In this document: positions 1 through 64,000 of the stretch, piece by piece
Numbering within the stretch: position 1 is the stretch's first letter
Layout of the letters: each line of letters starts with the position of its first letter
Origin: Prosopocoilus inquinatus
Taxonomy: Eukaryota; Arthropoda; Insecta; Coleoptera; Lucanidae
Length of the DNA: 64,000 bases
Assembly (NCBI GenBank): GCA_036172665.1
Contig: CM069877.1
Span: forward strand, 12,482,501-12,546,500
Direction: 5' to 3'
Notes under the pieces: generated by a model
Seen by the model: the letters and a program-made list of their open reading frames with translations, nothing else
Databases searched by the model: none
What the model was told of the DNA's origin: nothing
Made by a program: the position numbers and the translations under genes

Positions 1-2450
1 TTCTCTTTTTCTTTGTTCGTAAATTTGAAATTCATGTGAATTTACTTTTTTCCCCACTCAAAAGCGGGCATTAAAAATGTTTCTGTTAAATGAAGCCACC
101 AGTGTAAATGTCGCTATTAGTTTTCCGTTGGTAAATTTAAATAAAACAAAAATATTTTAACTTCAAACTTCATTTTATTAAATAAAAAAAAAACAAATCA
201 AAGCAGTTATTTAGTTTTTAGTTGAAGCTTGCAAAGATAGATGGCGCCACACTGAAGTTAAATTGAGACCGCAAAAATAAAAGAGAGAGAAATTGACGAC
301 TCATAAACAAAACTTGTAATTTATTATTTTCAACTCGGAAAAGTGCATTGAATTTTTTTCTGTTAAATGCACAGACATCAGTATAGATGTCGCTACTAGT
401 TTTCTGTTGATAAATCTAAGCAAAGTAAAAAATATTTTAACTTTCTTTTTGTCGAATGAAAAAAAAAACAATTCAGTTATTCAGTTTTCATTGTCAATTT
501 AAATTTGGCGCCTCAATTCACGCAATTGAAGTTTGCCAAGGTAGATGGCGCTGTACTAAAGTTAAAGAAGTGACGCCGCAAAAATAAAAGAGAAAGAAAT
601 TGTCGTCTCATAAACAAAAAAAAAAAACATGTTTTTCTTTTCCTTTTTTTCGTAAATTTGAAATTCATGTGAATTTAATTTTTCCCCACTCAAAAGCGGG
701 CATTAAAATTTTTCTGCTAAATGAAGACATCAGTGTAGATGTCGCTCTTAGTTTTCCGTTGGTAAATTTAAATAAAACAAAAATATTTTAATTTTAAACT
801 TCATTTTGTTCAATAAAAAAAACAAATTAATGTAGTTATTTAGTTTTTAGTGGAAGCTTGCAAAGACAGATGGCGCCACACTAAAGTTAAATTGAGACCG
901 CAAAAATAAACATTACTTGTTTCTCTATTCCTTTTTTTTCGTAAATTTGAAATTTATGTGAATTTATTTTTTTTTCAACTCGAAAAAGTACATTGAATTT
1001 TTTTCTGTTAAATGCACAGACATCAGTATAGATGTCGCTACTAGTTTTCTGTCGATAAATCTAAGCAAAGTAAAAAATATTTTAACTTTAATTCTCTTTG
1101 TCGAACGAAAAAAAAAACAAATTATTGCAGTTATTCAGTTTTTATTGTCAATTTAAATTTTGCGCCTCAATTCATGCAATTGAAGTTTGCAAAGATAGAT
1201 GGCGCTGTCCTAAAGTTAAAGAATCGTCGCTGCAAAAATAAAAGAGAAAGAAATTGTCGTCTCATAAACAAAACCTGTTTCTCCTTTTCTTTTTTTCGTA
1301 AATCTGAAACTCATATGAATTTATCTTTTTCCATTCGAAAGGGTGCATTAAAAATTTTTCTGTTGAATGAACAGACATCAATACAGATGTCGCCATTAGT
1401 TTTCTGTCGGTAAATCTAAGCAAAGTAAAAAATATTTTAACTTTAATTCTCTTTGTCGAACGAAAAAAAAAACAAATTATTGCAGTTATTCAGTTTTTAT
1501 TGTCAATTTAAATTTGGCGCCTCAATTCACGCAGTTGAAGTTTGCAAAGATAGATGGCGCTGTACTAAAGTTAAATAATTGACGCCGCAAAAATAAAAGA
1601 GAAAGAAATTGTTGTCTCATAAACAAAACTTGTTTCTCTATTCCCTTTTTTTCCCAGTAAATCTGAAACTTATGGGAATTTATCTTTTTCCATTCGAAAG
1701 AGTGAATTCAAATTTTTTCTGTTGAATGAAGAACGGTCATCAGTATAGATATCTCACTAGTTTCTTGTGGGTAAATCTAAGCAAAGTAAAAAGTATTTTA
1801 ACTTTAATTCTCTTGGACAAATAAAAAAAAAAACAAATTACTGCAGTTATTTAGTTTTTATTGTTAATTTAAATTTGGCGCCTCAATTCACGCAGTTGAA
1901 GCTTGCAACGATAGGTGGAGCCATACTAAAGTGAAAGAATCGACACCACAGAAACAAAAGAGAAAGAAGTTGACGTCTCATAAACATGTTTCTCGTTTTC
2001 TTTTTGCGTAAATTTGAAATTTAGACAGACATCAGTGTAGATGTCGCTATGTAAAGTCAAAAATATTTTAACTTTAATTCTCTTGGTCGAATTAAAAAAA
2101 GAACAAATTATTGCAGTTATTTAGAGTAGTTTTTATTGTCAATTTAAATTTGCAATGCAGCTGAAGCTTGCAAAGGTAGATGGCGCCACACTAAAGTTAA
2201 TGAATTGGTACTGCAAGAATAAAGAAATTGACGTCTCATAAACAAAACTAGTTGTTCCTTTTCTTTTCGTAAATACGAAATTCATATAAATTTATTTTCT
2301 TGTTCCGCTTAAAAACATGCATTTAAAATAATAAAATGTAGAAACATCAGTGAAGATGGCGCCACTAGTTTTTCTTGTCGGTAGATCTCTAAGTCTAAAT
2401 TATTTTTACTTTAATTTTCTTTCTTTTCATAGTTTAAAAAAAAAAAAACA
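1..2450 (+). repeat. Tandem array of AGATGGCGCC-containing units, forward block
   Basis: Units of about 260-360 bp repeat head to tail, with copies of the core at about 241, 545, 871, 1199, 1554, 1914 (degenerate) and 2179. Each unit runs: a TAGATGGCGCC-type core after a GCTTGCAAAG motif, an AAAATAAAAGAGAAAGAAA stretch, CTCATAAACAAAACTTG, a T/C-rich tract, then CGTAAATTTGAAATTCATG. Copies differ by small indels and substitutions. The left edge is cut by the window. Short open frames here are chance products of the repeat. No end of a mobile element is visible on the left. Confidence 0.85.
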
Positions 2451-2584
2451 TTTATAAGCTCCTCTTCTCTTCTGATTGAAATATTTATGTAATTTGTGGT
2501 ATAAATAAACAAAAGAAAATTGTCTTGACATAAACTTACCAATAGTTATTAAGAATAAATAGATGAATAAATAAATAATAAATT

Positions 2585-4745
2585 TTTAATGCTAGCTTTT
2601 GGGTGGGGAAAAAAATTAATTCACATGAATTTCAAATTTACGAAAAAAAAAGGAAAAGAAAAACATGTTTTTTTTTTTGTTTATGAGACGTCAATTTCTT
2701 TCTCTTTTACTTTTGTGGTCTCAATTCTTTAACTTGAGGTTGGCGCCATCTATCTTCGCTAGCTTCAACTGCATAAATTAAAGCAACTGATAACAAAAAC
2801 TAAATAACTGCAATAATTTGATTTTTTTATTCGACAAAGAGAATTAAAGTTAAAATATTTTTTACTTTATTTACATTTACCGACAGAAAACTGGTGTATG
2901 TGCATTTAACAGAACAATTTTTAATGCAGGCTTTCGAGTGGAAAAAAGTAAATTCACGTGAATTTCAAATTTACGAAAAAAGAAAGAAAGAAACAGGTTT
3001 TGTTCATGAGATGTCAATTTCTTTCTCTTTTATTTTTACGGCGTCAATTATTTAACTTTGTTGTGGCGCCATCTATCTTTGCAATCCTCAACTGCATGAA
3101 CAGAGGCTGAACAGAGGCGCCAAACTTAAATTGATAATAAAAACTGTAAGTAACTATTTTTTTTTATTCGACAAAGAATTAAAGTTAAAATATTTTTTAC
3201 TTAGATTCACCGACAAAAAACCATCTCATTTATACTGACGTTTTTTGATTTAATAATAATGTTTTTATTTTATGTTGTTAAGCGGAAAAAAATAAATTCA
3301 TATGAATTTCATATTTAGAAGAAAAAAAGCCTTGTTGGTATTTTCACATCAATTTCCTGCTGATTTATTTTTCCCGCGTCAATTCTTTAACTTTTGTGTG
3401 GTGCCATCTAACTTTGCAAGCTTCAACCGTATCAAAGACGCGGCAAATTCAAATCGACAATAAAAGTAAGTAACTGCAATTATTTGTGTTTTTTCAGTTT
3501 TCTTCACAGACACAAAAATAGTAGCAACATCTACATTGATGCTTCTTCATTTAACAAAAAAATTTTAAAGAGCGCGTGCGTTTTCGAGCGCAAAAAAATC
3601 AATCCACAAGAATTTTATATTTGAACAAAAAAGAAAGCAGGAAAACGGATATCGTTTGAGATGTCAATTTTCTTAACTTTTGCGTGGCGCCATCTACTTT
3701 TGCAAGCCTCAACCGTATGAAATTATGCGCGCCAAATTCAATTAAAGCAATCGACAATAAAAATTAAATAACTGCAATAATTTGATTTTTTTATTCGACA
3801 AAGAGAATTAAAGTTAAAATATTTTTTACTTTGCTTACATTTACCGACAGAAAACTGGTAGCGACATCTATACTGGTGTATGTGCATTTAATAGAACAAT
3901 TTTTAATGCAGGCTTTCGAGCGGAAAAAAGTAAATTCACGTGAATTTTAAACTTACGAAAAAAGAAAGAGAGAAACAGGTTTTGTTCATGAGAGGTCAAT
4001 TTCTTTCTCTTTTATTTTTACGGCGTCAATTCTTTAACTTCAGTGTGGTGCCATCTATCTTTGAAAGCCTCAACTACATGAAATGAGGCGCAAAACTTAA
4101 ATTGAAAATAAAAATTGTAAGTAACTATTTTTTTTTTAATTCGACAAAGAATTAAAATTAAAATATTTTTTACTTAGATTCACTGACAGAAAGCCAACAG
4201 CGACATTTCATCTATAATGACGTTTGTTCATTTAATAGGAATAATAACAATAATTTGTCTTTAATGCATTTTTTAAACCGAAAAAATAAATACATATGAA
4301 TTTCATATTTAGAAGAAAAAAAGCCTTGTTGGTGTTTTTTCTCAATTATTTTTCCCGCGTCAATTCTTTCACTTTTGTGTGGCGCCATCTAACTTTCCAA
4401 GCTTCAACCGTATCAAAGACGCGGCAAATTCAAATCGACAATAAAAGTAAGTAACTGCAATTATTTGTTTTTTCAGTTTTTTTCACAGACACAAAACTAA
4501 TGGCGACATCTACATCGATGGTTGTTCGTTTAACAGAAAAATTTTAAAGAGCGCGTGCGTTTTCCAGCGAAAAAAAAACAATCCACAAGAATTTTATATT
4601 GGAACAAAAAAGAAAGCAGGAAAACGGATATCGTTTGAGATGTCAATTTTCTTAACTTTTGCGTGGCGCCATCTATTTTTGCAAGCTTTAACCGTATGAA
4701 TTAATGCGCGCCAAATTCAAATTGACAATAAAAATTAAATTTATG
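2585..4745 (-). repeat. Same array family in inverted orientation
   Basis: From about 2585 the units of the preceding block appear as reverse complements: TTTCAAATTTACG, then the purine tract, then the core as GGCGCCATCT at about 2748, 3066, 3687, 4380 and 4670. A higher-order period of about 960-990 bp is visible, because the segment with GATATCGTTTGAGATGTC occurs near 3647 and again near 4627. About 135 bp of AT-rich spacer (2450-2585) separates the two orientations, so 1-4745 forms a very large imperfect inverted repeat. Confidence 0.8.
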
Positions 4746-5715
4746 AAAGCGAGTTTGAAAGAAGCGCAAAATAATTCAAGCCTATCCGGACACAAAATGC
4801 GAAGAAAAAATCTTTTCTTTACAGAACAACAAATTAATCAAAAAGAAAAAAATAACCATTACTAAGCACGATTATGCAATTAATGGCATTATGTAATTAT
4901 CATGCATGTCGTAGATAGACGTATTTATGATTGGTTGTTACCATAGCAACATACCTTTAAGTTTAACGTACTCGATACAGAATAGCCCCTATTAGCTCTT
5001 AGCTGTCATCATGGAGGTTAAGTAACTGAAGGAGTAACAAGCAAAAAAACAAGCTAGTTTTCGGTCGCGCAATCCCCTCTCTTGTGTGACAAAAATAAAG
5101 AGCACCAGAGGACACACCATGGGCGATGTGCGTGACTGAGTGCGCGATATTCCACATTTCGTTCGTCTTGCCATACTAAAGGCCCGCTGCTGGACCGGTT
5201 TTCAATAATTCACGTAATACCGCATGGTGTCCTCCATATACTTAACCTCGATAGCTGTCATTAACAATGGTGTTTGACGTATCGGTGCCGGAAACTCAAA
5301 TTTTAGTTGTTTCTTCGTTCTCTGATTTCTCCGTATCGAGGAAAAATAATTAAAAACTGAATTTGCTCTCATTTTATTTTATTTTATTATTATTTTCTTT
5401 TTGCAATTTAGAAATGTTTAAACCTGTTTTTAGGTTAACCAAGTCGGTTGCGGCGACCCAAACCTGTCTCGCCTATCTCGCAAAACAGGAAATTATATTT
5501 TATTTATGCTAGCTGGTTTCATGTAAATTCCAATTTGTTTTTAATGGTAGATTTCTAGCTCGTTTAAAACCTATTATGCAAATCGCCGTTTTAATAATCA
5601 AGTTAAAAAAATTAAAATGTAGACGTGTATGTATAAATACATTAGTCATGTCTAGATAAAAAAAAATTGAAGTTTTCTTTGATTTATTTATTTATTTATT
5701 TAGAGAAACTGAACT
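4746..5715. other. Gene-less spacer
   Basis: AT-rich sequence between the inverted array and the 10.7-kb transposon. An ATTT microsatellite lies near 5682-5702. I see no supported exon, RNA gene or transposon end. Confidence 0.5.
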
Positions 5716-5962
5716 GCTTATTACAGTGGCGTAACTAGAAGCCAAGCCGCCGGGTTTCAAAATTTTTACCAGCGCCTTTCTTTATTACTATTTTATTGAA
5801 GCTTTAAAGGACAAAATTAAAAAAAATAAATTACTTTAAAAAGTACATTTCCGCGGCTGTTTACTTTCTATCCTAAGAGAATCAAGACTGCTTAGTTACT
5901 TTTAGATTTCTTAGAAAGTGTGAAAATTTTAGGTTAGAAAAGCTGTCAAACACTAGTGCTAG

Positions 5963-8900
5963 CAGTGGCGGCTCGTGATGATTTACCACGGGTGGGTAAC
6001 AACTGCAAAAGGGAAAGCGGGTACATTTTCCACATAAATTTGTTTGAATCGGAACGTGCAACTTCAGCAGGACAAGGTTGACCTTGAAACAATTTTCCCA
6101 AATTTTTGACTTTTTATTTTGGAAACCTTTCTAATTTTGTTTAAATTTTTCACGATTTCTGTCTCTTTTAGATTCTTCAATTGGGTTCGTTTGACCTTGA
6201 AATTATTCCTCGAATTGTAATCGTTTTCTTTGCGATTTTCAAAAAAAATTCTCCAGTTTTTCTTTTCACAGTTTGTCACCGATTAGGTCGATGCAGTTCA
6301 ATTGAGTTGGCCTTGAAACGATTTTCCCAAAATCTTTCAGATTTTTATTTTGGAAATCTTACTAATTTTGCTTAAAATTTTCAGGATCATGTACTGTCTT
6401 TTAAATTATTCAGTTGGATTGCGTTAACCTTGAAATTGTTTCTCGAATTTTAATCGTATTTTTGCATTCTTAAAATTTTTTTCTCCCAATTTTTCTTATG
6501 TTGGTTTGGACTTGAAACTATTTTTCAATTTTTCTGTACTTTTCCGGAAAATTTAAACTCTTTTTGCGATAATTTTTAATAATTTCCAACTTCGTTTAAA
6601 TTTTTCACGATTTCTATCTATTTTAGATTTATCAGTTAGGTTCGGTTGACCTTGAAGTTATTTCTCGAATTTTAATTGTTTTCTTTGCAATTTTTTAAAA
6701 TTTTTTTCTCCAGTTTTTCTCTTTATAGTTTGTCCCCGATTAGGTCGATGCAGTTCGGTTCGGTTGACCTTGAAACGATTTTCCCAAATTTTTGAGATTT
6801 TTGTTTTGGAAATCTATCTAATTTTGCTTAAAATTTTCACGACTTCTGTCAATTTTAGATTCTTCAATTGGGTTCGTTTGACCTTGAAATTTCTCCTCGA
6901 ATTTTAATCGTCTTTTTGCATTTTTCAAATTTTTTCCTCCAATTTTTCTATGTTGGTTTGAACTTTTTCGGAAAATTTAAACTCTTTTTCCTTTGATTTT
7001 TCATAATTTTTAATTTTGTTTAAATTTTTCACGATTTCTGTCTCTTAGATTCTTCAATTCGGTTCGGTTGACCTTGAAATTATTCCTCGAATTTTAATCG
7101 TTTTCTTTGCGATTCTTTAAAAAGAAATACTCCAGTTTTTCTTTTCACAATTTGTCACCGATTAGGTCGATGCAGTTCAGTTGGGTTGGCCTTGAAACGA
7201 TTTTCCCAAAATCTTTCAGATTTTTATTTTATTTCTAATTTTGCTTAAAATTTTCAGGATTATGTACTGTCTTTTAAATTCTTCAGTTGGATTGGGTTGA
7301 CCTTGAAATTGTTTCTCGAATTTTAATCGTTTTTTTGCATTCTTAAAATTTTTTTCTCCCAATTTTTCTTATGTTGGTTTGGACTTAAAACTATTTTTAA
7401 ATTTTTCTGTACTTTTCCGGAAAATTTAAACTCCTTTTGCGATAATTTTTCATAATTTCCAACTTCGTTTAAATTTTTCACGATTTCTATCTATTTTAGA
7501 TTTATCAGTTAGGTTCGGTTGACCTTGAAGTTATTTCTCGAATTTTAATTGTTTTCTTTGCAATTTTTTAAAATTTTTTTCTCCAGTTTTTCTCTTTATA
7601 GTTTGTCCCCGATTAGGTCGATGCAGTTCGGTTCGGTTGACCTTGAAACGATTTTCCCAAATTTTTGAGATTTTTGTTTTGGAAATCTATCTAATTTTGC
7701 TTAAAATTTTCACGACTTCTGTCAATTTTAGATTCTTCAATTGGGTTCGTTTGACCTTGAAATTTCTCCTCGAATTTTAATCGTCTTTTTGCATTTTTCA
7801 AATTTTTTCCTCCAATTTTTCTATGTTGGTTTGAACTTTTTCGGAAAATTTAAACTCTTTTTCCTTTGATTTTTCATAATTTTTAATTTTGTTTAAATTT
7901 TTCACGATTTCTGTCTCTTAGATTCTTCAATTCGGTTCGGTTGACCTTGAAATTATTCCTCGAATTTTAATCGTTTTCTTTGCGATTCTTTAAAAAGAAA
8001 TACTCCAGTTTTTCTTTTCACAATTTGTCACCGATTAGGTCGATGCAGTTCAGTTGGGTTGGCCTTGAAACGATTTTCCCAAAATCTTTCAGATTTTTAT
8101 TTTATTTCTAATTTTGCTTAAAATTTTCAGGATTATGTACTGTCTTTTAAATTCTTCAGTTGGATTGGGTTGACCTTGAAATTGTTTCTCGAATTTTAAT
8201 CGTTTTGTTGCATTCTTAAAATTCTTTTCTCCCAATTTTTCTTATGTTGGTTTGGACTTGAAACTATTTTTCAATTTTTCTGTACTTTTCCGGAAAATTT
8301 CAACTCTTTGCGATAATTTTTCATAATTTCCAACTTCGTTTAAATTTTTCACGATTTCTATCTATTTTAGATTTATCAGTTAGGTTCGGTTGACCTTGAA
8401 GTTATTTCTCGAATTTTAATTGTTTTCTTTGCAATTTTTTAAAATTTTTTTTCTCCAGTTTTTCTCTTCATAGTTTGTCCCCGATTAGGTCGATGCAGTT
8501 CGGTTCGGTTGACCTTGAGACGATCTTCCCAAATTTTTGAGATTTTTGTTTTGGAAATCTTTCTAATTTTGCTTAAAATTTTCACGACTTCTGTCAATTT
8601 TAGATTCTTCAATTGGGTTCGTTTGACCTTGAAATTTCTCCTCGAATTTTAATCGTCTTTTTGCATTTTTCAAATTTTTTCCTCCAATTTTTCTATGTTG
8701 GTTTGAACTTTTTCGGAAAATTTAAACTCTTTTTCCTTTGATTTTTCATAATTTTTAATTTTGTTTAAATTTTTCACGATTTCTGTCTCTTAGATTCTTC
8801 AATTCGGTTCGGTTGACCTTGAAATTATTCCTCGAATTTTAATCGTTTTCTTTGCGATTCTTTAAAAAGAAATACTCCAGTTTTTCTTTTCACAATTTGT

Positions 8901-11900
8901 CACCGATTAGGTCGATGCAGTTCAGTTGGGTTGGCCTTGAAACGATTTTCCCAAAATCTTTCAGATTTTTATTTTATTTCTAATTTTGCTTAAAATTTTC
9001 AGGATTATGTACTGTCTTTTAAATTCTTCAGTTGGATTGGGTTGACCTTGAAATTGTTTCTCGAATTTTAATCGTTTTTTTGCATTCTTAAAATTTTTTT
9101 CTCCCAATTTTTCTTATGTTGGTTTGGACTTGAAACTATTTTTAAATTTTTCTGTACTTTTCCGGAAAATTTAAACTCCTTTTGCGATAATTTTTCATAA
9201 TTTCCAACTTCGTTTAAATTTTTCACGATTTCTATCTATTTTAGATTTATCAGTTAGGTTCGGTTGACCTTGAAGTTATTTCTCGAATTTTAATTGTTTT
9301 CTTTGCAATTTTTTAAAATTTTTTTCTCCAGTTTTTCTCTTTATAGTTTGTCCCCGATTAGGTCGATGCAGTTCGGTTCGGTTGACCTTGAAACGATTTT
9401 CCCAAATTTTTGAGATTTTTGTTTTGGAAATCTATCTAATTTTGCTTAAAATTTTCACGACTTCTGTCAATTTTAGATTCTTCAATTGGGTTCGTTTGAC
9501 CTTGAAATTTCTCCTCGAATTTTAATCGTCTTTTTGCATTTTTCAAATTTTTTCCTCCAATTTTTCTATGTTGGTTTGAACTTTTTCGGAAAATTTAAAC
9601 TCTTTTTCCTTTGATTTTTCATAATTTTTAATTTTGTTTAAATTTTTCACGATTTCTGTCTCTTAGATTCTTCAATTCGGTTCGGTTGACCTTGAAATTA
9701 TTCCTCGAATTTTAATCGTTTTCTTTGCGATTCTTTAAAAAGAAATACTCCAGTTTTTCTTTTCACAATTTGTCACCGATTAGGTCGATGCAGTTCAGTT
9801 GGGTTGGCCTTGAAACGATTTTCCCAAAATCTTTCAGATTTTTATTTTATTTCTAATTTTGCTTAAAATTTTCAGGATTATGTACTGTCTTTTAAATTCT
9901 TCAGTTGGATTGGGTTGACCTTGAAATTGTTTCTCGAATTTTAATCGTTTTGTTGCATTCTTAAAATTCTTTTCTCCCAATTTTTCTTATGTTGGTTTGG
10001 ACTTGAAACTATTTTTCAATTTTTCTGTACTTTTCCGGAAAATTTCAACTCTTTGCGATAATTTTTCATAATTTCCAACTTCGTTTAAATTTTTCACGAT
10101 TTCTATCTATTTTAGATTTATCAGTTAGGTTCGGTTGACCTTGAAGTTATTTCTCGAATTTTAATTGTTTTCTTTGCAATTTTTTAAAATTTTTTTTCTC
10201 CAGTTTTTCTCTTCATAGTTTGTCCCCGATTAGGTCGATGCAGTTCGGTTCGGTTGACCTTGAGACGATCTTCCCAAATTTTTGAGATTTTTGTTTTGGA
10301 AATCTTTCTAATTTTGCTTAAAATTTTCACGACTTCTGTCAATTTTAGATTCTTCAATTGGGTTCGTTTGACCTTGAAATTTCTAATTTTGTTTAAATTT
10401 TTCACGATTTCTGTCTCTTAGATTCTTCAATTCGGTTCGGTTGACCTTGAAATTATTCCTCGAATTTTAATCGTTTTCTTTGCGATTCTTTAAAAAGAAA
10501 TACTCCAGTTTTTCTTTTCACAATTTGTCACCGATTAGGTCGATGCAGTTCAGTTGGGTTGGCCTTGAAACGATTTTCCCAAAATCTTTCAGATTTTTAT
10601 TTTATTTCTAATTTTGCTTAAAATTTTCAGGATTATGTACTGTCTTTTAAATTCTTCAGTTGGATTGGGTTGACCTTGAAATTGTTTCTCGAATTTTAAT
10701 CGTTTTGTTGCATTCTTAAAATTCTTTTCTCCCAATTTTTCTTATGTTGGTTTGGACTTGAAACTATTTTTCAATTTTTCTGTACTTTTCCGGAAAATTT
10801 CAACTCTTTGCGATAATTTTTCATAATTTCCAACTTCGTTTAAATTTTTCACGATTTCTATCTATTTTAGATTTATCAGTTAGGTTCGGTTGACCTTGAA
10901 GTTATTTCTCGAATTTTAATTGTTTTCTTTGCAATTTTTTAAAATTTTTTTTCTCCAGTTTTTCTCTTCATAGTTTGTCCCCGATTAGGTCGATGCAGTT
11001 CGGTTCGGTTGACCTTGAGACGATCTTCCCAAATTTTTGAGATTTTTGTTTTGGAAATCTTTCTAATTTTGCTTAAAATTTTCACGACTTCTGTCAATTT
11101 TAGATTCTTCAATTGAGTTCATTTGACCTTGAAATTTCTCCTCGAATTTTAATCGTCTTTTTGCATTTTTCAAATTTTTTCCTCCAATTTTTCTTATGTT
11201 GGTTTGAACTTTTTCGGAAAATTTAAACTCTTTTTGCTTTGATTTTTCATAATTTCTAATTTTGTTTAAATTTTTCACGATTTCTGTCTCTTTTAGATTC
11301 TTAAATTGGGTTCGTTTGACCTTGAAATTATTCCTCGAATTTTAATCGTTAAAATTTTCAGGATTATGTACTGCCAATTAAATTCTTCAGTTGGATTGGG
11401 TTAACCTTGAAATTGTTTCTCGAATTTTAATCGTTTTTTTGCATTCTTAAAATTCTTTTCTCCCAATTTTTCTTATGTTGGTTTGGACTTGAAACTATTT
11501 TTCAATTTTTCTGTACTTTTCCGGAAAACTTAAACTCCTTTTGCGATAATTTTTCATAATTTCCAACTTCGTTTAAAATTTTCACGATTTCTATCTATTT
11601 TAGATTTATCAGTTAGGTTCGGTTGACCTTGAAATTATTTCTCGAATTTTAATTGTTTTCTTTGCAATTTTTTAAAATTTTTTTCTCCAGTTTTTCTCTT
11701 TATAGTTTGTCCCCGATTAGGTCGATGCACTTCGGTTCGGTTGACCTTGAAACGATTTTCCCAAATTTTTGAGATTTTTGTTTTGGAAATCTATCTAATT
11801 TTGCTTAAAATTTTCACGACTTCTGTCAATTTTAGATTCTTCAATTGGGTTCGTTTGACCTTGAAATTTCTCCTCGAATTTTAATCGTCTTTTTGCATTT

Positions 11901-13101
11901 TTCAAATTTTTTCCTCCAATTTTTCTTATGTTGGTTTGAACTTTTTCGGAAAATTTAAACTCTTTTTGCTTTGATTTTTCATAATTTCTAATTTTGTTTA
12001 AATTTTTCACGATTTCTGTCTCTTTTAGATTCTTAAATTGGGTTCGTTTGACCTTGAAATTATTCCTCGAATTTTAATCGTTAAAATTTTCAGGATTATG
12101 TACTGCCAATTAAATTCTTCAATTGGATTGGGTTAACCTTGAAATTGTTTCTCGAATTTTAATCGTTTTTTTGCATTCTTAAAATTCTTTTCTCCCAATT
12201 TTTCTTATGTTGGTTTGGACTTGAAACTATTTTTCAATTTTTGTGTATTTTTCCGGAAAATTTAAACTCTTTTTGCGATAATTTTTCATAATTTCCAATT
12301 TCGTTTAAATTTTTCACGATTTCTATCTATTTTAGATTCATCAGTCAGGTTCGGTTGACCTTGAAACGACTTTATTTTCTCGAATTTTAATCGTTTTCTT
12401 TGCAATTTTTTTAAAAATTTTTCCTCCAGTTTTTCTCTTTATAGTTTGTTCCCGATTAGGTCGATGCAGTTCGGTTGAATTGACCTTGAAACGATTATCC
12501 CAAATTTTTGAGATTTTTGTTTTGAAAATCTTTCTAATTTTGCGCTTAAAATTTTCACGATTATTGTCTGTTTTAGTTTATTTAGTTGGATTGGGTTGAC
12601 CTTGAAATTATTTCTCCAATTTTAATCGTTTTCTTTGCAATTTTTAAAAAAATTCTTTTCTCCAGTTTTTCTCTTTATAGTTTGTCCCCGATTAGGTCGA
12701 TGCAGTTCGGTTGCGTTGACCTTGAAACGATTTCCCCAAAATTTTTGAGATTTTTGTTTTGAAAATCTTTCTAATTTTGTGCTTAAAATTTTCACGATTT
12801 CTGTCTGCCTTAGTTTCTTTAGTTGAATTGAGTTGACCTTGAAATTATGTCGTGAATTTTAATCGTTTTCTTTGCGATTTTTAATTTTTTTTCCCCCAAT
12901 TTTCCTTTTCATAATTTGTCTCCTATTAGGTCAATGTAATTCGGTTGGGTTTTTGGGATTTTCTGCGAGTAGGCAACAACTGCAAAAGTTAAAGTGGGTA
13001 CGTTTTCCAAATAAATTTGTTTTTCGGGGCTGTCTCGACTTGGAACCGGAATGTGCAACATCAGTAGTACGGGGTGGGTCCACCCCGACGAGCCGCCACT
13101 G
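5963..13101. mobile_element. hAT-like non-autonomous element, family E1, copy 1, carrying a satellite array
   Basis: The ends are CAGTGGCGGCTCGTG on the left and GACGAGCCGCCACTG on the right. Flanks AGTGCTAG (5955-5962) and AGCGCTAG (13102-13109) form an 8-bp duplication with one mismatch. About 110-135 bp of subterminal sequence on each side, including the motif CAACAACTGCAAAAG in the same orientation at both ends, matches the ends of the 675-bp copy at 46195-46869. This shows the array is enclosed by a real element. The cargo is about 6.9 kb of tandem repeats with no coding capacity for a transposase. Confidence 0.85.
6070..12945. repeat. Satellite array with 873-bp higher-order repeat, rich in TTGACCTTGA
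   Basis: A marker segment (GATTATGTACTG; GATCATG in the first copy) recurs at 6385, 7258, 8131, 9003, 9876, 10631, 11362 and 12094. This gives spacings of 873, 873, 872, 873, 755, 731 and 732 bp. The 873-bp copies are close to identical, while the later ones carry internal deletions. Each higher-order unit is built from degenerate sub-units of about 110-190 bp, each with the core TTGACCTTGAAA or a variant (GGCCTTGAA, AACCTTGAA, GGACTTGAA). By eye there are about 40 copies of TTGACCTTGA in the same orientation. Open frames inside it are repeat artefacts. Confidence 0.9.
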
Positions 13102-13129
13102 AGCGCTAGCGTTTCAAAATTGTTTACCC

Positions 13130-15180
13130 ACAAATAAGGAGGACAAGTTTAGGGTTCCGAATAACAGGTGGCGTTGCTACTTGTGTCCAGAACACGTTCT
13201 TAGATTTTTTCGGTGCGCGCAGGTTACTAGATGGATCACAATTGCTTGTAAATTCTTTCCTTCTAATTATTTATATTTAAAATTGTATTTATTCGAAATT
13301 GTTTCCTAATATTTTTAGTTAAGAGACATTTACGGCGGACATAAATGTCATTCATTCGAGATTGACGCTTAGATAAACAAATTTCTTGGGTTTTCTTACT
13401 GTTTTTCAATTGTTTTGAAATCCTTTCGTCACAAATGATGAGGACAAACTTACAGTTCCAAATAACAGATGGCGCTGTTACTGTTTTGCGTTTACAACAC
13501 GTCATTTATTCGAAGTTGATGCTTAGAATATAGACGAATAGATGGCGCCACAAATGTTCCTTTTATTTCAAACTTGTTTTCAGAACATTGTTTTTGAACG
13601 TTTTTAGGTTTTCCCTGTCATTGTCCGGTAAATAAAAAATGGGCATAGCGTTGTGGCTCAAGGTAACAGATGGCGGTACGAAAGCTTATAACTTCTTTCG
13701 CTTTAATAATTTGTGCTTAAGACTGCATTTATTTGAAGTTGTTTTCAGAACATTGTTTTTAAACCTCCCCGACGTTTTTCGGTTGAGATATATTTGCGGC
13801 GCGTGTTAACAGATGGCGTCCTAAAGTCATTCGTTTGAAATTGACGCTTAGAAAAACATACTTTTTGAGTTTTCTTAATGTTTCTCGGTTGTTTTGAAAT
13901 CGTGTCCTCACAAATGCAGAGGACAAACTTACGGTCCCGAATAACAGATGGCGCCGTTACTGTTTGCGTTTACAACACGTCATTCATTCGAAGTTGATGC
14001 TTAGAACATGGACGGATAGATGGCGCTACAAATTTCAATTTCATTTCTAACTTGTTTTCAGAACATTTGTTTTTGAACGTTTTCAGGTTTTCCGGTTGTT
14101 TTCCGGTAAATAAAAAATGGGCGTAGCGTTGTGGCTCAAGGTAACAGATGGCGGTACTAAAGCTTTATATAAATTTTTTCGCTTTAATAATTTGTGCTTA
14201 AAACTGCATTTATTCGAAGTTGTTTTCAGAACATTGTTTTTAAACCTTCGCGACGTCTCTCGGTTGAGATATACTGACGACGCGTGTTAACAGATGGCGT
14301 CATAAATGTCATTCGTTTGAAATTGACGCTTAAAAAACATGCTTCTTGAGTTTTCTTAATGTTCCTCGGTTGTTTTGAAATCGTGTCCTCACTAATGCAG
14401 AGGATAAACTTACGGTTCCGAATAACAGATGGCGCCGTTACTGTTTTGCATTTGCAACACGTCATTTATTCGAAGTTGATGCTTAGAATATAGACGGATA
14501 GATGACGCCACATATGTTCCATTTCATTTCAAACTTGTTTTCAGAACATTGTTTTTGAACGTTTTTAGGTTTTCCCTGTCCAGTAAATAAAAAATGGGCG
14601 TAGCGTTGTGGCTCAAGGTAACAGATGGCGGTACTAAAGCTTTATATAAATTTTTTCGCTTTAATAATTTGTGCTTAAAATTGTATTTATTCTAAAGTTG
14701 TTTTCAGAACATTATTTTTAAACCTTCCCGACGTTTTTCGGTTGAGATATATTTACGGCGCGTGTTACCAGATGGCGTCATAAACGTCATTCATTTGAAA
14801 TGTACTCTTAGAAAACATACTTCTTGAGTTTTCTTAATGCTTTTCAGTTGTTTTGAAATCGTTTCCTCACAAATGAAGAGGACAAACTTACGCTTCCGAA
14901 TAACAGATGGCGCTGTTACTGTTTTGCGTTTACAACATGTCATTTATATGAAATTGATGCTTAGAATATGAACGGGTACATTAATAAATGTCATTCATTT
15001 GAAATTAACGCCTAAAACATAATTCTCAAGTTTTCTTGGCGTGTTTCAGTTGTTTTGAAATCGTTTGTCCACAAGTACAAGTTTACAGTTCAGAATAACA
15101 GATGGTGCTGTAACTATTTGCGTCTAAGTCATTCATTCGAAATTGATGCTTAGATAGAATATATTTCTTGAGTTTACATA
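13130..15180. repeat. 480-bp-period array with ACAGATGGCG cores, inside E2
   Basis: The marker GGACAAACTTAC (one variant) recurs at 13441, 13922, 14403 and 14880, spacings 477-482 bp. Each period holds about four copies of a GATGGCG core (for example 13469, 13543, 13669, 13815), joined by segments such as CATTTATTCGAAGTTG and TTTTCAGAACATTG. The same segments occur in the other E2 copies at 37.5-37.9 and 43.5-44.4 kb, so this array is the native cargo of family E2. Confidence 0.85.
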
Positions 15181-15310
15181 GCGTTTCTTGAAATTGTTTT
15201 TCGGCAACATCTACAAAAATTAATAATCCCATTTTTAAGTTAAAGACGATTCAGGGGCGTGCCTTCATTTTATTAGTTTTTTTTTTTTTAATTATTTCAG
15301 ATATCGATGT

Positions 15311-16239
15311 ACAGGGTGTCCCATTTTAGGCGGATTCTTTCATACCTCTCTAGTTATTAATTTTACGAAAAAATGTTTCAAATTAAAGTTTCACAAGATC
15401 ATGTGGGGCATATTTTGAAATCATTTTGATGTATACAGAGTGTTCCATTTAGCCTGGGCGTTAGGTCACTTCGTTATTTTAAATGGAACACCCTATATTT
15501 TTTTACATTTTCGGGTTCTAAATTGAATTTTAATGTGACCTTGTATAACATACATAGGGTCTAATCTCAACCGTTTTCGCGTTATTCAACTTTTAAAAAA
15601 AAATTATTGCTCTTGCAGCACCTCAAACAAATGCAAATATCTTCCGAATAAATAACGTTAGGGACTTGTGGTTTTTTTGCAAAAGTTTCGCTTTGAAACG
15701 GTTTTTCAGTTATACTGTAAAGAAAAAGATTTTTGCAACCTAAGGTCTTAAAAAAAATTAATAAGTTTGATTATTCTCAAGTTTATAAATTTTTTTTTTT
15801 TAGAACTTATTTTGCTAGAATTTTTTCTATACAGTGTAACTGAAAAAGCGTTTCAAGACGAAACTTTTGCAAAAAAAAACCATAAGTCCCTAACGTTATT
15901 TATTCCGAAGATATTTGCATTTGTTTGAGGTACTGCAAGAGCGATAATTTTTTAAAAAGTTGAATAACGCGAAAACGGTTTAGATTAGACCCTAGGTATG
16001 GTACACAATGTCACATTAAAATTCAATCCAGAATCCGAAAATGTCAAAATATATAAAGTATTCCATTTAAAATAACGAAATGACCTAACGCCCAGGCTAA
16101 ACGGAACACTCAGTACACGTCAAACTAATTTTAAAATATGCTCCACATGATCCTGTGAAACTTTCATTTGAAACACTTTTTCGTAAAATTAATAACTAGA
16201 GAGGTACGAAAGAATCTGCCTTAAGTGGGACACTCTGTA
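15311..16239. mobile_element. Foldback element with ACAGGGTGTCCCA termini
   Basis: The left half from ACAGGGTGTCCCATTTTAG reappears as an inverted copy ending TAAGTGGGACACTCTGTAT. Almost the whole 929 bp folds on itself around about 15780. A second pair of ends (ACAGAGTGTTCC near 15437 and GGAACACTC near 16103) lies inside, suggesting one palindromic element inserted in another. No coding sequence. It lies inside the E2 element. Confidence 0.85.
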
Positions 16240-16393
16240 TAAGTATACTTGATTATCAACAAACATTTCACCCAAGCTAACCCAACAAACATTTTAATTT
16301 TTACTTTAAGTTTCGAACATACGCCCATGTCGTCTTAGTGCCGGGTTGCTTTGCAATCCCTGCGACCCCTGTGGTTACGCCACTGGCTTATTA

Positions 16394-16775
16394 ATTACTC
16401 CGATCGTCTTTACGATTCCCAGCGTTGCCATTTCGTGCTGAATTTCTTTCAAAACTTAACAAACTCGTGTTTCAGCATCGCTCAAAACTTTCCAACGGTA
16501 ATTTGTTTAACCAAAGCATTGTTTAAAAAAAAATAATAATCTGCACAGAGTAATTTGTTTGCAAACGCATAATTTACATAATTGACTGCGGCAAAAGTGA
16601 AAGTTTGGAGCAGTGTCTTAATTATTATAATAAACGTATCGGTCGGCTTTGTGCGAAAACTTGCTCGTCACGTTACGTAATTAAATTATTGCGTCCCGTC
16701 GTGCCCGTTTTGCATGCAAAACTGACAGGAGGCGAATTTTATAATAGATTGTAAAATCTGTAAAGGCATGCATGC
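16394..16775. other. 3' flank of the Hippo gene
   Basis: Unremarkable AT-rich sequence between the transposon and the Hippo polyadenylation signal. Nothing else is supported. Confidence 0.5.
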
Positions 16776-16781
16776 TTTATT
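16776..16781 (-). terminator. Polyadenylation signal AATAAA of the Hippo gene
   Basis: The minus strand reads AATAAA about 80 nt downstream of the Hippo stop codon, a normal distance for a short 3' UTR. The position fits; cleavage itself cannot be seen. Confidence 0.6.
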
Positions 16782-16860
16782 AAAAATGAACAACAAAAAA
16801 GTATAAATTAATGTTTGAAAGCACTCGGACTCCACTCAGCGCCATCTCATCTCAACAGTT

Positions 16861-18255
16861 TTAAAAATTCTGCTGACGTTTACGCTTCGTATCCATGGCG
16901 TCTAATATCGGCTGCCTCTTGGTTTGGTACCGCCTTCGTAATTCGTCTATCTCTCTCTCCATTGCGACATCCAGCGTTGCCATTCTCCGCTGCAATTCCT
17001 CGTGATTCAAGAATTTCAAAAATTCGAAATCCACGTTCGAAAAGGGCCTAGGTTTTCCTTCCTGTTGGCCCGTTCCTAAAGGCAGGCGATCTTGAAACTG
17101 CTGTTCATCGTCCTGATTCGTCTTGAGACCATCCAACGTCGTTGGGGTGTTGCCAAATTGATCCAGGAAGAGAGGCCTGTACTTGCCGGCGTCATGCTTC
17201 TTCATCGTCGCCTCGTCAACGTCGCTGTTGATGACCATGGTGCATAATTCGCTTTGCAAAACAGACACCAGGGTACCTTCATCCCTATCCTTTGCAATCG
17301 CCTGATTACGCACCGATTCCTCGTGGACGTTCGGCTTTAGCAAGAGCGAAATATTTCGGCAGCTCTTGTTCTGTCTGATCTCGTGAGCTTCCGCTATCAT
17401 CTCGCTGAGAATACTGGGGGCCTTGGCGTTGCCTATGAACACATGTTCGAGTAAGTTGGAAGCACTGGCGCGTTCCTCAGGGTTTTTCACCAGGCAAACG
17501 CTGACGAAATCAATGAACTCGGGACTCCACTGGTCCGGTTCTCGAAAAGACGGAGGTGGTTTCGTCGGTATCATAAAGATGGCCCGCATGGGATGGATGT
17601 CTCCGTAAGGGGGTTTCCCCTCCGCCATTTCCAAGGCGGTGATCCCCAAACTCCAGATGTCAGCTACGCAGTCATACCCAATTTCCTGGATCACCTCGGG
17701 GGCCATCCAAAACGGCGTTCCGATCACAGTGTTTCGTTTCGCCATCGTGTCAGTGAGTTGGCCGGCAACCCCAAAATCAGCAAGCTTCGCGTGCCCCTCC
17801 GAATTGAGCAAAATATTCCCCGCCTTAATATCCCTGTGGATTTTCCTTCGCAAATGCAAGTACTCGAGCCCTTTGAGCGTGTCGCATAAAATCGTCGCGA
17901 TTTCATCTTCGGTCAAAGTCTTCTTGCGCAGCCTCATGATGTCAGAGACGGATCCAGCCCCGCAGTATTCCATGACGATCCAAAGATCGGTGTTCTTGAA
18001 GTAACTCCCGTAGTACTTGACGACGTAGGGGCTGTCGCACTGTTGCATGATCGAAATCTCCTTTATGATCTCCTGGAGGTCGGTGTCAACTGGCACTTGC
18101 TTGATGGCCAAAATCTGGCCGGATTCCTTGTGGAGCGCCTTGTACACGCTTCCGTAGGAACCTTCCCCCAGCTTGCATATTACGTCGAAAACCTCCTCCG
18201 GCTGCCTTGTCAGACTCTCTTCCGACAGCTTCTTTAACTCACTTTTGGAAGACAT
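16861..18255 (-). CDS. hpo: Hippo / MST1-2 family serine-threonine kinase, intact single exon
   Basis: 464 residues from the ATG at 18255. The open frame extends 11 codons further upstream but reaches no other ATG. The kinase domain spans residues 23-274: glycine loop GEGSYG 30-35, ATP lysine K52, catalytic HRD 140-142, DFG 160-162, activation-loop VIGTPFWMAPE with T180, the site autophosphorylated in the family. The C-terminal SARAH coiled coil is about 410-464 and ends KRQQNF, as in vertebrate MST2. The family kinase phosphorylates Warts/LATS with Salvador and Mob to restrain Yorkie/YAP in growth control; SARAH mediates dimerisation and Salvador binding. The linker (275-409) is short and keeps only two Thr-Met motifs (T339, T350), fewer than in MST2. 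The gene is intronless and undamaged, so it is either the native gene after intron loss or a functional retrocopy. The family assignment is very secure. Confidence 0.97.
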   Translation of the reverse strand: MSSKSELKKLSEESLTRQPEEVFDVICKLGEGSYGSVYKALHKESGQILAIKQVPVDTDLQEIIKEISIMQQCDSPYVVKYYGSYFKNTDLWIVMEYCGAGSVSDIMRLRKKTLTEDEIATILCDTLKGLEYLHLRRKIHRDIKAGNILLNSEGHAKLADFGVAGQLTDTMAKRNTVIGTPFWMAPEVIQEIGYDCVADIWSLGITALEMAEGKPPYGDIHPMRAIFMIPTKPPPSFREPDQWSPEFIDFVSVCLVKNPEERASASNLLEHVFIGNAKAPSILSEMIAEAHEIRQNKSCRNISLLLKPNVHEESVRNQAIAKDRDEGTLVSVLQSELCTMVINSDVDEATMKKHDAGKYRPLFLDQFGNTPTTLDGLKTNQDDEQQFQDRLPLGTGQQEGKPRPFSNVDFEFLKFLNHEELQRRMATLDVAMEREIDELRRRYQTKRQPILDAMDTKRKRQQNF

Positions 18256-18301
18256 TATTCCGGAACATTTTTTTTGCTTTTTAGTCACTCTCGTTGGGCA
18301 T
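18239..18301 (-). promoter_or_regulatory. Two short upstream reading frames before the Hippo start
   Basis: On the minus strand an ATG at 18301 opens a six-codon frame ending at 18281. A second ATG at 18268 opens a nine-codon frame that runs past the Hippo ATG in another frame and stops at 18239. The Hippo ATG has A at -3. If the transcript starts upstream of 18301, both could lower translation of the kinase. The transcript start is not known. Confidence 0.45.
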
Positions 18302-18689
18302 TTTTTTAATTTATGAGCGCCACATGCGAATTTCTGAGATACCCGTTCTGCTACTCACGCGGATTCAGCCACTTCGTCGACTTGTTTTCGAGAACTCTCG
18401 GCCTCATGAGCTTCGGAATGTCTCGGTGATCCAAATGCACACACACACACACACAGAGAGAGGCGATGATCTGTATCCAGCGTTGCCACGTCCGTTATAG
18501 TACACAACTATTGCTCTATTATTTAAAAATCACTTCGCCACACTTTTAATAATTGAATTCATGTTGTAACTGTAACTAATCAGAAAGGCGTTGCCAAAAC
18601 TCTTGAATCCACTTTTTTGCTCCCCGAGCAACAGCGATAGGCCCGCCTCACACCGTGCAAGAATTGATATAAATAAAAACTTGTTTGTA
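18302..18689. other. Presumed 5' region of the Hippo gene
   Basis: Contains a CA microsatellite at 18438-18454 followed by GA repeats. I could not pick a convincing TATA or initiator, and no upstream exon is evident. Confidence 0.4.
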
Positions 18690-18827
18690 CAGAGTGTCCC
18701 AAACCACTTGAAAAGTCCAGAAGTTTCATTCCGCATAATCTAATATTATTTTCAAATATACAGGTTGTTCATTTAATAAGTTACAAACCAAAATTATTAT
18801 TTTTTAAATTAAACACTATATATTTTA
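18690..18827. mobile_element. Truncated foldback/MITE copy (family F3)
   Basis: Begins ACAGAGTGTCCCAAACCACT and contains CATTCCGCATAATCTAAT and TACAGGTTGTTCATTTAA, matching the longer copies at 22097 and 55974. It has an internal deletion and stops abruptly at the start of the 469-bp direct repeat. Confidence 0.75.
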
Positions 18828-19296
18828 TAGAATTGTTACTCAAACAAACAAATGAAAATTAATTCGTGCATTTTGGTCACCTGTTGTCATTGTAGAAAGA
18901 AGTACCTAAGACAAACGGTTACCAAAAGTAGCCTATTTGGCGCTGAATCGCCACGGTTGGCAACTCTCCAAAATCACATACGAAATTTTCCTATGATGGT
19001 TATTTTTTCAGTTGCGAGTTAATTCCGATAGCAAGCATTTAAACTGGTTCAAAGCTAAACAAGAATTTGTCAAAATTAAATTTTGGAAAAAACAATGGAT
19101 GTATTCAAATTCAAAAAAAAAGAATCTGGCAACTATGGAATTAATTGCATTACTTTTTCTGTGCTGTACATTATAAGAATTAATGTCGGCTTATAAAGTC
19201 TATAAACCGTATATATTCACGTGAATTTGTATCGTTTGTTTTTGGAAGAGGGGGGCCAGTTACTGTTTCGCGTAAGGGCACCCACCGTTCCTCCGT
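18828..19296 (+). repeat. 469-bp direct repeat, copy 1
   Basis: From AGAATTGTTACTC to GTTCCTCCGT; the second copy is at 20500-20969 with only scattered differences. The two bracket a 1.2-kb tandem array. It has no clear TG...CA ends, primer-binding site or polypurine tract, so an LTR reading is not supported. Confidence 0.85.
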
Positions 19297-20499
19297 TAAA
19301 TGTTAAAATTTATACATGGATTAAATTCAGGCTCAACAAATTTCAAGGTCAATCCAACCCAACTGACATCAACTTAACTTCATCTAGCATATGCAAAAGA
19401 TTAAAAACTACAAGAAAAATTATTAGTATAGATTTTTAAGAAATTGAAAATTGCACTCAACCTAACTCCAGTCAACCCTAGTCAAAAAACTAAAAACAAA
19501 TTAAAACAAACCTCGACAAATTTAAAGGTCAGCTGAACTCGCCCAACTTATATTGTATTCCACTATATTTTACATAAGTCAAAAATTAAAACAAAAAAAA
19601 AGTAAAAAATAATGTTAAAATTTATACATGTATAAACTCGAGCTCAATAAAGATCTCAAGATCAATTCAATCCAAATGACATTAACTTAACTTCATCCAG
19701 CGCATGTAAAAGATTAAAAACTACAAGAAAAATTAAAAGTACAGATTTTTAAAAGCTTAAAAGTTGCGCTCAACGTAACTCCGCTCAACTCTAGTCAAAA
19801 ATTTAAAACAAATCAAAACAAACCTCGCCAAATCTCAAGGCTAACTGAACTCACCCAACTTGTATTATATTCCACCCCATTTTACACGTCAAAAATTAAA
19901 AAAAAAATGTTAAAATTTATGCAGGGATTAAATTCCGGTTCAACAAATCTCAAGGTCAATCCAACCCAACTGAGATCAACTTAACTTCATCTAGCATATG
20001 CAAAAGATTAAAAACTACAAGAAAAATTAATAGTATAGATTTAAAAAAAATTGAAAATTGCACTCAACCTAACTCGAGTCAACCCTAGTCAAAAAACTTA
20101 AAACAAATTAAAATAAACCTCGCTAAATCTCAAGGTCAGCTGAACTCGCCCAACTTATATTATATTCCACTATATTTTACATAAGTCAAAAATTAAAACA
20201 AAAAAAAAAGTAAAAAATAATGTTAAAATTTATACATGGATAAGCTCGAGCTCAATAAAGATCTCAAGATCAATTCAATCCAAATTTCATTAACTTAACT
20301 TCATCCAGCGCATGAAAAAGTTTAAAAGCTACAAGAAAAATTAAAGTATGTATAGATTTGCAAAAGAAATAAAAATCAATAAAATGACGCTTAACCAAAC
20401 TAAAAGTCAACATAATCCAATCTGGTTCTATTCAATCCAAGCAAAAATGAAGTATATAAAAATAACTAAACCAAAACCAAACTTAATTTTTCCCTACTT
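19297..20499. repeat. 300-bp-period array containing TCAAGGTCA, forward block
   Basis: GTTAAAATTTATAC-type starts recur at 19302, 19613, 19909 and 20221, spacing 296-312 bp. Units hold CTCAAGGTCAATCCAACCC, CTTAACTTCATC, and a second half with CAAGGTCAGCTGAACTC. The last copies degrade towards 20450. The same repeat in opposite orientation fills 22516-24400. Confidence 0.85.
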
Positions 20500-20969
20500 T
20501 AGAATTGTTACTCGAACAAACAAATGAAAATTAGTTCGTCCGTTTTGGTCACCTGTTGTCATTGTAGAAAGAAGTACGTAAGAGAAACGGTTACCAAAAG
20601 TAGCCTATTTGGCGCTGAATCGCCACGGTTGGCAACTCTCCAAAATCACATACGAAATTTTCCTATGATGGTTATTTTTTAAGTTGCGAGTTAATTCCGA
20701 TAGCAAGCATTTAAGCTGGTTCAAAGCTAAACAAGAATTTGTCAAAATTAAATTTTGGAAAAAACAATGGATGTATTCAAATTAAAAAAAAAGAATCTGG
20801 CAACTATGGAATTACTTGCATTACTTTTTCTGTGCTGTACATTATAAGAATTAATGTCGGCTTATAAAGTCTATAAACCGTATAAATTCACGTGAATTTG
20901 TATCGTTTGTTTTTGGAAAAGGGGGGGGCCAGTTACTGTTTCGCGTAAGAGCACCCACCGTTCCTCCGT
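20500..20969 (+). repeat. 469-bp direct repeat, copy 2
   Basis: Second copy of 18828-19296, offset 1672 bp, nearly identical; it carries a slightly longer G run near 20930. The short minus-strand open frame here is not convincing as a gene. Confidence 0.85.
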
Positions 20970-21414
20970 CCCTGGTGACAGAATCAAGACCGATTCTATT
21001 AAAATTAATCAGAAATTTGTAAGCACAAACAAACAATAAAAGAAATCAAAAATAAAACTGTAAAATTCAACGAACACCTAAACGATGCAAAAGCAAATGA
21101 AGTAAGAAATTTCAGATTGATTTAAAAAAAAATACAGTAAAAAATTTAAATAAAATGTAAATGTAAAAAATAGAAATTCTTTCTTTATTTTTCAGTTAAG
21201 AAGGACCTTGAAAAAGAAGAAAAAATTACAAATAAAAATAAGTCCATTTTAAATTAGTAACATTACGGCGTTCCGACTATTACAGTTATCGTGAATAATA
21301 ATCAGAGGGGGGAGGGGGGGGGGGTCATCGTCTACTGCAATTTTAAACCGACAGGGTTGCCTTTTTCAAATCGAATCGGATAATAAACATATTTTTACGG
21401 GGACGTTTCCATTC
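20970..21414. other. Spacer with a G-rich run
   Basis: No gene seen. 21306-21324 is almost uninterrupted G (one A), striking in this AT-rich setting. Confidence 0.5.
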
Positions 21415-21993
21415 TACAGGGTGCTGCGTTTTGAAACGTAACATAGGAAAAATCCCATGTTAATTTAAAGGTGATCGAATATTGGCTTCCCTAATTATTT
21501 TACAGCAAAATTCCATTTAGGTTTTTTAAAGTGCTCTTCAAGATGAGTCTGTCTGTGAAGTTTGAGAATTTTTCATTCGCTCACTTTCAAGATATTTAAA
21601 AAAGATCAGCAATATACCAAACTATTGGCACGGTCTTGATCAGTAAACGTTAAAGCAAATTACTGGAAAAGCTTTTTCCATCAATCTTTTTCAAAAACGA
21701 CTAGACTTATTAATTATATGTCCAGTTTTCACTATAATTGATCGAGGCTGTGTCGATGATAGTTTGGTATAAATTGAATTTAATTACAGAATCTTTTTTT
21801 TTTAAACATCTTAAAACTCGGCGTATAAACAATTCTCAAACTTCACATGCAGATTCTTGAGTCTTGAAGAGTACTTTAGAAAACCTAAATGAAATTTTGC
21901 TGTAAAATAATTAGGGAAGCCAATATTCGAGCACCTATAAATTAACATGGGATTTTCTATGTTGCGTTTCAAAATGCAATATGCACCTTGTAT
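21415..21993. mobile_element. Foldback element with TACAGGGTGC termini
   Basis: The left arm (ACAGGGTGCTGCGTTTTGAA) is answered by an inverted right arm ending TGCACCTTGTAT. Inner segments such as GGCTTCCCTAATTATTTTAC are also inverted. About 580 bp with a central asymmetric part near 21650-21750. No coding sequence. Confidence 0.85.
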
Positions 21994-22096
21994 GTAAATG
22001 GATCACATTGTATAAATCTCGCACGATGTGACAGAGAACTATCGAATTAACCAATGGACATTCACTGTGATAGCCTGTCTCTTTCTCTCATTTTGT

Positions 22097-22515
22097 ACAG
22101 GGTGTCCCAAAACGTCTGTAAAAGTCCAAAAATGCCTCTTTAAATATATTTTATCAAGAAAAGGTCTTAACAAAAGTTAGGTAGATTTTCATTCCGCGTA
22201 ATCTAAAATTATTTTCAAATATACAGGTTGTTCATTTAATAAGTTACAAACCAGAATTATTATTTTTTAAACGGAACACAATATATTTTATTGCAGTTTC
22301 GGTTAGCACTTGAAAGGACGATAAAAATGATATAACATTATACTTACTTATTTTTAGTATTTACCGAGTTATTTTTAATTTTATGCAAATAAATCGGTCA
22401 TGTTTGATCGCCTGTCAAATTGTCAATTTTAATGATACAACAATCCACCTTGGACCAACATATTTCTAAATCTCTCTACTTTTACAATATTCATCATTTT
22501 CATAACCCTAGCGAC
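22097..22515. mobile_element. MITE copy, family F3, right end missing
   Basis: Starts ACAGGGTGTCCCAAAACG and runs nearly parallel with the full-length copy at 55974-56446 up to CCTAGCGACTA. There it is cut by the start of the tandem array, so the right terminal repeat is absent. Confidence 0.8.
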
Positions 22516-24400
22516 TAGCGAGTTGAGCGGAGTTACGTTGAGCGCAACTTTTAAGCTTTTAGAAATCTGTACTTTTAATTTTTCTTGTAGTTTTTAATCT
22601 TTTACACGTGCTAGACGAAGTTAAGTTGATGTCAGTTGGGTTGGATTGACCTTGAGATCTGTTGAGCTTGAGTTTAATCCATGCATAAATTTTAACACTT
22701 TTTTAATTTATTTTTTTTTTAAACATTTTTGACTTGTGTAAAATGGAGTGGAATATAAGTTGGGTGAATTCAGTTGACCCTGAGATTTACCGAGGTTCAT
22801 TTAGTTTGTTTTAAATTCTTTACTAGGGTCGAATGGAGTTAAGTTGTGTGCTATTGGATTGAGTTGACATCGAATTGCTTTTTTCATTTCATTTTACTTC
22901 AATCTTTTATTGTTTCTTGATTTTTTAATTTTTTTGCCTGGGTTAAAATTAAGTTTGGTTTTGGTTTACTTATTTTTATATAATTTTTGTTTGGGTTAAA
23001 CATAATCGGGTTGGGTCATGTTGACATTCATATTGGCTCAGCTTCATTTTAATTGATTTTTAATTATTATTTGTCTTAAATAAAGTTAGGGAGACCAGTT
23101 GGATTGGATTGACCATCGATTGATTGAATTGATTTCGATTGAATTTTTAACTTTTTACTTATCCTAGATGAAGATAAGTTGATGTCAGTTGGGTTAGATT
23201 GACCTTGAGATTTGTTGAGTTAGTTTGTTTAATCCAACTATAAATTGTAACATATTGTTTTAGTTTTAATTTTTTTTTTAATTTCTGACTAATGTAAAGT
23301 GGAGTGGAATATAAGTTGGGCGAGTTCAGTTGACCTTGAGATTTGGCGAGGGTCATTTTAATTTGTTTCAAATTCTTTACTAGGCTTGAATGGAGTTAGG
23401 TTGAGTGCAATTGGATTGGGTTGACATCGAATTTTTTTTCCCATTTCATCTTTTACTTCAATTTTTTTTATTGTTTCTTGATTTTAGTTTCGCTTTTTGC
23501 TTGGGTTGAATAGAATCGAATTCAGTTGCTAGTCGAGTTTGGTTGAACTTGACAATAGTTGAATATTGCTTTAATCCTCTTTTTTAAATTTTTTTACTTA
23601 TTATTTTTTTGCAATTTTAATATTATGTTTCAACTGAACACAGTTAGGTTGAGTTCAGTTGAGTTTGGGTGACCCTGAGATAAGTTGAGCTTGAGTATAA
23701 TCAATGTTTAATTTTTGCATTTTTTTACTTATAACTTTTTTTAATTTTTAACTTGTGTAAAATGGAGTGGACTAATATAAGTTGAGTGAGTTCAGTTGAC
23801 CTGAGTTGAGATTTGGCGAGGTTAATTTTAATTTGTTTAAAATTTTTTACTACGGCTCAATGGAGTAAAATTGAGTGGAATTGGGTTGGTTTGACATCGA
23901 AAATTTCTTTTTAATTTCAACTTTTACTTCAATTTTTTTATTATTTCTTAATTTTTAATTTTTTTTTGCTTGGGTTGAATACAATCAAGTTCAGTTGCTG
24001 GTCGACTTTGGTTGAACTTAATAATGGTTAAACCGTTTTTGTTTTTTTTTGTTTATTATCCTTTTTGTATTTTAGATGTTCAGCTTCAATTGAATACAGT
24101 TAGCTTGAGTTCAGTTGAGTTGGCTTGACCTTGAGATATGTTCAGCTTCATTTTCACACTTACTTTTAATTTTTTTAACGTTTCTTTTTCTATATTTTCT
24201 ACTTGGGCTGCATTAAGTTACGTTGAGTTAGATTGGATGGATTAGTTTCTTTTTTCAATTTAATTTTTTTATTGTTTTATATTTTTAATTTTTTAGAATT
24301 TTCTTACGATTTTTTTATAGTTGAGTTCAGTTGTTGGATCGAGTATGGTTGACCTTAAGATTGTTCGAGCTGGGCTTTAATCGTTTTTCTAATTAACATA
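22516..24400. repeat. Array with TTGACCTTGAGA cores, reverse block
   Basis: This is the 19.3-20.5 kb repeat in reverse complement, for example GGATTGACCTTGAGATCTG near 22645 and GTTGACCTTGAGATTTGG near 23330. Later units are progressively more diverged and T-rich. Its core also resembles the cores in the 6-13 kb satellite. No coding sequence. Confidence 0.85.
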
Positions 24401-26440
24401 TTTTGGTGCCCCCTCTTGCATCGACGCCCTCATGTCTTGCTGACCTTGCTTACCGCCCTGTCACTTTTCTATTGTTTCTACACCTTCAATAGTTCAAAAT
24501 TTGTTGCGCTCTTTCTTCTCCATTTTGCGATTGTTTTCATTATTCACATCAAAACAAAACTTAAAAAAAACGTTTTCTTTCAAAACGTTTCATTTTGTGT
24601 TTCACAAAAATTTCTAGGTTTGTGAAATTAAAAATTAATAGTCCTGAAATCTCGTAGATGGCGGGGCAATCTTTGACAACCTGCAGGAAATCCAGCAACT
24701 TTTTTTCCTAAACCGAGCGAAACGTGTGTAAATGTGGCAAGTCTGCCGTGATTCACGTCGTTATCTTGTTAACGAGATAGTGACGTTTAAGATAGGTTTG
24801 ATAAACTTAATAATAACTCTTAGCGATTAACTAAAGCCTTTGACAAATAATAATGACAGATTAAGATCCGTTTCATTACACCGTTTTATGTACAGTTCCG
24901 AATAAACATTTAAAGCTAATCGCTATAAGAAATGTCTCGTTTTTTATTCTCGCGACTGTATCTTATTTTTCTGCGAATTATTAAAAATGCAGCTACAACT
25001 ATTATTCAAAAGAGGTCGCTCTTTGCCTGCTCTGTCATACATTGCAGCTAAACAAATCTACTGTGTTGGAAAATTGCATCTGGGGGGTGAACTGTGTTCG
25101 AAAATTGCATCTGGAGGGTGTAATCGCATCTCACTCACGATTTTTTAATTATTTATTTTCCATCGCGCATATCTGTGTGAAGATCAAAAAGTCTTGCATT
25201 TACATTATTTCCATGACAACGATTGAAAATTGGATTTGTGAAAAGATCGCCCGTTGTCATGGAAATAGTATAAATGTAATAATCGATGTAAAGTTTTGCG
25301 AAGGCACACCGCACCCATCGAATCAAATGTAAAAACGCAAAGCAACTACAAAATTAAGGAAAAATTCGAAATAAAACGTAACTTTTTAAATAGTATTTTA
25401 ATACAATAATTGATGGTCTTTTATTTTTTTTATGAATTTTTGCGATTTTTGATAATTTATTTACAAAACGTCCTTGCTAGCTTTATTTAGATAACTATTA
25501 AAATATTTTCAAGTTAAAAAAGGTATAAAAATGTCAAACGGAATTTATTAAAAAAATCAAATCTAAAAATTTTATTAGTAAAACGTAAAGAAGTATTGAA
25601 GGTACAGAAACAATAAAAAAGTGACAGAAGCAATACTGATCTATTAAAACAAGACAGAAGATTGATTTAAAAGAGAATGCACAGGAAATGCGAAGACAAA
25701 CATTTAAATACAATTAGAATGTTCTTTTTTAAACTGGCGTCGAAATTGGCTATGGAAGTTTAATCATTGAGGAGGAGTAGAAGTAACAAAGGGGCTGCTA
25801 AGTGCCAAAAATCTAAACTCGAGAAACCGACTAATACATCAAAAGAGGTAAACTATTAGTAATAACAAATATTCTTCGTAATGTTGATATTGACGAAAAG
25901 TCTTTTGACAATTTATTTACTTTACTATTGATATGCTGAAGCGATAACAGTCGAAAAAAGTTCTAATCTTTAACGCGTCCGCCCTGTAAAAACAAAACAA
26001 TAAACCAGTCGAAGCCCGAGAAGTCCATGCGGCATGCAGTAACCACTACAGTGCTGGTCGACTGGATATAAAAACTTGTTTACATAACCGATTCATTCCG
26101 AAATAAAATCGCATTCTTTTTGCAGTGACGGCGCTATAATTGATATGAATTAAATGTATTATGCCAGTCTTTTTAAAAGTTACATGAAAGAATTATAATG
26201 TTTTCATAATTATTAATTTGAAAGAAACTATAAAGGCAATTATGTTACACACGTAATTTACACCAAACGGTTGCTTCTGATGCAATGAGCACGAGGGTGA
26301 GAATGCCTCGGATATATAAGCCGTTCAGCGGCGACGTTGAAATCTACGCCGCTGCTTTGTTTATCTTTGTACTGTTTTTCACCAGATATCCTAGGAATGT
26401 TCGACCCTTAGTTATATTATTTTCTTTTTGGAAGCGTTCT
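24401..26440. other. Mostly single-copy gene-less stretch
   Basis: No supported exon. Small structures: a short tandem duplication near 25070-25118 (GAAAATTGCATCTGG twice), and a hairpin with arms 25199-25220 and 25252-25277 sharing GTTGTCATGGAAATA. I searched by eye for further Lipin exons on the minus strand here and found none. Confidence 0.5.
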
Positions 26441-29400
26441 AAAAATATCTTCCATATTCATCATAAGTCTCGACATTATTACAACTTACAAGCTTTGCCC
26501 AACTATTACAGTCACCCTGTATAATAATGAGATTAAAAAAAAAATTGAAAATATTAACAACTATCACAGTCGCTCTGTATAATAATCCAAAAAGAACTCC
26601 AGGAATCTGTTCTTGCACCTTCAGTCAACTTAAAACCTTTATCAATCAACAGCTACATCAATTAAAACAAACTGAAATGAAGAGAGAAATTGAAGATGAA
26701 ATAAATTGCGCAGAAATAAAATTGAATTTTTCTAAAAAGGGGTGAAGCTTTCTTATTTTTTTTTAATCTTTTGACTTACAATTTGTAGGCAATTTTAATA
26801 TCTGCTCATTTATTTTGATGTTAATAAAAAACAAAAAAAAAAGAAAGCGAAACAGAAAACGATCCCAAAATAAATCATTTTCTAAATTTTTTTTACAAGC
26901 TTGCAAATGTTTCTAATTTTTTTTTTTTTTTTTTGAAAGCGTTCTAAAAATATTTTCTATATTCATCTCAAACGTTGACACTATTACAGCTTACAAGCTT
27001 TGGGCAACTATTACAGTTACCCTGTATAATAATAAAATGAGATTAAAAAAAAAAATAGAAAATATTAACAACTATTACAGTCGCTCTGTATAATAAAAAA
27101 AAACCTCGAAGAATCTGTTCTTGCACCTTCAGTTCAACTTAAATCCTTTATTCTGTATCACTTAAAACAACTTGAACTGAAGAAAAAAATTGAAGATGAA
27201 ATAAATTGCGCAGAAATAAAACTGAATTTTTGAAAGAGGGACTGAAGCTTTCTTATTTTTCTTTAAATCTATTGACTTACAATTTGTAGGCAATTTTAAT
27301 ATCTGCTCATTTATTTTGATGTTAATGAAAAACAAGAAAAAAGGAAGCGAAACAGAAAACGATTTTAAAATAATACATTTTCCAATTTTTTTTTTAAGCT
27401 TACAAATGTTTCTAATTTTTTTTTTTTTGAAACGTTCTAAAAATAACTTCCACATTCATTTTAAGCCTTGACATTATTACAGTATTCAACTTTAGGCAAC
27501 TATTAGAGTTACCCTGTATAATAATGAGATTAAAAAAAATTTTTTAAATATTAACAACTATTACAGTCGCTCTGTATAATAATCCGAAAAAAAACTCCGG
27601 GAATCTATTCTTAGCACCTTCAGTCAATTTTATCAATCAATAACTACGTCACTAAAACAAACCGAACTGAAGAGAAAAATTGAATGTGTTGAAATAAATT
27701 GCGCACAAATAAAATTGAAATATTTTAAAAAGGAGTGAAGCTTTCTTATTTTCCTTTAAATCTATTGACTTACAATGTGTAGGCGATCGTTAATTTCCGT
27801 TTATTTATTTCGATGTTAATGAAAAACGAAAAACGGGGCGAAACAGAAAACGATCCTAAAATAATTCATTTTCTATATTTTTTATAACTTTACAAATATC
27901 TCTATTTTCTTTTTGGAAGCGTTCTAAACATATCTTTCGTTTTCGTCTTAAACCTTGACATTATTACAGTTTACAAACTTTGGGCAACTATTACAGTCAC
28001 CCTGTATAATAATAAAAAAAAATTGGAAATGTTAACTACTATTACGGTCGCTCTGTATAATAATCCAAGAAGAACTCTAGGAATATGTTCTTGCATCTTC
28101 AGTAAATTTAAATCCTTTATCGATCAAGCGTTACTTAAAATAAACTGAACTGGAGAGAGAAATTGAAGATGAAATAAACTGTGCGGAAATAAAATTGAAA
28201 TATTTTAAAAAGGAGTGAAGCTTTCTTATTTTCTTTTTTATCTATTTATTGATAATTTGTAGGCGATCGTTAAATTTCGTTCATTTATTTCCATGTTAAT
28301 AAAAAAACAAAAAAGGGGCGAAACAGAAAACGATCCTAAAATAATTCTTTTCTAATTTATTTTATATAAGCTTACAAATGTTTCTATTTTTTTTTAAGCG
28401 TCCTAAAAATATCTTCCTTACACATTTCAAGCTTTGACATTATTACAGTTTGCACAAGCTTTGGGCCACTATTACAGTCACCCTGTATAATAATACATTA
28501 CAAAAATTTGAAAATATTGCAGTCAACTATTACAGTCGCTCTGTATAATAATTCAAAAAAAAAAAAAAACCTCGAAGAATCTGTTCTTGCACCTTCAGTT
28601 CCACTTAAATCTTTTATTGATCAACATCTATATCACCTAAAACAACTCGAACTGAAGAGAAAAATTGAAGATGAAATAAATTGCGCAGAAAAAAAAATTG
28701 ATACATTTTAAAAAGGAATGAAGCTTTCGTATTATTTTTTTTTAAATCTATTGTCTTACAATTTGTAGGCAATTTTAATATCTGCTCATTTGTTTTGATG
28801 TTAATGAAAAAAAGAAAAAAGGGAGGAAACAAAAAGCGATCCAAAAATAATTCATTTTCTATTTTCTTTTAAAGCTTACAAATATTTCAAATTTTTTTTT
28901 TAAGCGTTCTGAAAATATCTTCCATATTCATCTTAAGCCCCGACATTATTACAACTTACAAGCTTTGGGCAACTATTACAATCACCCTGTATAATAATAA
29001 TATGAGATTAAAAAAAATTTGAAAATATTAACAACTATTACAATCGCTCTGTATAATCCAAAGCAAAAAAAAATCTCCAAGAATCTGTTCTTGCACCTTC
29101 AGTTCAACTTAAATCCTTTATTCTATATCACTTAAGACAACTTGAACTGCAGAGAAAAATTGAAGATGAAATAAATTGCGCAGAAATAAAATTGAATTTT
29201 TGAAAAAGGGGAGAAGCTTTCTTATTTTTCTTTAAATCTATTGACTTACAATTTGTAGGCAATTTTAATATCTGCTCATTTATTTTAATGTTAATGAAAA
29301 ACAAGAAAAAAGGAAGCGAAACAGAAAACGATTTCAAAATAATACATTTTCCAATTTTTTTTATAAGCTTACAAATGTTTCTAATTTTTTTTTTGAAACG

Positions 29401-30770
29401 TTCTAAAAATAACTTCCACATTCATTTTAAGCCTTGACATTATTACAGTATTCAACTTTATGCAACCATTACAATAACCCTGTATAAAAATATAAGATTA
29501 CATAAATTTGAAAATATTAACAACTATTACAGTCGCTCTGTATAATAATGTTAAAGAAATAACAACTCCAAGAATCTGTTCTTGCACTTTCAGTCAACTT
29601 AAATGCTTTATAAATCAACATCTGCAAATTGAATTGAACATCAACAAATTGAAATGAAGAGAGAAATTGAAGATGAAATAAATTGCGCAGAAATAAAATT
29701 GAATTTTTCTAAAAAGGGGTGAAGCTTTCCTATTTTTTTTTTTAATCTTCTGACTTACAATTTGTAGGCAATTTTAATATCTGCTCATTTATTTTGATGT
29801 TAATAAAAAACAAAAAAAAGGGACGAAACAAAAAACGATAATAAAATATTTCACTTTCTAAAATTTTTTTACAGGCTTGCAAATGTTTCTATTTTTTTTA
29901 AGCGTTCTAAAAATATTTTCCATAATCATCTTAAACATTGACACTATTACAGCTTACAAGCTTTGAGCAACTATTACAGTCACCCTGTATAATAATTGAA
30001 ACTATATTACAATCGCTCTGTATAATAATCCAAAAAAGAAAACTCCAAAATTCTGTTCTTGCACCTTCAGTTTAACTTAAATCCTTTATTCTGTATCACT
30101 TAAAACAACTTGAACTGAAGAGAAAAATTGAAGATGAAATAAATTGCGCAGAAATAAAATTGAATTTTGAAAAAGGGACTAAAGCTTTCTTATTTTTCTT
30201 TAAATCTATTGACTTACAATTTGTAGGCAATCGTTAATTTCCGTTCATTTATTTCGATGTTCATGAGAAACAAAAAAGGGACGAAATAGGAAACGATTCT
30301 AAAATAATTTTTTTTATAATAAATGTTTCTAATTTTTTTTTTTTTTTGAAGCGCTCTAAAAATGTCTTCATACTCATCTTAAGCCTCGACATTATTACAA
30401 CTTACAAGCTTTGGGCAACTATTACAGTCACCCTGTATAATATTATAAGATTACAAGAATTTGAAAATATTAATGACTATTCCAGACGCTCTGTATAATA
30501 ATCCAAAAAAAAATTGTTCTTGCACTGTCAATCAACTTATACGTCATTTAAAACAAACCGAATTGAAGACAGAAATTAAAGATGAAATAAATTACGCAGA
30601 AATATTAAAATTAATTTAAAATTAAAAAAGAGTGAAGCCTTGGCAACATTACAGTTTACAAGGCATTGTGTAACTATTCCAGTCACCCTGTATAATACAG
30701 GACTACACAAATTTGAAAATATTAACAACTATTACAGTTATGTAATTTGTCGTTAATTTCCGATGTTAAT
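26441..30770. repeat. Roughly 490-bp-period array, about nine units, in Lipin intron 1
   Basis: A marker segment (GAAGATGAAATAAATTGCGC and close variants) recurs near 26694, 27195, 27680, 28164, 28668, 29165, 29680, 30136 and 30575. Each unit carries two copies of a 28-bp box of the type AACTATTACAGTC...CTGTATAATAAT, one with ACCCTG and one with GCTCTG, about 60-70 bp apart. The box read in reverse resembles the TATACAGGGTG termini of the foldback elements. Open frames here are repeat artefacts. The array lies directly downstream of the Lipin exon donor. Confidence 0.85.
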
Positions 30771-30824
30771 GAAAAATAAAAAAGAGAGACTGCTTTAGCT
30801 TAAGAAGTGTTGGTTTTTTTTTTA

Positions 30825-30830
30825 ACTTAC
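30825..30830 (-). promoter_or_regulatory. Splice donor GTAAGT after the Lipin exon
   Basis: The minus strand reads GTAAGT immediately after the ATT codon of REKI. In Lipin homologues the next residues are V-D-I-E, so a phase-0 intron here is expected. The match to the donor consensus is perfect. Confidence 0.85.
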
Positions 30831-31019
30831 AATTTTTTCCCTGCTCCGAAGAACTCCAAGTTTTCCAAACCGGACGTGGAAAGGCGAGCAGTTGTAGGTG
30901 CCGTCGGGTTGCTCCACCACGACGACGTCGATGGCCCCCGTCAGGGTTGCCCCGTTGATGTCATTGTAAAACTCCTTAAAATTGTGGATAACACGACCGA
31001 TATAGTTCATTCTATGCAT
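30831..31019 (-). CDS. Lpin: Lipin, first coding exon (N-LIP domain start)
   Basis: 63 codons from the ATG at 31019 (A at -3) to a phase-0 donor. A second in-frame ATG three codons later (31010) begins MNYIGR, the usual Lipin start. Visible family features: the [20 protein letters not shown] segment, then VVEQPDG, then [10 protein letters not shown] and LGVLRSREK. These are nearly invariant in animal lipins and form the start of the N-LIP domain. Lipins are Mg2+-dependent phosphatidate phosphatases that make diacylglycerol for triglyceride and phospholipid synthesis, and also act as nuclear co-regulators. The catalytic C-LIP part is not in view. The rest of the gene must lie at lower coordinates or outside the window, and I found no second exon. 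The open frame upstream lacks an ATG, and the two codons past ATT are intron. Confidence 0.95.
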
Positions 31020-31153
31020 GGTCACTGTTTTTTTATTTTCACGTTCCTCGCACAAAAAAAAAAAAAACAAAAATTATAATTCACGATAAAGTACGCGCAA
31101 ATATGTATAATACTATCACACAAGTAAACCGCTCCGACCAACGGACGACGAGT

Positions 31154-31191
31154 GAATGAGAGTGGCGGGACACGCTTTAACTATTTTTATA
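31154..31191 (-). promoter_or_regulatory. Putative Lipin core promoter (TATA, initiator)
   Basis: The minus strand has TATAAAAATAG starting at 31191 and an initiator match TCATTC with its A at 31157, 34 nt downstream. At +28 a GGTT matches the first four positions of the DPE consensus. The implied 5' UTR is about 140 nt. Alternative: a pyrimidine tract and CAG ending at 31249 could be an acceptor joining an upstream leader exon. Confidence 0.45.
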
Positions 31192-31279
31192 CGGTGTGAG
31201 CACAACGTGGGGTCACCACCGATCGTACGTCGTCGTAATTTTCGCAATCTGAAACAAACAGAAGAAAAAAAACTTACTT

Positions 31280-31676
31280 TATCGCACAGTTTGTTTTTAA
31301 ATAAAAAAAAAATAGATAAATAAAAATATTTTCCGACACGTGCAAAAATGCATTATCTTTTCGCTTTATCAAAACAAAGCGTCAATCACATGTTTACTGT
31401 TGGTATCTCATTGCGTTTTAATCGATCTCAAGATCAAAGATCACTCTCGAGAGGAAAACAATCGATGTATTGCTTGTTAATTAATTGTCAGATAGATAGG
31501 CTGGGTGACTATCATATTTTTTTTTTGTTTATCAGCAGAAATTATTTTTTTGAATACGTGGTTATATTTTTAACTCGTGAAAATAATAATATTTACTGCT
31601 TTTTAAATAATTTTCGCGTCTCAAATATGTACAGATCATTTTATAATAGTCGTAGATGTCATGCTGTCTATTGAAA
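31280..31676. other. Upstream of Lipin, nothing recognised
   Basis: AT-rich sequence with no repeat structure that I can see. The plus-strand frame at 31348-31674 has no recognisable domain and biased AT composition; I do not call it a gene. Confidence 0.4.
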
Positions 31677-31990
31677 TACAGGATGTTCATGAGAAGCCGC
31701 TACAATAGCTATCTTTCTTATTTGTATATTTACGAAGTAACTTAAATTATAAAAATTTTAGGACCTTTCCTCCTCGTTTTTATGGCACTTTCATAAAAAC
31801 AAATGACAATCAGGTTTTCGAGATTTTGAATTGTTTTTACCTTTTTTAGTTGGAATGTTAGGTTTTTTATCATCGCATCGCGTTCAGGATGTCAAATTAA
31901 TTATGTCTCTAAAATGTCATCTCCCAAACCCTACTATTTTATAAACGATTTAGTACAAAACAAACACTTACACTTTTCGTATACATATGT
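31677..31990. mobile_element. Single-arm copy of foldback family F4
   Basis: Starts ACAGGATGTTCATGAGAAGC and matches one arm unit of the large element at 33529-34885, including GCATCGCGTTCAGGATGTC. The second arm is absent. Confidence 0.8.
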
Positions 31991-32353
31991 ATGCGTATAT
32001 ATTTTTTTTTAATTAACTGACAAACTGTCAAAGTGGTAGAAGAAGAGGCCCTTATTTCCTTCTGCTCTTTTCTCCCTTTGATATGGGGGAGAATCCAAAA
32101 TAAATTGTTTCCCCCCAAATTACCGCACTTTTTTCTTTTATGATGTTATCGCGCTTGTCAAAGTGAAATATCGTCAGAAGAGCAATCGAGTAACTAAAAC
32201 AACCTGTATATTTAAACATAATTACGATCATAAAACTTTTGCAATGCGACAAAAAAGAAAAGAAAACAAAATGGAAAAGAAGCCGGCGTCCATCTAAAAA
32301 ACAAAATACTTCAATCTGACAGCATTGTCTTGAGCTTCTACCTACCTGCCATT

Positions 32354-32662
32354 TCGAATAATAGATGGCGCTTTAAATTAATCAATGAAAATGTTGAAGA
32401 AAACTTAAAATATAAAAGTGATAAAATCGAATAATTATTTAATTAATTAGGATAATAGATGGCGCGTTAAATTAATTAATGAAAATGTTGAAAAAAACTT
32501 AAAGTATAAAAGTGATCAAGTCGAATTATTATTTAATTAGTTAGGATAATAGGTAACGCGTTAAATTAATTAATTAATGAAAATGTGGAAAGACACTTAA
32601 AATTAAAAAGTGATAAAAGTCGAATTATTATTTAATGAATTAAATAGTGATAAAGTCGATTA
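32354..32662. repeat. 95-bp tandem repeat, about three copies
   Basis: GATAATAGATGGCGC-type starts at about 32361, 32455 and 32550. Each is followed by TTAAATTAATTAATGAAAATG and AAAAGTGATAAA. The first two copies carry the GATGGCGC core; the third has GGTAACGC. Confidence 0.8.
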
Positions 32663-33528
32663 ATTTTTCGACTTCATCACTTTTATATTTTATGTACATT
32701 TTGCACATGCACCATCTGATATGGTAGAACTCCCGTTTACACGAAAGAAGTCGCTTTAAGTGGAACACCCTGTATGTTATGTGTGCCTTGTCCGTCCCAC
32801 ATCATATCTCGAAGAAGTTACAAAATCAAAGAAGTTAAAAATTGCATAGTAACTCTCCTTTTTTTTGTGGGAGATATAAAAGATTCAATAATTAAAAATG
32901 AAGTTGAGTTGGTTGTTTCTAATAAGTCAAAAATTAAAAGAAAGAAAATTTCTTTAATTAGTAAACAATGTATTTTGCCAGGACTGGGCCCAGTTGGTCG
33001 CTAGTCTTATGGAATCGGGTTGCACGTGGAGCGCGCAAGTTCAGGTGACTTTCCCCAGCCATCTTTTCTACCTTTTTTTATTTATTTATTTATTTTTTTA
33101 AATTATACGTGCGAGCAGGCTGAGTGTTCGGTTTATTATTATTTATTATTATTCGGTTATTACATTTCGTAGACTTTTGTTGTAAATAATGTTTCATTAA
33201 ACAGCCCAACTTTATTATTATTCTTATTATTATTATTCTTGTTATACTGTTGCTATTATTTGGCATGTGCTTCGTTCGTTCGTTCGTTCGTTCGATTGAC
33301 TGATTTATTAACTCTCTTATTAATCTTGGTTACGTTTTCTCTCTTTTAGAAGGCAAAACGTATTACGTAGATTGACACGTACAGTTTAGGCTCATTTTCA
33401 TTATACTTAGCGTTGTCTTAAATGTTGCATGTGGTGTGTCTTCATCGCTCTGTTTGTTTGTTTGTTTGTTGCTTTTTTTTCAATTTGGAAACGTTTCAAT
33501 AAAAAAAAAGGAGATTCTGCAATTATAT
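32663..33528. other. Gene-less stretch with microsatellites
   Basis: Holds (TTCG)6 at 33271-33294, (TGTT)5 at 33451-33470, and an isolated AACACCCTGTATG transposon-type end near 32764-32776. No gene supported. Confidence 0.5.
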
Positions 33529-34885
33529 ACAGGGTATTCATGGGAAGCCGCGACAATAGCTAACTTTCTTATTTGTATTTTTATGAACTAATTTAAATTA
33601 GGAAAGTTTTAGGGGACCTTTCCACTTCGGTTTTGTGGTACTTTCAAAAAAAAACAAATGACAATCAGGTTTTCGAGATTTTCACTTGTTTTTAACTTCT
33701 TTAAATGGAATGTTAGGTTTTTTATCATCGCATCGCGTTCAGGATGTCAAATTAATTATGTCTCTAAAATGTCATCTCCTAAAGCCTACTATTTTATAAA
33801 CGATTTAGTAACAAAATCTTTGTGTTCACGGGAAATGGCTACGGTAGCTAACTTTTTTATTTGAAGTTTCACGAAGTAGCTTAAATTAGAAAAGCTTCAG
33901 GACCTTCTCTGCTCGATTTTATGGTACCTTCGTAAAAACAAATGACTATCAGGTTTTCAAAATTTTCAATTGTTTTCGACTTCTTTAAATAGAACATTAG
34001 GTTTTTTTTTATCATAGAATCGCGTTCAGGATGTCAAATTAAGTATGTCTGTAAATATTATCTCTCAAAATAGAATATTTCATAAATAATTCAGTCTTGA
34101 TATTCGCGCGAAGAAGTGTATCGTTATGACAGTATTCTTATTCACGAATACAATATGGTGCGCGTTGAAACAAGATAATAAAAGAAGTGTGTTCCAACTG
34201 TCAAACCTTTGTGAACTGTCATTATTCAAAATTTGTTTAAATTTAATTCAAACTCAAAACCATTGTCCCAAATATTGAAAGCACGACCTGTTAAAATGCC
34301 TAATACCATTATCTACTAAATAATTTATAAAATAGTAGACTTAGGAGGGAAATACTTTAGAGAAGTACTTAATTTGACATCCTAAACACGATAGGCTGAT
34401 AAAAAATATAATGTTCCATTTAAAAAAGTTGAAAACAATTGAAAATCTCAAAAATCTGATAGTCATTTGTTTTTCCAAAGGTACCATAAAATCGAGCAGG
34501 GAAGGTCCTGAAACTTTTCTAATTTAAGCTACTTCGTAAAATTTTAAATGAAAAAGTTAGCTATCGTAGCCATTTCCCGTGAAAACCGAGATTTTGTTCC
34601 TAAATCATTTATAAAATAGTAGGCTTTAGGAGATGATATTTTAGAGACATAATTAATTTGACATCCTGAACGCGATGCGATGATAAAAAACCAAACATTC
34701 CATTTAAAAAAAGTTGAAAACAATTGAAAATCTCGAAAACCTGATTGTCATTTGTTTTTGTTTTTTTTTTGAAAGTACCATAAAATCGAAGGGGAAAAGT
34801 CCTAAACCTTTCCTAATTTAAGTTACTTCGTAAAAATACAAATAAGAAAGATAGCTATTGTAGCGGCTTCTCATGAACACCCTGT
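33529..34885. mobile_element. Large foldback element (family F4), 1.36 kb
   Basis: Left end ACAGGGTATTCATGGGAAGC and right end GCTTCTCATGAACACCCTGT are inverted. Each arm holds two tandem versions of a roughly 315-bp unit, the second starting near 33825. The non-palindromic centre (about 34100-34260) has no coding sequence. The right end abuts the next foldback element. Confidence 0.9.
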
Positions 34886-34886
34886 A

Positions 34887-35658
34887 TGTACAGGTTTTTT
34901 TTATATAATGCACCCTCTCTAGAGGGTTTATTTTAGGAGATAGAGAAAAACTTTAAATGCAAAAGTTGTAGGGTTATATGCCTATTATCTTTTAGAGTTA
35001 TCGGAAGAAACAAAAGCGCATCGCACATTGGAGAAAAAAATACAGTTTTTATTTTTTTAAATGGAACCCCCTGTATATTGTTTGTTAATATGAAAGACCA
35101 TATTTTCCTGATTGAAAAAACGTATAATATGTTGACATTTGGAGGGGTCGTTCGTGATATAATTAAGTTTAAAATATCAGCCTAATGCCGTTTAAAAAAT
35201 CAAGACGGCCTGGAAATGTGCTTTCAAAAATTCTAAATGGCTGTTTTGGTTAGCAAGAAACAATAGAAATTCGATTACCGGAAACCCAACACAATGGATT
35301 AATAATAAAAAACAAAATTCCAGGCCGCCTTAATACTTTAAATATTAATTCATTGATAATATAACCTCCAAATATCTCATTAACGGTTCTTCCAAACATC
35401 AGCATATTTATCATATATTTTTGAAATCAGAAAAATATGATCTTTCATTTTAGCAAACAATACCTAAGGTATTCCATTTAATAAAACAAAAATTATATTT
35501 TTTTTTTCTCCTATTTGCGATGTGCTTTTGTTTCTTCTGATAACTCTAAAAGATAATAGGTATAAAACCCTACAACTTTTGCAGTTAAAGTTTCTCTCTA
35601 ACTCCTAAAATAAACCCTCTAGGTAGGGTGCAAAATATAAAAAAAAAAAACCTGTACA
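34887..35658. mobile_element. Foldback element (family F5), TGTACAGG termini
   Basis: TGTACAGGTTTTTTT on the left and CCTGTACA on the right, with long inverted arms: CCTCTCTAGAGGGTTTATTT against AAATAAACCCTCTAGG, and CAAGACGGCCTGGAAAT against TTCCAGGCCGCCTTAA. It begins one base after the F4 element. Related pieces lie at 53640-54130. Confidence 0.85.
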
Positions 35659-36285
35659 GTTGCGGTTTTCGAAACCTGGTACACTTTGAAAAATACAATG
35701 TTTCGACGTTGTAAATCTGAATTCTAAACGTCAATCAAATTACTCTAAATCTTTCTATGGATTTATCAAATATGAGACTGACAACAAAAAGATGAATGTT
35801 TGATTTACATGTAACAAAATTACGAATTTCTGATAGTGATATCAATTCTCAGTGTACCAGTTGTCAAGGACCGCAGCATACCAAGACATGGTCAATTTTC
35901 TGTGAGCGTCACTGTACCTACCTACATTTGCCAATAAATATCGTGTTTGACATTGCACGAGTTTTTGGAATCAAAACCATGTATGGCATGCACAAAAAAT
36001 TTTAACGTAACCCACTTTATAAATAACTGCGTGACTTAAAGCTCTCTGAGCTATGCATTTTCGAGAGCTTACTGTTTTGTCGTCGTCGTCGTCGTCGTCG
36101 TCATTTCTTGGCAAATAATTCCTCTAATAAGGGCCTTGCAAAGTAATAAAGTTGGCAAAATCGCAAACCGGATACGTGCCGAGCCAAAAACAAAAATTTA
36201 TTCCAACCTTCACGGCTTCACGCACTTTTTTTCTGAGGTGCCAAGAATTCTATTTTACGTCGTAAAATGCTTGTTGTATTGACTC
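35659..36285. other. Gene-less stretch
   Basis: Only a (GTC)8 microsatellite at 36079-36102 stands out. The frame at 35796-36005 has no recognisable similarity. Confidence 0.45.
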
Positions 36286-36427
36286 CAGGGCCGCAACCAG
36301 ACTAAATATTCAGGGAAGGGCTTATCGTAGTGTAGAGCAGGCTCTACAAATTTTTATTCCTTAACACTTTTTCGAATTTTTCAAATATTCTCTAAATGAA
36401 AAACACAACAAAGATAAATTACTATCG

Positions 36428-36608
36428 CATGAAAATAATAACGTTCAAATAATTGTAGTTTTTGTGTTGTTTGAAACAAATTCTGTTTAATTTTTTTTAC
36501 ATTTAAATTACCCAATAATAAAATGTAATTTAAATGTAAAAAAAATTAAACAGAATTTGTTTCAAACAACACAAAAATTACAATTATTTGAACGTTATTA
36601 TTTTCATG
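36428..36608. repeat. Near-perfect palindrome, 84-bp arms, 13-bp spacer
   Basis: Arms 36428-36511 and 36525-36608 are reverse complements from CATGAAAATAATAACG inward to TTTAAATTAC, with almost no mismatches. It is therefore young or maintained. It sits near the left end of the E4 element, just before the first 270-bp unit. Confidence 0.9.
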
Positions 36609-37052
36609 CCATTCCAGTTCCTTCGACGCAGAATTAGTGTAAAATAAAAACAGCCCCGCAACCAGGTTGTCAAATAAATGTTTGCAACAGTCTACAGAAT
36701 CCCAGATAACAGGCGTCGACGCGTTAGCGGGAGTACTCACGCGTAGCTTACACTTTTGACGGGCGCTAGCTGGGAACCGTACTCCCACCACCCAGCGGCG
36801 ACAGTTGTATTTATTTTCCGGGTGTCTCTATATGATTGAAATTACGATTCTTTCAAGAAATCGAGGGTGGAGTGAGCGAAATAGTGTTTTATCAAAGTGT
36901 TTGAAATAATTTAACGAGTTTAATTTCTGAACCCTGAAGTCGTAACAGTACGTGTTATTTTATGTCAGGTTGGACGATCGCATCGTAAGGCATGCTTAAA
37001 GCTTTCCAGGGCACGCTCAGCCTCCCTTAGCGCCCCCCTAACGAAGGCCCTG

Positions 37053-37970
37053 CCTCGTTCTATTTTTTAGGATTGTAAATTAGTTTTCGACTTGTCAAAG
37101 CAGAAATTATTTAGAAGCTGTCATGTTTTGTCACATTACTAAAAGCGTTTTCTAATGGTTGCACCAGTGGCGTAACTAGAAGTCAAGTCGCCGAGTTGCA
37201 ATTTTTTTACCAGCGCTTTTTGTTATTACAATATTTATTATTTAAAAAAGTAAAACTAAGAAAGAAAGTAAATCCTCAACTCCTTATTTTGAATGTCACG
37301 TAAATCAAGACTGCTTAAGTGCTTTTGGATTATCCTATTTCTAAAAAGTGACGAAAGCTGTCAAAATTTTAGGTTAGAAAAGCTCCCGAAAAGCGCAGTA
37401 CGCTTAAACTATTTATCTGGAACGCTCTCGCGAAGACATTTGCTTGCTTTCAACTGTTTTGAGTTCCAGAATTACAAGGGAACGAAATTAATTGCGGCAA
37501 CAGATTAATAGATGGCGCGGCGCTGCTTCTTTGAAACTTTTTTTAACCAATTCTGCTCAACTTTATTTATACGAAATTGTAAATGTAATTGTAATGTGAT
37601 TGCAACATTATTAAATGTTGTTTCAGCGATTTTTAGTGGCCTAGAGATATAACACGCAGTCACAGTTGTAACTCATGGTAACAGAGGGCGCAACAAATGT
37701 TTTGTTTCTCCGCTACTTACGTTTGTGTGATTTTCTTTTGAAACTTCTTTTAACCATTTTTGTTACGATTTTATTTATTCGAAGTTGTTTTCTGTAACAT
37801 AATTTTTTTTGCGGTTTTCAGTTGTCCTGAAATTTCTAAAGAGAACAAAGTTACGACTCGTGGTAACAGATGGCGCCACAAATGTTTTTGCGTCACAAAT
37901 GTTTTTTTTTATGCAAAATCGTTTCAAGAACGATGGTATTGACCGTTATTGAAGAACGTTCGTTAGTTTT
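37053..37970. repeat. Captured copy of the 43-kb insertion site inside E4
   Basis: 37053-37164 matches host sequence 43033-43144. From 37165 it continues as the left part of an E2 element (CAGTGGCGTAACTAGAAG) and stops at about 37970, where E4-type sequence resumes at TTCGACGCAGAATTAG. There is no E2 right end here, whereas the 43-kb copy has both ends and an 8-bp duplication. Confidence 0.8.
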
Positions 37971-38411
37971 TCCAGTTCCTTCGACGCAGAATTAGTGTAA
38001 AATAAAAGCAACGCCGCAACCGGATTGTCAAATACATGTTTGCAATAGACTAACAAAGTCCGGGGTAACGGGTCGCGTCGGTGCGTTCGCGGGAGTACTC
38101 ACGCGTTGCTTACACCAGGGACGGGTACTAGCGGGGAAATGCATTCCCACCACCCAGCTGCGACTGTCGCATTCATTTTCCGATTCTCCCAAGAAATCGA
38201 GAGTGGGAAGAGCGCGATTGTGTTTTATTAAAGTGTTTGAGATACTTTGAAGAGTATTATTTTTGCATATTTTGCCTTTCGTATTATACGCTAACATTCA
38301 CTTATCGATCGCTGGCCGTTACTTTATATTATTTCATCTTGTTTCGTGAAATTCGTAGTTGAAATTCGTACTTCTCGCAATTTTAGTTTTAATTTCAATT
38401 ATAATGCGGAC

Positions 38412-38526
38412 GAACAGATAAAATAGCGACATCTTACGATCGCTTTTTTAACAGCTGTACAGAGGCTGCTCGAGGTTTTCACTGCAATCAAAAACGATTT
38501 GCACAAGTTTTTTTTATAATGAGGAC
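38412..38526. mobile_element. Short insertion absent from the paralogous block
   Basis: The block around 38.2-39.2 kb matches 41.8-42.7 kb (offset near 3.5 kb). Here 115 extra bases lie between ATAATGCGGAC (38401-38411) and a near repeat of it, ATAATGAGGAC (38516-38526). The other block has a single copy at 42005-42015. The insert contains GCGACATCTTACGATCGC, the end motif of the palindromic element at 52891. Confidence 0.8.
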
Positions 38527-40189
38527 GTTGTCATCTAAAGTGACGAATCTCCTTCAGTCAACTCTGTGGTCATTCTACTCCAATTTTCGGAAATTAATCT
38601 TTAGATGTCGCCAGCAGTCAAATAAACCAATATATTTATCGATCTTTCTGTTGACGTAAGCGGAAATTGCGTAGTGTTTTTCGCGACGTATTTTCCTTCC
38701 CTTTAGAATTCTTGTAATTTTGTTGGGACTGACGGCTTTGTAAATCTACCAGTTGAACCATTGTTCGTCGTACGTTCTACTTTGTCATTCCCCTCAGGTT
38801 TGACGGACGGAATGAACAAGAGCCGAGAATATTTTCAGCATTTGTCGTTTGGAGGAATTCTGCGCTTGATGTTTAAAGAGATTCTGTGTTTGTCTGAAAC
38901 AAATTTTGTTTAGTTTCTTTTTTTTACATTTAAATAACCCAATAGATATTATCCGATCGCAAATTCAAAGATCACTTCCAGTGTTGCCTTGTAAAACATT
39001 AAACTGGCAGGCAACAGTGTGATATAAAAAAAACAATAATAAAAAGAACGCTTTTTGTGTAAATAAAAGCAAAACTCGACAATTTCAACTTCAATAATAA
39101 AACAGCGTAAGACGCATAGACGCACAGAATTCATGTAAAATAAAAGCAACCCCGCAACCGGGTTGTCAAATACATGTTTGCAACAGTCTACAGAATCCGA
39201 GATAACGGGCGTCGACGTGTTAGCGGGAGTACTCACGCGTAACTTACACTTTGGACGGGCGCTAGCTGGGAAGCGTACTCACACCACCCAGCGGCGACAG
39301 TTGTATTTATTTGCCGGGTGTCTCTCTATGATTGAAATTACGATTCTTTTAAGAAATCGAGAGTGGGGAGAGCGATATTAAGCTGGCAACAGTGTGATAT
39401 GAAACACGTAAATAAAATCCAAACTCGCTAATTTCAACTTCAATAATGAAACAGCGTTTATTTTCTTCGACGCACAGAATTCGCGTAAAATAAAGGCAAC
39501 CCCGCAACCGGGTTTGTTAAATACATGTTTGCAACAGACTGCAAAGTCCGAGATAACGGGCGTCGCGTCGGCGCGTTAGCGGGAGTACTCACGCATAGCT
39601 TACACAAGGGACGGGCGCTAGCGGGGAAACGTACTCCAACCACCCCAGTTGTATTTATTTGCCGGGTATCTCTCGGTGAATAAGATTAAGATTCTCCCAA
39701 GAAATCGAGAGTGGGGAGAACGCGATTGTGTTTAATTAAAGTGTTTCGGAAAAATTTTACGAGTATTATTTCTGAACCCCGAAGTCGTAACAGCATGTAG
39801 TATTTGATGTTAGATTGGACGGTTGCGTCGCGTCGGCGCGTTAGCGAGAGTACTCACGCATAGTTTACACAAGGGACTGGCACTAGCGGAGAAACGTACT
39901 CCCACCACCCTAGTTGTACTTTTTTGCCGGGTGTCTCTCTACGAATAAAATTACGATTCTCCCGAGAAATCGAGAATGGGAAGAACGCAATTGTTTTATT
40001 AAAGCGTTTCGAAAAAGTTTGACGATTATTATTTCTGAACCTCGAAGTTGTAACAGTATGTATTATTTCATGCCATGTTGGACCGTCGCGTCGTAGGGCA
40101 GGCTTAAAACTTTCCAGGGCAGGCTTAAAACTTTTCAAGGTGGGCTCAACCTCCCTTACCGCCCTTCTAGCTACGGCCCTGATTGACCC

Positions 40190-41432
40190 GTTTGCAAAAA
40201 ATATTATAAATAAATTCTTTTTGACGCACGGGGATCGTGGAACTGAAAAAGTACAATGACGAGTACAAAAAAGGGCCAAGTGCATTTTCGATTACAGAAA
40301 ACTGTATCCCCAGTTGAAATGTCAACACTACGTCAAATTTAAGCGTAGCATATATTTTAAACTTTTATTGAAGTTATTAGAACTATCAAAGTGTAGGCGT
40401 GATAGGCATAAATAAATTTTTATTGCAAAATTATTAGAAGTTTGATTATTCCTTTTACAACATAATTGAATTCTGATCGATTCAAATTCACGATCACTGA
40501 TTCCATTTAATTTGCAGTTATTCAGTTGGCTACCAGTGATAAAGAAGTGATTGAGTTCCTCCTACCTCGCCCCTAACTGATCGCACCAGTTTTTGCAATC
40601 AGTATTCAATTTGACGTGATTTCATACCTTTTTTGAGGTTATGTTCGTTTAATTTTAAAATATTACACCTTTAAGAAGCTTCCTGCTCGCTTTACAATCA
40701 GTGCAGTTCAAAATCAAATCAATTTGATTTTGGATGAAATGAATTTCAATGGAGGACGGCTTATTTCTATTCAAAATTCTATTCAACAGACAAAGATTTG
40801 AGTTCTGATTACAAAATAGATCAAGTTGACCAGCTGTCAAATATTCTCAGGCAATTGTTTTGTATTCCACGGCCTACCCTTACACCAAAACTTAACGATA
40901 AACGCAAACGGCATGGTCGGCATGCGTCAATGTGATTCCTTCAAAAAAAAAAAAAAGAGGGGGGGGCAGAGTTGCAACATCGCTTGCCTTCGCATTTACG
41001 CGTTGTCAGTGAAGTTTATCAACAGTATTATGAAACGTGCACGTCATTTATTCACTGCTCCATTACAGTAACAAGAGTTTAGTTATCAAGGTCATAAACT
41101 ATTGCGAAGGGGCACGCACAGATAATAAAGCAATATTTTTTTTCCGGTGAAAGAATGTTGTAATTATAGTTTGTTTATTCATGTTTTTCTACTGTAATAT
41201 AAAACGGCTTTGCAAGATTAAATTGAGTAAATTAATTAAATGGTCGGATGAGGTTATGTTATTAAATAATTAATCGAGTTGGCTTTTTTTTATGAAAGAA
41301 AAGTGGAATGACTTTCTAAATTGACCACTTGACGTTTGACAGGTGACAGTTATGAAACACGCGAATACAAAAAATTTTAATTAGAACAGGCGTCGCATAA
41401 ATATGTATAGTACACGTTCCTCGGTCTCTTTC
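40190..41432. other. Gene-less stretch between the two E4 copies
   Basis: No repeat or exon recognised. A short A run followed by seven G lies near 40950-40966. Confidence 0.5.
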
Positions 41433-43032
41433 CAGGGCCGTAGTCAGATTAAATATTCAGGGAAGGCTTATCGTAGTGTGGGGCAGGCTCTATGAGTTTT
41501 TATTCTAACACTTTTTACGAATTTTTAGTGCGTAAATGAAAACAAAACTCGCTAATTTCAACTTCAACAATAAAACAGCGTTTATTTTCTTCGACACACA
41601 GAATTCGTGTAAAATAAAAGCAACCCCGTAATCGGGTTGTCAAATACACGTTTGCAACAATCTACGGGCGTCAACGCGTTAGCGGGAGTACTCACGCGTA
41701 GCCTTACACCAGGGACGAGTACTAGCGGGGAAATGCATTCCCACCACCCAGCTACGACTGTCGCATTCTTTTGCCGATTCTCCCAAGAAATCGAGAGTGG
41801 GAAGAGCGCGATTGTGTTTCATTGAAGTGTTTGAGATACTTTGAAGAGTATTATTTTTGCATATTTCTGCATATTTTGCTTTTCATGTTATACGCTATCA
41901 TTCACTTATCTATCGCTGGCCGTTACTTTACATTATTTCATCTTGTTTCGTGAAATTCATAGTTGAAATTCGTACTTCTCGCGATTTTCGTTTTAGTTTC
42001 AATTATAATGCGGACGTTGTCATCTAAGTGACGAACCTCCTTCGGTCACACTCTGTGGTCATTCTACTCTAATTTTCGGAAATTAATCTTTAGATGTCGC
42101 CAGCAGTCAAATAAACCAATATATTTATCGATCTTTCTGTTGACGTAAGCGGAAATTACGTAGTGTTTTTCGTGACGTATTTTCCTTTCCTTTAGAATTC
42201 TTGTATTTTTGTTGGGACTGACGGCTTTGTAAATCTACCAGTTGAACCATTATTAATCGTACGTTCTACTGTGTCATTCCCCTCAGGTTTGACGGACGGA
42301 ATGAACAAGAGCCGAGAATATTTTCTGCATTTGTCGTTTGGAGGAATTCTGCGTTTGACGTTTAAAGAGATTCTGTGTTTGTTTGAAACAAATTTTGTTT
42401 AGTTTCCTTTTTTTTACATTTAAATTACCCAATAGATATTATCCGTTCGCAAATTCAAAGATCACTTCCAGTGTTGCCTTGTAAAACATTAAACTGGCAG
42501 GCAACAGTGTGATATGAAAAAATAATAATAATAAAAAGAGCGCTTTTTGAGTAAATAAAAGCAAAACTCGACAATTTCAACTTCAACAATAAAACAGCGT
42601 AAGACGCACAGACGCACAGAATTCGTGTAAAATAAAAGCAACCCCGCAAACGGGTTGTCAAATACATGTTTGCAACAGTCTACAGAATCCGAGATAACGG
42701 GCGTCGACGCGTTAGCGGGAGTACTCACGCGTAGCTTACACTTTGGACGGGCGCCAGCTGGGAAGCGTACTCCCACCACCCAGCGGCGATTTATTTGCCG
42801 GGTGTCTCTCTATGATTGAAATTACGATTCTTTCAAGAAATCGAGAGTGGGGAGAGCGAGATAGTGTTTTATTAAAGTATTTGAAATAATTTAACGAGTT
42901 TTATTTCTGAACCCTGAAGTCGTAACAGGACGTATTACTTTATGTCAGGTTGGATGGTCGCGTCGTAGGACATGCTTAAAGCTTTCCAGGACAGGCTCAG
43001 CTTCCCTTAGCGCCCCCCTAACGAGGGCCCTG
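41433..43032. mobile_element. hAT-like element, family E4, copy 2
   Basis: Left end CAGGGCCGTAGTCAGATTAA matches copy 1 over about 90 bp. The right end AACGAGGGCCCTG is at 43032. It contains two 270-bp units (41682, 42717) and a block shared with 38.2-39.2 kb. Flanks TCTCTTTC and CCTCGTTC agree at six of eight positions, a weak target duplication. 1.6 kb, no transposase. Confidence 0.65.
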
Positions 43033-43144
43033 CCTCGTTCTATTTTTTAGGATTGTAAATTAGTTTTCGACTCGTTAAAGCAGAAATTATTTAGGAGCCG
43101 TCATGTTTTGTCACATTACTAACAGCGTTTTCTAATGGTTGCAC

Positions 43145-44655
43145 CAGTGGCGTAATTAGAAGTCAAGTCGCCGGGTTGCAATTTTTTTACCAGCGCTTTT
43201 TATCATTGCAATATTTATTATTTAAAAAAGTAAAACTAAGAAAGAAAAGAAATCTTCAACTGCTTATTTTCAGTGCCACATAAATCAAGACTGCTTAAGT
43301 GCTTTTGGATTATCCTATTTCTAAAAAGTGACGAAAGCTGTCAAAATTTTAGGTTAGGAGAGTTCCCGAAAACTATCGGAGTTCGCTTAAACTATTTCTC
43401 TCCGAACACTTTCTCTTGAAGAAATTTGCTTGCTTTCAGCTGTTTTGAAACTGTCTTTCAGAGTTGCAAGGGAACGAAATTAATTGCGGCAACAGATTAA
43501 TAGATGGCGCGGCGGTGCTTCTTTGAAACTTTTTTTAAACCAATTCTGTTCAACTTTATTTATTCGAAATTGTAATTGAAATGTGATTGTAACATTATTT
43601 AATGTTGTTTTAGCGATTTTTAGTAGCCTAGAGAAATAACACGCAGTCACAGTTGTGACTCATGGTAACAGAAGGCGCAAGGTTCTGTTTATCCGCTACT
43701 TACGTTTGTGTGATTTTCTTTTGAAACTTCTTTTAACCATTTTTGTTACGACTTTATTTATTCGAAGTTGTTTTCTGTAATATAATTTTTTTTTGTGTTT
43801 TTCAGTTGCCCTGAAATTTCTTCTCCGCCAATAAAGAGAACACGGTTACGACTCATGGTAACAGATGGCGCCACAAATGTTTTCGTCACAAATGTTTTTT
43901 TTTTTTAATTCAAAGCGATGCGTTCTTAATCGATCTTGATTCATGTTATTGGGTTTTTAGATCGTTTTCCGGTATATAAAGAAGAACGTTATGGCACGTG
44001 GTAACAGATAGCGCCACAAATGTTTTTGCGTCACAAATGTTTTTCTTTATTCAAGAACGATGTTATTGATCGGTCTTGAAGAATGTTCTTAAGTTTTTCG
44101 GTCGTTTTCCGGTAAATAAAGAGTGCAATGTTGTGACTCAGGGTAACAGATGGCGCCACATGTGCATGTAAATTCTTTGCTTTAACTATTTAAGCGTAAC
44201 ATTTTTATTTATTCGAAGTTCTTTTCAGGACATTGTCCTTGAACGTCCCTAACGTTTTTCAGTTGTTTTGGAATATCTGCCCGGCAAATTAGAAATTTAC
44301 GGCTCGGATTCACAGAGGGCGCTACAAACGTCGCCGTCCATTGATGCTTAAAATGTCGTTTTTTTAGCGTTTCACAGCTGTTTTGAAATTGTCTTCCAGC
44401 AATAAGATCTCCAAAAATAGTTTTTCTACTTTTCTTTCTTTTTTTACTTATTTAAAACTACTCTGTATTTGAAAATGTATGCTTTTCTGAAATGTTTAAA
44501 GTTTTGCTTACTACAAATAAGCTTTCACGTTTCTTCGTTTGGGAATCTTTACAAATTCAGGCAAAAGTTTTTGCATTAGATTTCGAACTGGCGGCTATGG
44601 CGATTTAGCGCCGGGTTGCTTTGCAATCCCTGCAACCCCTGTAGCTACGCAACTG
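43145..44655. mobile_element. hAT-like element, family E2, copy 2
   Basis: CAGTGGCGTAATTAGAAG on the left and TAGCTACGCAACTG on the right; flanks GGTTGCAC (43137-43144) and GATTGCAC (44656-44663) form an 8-bp duplication with one mismatch. At 1,511 bp it is a compact form of the 10.7-kb copy. Its cargo is repeats with GATGGCGCC-type cores near 43505, 43865, 44005, 44150 and 44320. The right subterminal GCCGGGTTGCTTTGC is shared with copy 1. Confidence 0.85.
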
Positions 44656-44663
44656 GATTGCAC

Positions 44664-46186
44664 TGGTGTACGATCGGTGGATAGCTGTATCCATCTCTTA
44701 TTATTACACGAAATTAAAATGAGACGAAAATATATTAAAAAAAAAAAACGAACGCCCTAATTTTACGTGTGTATCGAATAAGCGAAGAAAAAATCAAATT
44801 TACTTTTGCACAATGGACATTAAAGAAAATAAGAGACTATCGCGCTTTAACTTTGCCTTCACATAAAATTAAAAAACAAATTTTAAACAAAATTCTGACA
44901 ATTGACAGCGAAAAAACAAAAGACAATCGAGGTTACAATTGCTAGTAAAACAAAAGACGCAAAAACAAGGCAGCAAGAACGTGCGTCTCTGGAGTTCGTT
45001 TTTTCCACATGCAGAATGCCTTTTAGTTACTTTACAAATATATTTGAAACTTTCTTTCTGTTTGCAGCCCTTAAGCAAATTAATGTCAGATTTTTTTTTT
45101 TGACAACTGACAACCAGATTAGTGACACTTCCGCAAACCACCACGCGCTCCAACAAATTTGAATGTACAGTGTGCGACGTTGTGCTTGTTAATTCGCGAA
45201 AAATATTCGTTTTGGTTTTTAAATAATTGCCCTTGACCGAGGCGCAAACATGTTTTGACGACGTACACGTGTCGCGTTTGTTTTCCTTTTTTCAGTTTCC
45301 TTTCAGGAGGTGTGCACCGCTCTATCTCTGACGTACTCGCAAAAGCCTCGGTGTTTTTGTTTTTGCTTTCATTTGTTTGATGTTGCGCAACCGCGTGCTG
45401 CCGGTGTATGTTTACGATCGCGGGAGCGCGTCCAACGAAAATAAATCAAAGACCGAGCTTTACTTAAACTTATCGGTTTATTTAACCTGACCTGAATTCC
45501 TTACCGCTTTTATTTTCTCGAAGTTTATAGGAAAAGAATTGCATTAGACAGTTGGCCACACACTGTCAGACGAGAAACGCATATTGAGTTGTCAAAATTT
45601 GACAGTTCTGTGTTGAAGAACATCGAAACAATAAATCTAACCTGAAATTAACAGGTTGTTTTGTTTACTCTCATTTATACCAGCCGGGATGCGTTCAGAA
45701 ACTGTAACGAGGGAGCACTTTGGGCGTTTAAAACGAAAAGCAAAATGTACAAAATCACTTACAGGAGAGAGAAAGAATATTACTCAGAGCGTGCTCTTTT
45801 TCCAGTTCCTGAACAAGCCCCTGCGTAATGCCAACAACGGCCTACTCCAATTACAGAGATTCCAGTTGTCTATAAAACGCGAGAATTTTAAAGAAAGTAT
45901 TTCATAAGACATTAAAAAAAAACAATTCCTTTATTTATGTAAGTGACCGTTTTAAAATGAAGCCCATCAAAAAAAAAATAGAAGCAATTTTTCAATCACC
46001 GTCATTGAGCGAGTTAGTTGTTACTCAAGAATGCAAACTGCATGTACAGAGTGGTCGAAAAATCGTGGCGAACTTTTCCAAAGCCTCAAAGTCGACTTTC
46101 TAAAATCATTTATTTTTCGTTCTTTCGACCAGAGTAGTGCACCAGTGTCGGGGTACATGAGGCGCATGTCTTGGACCTCTCAAATC
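44664..46186. other. Gene-less stretch, moderately CpG-rich near 45.2-45.5 kb
   Basis: No recognised exon. 45230-45450 is less AT-rich than its surroundings and holds several CG dinucleotides, which could be an unrecognised promoter or leader exon. The overlapping frames on both strands at 44869-45162 have no identifiable domain. Confidence 0.4.
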
Positions 46187-46194
46187 AAGGGAGC

Positions 46195-46869
46195 CAGTGG
46201 CGGTTCGTCGGGGTGGGCAAGGTGGGAAGTGCCCACCCAGTCCTACGCAGTTGCAAGTTGCAAGTTGCGGTTCCTCGAAAAACAAATTTGTTTAGAAAAT
46301 GCACCGACTTTCCCTTTTGCAGTTGTTGTCGATTCGTCGATTGTTTTTTGCTGAAAGGCGTTGGCAAGCTGAGAAAAAGCTCTGTAAATCCCCCAATTAA
46401 ATTGAATTCAAAAACTACAAGCATAAGCGCGAGGGGAGGGAGAGACGTTCATTTAATTGAGCAAATAAGAAACGCAATGCTTTTGAATCTTGATTGTAAC
46501 ACAAGAATGCGTTGGCCGATTATTTTTTTGGTAAAAGGCGTTGGAAAGCCGAGAAAAAGCTCTGTAAATCTCCCGCTTAAATTTAATTCAAAAACTACAA
46601 GCGCAATCGCGAGGGGAGGGAGAGACGTTCAATTAATTGAGCAAATGCGCGTTTGCTTTTGAATTTTGATTGTATCTCGAAAACTCATTCGTCGATTGTT
46701 TTTTGGTAAAAGGCGTTGGAAAGCTGAGAAAAAGCTGTGTAAATCTCCCGCTTAAATTTAGTTAAAAAATTACAAGCCCTGATAAACAAATTTATTTGGA
46801 AAATGCACCCACTTTCCCTTGTGCATCAGTTGTTGCCCACCCGCAGTAAATCATCACGAGCCGCCACTG
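46195..46869. mobile_element. hAT-like element, family E1, copy 2 (675 bp)
   Basis: Ends CAGTGGCGGTTCGTCGG and CATCACGAGCCGCCACTG, inverted relative to the 5963-13101 copy. Flanks AAGGGAGC and AAGGGGCC agree at six of eight positions. Inside is a 175-180-bp tandem repeat of about 2.3 copies (GGCGTTGG near 46357, 46537, 46712) whose sequence differs from the satellite in copy 1. The overlapping plus-strand frames (46031-46662) are not recognised as protein. Confidence 0.8.
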
Positions 46870-47079
46870 AAGGGGCCTCATCTGTACCCAAAAAAAAAAA
46901 AAAATGTTTTAACATTTCCACTTAAACATTATTTAAAATAAGTTGCAATCAAAATGATTAGAGCCGCGATAACAAATCCAGATGGGTTGCCAACCGTCCT
47001 GCATTTTGTCTCAGATTCAAAGCTTGAAACATTTGAAGAATAAATCGTAATTTAATGTGTATTGGGTGGCGTTCTACAA

Positions 47080-47400
47080 AATTACTTCAATTTTGCTGCT
47101 TCGAATCAACATTTGGCGAAATCTTCTTTTATTCGTGTGGCAACACTGACTGAGAATCGTCTTACGTTATTGCCTTGCAATTCAAACTTTAAAACAGTTC
47201 TTAAAAACGTTTCAGAAATCTCAATTTCTTTTGGACATGTCCCGGGTTTTTCAAAGACAACGTCCCAACTTACGAAAGTTAGAAGTTGGCAATCCTACCC
47301 AAAAGCATCTCAAAATGTACCTCAGCCACGACATTGGAATCTTGAAACGCACCTCAGCCACAGCATAAGCCTTAATTCTCACACGGCAGCGCGCCGCGTC
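47080..47400. repeat. Dispersed repeat (family G), copy 1
   Basis: Contains AGAAGTTGGCAATCC, CATTGGAATCTTGAAACG and CACCTCAGCCACAGC, also found at 48836-49000 (partly inverted), 49160-49320 and 50640-51010. No termini recognised. Confidence 0.65.
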
Positions 47401-47658
47401 GTTTTTGTTCCAAAGCTATTATTATTATTATTTATTTATTACATGTAAAAGCATTGTAAAGTGTGTAAAGTGAGAATTGCTCCGTTTAAAACCTTGACAA
47501 CTTTTCGAGGCAGCAAGATGACGCGACGCGACGCGCTGCCATGTTAGAATTGAGCCTAAGCCACTTACTACAAAAATAATCCGTCAATATTTTGAAGGGA
47601 AATAAAATAAAATCTAAAATAATTTGAAAATCTAAGGAAAATAAATGGATTATGTTTA

Positions 47659-48602
47659 GGCTTACCATAATTATGAAGCTCTAAACCGGGACAGGAGTGG
47701 GAAACAGGATAGGGCGAAGAGAAACACATTACCCTGCTAGTAGAGTGACGTTGGAATCACGTCATTTTTAGGTTATTTCACGTCATTGACGTCACTTGTC
47801 CTGAAAGTAACGTCAATATGACGGGTAGTACGACACCTATTAATAACGTCGTAAAAGTGACGTCATTAACACGTCAATAGAAAGTGATGTTTATTTTTGA
47901 AAATTATTAGTTTAAAAACATTTTTCGGACTAAACAAAAAGTGTAAATAAATACTTTGAATATTTCTGAAGACAATTATACTAAAATTAATATTAGAATT
48001 GTTAAATTAAGAGAAACAATAACATGTACATAGTTGTGAACAAGAAATCCCCCTACATAAATTTGGCTGCAACAACGTGGGGGCGAATACGTTACTTTGT
48101 CGTCATTATCACGTCATTATGTCGTTTAATTACGTCATTATGTCGTTTAATTACGTCACAATTAACGTCAAAGGTACGTTATCTACATGATATGATATGG
48201 CTTGACTTATAAAGTGATTAAGACGTTGCTTAGACGTCTTTTGGATGTTAGAATGACATTTTACTGACAAATATGACGGCTTTACAATGTCCATTTCAGG
48301 TTACTCCGCTAGCTGGATAGGCCACTACGAAAAAATGTTTTATTATCGAAAAAAGCAGAAAGATAAGGTACCCAAAGTATCGACAGTCCGTTGAAGCAGA
48401 AAATAATTTAAAATTATTTTGTCCCATTTACATTTTAAATTAAATAACTTTCCATTTCAAATCAAAATTAAATGACGCGTTGCTGTTGTGCCGTGCGACG
48501 TGTCGTATCGTTAACCGGGACAAAATACCAAACCGGCCGGGACGCCGGGACCAACGCCTGAAACCGGGACAATCCCGGTTAAACCGGGACGTTTGGTAAG
48601 CC
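47659..48602. mobile_element. TA-flanked element with GGCTTACCA terminal repeats, carrying a nested insertion
   Basis: GGCTTACCA on the left and TGGTAAGCC on the right are perfect inverted repeats, each flanked by TA (47657-47658 and 48603-48604). Subterminal AAACCGGGAC motifs occur on both sides (47681 and several near 48510-48590). The TA duplication suggests a Tc1/mariner-like class. No transposase. Another element occupies its middle. Confidence 0.7.
47732..48316. mobile_element. Nested MITE rich in ACGTCA motifs
   Basis: Imperfect terminal repeats: CCCTGCTAGTAGAGTGAC on the left and, reversed, CCAGCTAGCGGAGTAAC on the right. The interior has about ten ACGTCA motifs, including full TGACGTCA palindromes near 47787 and 47862, and a short tandem repeat of CACGTCATTATGTCGTTTAA near 48110-48155. 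Edges are approximate. Confidence 0.6.
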
Positions 48603-48835
48603 TAATTTTGTTTATTGTAACCGAACAACATTTCATTAACAATTATTGTAATTAGTGAAGGAATGCGTTTAAAATTTTGCCGCCAGAAGATGAAGCCAAA
48701 ATGGCGGCGGAAATCCGTACTTTGGTAATTCACGAATGTGTTTAACTGACATCTAATAGCAACAAATGCATCTACTAACTGCAAGTGCAAAACTATGCGC
48801 TTTCTAACAAATCTGATTATTCTCCGTTAGACAAA

Positions 48836-49320
48836 TTTGAAACAAAATTAGAAGTTGGCAACCTTAGCCGAAACATCTCAAGCCTGACTGCGTCTAAACA
48901 CGCGAATCTTGAAATGATGGTACATTTCGAAATTAGCTGAGGTGCGTTTCAAGATTCGAATGTCGCGGCCGAGGTACCATCGAGTGCAAGTAAAAGTAAA
49001 CGACCCCTAAGAATATTTTGAATTATTTTAGTTTTGTAAAACCAGCTTCAGTGTATTCTTTAATAAACATATTTATGACAATCAAGTAACATTAGTCCGG
49101 TACGAAGCATTAGCAAATCAAAGTCAGACATACAATACCGAAAAAAATCGTTTACTTTTCTTTGCACTCAATGGTACCTTGGCCAAGACATTCGAACCTT
49201 GAAACGCACCTCAGTTGCAGGATAAGCGCTCTACTAATGGAGTTATCAATATTTTTAGAGAAACAATGTGACACTTGTAGGCAATTAGTGTACGGCAACG
49301 TTGCTTTTCGAATTATAATT
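48836..49320. repeat. Dispersed repeat (family G), copies 2 and 3
   Basis: A copy with GAAGTTGGCAACC and an inverted GAGGTGCGTTTCAAGATTCG (48836-49000) is followed by one with CCTTGAAACGCACCTCAG (49160-49320). The second copy ends just before a foldback element. The plus-strand match at 50870-51010 has the same downstream GGCRACGTTGCTTTTC-type segment. Confidence 0.6.
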
Positions 49321-49368
49321 AATTAAAGAACAACAACAAATGAAGTTGGAAAGAACAAAATTTTAAAA

Positions 49369-50557
49369 TATACAGGCTGTCTCTAAATTCCGTGGACATG
49401 GCTTAACCATAGATTCTTGGGCTCAAAATAAGACGATTTAACCAAACTTATCTATATCCATAATGGTCTCGTTAAGCCGGTATTCTTCTTTAAAGTTCCC
49501 GAAGAGAAAGTTAATTTTTCTTATAACAAAGGAACGCCTGAATCGATTTGGATGATATTTGGTATGGCGTTCCACAAGAAGGTAAGTTACATTTACAGGT
49601 GGTTTTAATTCCTTGCAGTTAACCGCTAGTGTGAGAAACAGGGTTGCCACAACACATATCTTACTATAACTTTTTTGAGGTTAGGAAGATAATATTAATT
49701 AATAAATTTTTAGAAAGAAGCACTCGATAGGAAGCTTTTCCGTGTCTTTGCAATTTTTGATATTTCTTACGGTTAAGTCGCAAAATAAAGAAATTTAAGT
49801 GGCTGCAGTTACTTATGGAAAACGGGTGTGCTCTAGTGCCTTCTAGGTGTATAACTAATTTATTTTCGGAAACAGTTATAGATTAGTAGCATTTAATGTA
49901 TCTTTGCAAACTTTGCTGCCTGTCACGGTTTAGTCAGAAAATAAAGAAATCTAAAAGAATAAAATGTCTTTCTTTCAAAATGATTTTATTTAGAAATTTC
50001 AAGTTGGCAGCCTGTAAACAGAAAAACAAATGCCTAATATAGCTTACTAATTAACGACTTTTTCTCAAAATAAATAAATTAAGCAGTAAAGTATACCTGT
50101 TTTCAATAAAAAAATGCTGCAGTCACTTGCATTTTCTTACTTTGTGACTAAACCGTGAGAAATATCAAAAGTTACAAAGACACGAAAAAGTTTCCTCTCG
50201 AGGGCTTCTTCCTAAAAAATTATTAGCTAAAGTTATCTTCCTAACCTCAAAAAAGTTATAGGAAGTTATGTGTAGTGGCAACCCTGTTTTGCACGTTAGC
50301 CATTCACTGCGAGCAACTAAAATCACCTGTAAATGTGACTTACCTTCATGTTAGGGCCTCATACCAAATATCATCCAAATCGGTTGAGGCGTTCCTTTGT
50401 TATAAGAAAAATTAACTTTCCCTTCAAGAACTTTGAAGAAGAATACCGGCTTAACGAGACCATTTCGGATATAGGTAAGTTTGGTTAAATCGTCTTATTT
50501 TGAGCCCAGTAATCTGTGGTTAGGCCATGTCCACGGAATTTAGAGACACCCTGTATA
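49369..50557. mobile_element. Foldback element with TATACAGGCTGTCTC termini, 1.19 kb
   Basis: Left end TATACAGGCTGTCTCTAAAT, right end ATTTAGAGACACCCTGTATA, with long inverted arms (CGTGGACATGGC against GCCATGTCCACGG; AAGCCGGTATTCTTCTT against AAGAAGAATACCGGCTT). The centre is about 49950-50050. The minus-strand frame at 49438-49650 lies in an arm and is not supported as a gene. Confidence 0.9.
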
Positions 50558-50639
50558 ACTGTTCGAATACTATGAGTACAGCCTTTAGTAGGCAGTTACA
50601 GTATTATTTAATTTTAGTGGTTAGCGACTACGTTATTGC

Positions 50640-51010
50640 ATTGCAAATCTAAATTTAAAAAAAAATTCTTTTATTAAAGATTTAAAAAGTCCCAATTTTT
50701 TTCCGGGCATGTCCCCATTTTTCAAAAACGATGTCGCGATTGACGAAACTTAAAAGTTGGCAAACCTACTCGAACATCCCAAATAGGATTATGTCTAAAT
50801 ACGCGTATCTTGAAATGTACCTCGGCCACGGCATCATGCGAACTTTGAAACGTACCTCAGCCTCAGAATAAGCGCGGTGCTAAAGGCGTTATCGGTTACT
50901 ATTTTCGGAGAACTGAAGTGATGCCTGTAGGCGACAACGTTGCTTTTCTAATTTAATTAATACAATACAATTTGACAAGTTAGAACGATACGAAAATATT
51001 ACATAAATTT
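50640..51010. repeat. Dispersed repeat (family G), copy 4
   Basis: AAAAGTTGGCAAACC, GAACTTTGAAACGTACCTCA and the GACAACGTTGCTTTTC segment in the same order as in the other copies. Confidence 0.6.
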
Positions 51011-51273
51011 ATGGTTCGCATATTCATAGACTTCTTGAATAGAGTTTACAGTTGGCAGCATTCAAATTTAAGTGAGTACGTTATTGCGTTGCAAATCTAA
51101 AATGTGTTTCTAATTTTTTTCTAAATAAAGTTTTAAAAAATTCCGCATTCTTTGACAAATCCCGATTTTCGGTTGGTAACCATAAATCTAGAGCGAGGGC
51201 TATAGTAGAAACGTGCACGCAGAGTGCACTCTGTAATTAATGATACACAAAATATTTAAAGAGGGACCTCTAA

Positions 51274-51398
51274 GGGCCGTTTTCATAACCAGACTTTAAA
51301 GTTAAAGTTACTTTAACCTAAAAAAATACATTTGTTTCCTTATTCTTAAAGTGCCTTTAAATTAAAGCTTCCTTAAAGTCTGATTATGAAAGCGGCCG
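51274..51398. mobile_element. 125-bp MITE with TAA target duplication
   Basis: GGGCCGTTTTCATAACCAGA and TGATTATGAAAGCGGCCG are inverted ends, with ACTTTAAAG-type arms inside. TAA lies on both sides (51271-51273, 51399-51401). A 3-bp TWA duplication fits the PIF/Harbinger class. Confidence 0.75.
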
Positions 51399-52126
51399 TA
51401 AATGGGATTGCGCCTGAGGGCCTCTCAAGTGCTAAATCCGCCATTGTAGCGCACGCTTTATTTTTTAAAAAGAAAGAGACGACACTGTTTATTTGCGCAT
51501 TCGTTTAACGCTTTCTAAGCGTACCTGCTTCCGGTGATCAATTTAATTAGCCTCCCGGTGAATGTCACGTGCTATTAGGCATACTTATAATTTTATGTAA
51601 GCGTCTCAAGAAACGCGTAAGGCCTACTTCGCAAACAAAAAAAAAACAAAAACGCGAACGCTTCCGCCAAATGTCATTAACACGTGTGTGCTATTAATGT
51701 GAGCGAATCTTTTCGAGGCCACGTTTATGGCGTCTGTTAAAAAAATGTGTTTACGGTTACACTTCAGTAATAACAATAATTTATCGCGCCAAGAAGGAAC
51801 GTAAACGGTGGCGCCCTGGATTTCGAAAAGTGCTAAGCGTAAACAGTTGAATTGAATATATTTTCTAGAACTACTACATATTCAGATATAAATAATTTGG
51901 TCATTGTGGCTGTGACTTGCTTAACCGATGATGATGATTTTTCCTCTTTGAGGTCGCTTTACACGAGGCAATTTGTATTGCTGCAAGAGGCAATTCTTAT
52001 TGTGCGCAGGCGCGTCAGCAATGAATACGATCAGCTGAAGTAATGTGTCAGAATTAGAGAAGGCGCTATTTTTCTTGCATTGCAAGCGCAATTTTTAGTG
52101 ATATTTTGTTAATTCATGCTAAAATA
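51399..52126. other. Gene-less stretch
   Basis: No exon recognised. The 63-codon plus-strand frame at 51852-52043 shows no known domain. Confidence 0.4.
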
Positions 52127-52281
52127 TAGGGTGCAAAATATAAAAAAAAAAACTTGTGCGTAAAAGCACGCGTAAGAACACATCAAAGAACTTTTCTATT
52201 AAACTTTTTTTCATAACTTTTCAAATAAAACAGTTACAGCTATTATTTTATACTTTTGTTCCATCCCGTTTATTACATACT
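52127..52281 (+). repeat. Direct repeat also present at 54098-54233
   Basis: Starts near TATAGGGTGCAAAATATA and ends at TTACATAC. The second copy is nearly collinear with small indels. Both start with the segment that ends family F5 foldback elements. Confidence 0.75.
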
Positions 52282-52565
52282 TGCAGGAGCAATTTTTAGT
52301 GATATTTTGTTAATTTCGTGTATGACCAACATAAACAAAATCCCCTAGGGCTAGACACAAGATCTTGTACCGGGTGATCAATGGAATTCATAATTAGAGG
52401 AGGCTGTGATTGGTGCTATTTGGTGCAGTGTGGTTGGATACAATGACACATAAATATTAAGTTGACAGTTGTCATATTTGAGGTTACGCTTGTGCTTTGT
52501 ACATACAATCTTGCTTTTGTTACTTTATTTCGTATGGATGCTGGTTTAAACTCTTTTAGAATATT

Positions 52566-52581
52566 GGGGGGGGGGGGGGGT
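52566..52581 (+). repeat. G16 homopolymer
   Basis: Sixteen G in a row in AT-rich DNA, a possible G-quadruplex or replication-slippage site. No gene is attached to it. Confidence 0.8.
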
Positions 52582-52890
52582 TCCACAAAGAAAAATCTCT
52601 CTATTATCAATCATTAAAAAAAAATAAGTGTCACAATTCTGACACTTAAAATTTTTAATTTCAAACTCTAAGCCTGTGTTGCCAACTTTTTGGTAAACAT
52701 CACAGCCTGCTCTAATTATAAATTCCGTTGATCGCATGATACTATGTACTGTGTGGTTAAAACGTCAGCTGCAAAAGTATATTAAGTAAAAATAAAACTA
52801 CAAATTTTCTATCAATTTCAATTTATTTTAATTGGGACAGAAACACAACAACGGAGTTAATTTCATTTGTAAAATATTTACGAATAGTTT

Positions 52891-53167
52891 AAACAGCGAC
52901 ATCCTACGATCGCTTTTTGACAAAACATTGCAGTAGGATTGACAAACTGAAGCCAGCTTGCTACATAATAAGTCATCCCATGCAAGGCGGCCATGCTTGC
53001 TGTCAAAGTATAATGAAAGTTAAAAAAAAAATTCGTTACAAATCGTTTTTGATTGCAGTGAATCCATTGAGCAGCCTCAGTATAGCTGTTTCAGTCCTAT
53101 TTGGGGCTTCATCTGCAGACGCTACTGCAATTTTAGGCCAAAAAGTGATCGTAGGATGTTGCTGTTT
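52891..53167. mobile_element. Palindromic MITE with AAACAGCGACATCC ends
   Basis: AAACAGCGACATCCTACGAT on the left is inverted as ATCGTAGGATGTTGCTGTTT on the right. About 277 bp. A single-ended relative lies at 38412-38526 and a half copy follows at 53249. The plus-strand frame at 52917-53243 spans it and is not a recognised protein. Confidence 0.8.
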
Positions 53168-53248
53168 AGACTATCCATCATTATTCCATCGCAATTGCGA
53201 TTATCCTTGGTCGAATCGTTGTGGTTTGCAGTGGAACTCTTGAGCTAC

Positions 53249-53467
53249 GCGTCTGCTGACGAAGTCCCAAATAGAGCTGAAACAGCTGTACAGAGGTTGC
53301 AACAATTTCTTTTTACAAATAGAATATAATATTTAAAAAAAATGGTTGCAAATCGTTTTTGATTGCAGTGAATCCCTTGAGAAGCCTCTGTACAACTGTT
53401 TCAGCCCTATTTGAGACTTCAACAGCAGACGTTACTGCAATGTTAGGTCAAAAAGCGACCGTACGAT
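53249..53467. repeat. Half copy of the preceding MITE family
   Basis: 53352-53467 repeats 53040-53150 directly (AATCGTTTTTGATTGCAGTG to GGTCAAAAAGCGACCG), and 53249-53303 carries the inverted arm (GACGAAGTCCCAAATAGAGC). The left terminus is missing. Confidence 0.7.
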
Positions 53468-53639
53468 AAAAATTGCTTAAATGTAAAGCCGCGTGCAATG
53501 CAAGTTTTTGTGTGCAATTTTCATTGCATTGCATAAGTCTAAAGCTAGCTTTAGTACACATCATACGATACGATACAGGGAGCATAAAAAGAGTTCGACA
53601 TTTGGAGGGGGGTGCGGGGGTTAAACTGTTCATATTTTA

Positions 53640-54130
53640 TTTTTCTGATTTCGAAAATAGATAATGTGTTGATATTTGGAAGAGCCGCTTGTGAGATATT
53701 TGAGGTTAGATTACCAATGAATTAATGTTTAAAATATTAAGGCGGCCTGGAATTTTGTCTTTTGCTAATCCCTTGTGTAGGGTTTCCAGTAACCGAATTT
53801 CTATTGTTTTTTTGCTAACAAAAACAGCCATCTAGAACTTTTGTGAGCATCTTTCCAGGCCGTCTCGATTTTTTAAACGTCACTTGGCTACAATATTTTA
53901 CAATTTTTGAAATCAGCAAAATATGATCTTTCATTTCAGCAAACAATATACAGAGCGTTCCATTAAAAAAAAAAAAAAAACAAAAACTATATTTTTTCTG
54001 CAATTTGCGATGCGCCTTTGTTTCTTCTGATAACTCTAAAATATAATAGGCATAAAACACTACAACTTTTGCATTTAAAATTTTTCTCTAGGTTCTAAAA
54101 TATAGGGTGCAAAATATACAAAAAAAACTT
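53640..54130. mobile_element. Diverged copy of foldback family F5
   Basis: AGGCGGCCTGGAATTTTG, TCCAGGCCGTCTCGATTTT and GATAACTCTAAAATATAATA follow the order seen in 34887-35658. The left end is not intact, and the right side runs into the 54098-54233 direct repeat. Confidence 0.75.
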
Positions 54131-54280
54131 GTGCGTAAGAACACATCAAACTTAAAATTTTTTTCATAACTTTTCAAATAAAACAGTTACAGCTATTATT
54201 TTATACTTTTGTTCCACCCCGTATATTACATACTGTAATTAAGGATAATTGAAGTTGGTTCTTGTCCGATGAAAATTGTA

Positions 54281-54429
54281 AGTACAAAGTTTTTTTAATC
54301 TCGAACCGGACAGAATTATGAAGGGAAAACCCTCAAAGTTTCACTCCTGACGAAGCTATAAATTTGTAGCGAAACGTTGAGTGTTTTCCCTTCATAATTC
54401 TGTCCGGTTCGAGATTAAAAAAACTTTGT
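54281..54429. repeat. 149-bp near-perfect hairpin
   Basis: Arms TACAAAGTTTTTTTAATC / GATTAAAAAAACTTTGTA continue inward through CGAACCGGACAGAATTATG and its complement to a small loop near 54350. It ends exactly where a pogo-like terminus begins. Confidence 0.85.
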
Positions 54430-54430
54430 A

Positions 54431-54585
54431 CAGTGAAATCTCTGATAAGCGGACACGAACCGTCGCCAATTATCTGTCCGCTTGTAAGTGGTGTCCGCTT
54501 ATTAGAGAGGATTTTATTAAAAGATTCTATAGAACAGTTCCACAAAATGTTACGAGAGGTGTCCGTTTATCAGAGGTCTCCGTAA
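54431..54585. mobile_element. pogo/Tigger-like terminal fragment
   Basis: Starts CAGTGAAATCTCTGATAAGC after TA, then GGACAC, the hallmark of pogo-class ends. The inverted GTGTCCGTTTATCAGAG near 54558-54575 is the probable other end, after which similarity stops. No transposase. Confidence 0.6.
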
Positions 54586-54723
54586 TGAGAGAGTTCACCA
54601 TACTTATAATTAAGGAAGGGGTGAAGGCGCTAAGGTTAGATTTCCTTTTAAAGTGAGGCGTAGTAACATAAACTTTGGAAACCGCTGGTTAAGTTTAAGG
54701 TTGCCTTTAATATTAAAAACAAG

Positions 54724-54732
54724 AAAAAAAAA
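54724..54732 (-). terminator. RNA polymerase III terminator of tRNA-Val
   Basis: Nine consecutive T on the minus strand, four bases past the tRNA 3' end. Confidence 0.85.
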
Positions 54733-54736
54733 GAGA

Positions 54737-54809
54737 TGTTTCCGCCCGGGATCGAACCGGGGACCTTCCGCGTGTTAGGCGGATGTGATAACCACTACAC
54801 CACGGAAAC
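54737..54809 (-). tRNA. tRNA-Val (anticodon AAC)
   Basis: 73 nt on the minus strand. The acceptor stem GTTTCCG pairs with CGGAAAC, discriminator A. The anticodon stem TCCGC/GCGGA encloses the loop CTAACAC, giving anticodon AAC. The T arm CCCGG-TTCGATC-CCGGG pairs fully. Internal promoters A (TGGTGTAGTGG) and B (GGTTCGATCCC) are intact and no intron is present. No CCA is encoded, as usual in eukaryotes. The downstream T run supports an active gene. No other tRNA was found in the window. Confidence 0.97.
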
Positions 54810-55775
54810 ACACACTACAAGTTACCCATTTACTCAATAAACTGCTAATAATTTAGATTTAAACAATTTAACTGAAGTATTAAAGGTTAGTATTATTAAT
54901 CTTGTTTGTTAAGATATACGTAATTAAAATAAAATATTTATGACACAGAGTTAACCTAGTACTCTTTTTTTTACACTTCGCTTAAAACATGGATGGATTA
55001 TAAATTTATAACGTTTTTTTTTTTTTTTTTTTTTAAATTTTATCAGAGAACAATACTCTCCGAACTTAAAGAAAATCCCAACAAGGTCACTACACTGCGT
55101 TTTAAATATTTAGGTCAAGAATAGACGTGTCAATATTATTTGTGCTAAATGGGTCAAGTCGGGTGAGATTGCAGCGGAGTTCTCCATTCTCCAGCTACTC
55201 TTCTGTTGACCAGGAGGACTCTCAAACAGGGGCGAAACAGTTTTCTTTTTAATTTTCGATCTACTTATGACACCTTCTCTTTTTTTAATGAAATTCGCAA
55301 GCATTCAGAATTATGTCACGAGGAACATGGGCATTTTCTCTCAATTATAATTTCATTAAAGATAGAAATGTCGTGGATGTGGAAGCCGCCGGCGAAAGGA
55401 AAGTGGAATTATTTAAATATTTAAGTGCGACGCGCTATCTACAGCCTCGCCTGTGATTGGCGGACTTCAAAACATCAGACAATCAGGATACAACGTGTGT
55501 TCGGCTACTCCGTGGAAAGGTAAACACGCGACGCGTGTGATTTTCGTGTTAATCGTCACTTTATACAATATGGGGTGACGTCTGGGTGAACAACCGCGAT
55601 AACCGACGATCAAAGTTCAGTCTGAAACGACAATAAGAAGAAAAAAGAAAAAGCCGAATATATTGTGAATCACGCGGTAAATCCAGCAGGCCGGGGTATT
55701 CGGTTATCGTTGCAATTATTTTTTTATAACAACGTATGATAACAGAATTTAATTTAGAATCGAAAATCGGAATCA
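54810..55775. other. Gene-less stretch beside the tRNA
   Basis: Nothing recognised with confidence. Near 55515-55530 AAAGGTAAAC follows a less AT-rich segment and could be a donor of an unrecognised leader exon; I do not call it. Confidence 0.4.
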
Positions 55776-55973
55776 GGGCGTTCCATTAAAAAAAAAAACC
55801 TAAATTTAGTTTATATCTCGTTTATCCGACCATCAATTGTTTTTCTGTGAAGACAGAGAAACTTTGAATTATTTCCTATAAGTTTTGTATTAAACATTTT
55901 TGCGTGAAATCAAAAATAAAAGAGTTAAAGGGGATAGGAATTCTCGCGTAGTCACCCTGTATATACACGGAGT

Positions 55974-56446
55974 CCCAAACCTCTGGAAAAGTCCAAAAAT
56001 GCCTCTTTAAGTTCATTTTATCAAGAAAAGGTCTTAACAAAAGTTGTGTAGGTTTTCATTCCGCATAATCTAATTTTTTTTTCAAATATACAGGCTGTTC
56101 ATTTAATAAGTTACAAACCTAACTTATTATTTTTTAAATGGAACACTATATATTTTATTGCAGTTTCGGTTAGCCCTTGAAGAGACGATTAAAATGATAT
56201 AACATTATACTCACTTATTTTTAGTATTTAGCGAGTTATTCTTAATTTTATGCAAAAAATGGGTCATGTTTGATCGTCTGCCAAATTGTCAATTTTAATG
56301 ATACGGCAATCAACCTTGGACCAAAATATTTCTAAATCTCTCTACTTTTACAATATTCATCATTTTTAAAAACCTAGCGACTATCAACAACACTACGATT
56401 CAGTTCGCGTATTGTAAAATTAGTCATAGGTTTGGGACACCCTGTA
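55974..56446. mobile_element. Full-length MITE, family F3
   Basis: CACGGAGTCCCAAACCTC on the left and TAGGTTTGGGACACCCTGTA on the right are inverted. The body (ATTCCGCATAATCTAAT, GGTTAGCCCTTGAAG, TGGGTCATGTTTGATCG) matches copies at 18690 and 22097 and defines the family at about 470 bp. Immediately upstream (55776-55972), CAGGGCGTTCC and CACCCTGTATA may bound another short element. Confidence 0.85.
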
Positions 56447-56849
56447 CATACATACCTACATGAGTTAGAAGAAATTACAGCAAGATATGAGAGTCATAAT
56501 AAAGACAAAAGACGAACGAAAAACTTAAGACGTACAGAAATTTGAAAAATACAGGAAAGAACCAGGAATAAGCAAATAAAGACATCGATGGAAAACAAAA
56601 AAAAATGTCGGTGGTCTCTCTCAGACGTTGTTAAACAAATATAAATAATAAATAAAAGTGTAAATACAAAAAAAAAGAAATCCACAAAAAAATAAAAGAA
56701 CTGAAATTCGTACAAAATAAAATAAAATAACCAAGAATTAAACAAGCAGAAATAATCAGCAAATCGTAGAAAAGGACTAAAAGAACTGTACACACAAAAC
56801 CTAACCAACTCGACACAAAAGAGCATTGAAAATTGAAATAACCTCAAAT
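56447..56849. other. Gene-less stretch, purine-rich plus strand
   Basis: Low-complexity A-rich sequence. The minus-strand frames at 56494-56847 are Phe/Leu-rich products of the composition, not convincing proteins. Confidence 0.5.
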
Positions 56850-57450
56850 CGAATTTAGGATTGCACCGACAGAGATCGAAAAAAGACGAACGATTCCTTT
56901 CTGGCGGAAATCAAACGACTATGAAAGAAAGATAAAAACAAAAACAAAACAAAACTGAAAAGACGAATTTTATTTCCACCAAAAAGTGAAATGATTTTTT
57001 GATAGAGATGAAAGAAAGCAAAAGAAAAATGACACGTGACATTGATATGACAAAAATGGAATGAACCAAAAACAAATTAAGTCCTGCAATCGAATTTAGG
57101 ATTGCATCGACAGACAGAGATCGAAAAAGACAAACGATTCCTTTCTGGCGGAAATCAAACGACTATAAAAGAAAGATAAAAACAAAACTGAAAAGACGAA
57201 TTTTATGCACACCAAAAAATGAAATGATTTTTTGATAGAGATGAAAGAAAGCAAAAGAAAAATGACACGTGACATTGATATGACAGAAATGGAATGAACG
57301 AAAAACAAATGAAGTCCTGCATTCGAATTGAGGATTGCATCGGCAGACACAGATCGAAAAAAGACAAACGACTCCTTTCTGGCAGAAATCAAACGACTAT
57401 GAAAGAAAAATAAAAAAATTAAGTAAATAAAACTGAAAAGATGAATTTTA
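56850..57450. repeat. 240-bp tandem repeat, about 2.5 copies, purine-rich
   Basis: GGATTGCA markers at 56858, 57099 and 57332. Units contain GATTCCTTTCTGGCGGAAAT, TTTTTTGATAGAGATGAAAG and ACACGTGACATTGA. The open frame on the minus strand at 57096-57455 arises from the repeat. Confidence 0.85.
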
Positions 57451-57589
57451 TGCATTCCAAAAAAATCGATGTAAAAATAATTTAAAAAGAAAACAAAAAT
57501 AAGTTTTTAATGGAGATGAAAAAAAGCAAAAGAAAATTGAAGCACGTGACATTGAAAGGCCAGAACTAGAATGGACGAGAAGAAACAGA

Positions 57590-59640
57590 TGAAGTCTACT
57601 ATTCTCCGGAGAAATGTAAAAAATTAAAAAAACAAAAGACTAACCACCGCGCGTTTTATTTCTCTTGGTCTTTCCTAGTTAATTTTTTTAATTTTTTTTA
57701 CTTTTCAAAACTTTAATTCACACAGCTTAATTTTTAAGAGTTTTTGTTTTTTAAATATTTTATGCAAAAGCAAGACTGTAGTGCAATAGTCTTTTGTTTT
57801 ATTTTTTTTACTGTCAATTGTCAAAATTTTGATTGCAAAGTGATTTTAAAACAGTTTTTCTTATTTTATGCAAATGCAAAGTTAAATCTCGTGTTTTTGT
57901 TTTACTGTCAACTGTAATCGCGTTCGTCTTTTGTTTTTTGTTTTTTTAATTTACTGTCAGTTGTCACAATTTTAATTAGCAAGCAAAAGCGCGATTGCTT
58001 TCTTGTTTGGTTTTTTTTTCTGTCAGTTATAACAACTTTATTTAACGAGAAATTTTAACAATTTATTACTCCTATTATTGTTTATTCTATTATTGTCAAT
58101 TCTATTATTATTCCTATTATTATTAACTCTAAATAAAAGAAAAGCTGTCACCAAAAACGGATTTTTGATAGAAACGAGAAAAAGCAAAAGAAAATTAAAA
58201 CATGTGGGACTGAAATGCCAGAAATAGAATGAACGAAAAACAAATGAAGTCTATTACTCTCCGGAGAAATTGAAAAAATTAAAAAAAAACAAAAGACTAA
58301 CAACTGCGTGTTTTATTTCTCTTGGTCTTTCCTAGTTAATTTTTTTTTAAATTTTTTACTTTTCAAAACTTTAATTCACACACCTCAATTTTTAAGAGTT
58401 TTTGTTTTTTAAATATTTTATGCAAAAGCAAGATTGTAGTGCAATCGTCTTTTGTTTTATTTTTTACTGTCAATTGTCAAAATTTTGATTGCAAAGTGAT
58501 TTTAAAACAGTTTTTCTTATTTTACGCAAATGCAAAATTACATCTCGTTTTTCTTGTGTTTTTGTTTTACTGTCAACTGTAATCGCGTTCGTCTTTTGTT
58601 TTTTTGTTTTTTTTTTAATTTACTGTCAGTTGTCACAATTTTAATTAGGAAGTGGTTTATTATTATTATTTTAATTTAATGCAAAAGCAAAAGCGCGATT
58701 ACTTTCTTGTTTGTTTTTTTTTTTACTGTCAGTTATAACAACTTTATTTAAAGAGAAATTTTAATAATTTATTACTCCTATTATTGTTTATTCTATTATT
58801 GTTAATTCTATTAATATTCCTATTATTATTAACTCTAAATAAAAGAAAAGCTATCACCAAAAATGGATTTTTGATAGAAACGAGAAAAAGCAAAAGAAAA
58901 TTAAAACATGTGGGACTGAAATGCCAGAAATAGAATGAACGAAAAACAAATGAAGTCTATTACTCTCCGAAGAAATTGAAAAAATTATAAAAAAAACAAA
59001 AGACTAACAACTGCGTGTTTTATTTCTCTTGGTCTTTCCTAGTTAATTTTTTTAATTTTTTTTACTTTTCAAAACTTTAATTCACTCAGCTTAATTTTTA
59101 AGAGTTTTTCTTTTTTTAATATTTTATGCAAAAGCAAGATTGTAGTGCAATCGTCTTTTGTTTTATTTTTTACTGTCAATTGTCAAAATTTTGATTGCAA
59201 AGTGATTTTAAAACAGTTTTTCTTATTTTACGCAAATGCAAAATTACATCTCGTTTTTCTTGTGTTTTTGTTTTACTGTCAACTGTAAGCGTGTTCGTCT
59301 TTTGTTTTTTTTTTTAATTTACTGTCATTTGTCAAAATTTTAGTTAACAAGTAATTTTAATATTTTCTTACTCCTATTATTGCTAATTCTATTATTATTT
59401 CGATTATTATTAATTCTAAATAAAAGACAAGCTATCATCAAAAATGGTTTTTTGATAGAAACGAAAAAAAAGCAAAATAAAATTAAAACACTTGACATTG
59501 AAATGCCAGGAATAGAATGAACAAGAAACAAATGAAGTCTGTTATTCTGCGAAGAAATTGAAAAAAAAAACAAACAAACAAAAGACTAACAACTGTGTGT
59601 TTTGTTTCGCTTGATCTCTTCTAGTTAATTTTTATTTTTG
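57590..59640. repeat. Long tandem repeat, 580-690-bp period, about 3.3 copies
   Basis: Segments AAATGAAGTCTATTACTCTC and TTATTTCTCTTGGTCTTTCC recur near 57590, 58245, 58940 and 59530. Each unit starts purine-rich and turns T-rich, with TACTGTCAATTGTCAAAATT and TACTGTCAACTGTAATCG in the middle and TTATTACTCCTATTATTG at the end. No coding sequence. Confidence 0.85.
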
Positions 59641-62065
59641 ACTCGTTTTCAATTTCCATTTTCATTATCTATTTAAATAAACCTGCAGCCAAAATCCATT
59701 CCATTGCTTCATTTTTTAATATTCTTTTTTTTTCATTTTGTCAAATCAGTTTTTTTTTTATTTTTTAGTTGACCTAATCTTTCAAGATTCTCTGATTATT
59801 CTCAAGTTTTCTTTTCATTTTCTAAAACCCGAAGCCAGAATGCCATTCCAACGTTGTCGTTTGATTGTTTTCGATTTTTCTTAAAATTTTTTTCTATTCT
59901 ACTTTCCCCGGAATTATTTTTTGTTCTCGGATCGCCTTATTTATCACGACTTCGTATTGTTTGTTTGGCTTTTCTGCGAAATTTCTTTCGTGAATTATTT
60001 ATTCGTATTTTGTTTTTCGTCTTTCTACTCCTGGTCTGATTTTTTTTGTTTAGCTTTTGTTTTTTTTCGCGTTGTTTGTATGGCTTTTCTGTGAAACTAA
60101 TTTTTTTTACTAAATATTCATTCGTATTTTGTTTTTCGTTTTTCTGTTCGTGATCTGCTTTTTGTTTTGAAACAAAAAAAAAACTGCACGAGAAACAGAT
60201 AAATTAAAAGAAAAAAACAAAAGAGAACTGCGATAACAACAGCGAAATAGATACACAATTACATCAATAAAAAAAGAATTACAACAGGAAAAAAAGATGG
60301 CCAATTTCATTAAGTAGAGAATGAATAAAATTTTACCAGGAAGAATAATTCTAGAGAGAAAAAAAAACAAAAAAATAATTAACAAACGGTACTAAGAAAA
60401 TATGGATAAAAAATAAATAAATGAAAACAAATGAACGTCGACTACTTTTCGGAACAGTTTTGAAAAACCAAAAGACTAACGACTATTTTGTTTCATTTAG
60501 TCTGACTAACGACTATTTTGTTTCATTCAGTCTTCTCTTTATTATTGATATTTTTTAAAAATGTTCTCTTCATTTACCTCCATCGCATAAATTCAAAAAC
60601 TTTCAGCCAAGTTATTCCATTCTATGTCATTCATTGATTTCTTCTTTTATTTTTTGAAATGACGTAGAGGTTTCTCCTAGTTTTTGTTTTTTAGTTTTTG
60701 TACTATGTTGGATAATTGTCAATCTCTTGTTTTTAAAATCGCCTTTATCTTTCATGGCGCTTTTCTTTTATTATTTTGTTTCTTTTTCGTCGTCTCGTTA
60801 TTTTGATTTTCGTCTTTTTTTCGAATTTCCTTGTTCCTTCTTTGATCAATTATCGCAGAATGAATTTGGTTTAATTTTACAAATTCAGTTTTTTGACGTT
60901 CCATTGAAGGATCGTCGTAGTTTTCTTTTAGTTTTTCGTCTGTCCTACATGTTTCAGAATTTCAAATTTACGCCCATAAAAAAATTCCTAGCTACGCGAA
61001 GACGTAAAAGTTCTTGAAGGGTCCAAAAGTTCTACGCCACTGTTAGTTTATATAAGTATTAAAGGACTTTTTTTTTTAAAATTAAAGGTTTTAAAAATGA
61101 CTTTAGATGAAATTAAAATATTTTGGAAATCATCATTCTGGTTAAAAATAATTTAAGCATCGCAGATCGTTAACGATGAAAAGAAAAATCTTGGTCCTCA
61201 AACTCCACCTAGGGGAATGCCGCTAAAAAAATTTCTTTTCTAAATACGTACATTTTATTTTTGCTTCGTACATTCAATTTAACCGATTCCAAAATATTAA
61301 ACACCGGGCAGTTTTGAAACATTGCCTAAAAATTTAAGAAAAAGTCACATAGGTTGAAATAATTCATTAAACAGGAAGCGCACGTGTGCTCGAAGTTTAA
61401 GGACCACTGCACACGTCACCAATTTGCAAATTAGGAAATGTATGCTAATTTGTGCAAATGTAAATCTCATTCTTGCCGTTGCATAAGAATTTGTGCTAAA
61501 GGTTAAACGACGACTACTTTTCAGCACTAGATAAAAAAAAAACAGTCGAAAACCACGGGTTAAACGAAATCGGTGGAAAGTTCAAGTACATGCTAAAATG
61601 AAGTTTTTTGTTTTGTTTTGTTTAAACAAAGGAAGGTAAAAAGTCCACAACACAGTTGAACTTTGCTATGATGCAGTTTTGAACTGACTTATAATTTATA
61701 ATAAGCATCTGATTTCATGTTGGATAAGTGGTTTATAAATTGTTATCGCCCAGGTGATTTGTCATCTTATCTGCAAATTTATTTATTCATCATGTTTATA
61801 TTAAGATGTAGAAGAACTCCTAACCCGCGTAATTTTCTTTTTCTTTTTTGAATTTATTAAGTATTCGCTTTAGCGAAAACAAGTCTTGAAAATGATGTAT
61901 AGTACAGTCGTGGAAAGCTAAAAGAGAACGAAATGCAATAGAATTGTGCCAAATTTTCTATTGTCAATTCAGAACTACTTTCTCTTTTAATTGTAGATAA
62001 TTATAGTCGTTTAACAACCACGTCCCCACATTAATTTAATTTTTAAAAAAACTAACATGCAAATG
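59641..62065. other. T-rich gene-less stretch
   Basis: Low-complexity pyrimidine-rich DNA to about 61000, including a short direct duplication near 60476-60532 (GACTAACGACTATTTTGTTT twice). From 61 kb it is more mixed. The frames at 59854, 60110 and 60727 are composition artefacts. Confidence 0.5.
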
Positions 62066-62610
62066 AAAATTCAAAATGTCATCATAAACAAAAGATTCAC
62101 AAACAATTGGATTTACTTAAATGACAATGTCATGGACAAATTCAAAATGTCATAAACAAAAGATTCGCAAACAATTGGATTTATTTAAATGACAATGTCA
62201 TGGACCAAGTCAAATTGTCATAAACAAAAAATTCGCAAACAATTGGATTTATTTAAATGACCATGTCATGGACCAAGTCAAACTGTCACACACAAAAGAT
62301 TCACAAACAATTGCATTTATTTAAATGACAATGTCACGGACCAATTCAAAATGTCGTAAACAAAAGATGCGCAAACAATTGGATTTATTTAAATGACGAT
62401 GTCATGGACCAATTCAAAATATCGTAAACAAAAGATTCGCAAACAATTGGATTTATTTAAATGACGATGTCATGGACCAAGTCAAATTGTCACAAACAAA
62501 AGATTCGCAAACAATTGCATTTATTTAAATGACAATGTCACGGACCAATTTAAAATGTCGTAAACAAAAGATGCGCAAACATTGGGATTTTTTAAATGGT
62601 AATGCCATGT
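62066..62610. repeat. 68-bp tandem repeat, about eight copies
   Basis: GCAAACAATTGGATTTATTT starts recur at a 66-68-bp spacing (markers 62111, 62177, 62245, 62313, 62381, 62449, 62517, 62585). Units contain AAATGACAATGTCATGGACC, itself with a short inverted ATGACA/TGTCAT. Variants with GCATTT occur at 62313 and 62517, suggesting a three-unit (204-bp) higher order. Confidence 0.9.
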
Positions 62611-64000
62611 TGCCAGTTGTAGTTCTCTATAATCATTAATCATTACAAAGGTTGTATTAATAAAAAATTAATTTAAACAGAACACGCACATGTGTAACTA
62701 ATTGCGTTCTCGATTCACCAGTAACTTCATCTCGTTTTATTATTTATTTTTATTAATTATACATGAGGTTAAGTTACCGTGAAAACGCCATAACTGTATT
62801 TGCCACGTCACCACAACGTTGCCAAATCAACGGAATCTTCCTCGACTCTAAATCTTTCCCTCTTTGAGTGTTTGGTTAAATTAAATACAAAACTAAAAAT
62901 AAGAGGATATTTTAAGGCCACTTCACAATACTAAACGTAATTTCAGGAAGTGTTTTAATTGATGTTATCTTTTGTGTAAATAAAAGTGTGCCATGTCATC
63001 AGTACACTGTTGCAAAATCGATGGATTTCCCCGATTACCGAAACTTTTGCCCCAAAAAAAAAAAAGATGAACTGCGAATAAACATTCAGCGTTGCAAAAT
63101 CGTTTCGTAACTGAAACGCGAAAGTCAATGACCCAACCACACAAAAGAAATTAATTAAGTAAATAAAGTCACAAAGGGGAATTATTGCAACTGCATTCTG
63201 CGATTGGATTGGACCAGCAAATAAATTGTGCATAATTTGAAAATAATTACCTGTTTTAATTCAGGGCGACACTAAGAAAAAAGTACTGGCGCATATCTTA
63301 TTATTACCAACAGAGAGAAACAAGACACTTCACCTGCACGCATCATTACAACAACCCCATCAACCCCCTAAAACCCGTTTTAAAATATTGATTAACATGA
63401 GGAAGACGTTAATTTTGATGGAATTATCGGTGAGGGGTGATTTGAATTAATTCGCTTACCTGACACTGTTGGCAGGCCTCGATCGCGGAAAAACGCACAA
63501 ATCAGTTTGAATGGACCTCAAAAATGCACAACACAAACTTCTGCTTCGTCTGCGACAAGCATGTCAAAACCTCTTTGTTTGATAACTGAATTTAGATGAA
63601 TTATGAAAATCGATTTAGCGTTACGTCGAATTGCCATTTGAGTTATTGGATTCGTGCAAAAGCAAATTATTAATTTCTTGATTATTTACAACATTTTTAA
63701 TCGATTTTTCTTGTAAAAATCTTAAATCTCCTTGCAATTTTGAATAATACTAATAACCCAACAAATGATAGATGGCGCCTCAATTATATGTAACGCGATT
63801 ATATGTTGGGTGTTTCGATGTTTACGAGTTTACGAATTTTGCACGTTTCGCTTTTTAATAACTGAAATTATCGATAAGTTTAATTGTATTTTAATAAACA
63901 AACCGCAATTACGTAAAACTTAATGGTACCGAAGTTATTTTGTGTTTAAATTGTTGCCGGCGACGAGACCTAACCTAGAAATGGATGATTTTATTTGTCC
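62611..64000. other. Gene-less end of window
   Basis: No recognised coding exon. A good minus-strand donor (CAG followed by GTAAGC) lies at about 63456-63461, with a possible initiator TTCAGTT near 63590 upstream. All three frames of that interval lack an ATG leading through the donor, so at most it is a non-coding leader exon. A lone TAGATGGCGCC core is at 63770. Confidence 0.4.

What the first reader, a model, noticed from the sequence alone, without database searches (positions are those of the whole stretch)
5716..16393. Matryoshka of two hAT-like elements, each loaded with satellite DNA
A 10.7-kb unit with CAGTGGCGTAAC ends and a perfect 8-bp duplication (GCTTATTA) contains a second, 7.1-kb unit with CAGTGGCGGCTCGT ends and its own 8-bp duplication (AGTGCTAG/AGCGCTAG). 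Neither shows a transposase; both carry long tandem arrays as cargo. TIR elements with internal tandem repeats are known in Drosophila as sources of satellites, but a 7-kb higher-order array still inside its transposon, nested in another such element, would be notable.
Basis: partly seen in the sequence, partly recalled or inferred. Interest (0 to 1): 0.85.

Follow-up and report, generated by a model that had tools for sequence, protein, structure and literature searches.

The report
Nested hAT-type transposons carrying satellite-like arrays
A short mobile DNA element landed inside another one, and its internal repeats appear to have swelled into a 7-kb satellite-like array seen at no other place in this assembly; similar processes have been described, but here a short sister copy allows comparison.

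Summary
Outer unit: 5724-16385, perfect 8-bp duplication. Inner unit: 5963-13101, 8-bp duplication differing at one base. Both belong to genome-wide families: exact end words occur 764 and 1,118 times, reversed words 0. Of 21 sampled inner-family copies with a findable right end, 19 have 8-bp duplications with at most one mismatch. Of 36 other outer-family copies, 18 show the inner element's target motif uninterrupted.

Best reading: non-autonomous hAT-type elements; the 7-kb array is a local amplification inside this copy. A 642-bp sister copy carries one ~416-bp block; the window copy carries 11 near-complete blocks, including four 873-bp units 98.2-99.9% alike. No close array was found elsewhere in the assembly (next best about 75%), so it seeds no spread satellite. 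No matching transposase end was found in the 37 of 150 listed hAT hits examined. hAT MITEs with kb-size tandem repeats are published (Atlantic cod).

By-product: the outer cargo repeats AGATGGCGC, found 50,294 times genome-wide against 951 reversed.

The parts
5716..5723 (.). left 8-bp target duplication of outer element, GCTTATTA
   Evidence: identical to 16386-16393
5724..16385 (+). outer non-autonomous hAT-type element, ends CAGTGGCGTAAC / GTTACGCCACTG
   Evidence: its right end matches the right ends of all eight family copies compared, 74-87% over 37-102 columns
5955..5962 (.). left 8-bp target duplication of inner element, AGTGCTAG
5963..13101 (+). inner non-autonomous hAT-type element, ends CAGTGGCGGCTCGT / ACGAGCCGCCACTG
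   Evidence: left end 83-93% alike to the 39 other places scored, mostly over its first 80-85 bases
6078..12951 (+). tandem array of roughly 115-bp monomers with TTGACCTTGAAA-like boxes (56 sites with at most 2 mismatches, 73-222 bp apart)
6372..9862 (+). four consecutive 873-bp higher-order units, 98.2-99.9% identical (units 2 and 4, 1,745 bp apart: one mismatch)
13102..13109 (.). right 8-bp target duplication of inner element, AGCGCTAG
13340..14969 (+). outer element's own array, 478 bp x 3.4, carrying AGATGGCGC boxes
15310..15311 (.). TA at left tip of third element
15312..16237 (.). third nested element: long palindrome, tips CAGGGTGTCCCA / CAGAGTGTCCCA, arms 88.6% alike over 448 columns
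16238..16239 (.). TA at right tip of third element
16386..16393 (.). right 8-bp target duplication of outer element, GCTTATTA
46195..46869 (-). ordinary copy of the inner family with 180-bp repeats (675 bp; duplications differ at 2 of 8)
43145..44655 (+). ordinary copy of the outer family with AGATGGCGC boxes; no inner end word inside

Best explanation
Two non-autonomous hAT-type transposons. The outer one inserted first, leaving GCTTATTA twice. A copy of the inner family then inserted about 240 bp inside it, and a palindromic element flanked by TA inserted near its right end. The inner element belongs to a minor subfamily that carried one block of about 416 bp (about four monomer lengths). 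Inside this copy that block was tandemly duplicated into a two-block 873-bp unit, and repeated out-of-register exchange or slippage multiplied it (with a 1,745-bp step visible) to about 7 kb. Shown: nesting, target duplications, family membership, the short sister copy, homogeneity of the array and its absence elsewhere in the assembly. Inferred: that growth followed insertion, and that unequal exchange or slippage did it.
For: Exact ends and 8-bp duplications. Family-wide duplications: 19 of 21 inner-family copies with at most 1 mismatch (29 loci examined, 8 had no right end in reach; best candidate right end taken); outer family 8 with at most 2 mismatches (4 with at most 1) of 15 copies with a candidate right end (37 loci examined, 36 with a left end). 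Empty site: 18 of 36 outer-family copies carry the target motif with at most 4 of 18 mismatches and no insert there; shuffles 1 of 720 (alignment, output partly cut). Sister copy L070 (C2:58,677 kb): 642 bp, duplications CGTTCGGA/CGTTCGGT, one block (its positions 91-506) that aligns to 11 near-complete blocks of the window array at 72-76%, plus partial ones. Array units 98.2-99.9% alike and without a close match elsewhere. Internal repeats are usual in the family: 14 of 19 copies with both ends and a duplication carry 144-179-bp tandem repeats over 43-82% of their length. The outer's 478-bp unit has its nearest relative at 78%, in the family copy L040.
Against: No transposase with these ends was found (0 of 37 flanks within 2 mismatches). 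Related monomers at C10 and C11 lie in stretches of 3.6 and 2.2 kb without CAGTGGCG, so the monomer is not confined to the element. L070's right end is diverged (only CAGTGG of the word is kept) and was placed by eye with its duplication. 18 of 36 outer copies do not show the target motif, among them L040, the nearest relative, whose alignment spans the junction with gaps. 7 of the 15 outer copies with a candidate right end have flanks with 4 or more mismatches; in three of these (L004, L005, L046) the right-end word is exact. Gene conversion could also keep units alike, so the timing is not proven.
Confidence: 0.76

Rival explanations
1. Capture: the inner element took up a pre-existing genomic satellite by recombination or gap repair, and carried it.
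For: Related monomers exist outside CAGTGGCG ends at C10:1.453 Mb and C11:2.87 Mb, and the box TTTCAAGGTCAACC occurs 1,551 times genome-wide; of the 100 listed places on C1, 98 are not within 3 kb of an exact inner end word of the listed 100.
Against: No donor array above about 75% identity among the 40 of 46 candidates scored; the 642-bp sister copy already has the block in the same position in the element.
Confidence: 0.14
2. The arrays are functional: each repeat is a binding site, either for the transposase (as proposed for Galileo and Tetris internal repeats, PMC4079207 discussion) or for a host protein. Box A, AGATGGCGC, is the core of described CTCF sites and also equals the TIR tip CAGTGGCG with one A inserted. 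Copies with more sites were favoured.
For: GATGG, AGATG, ATGGC and CAGAT are the four most conserved 5-mers of 484 in interiors of 30 of the 37 outer loci; 24 of 100 listed TAACAGATGGCGCC places lie inside an outer element on the same strand against a mean of 0.27 after shifting; same core in two described CTCF sites.
Against: Local alignments favour conserved words (bias). 8 of 11 stepped AGATGGCGC places, all in the first 4 Mb of C1, have no similarity to the outer family at E 1e-8. AGGTGGCGC, another core of the CTCF type by recall, is only 2.2-fold over its reversal. No binding data.
Confidence: 0.2
3. The array length or order is an assembly artefact.
For: Two 873-bp units differ by one base; no reads are available.
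Against: The other five pairs of the four units differ by 8-13 substitutions, three of them with 3 gap positions; shorter variants (755- and 732-bp steps) lie in order along the array; both junctions with the outer element are present with matching duplications.
Confidence: 0.06
4. The elements belong to another superfamily with 8-bp duplications (P, Mutator, Merlin; recalled) and not hAT.
For: No transposase found with identical ends.
Against: CAG start, and a hAT/DUF4371 transposase gene in the same genome is bordered by CAGGGCCGGCCCGT...TTGAGCCGGCACTG with a perfect 8-bp duplication.
Confidence: 0.06

Closest known systems
gadMor-hAT-1784 MITEs of Atlantic cod (PMC12368964, passages read)
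   Same: hAT-type, non-autonomous, kb-size tandem repeats; repeat length 167-169 bp close to the 144-179 bp of the inner family's ordinary copies; the paper speaks of a complex, nested pattern of these MITEs
   Different: there the repeats form the long TIRs and sit at inversion breakpoints; here they lie between short ends, with an 873-bp higher-order unit, inside a member of a second family
Tetris / TIR-220 of Drosophila virilis (PMC4079207, abstract and first part of discussion read)
   Same: non-autonomous TIR element whose internal tandem repeats grew into long arrays (up to 66 copies); no autonomous partner found
   Different: foldback, put with Mutator by its authors; repeats inside the TIRs; array clusters seen in two species. 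Here the grown array is seen at one locus
miDNA4 MITE of Xenopus tropicalis (PMC9659126, passages read)
   Same: satellite monomer born inside a MITE and then amplified, as the review describes it
   Different: Tc1-mariner type by the review's table
hAT gene (DUF4371 + Dimer_Tnp_hAT) of this genome, C5:49.19 Mb
   Same: 8-bp duplication GTAAATAG on both sides; each end 11 of 14 bases like the inner element's
   Different: ends are CAGGGCCGGCCCGT and CAGTGCCGGCTCAA; no significant similarity beyond the tips

Membership tests
hAT superfamily (non-autonomous member) | 8-bp target site duplication | tested here: met
   window 0 and 1 mismatches; 19 of 21 inner-family copies with at most 1 mismatch, 8 of 15 outer copies with at most 2
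hAT superfamily (non-autonomous member) | short terminal inverted repeats beginning CAG (feature recalled) | tested here: met
   CAGTGGCGTAAC over 12 bases, CAGTGGCGGCTCGT over 14 bases, inverted at the other end
hAT superfamily (non-autonomous member) | hAT transposase in an autonomous copy with the same ends | tested here: inconclusive
   3' flanks of 37 of the 150 listed PF05699 hits (1,474 first-look candidates) examined, none within 2 mismatches; best 3 of 14
Nested insertion | empty target site in other copies of the host element | tested here: met
   18 of 36 outer-family copies, shuffles 1 of 720
Satellite DNA (dispersed family) | homogeneous arrays at several loci | tested here: not met
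   873-bp unit: all listed matches above 80% over more than 250 bp are at this locus (40 of 46 candidates scored); unassembled heterochromatin not seen
Tetris-like / foldback element | tandem repeats inside long terminal inverted repeats | tested here: not met
   no inverted self-match of the inner element at E 1e-20; repeats lie between short ends
CTCF site (box A) | binding by CTCF | not testable with these tools
   sequence core only: AGATGGCGC occurs in two described CTCF sites

The most novel reading that the evidence does not exclude
The cargo arrays of these transposons are arrays of protein-binding boxes. The outer family and other tandem repeats multiply AGATGGCGC (core of described CTCF sites; 50,294 copies, 53-fold over its reversed word); the inner array multiplies TCAAGGTCA (a nuclear-receptor half-site by recall; 35,540 copies, 9.7-fold). 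Tandem growth inside non-autonomous elements would then be a way of building and spreading clusters of architectural or transcription-factor sites, and not only a by-product of satellite birth.
Probability: 0.18. Interest if true: 0.72.

Novelty: new member of a known kind. Interest (0 to 1): 0.42.

Why it matters
The locus gives an ordered series for satellite birth inside a transposon: a host element whose empty site is seen in relatives, an inserted element with its duplication, a 642-bp sister with one block, and the grown 7-kb higher-order array seen in one copy. That makes the step from MITE repeat to satellite comparable before and after. If the boxes repeated in these arrays are bound by host proteins, the same process would spread regulatory sites.

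Tried and rejected
Autonomous partner: 17 flanks of 1.2 kb and 20 of 0.9 kb downstream of hAT dimerisation domains were read, 37 of 150 listed hits. None ends like these families; the best (3 of 14 mismatches) is a DUF4371 hAT with related tips. Rejected as the mobiliser on present evidence.

Inner monomer = the family's ordinary 180-bp repeat: rejected; alignment of one such copy (L027) to the window element covers only the ends.

Inner-family ends as the general host of the TTTCAAGGTCAACC box: rejected on contig C1 (0 of 100 listed places inside an exact inner end word on the same strand within 3 kb, 2 nearby otherwise).

Outer family as the source of all AGATGGCGC boxes: rejected; 3 of 11 stepped places match it. 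These 11 were taken from the first 100 listed places, all in the first 4.03 Mb of C1. A twelfth fetched place (L128) was chosen because of its 120-bp array and is not counted.

Literature: seven searches. Searches gave nothing used here; led to Tetris and the review, to the cod paper, to the two CTCF passages. No title in those listings names a nested hAT pair with arrays, but the cod passages do mention a nested pattern.

Full report
Check of the observation. The outer element runs 5724-16385 with GCTTATTA on both sides; the inner runs 5963-13101 with AGTGCTAG and AGCGCTAG. The end words are those of abundant families: CAGTGGCGTAACTA has 764 exact places in the 649.6-Mb assembly and CAGTGGCGGCTCGT has 1,118; the same words reversed have none. 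The first 117 bases of the inner element (from its second base) found 1,005 first-look candidates (40 scored), the left 240 bases of the outer 854 (40 scored).

Do the ends behave as element ends? Among the 100 listed places of the inner end word, all on contig C1, neighbours under 3 kb apart are convergent 12 times (spans 163-1,850 bp), divergent twice (both 23 bp, a repeated arrangement) and never same-strand. In 29 inner-family loci other than the window, 21 had a recognisable right end within reach; 19 of these have 8-bp duplications with 0 (8 copies) or 1 (11 copies) mismatch, 2 do not match (L013, L029) and 8 loci had no right end in reach (where several right ends were possible the best-matching was taken). 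Of 37 other outer loci, 36 had a recognisable left end and 15 of those a candidate right end; 8 had duplications with at most 2 mismatches (4 with at most 1), 7 had 4 or more mismatches. In the outer search the allowed mismatches admit false right ends, but three of the 7 (L004, L005, L046) have an exact right-end word without a matching duplication, which stands against a simple reading of those copies.

Is the inner element really inside the outer? With one copy of the duplication kept, the two sides of the insertion align with other outer-family copies that lack the insert (output partly cut; only L040 spanned the junction, with gaps there). The family target AAACTAGCGCTAAGCGGA is present with at most 4 of 18 mismatches in 18 of 36 copies; shuffled sequence gives 1 of 720. 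L040, the nearest relative, is among the 18 without it. The usual family form AGCGCTA matches the right duplication of the window, so the left copy probably bears the mutation (inference).

A third insertion. Positions 15312-16237 are a long palindrome (arms 88.6% alike over 448 columns) with tips CAGGGTGTCCCA/CAGAGTGTCCCA and TA on each side. Beyond it the sequence continues as the family's right end (74-87% over 37-102 columns in all eight copies compared). So the unit is one host element with two insertions.

What the inner array is. It holds 56 boxes like TTGACCTTGAAA (at most 2 mismatches), 73-222 bp apart. Four consecutive 873-bp units (6372-9862) are 98.2-99.9% identical; units 2 and 4, 1,745 bp apart, differ by one base. 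The 873-bp unit finds 46 first-look candidates in the genome; of the 40 scored, every listed match above 80% over more than 250 bases is at this locus, and the best others are C10:1.453 Mb (72%) and C2:58.677 Mb (75%). The C2 place (L070) is a 642-bp inner-family copy: left end 12 of 14 bases, right end diverged (only CAGTGG kept; I placed it by eye), flanks CGTTCGGA/CGTTCGGT, and one block at its positions 91-506. That block aligns to 11 near-complete blocks of the window element at 72-76%, nine of them directly successive, plus partial ones. The C10 and C11 places have related monomers in stretches of 3.6 and 2.2 kb without such ends. Hence the array most likely grew inside this copy from a block the subfamily already had; the monomer itself is wider than the subfamily.

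Family habit. Of the 19 inner-family copies chosen for having both ends and a duplication, 14 carry tandem repeats of 144-179 bp over 43-82% of their length; 5 carry none by this test. Their repeat is not related to the window's monomer, judged from one copy. The outer family's interiors hold boxes close to CAGATGGCG at irregular spacing, but the same program finds tandem repeats over only 0-5% of the 8 copies tested. The 478-bp unit of the window has its nearest relative in L040 at 78%; in the window it is repeated 3.4 times at 88%. So internal repeats are usual in the inner family, and in this locus both elements hold grown arrays.

Class. 8-bp duplications and CAG ends fit hAT (the second is recalled knowledge). 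150 PF05699 hits were listed from 1,474 candidates. The 3' flanks of 37 of them show no end within 2 mismatches of either family. One DUF4371 plus hAT-dimerisation gene (823 aa in the fetched stretch, open at its end) is bordered by CAGGGCCGGCCCGT and TTGAGCCGGCACTG with GTAAATAG on both sides: a relative by its tips only. The mobiliser is not identified.

Boxes. AGATGGCGC has 50,294 places against 951 for its reversal, the one-base variant AGGTGGCGC 3,536 against 1,582, TAACAGATGGCGCC 1,125 against 1, and the window holds 27 against 0.11 expected. In pairwise alignments of 30 of 37 outer interiors the four best conserved 5-mers of 484 all lie in CAGATGGC; local alignment favours such words, so this is suggestive only. 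24 of 100 listed TAACAGATGGCGCC places on C1 lie within 3 kb inside an outer left end on the same strand, against a mean of 0.27 after shifting. Of 11 stepped AGATGGCGC places in the first 4.03 Mb of C1, 3 match the outer family and 8 do not; by eye the flanks of the 8 look mostly unrelated to each other. The word lies in two described CTCF sites (PMC5739101 and PMC2921154, passages). It also equals the TIR tip CAGTGGCG with one A added, so a transposase site is equally open. TCAAGGTCA, the core of the inner array's box, has 35,540 places against 3,654; TTTCAAGGTCAACC has 1,551 against 1, and of the 100 listed places on C1, 63 are at 65-75 Mb and none at 10-35 Mb. That this core is a nuclear-receptor (FTZ-F1/NR5A) half-site is recalled, not tested.

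Prior art. Cod hAT-derived MITEs with 167-169-bp tandem repeats, kb-size accumulations and a nested pattern (PMC12368964, passages), Tetris of Drosophila virilis (PMC4079207, abstract and first part of discussion), and a review listing MITE-born satellites (PMC9659126, passages). The finding is therefore a new member of a known kind, with an unusually clear before-and-after comparison.

Limits. One assembly, no reads, no named relatives, organism not identified; counts from DNA searches are lower bounds by the tool's own statement; place lists show the first 100 only.

Noticed in passing
whole genome; window 27 places, e.g. 13467, 13540, 37868: AGATGGCGC is 53 times commoner than its reversed word (50,294 to 951), while AGGTGGCGC is only 2.2 times; 8 of 11 sampled places lie outside the outer family. 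Core of described CTCF sites.
   Followed up: partly
L128 (G000:C1:3839300-3840900), 347-1323: A separate 120-bp tandem array (8.1 copies) without similarity to the outer family, with 7 AGATGGCGC boxes 120 bp apart.
   Followed up: no
window 1-4720: Tandem repeats of about 355 bp and about 330 bp in opposite orientations (the 25 longest inverted pairs are 71-185 nt, 70-93% complementary) with 12 AGATGGCGC boxes: looks like a further repeat-armed, foldback-like element cut by the window edge.
   Followed up: partly
window 37165 and 43145: Two outer-family copies with nearly the same upstream flank, 6 kb apart: probably a local duplication including the element.
   Followed up: no
G000:C1:2566614-2566965: TCAAGGTCA recurs mostly every 11 bp, more than 20 times: a minisatellite made of the box.
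   Followed up: no
G000:C1: Of 100 listed TTTCAAGGTCAACC places on C1, 63 are at 65-75 Mb and none at 10-35 Mb, unlike the inner-family ends.
   Followed up: partly
G000:C1:21323707 and 21342846: Two pairs of inner-family ends back to back with 23 bp between starts, 19 kb apart.
   Followed up: no
L013: Inner-family copy (812 bp) with good ends but non-matching 8-bp flanks (5 of 8 differ): possible recombinant between two copies.
   Followed up: no
L004 and L005: Two outer-type copies (480 and 618 bp) with exact right-end words, similar right flanks (GTTATGAA, GTCATGAA) and no 8-bp duplication (4 of 8 differ): perhaps nested in, or part of, another repeat.
   Followed up: no
L089/L077 (G000:C5:49.185-49.188 Mb) and L091/L079: Apparently young DUF4371-hAT with related tips: the C5 copy has an open transposase frame and a perfect 8-bp duplication (GTAAATAG), the C9 copy AGCGCAGT/AGCGCAGA.
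   Followed up: partly
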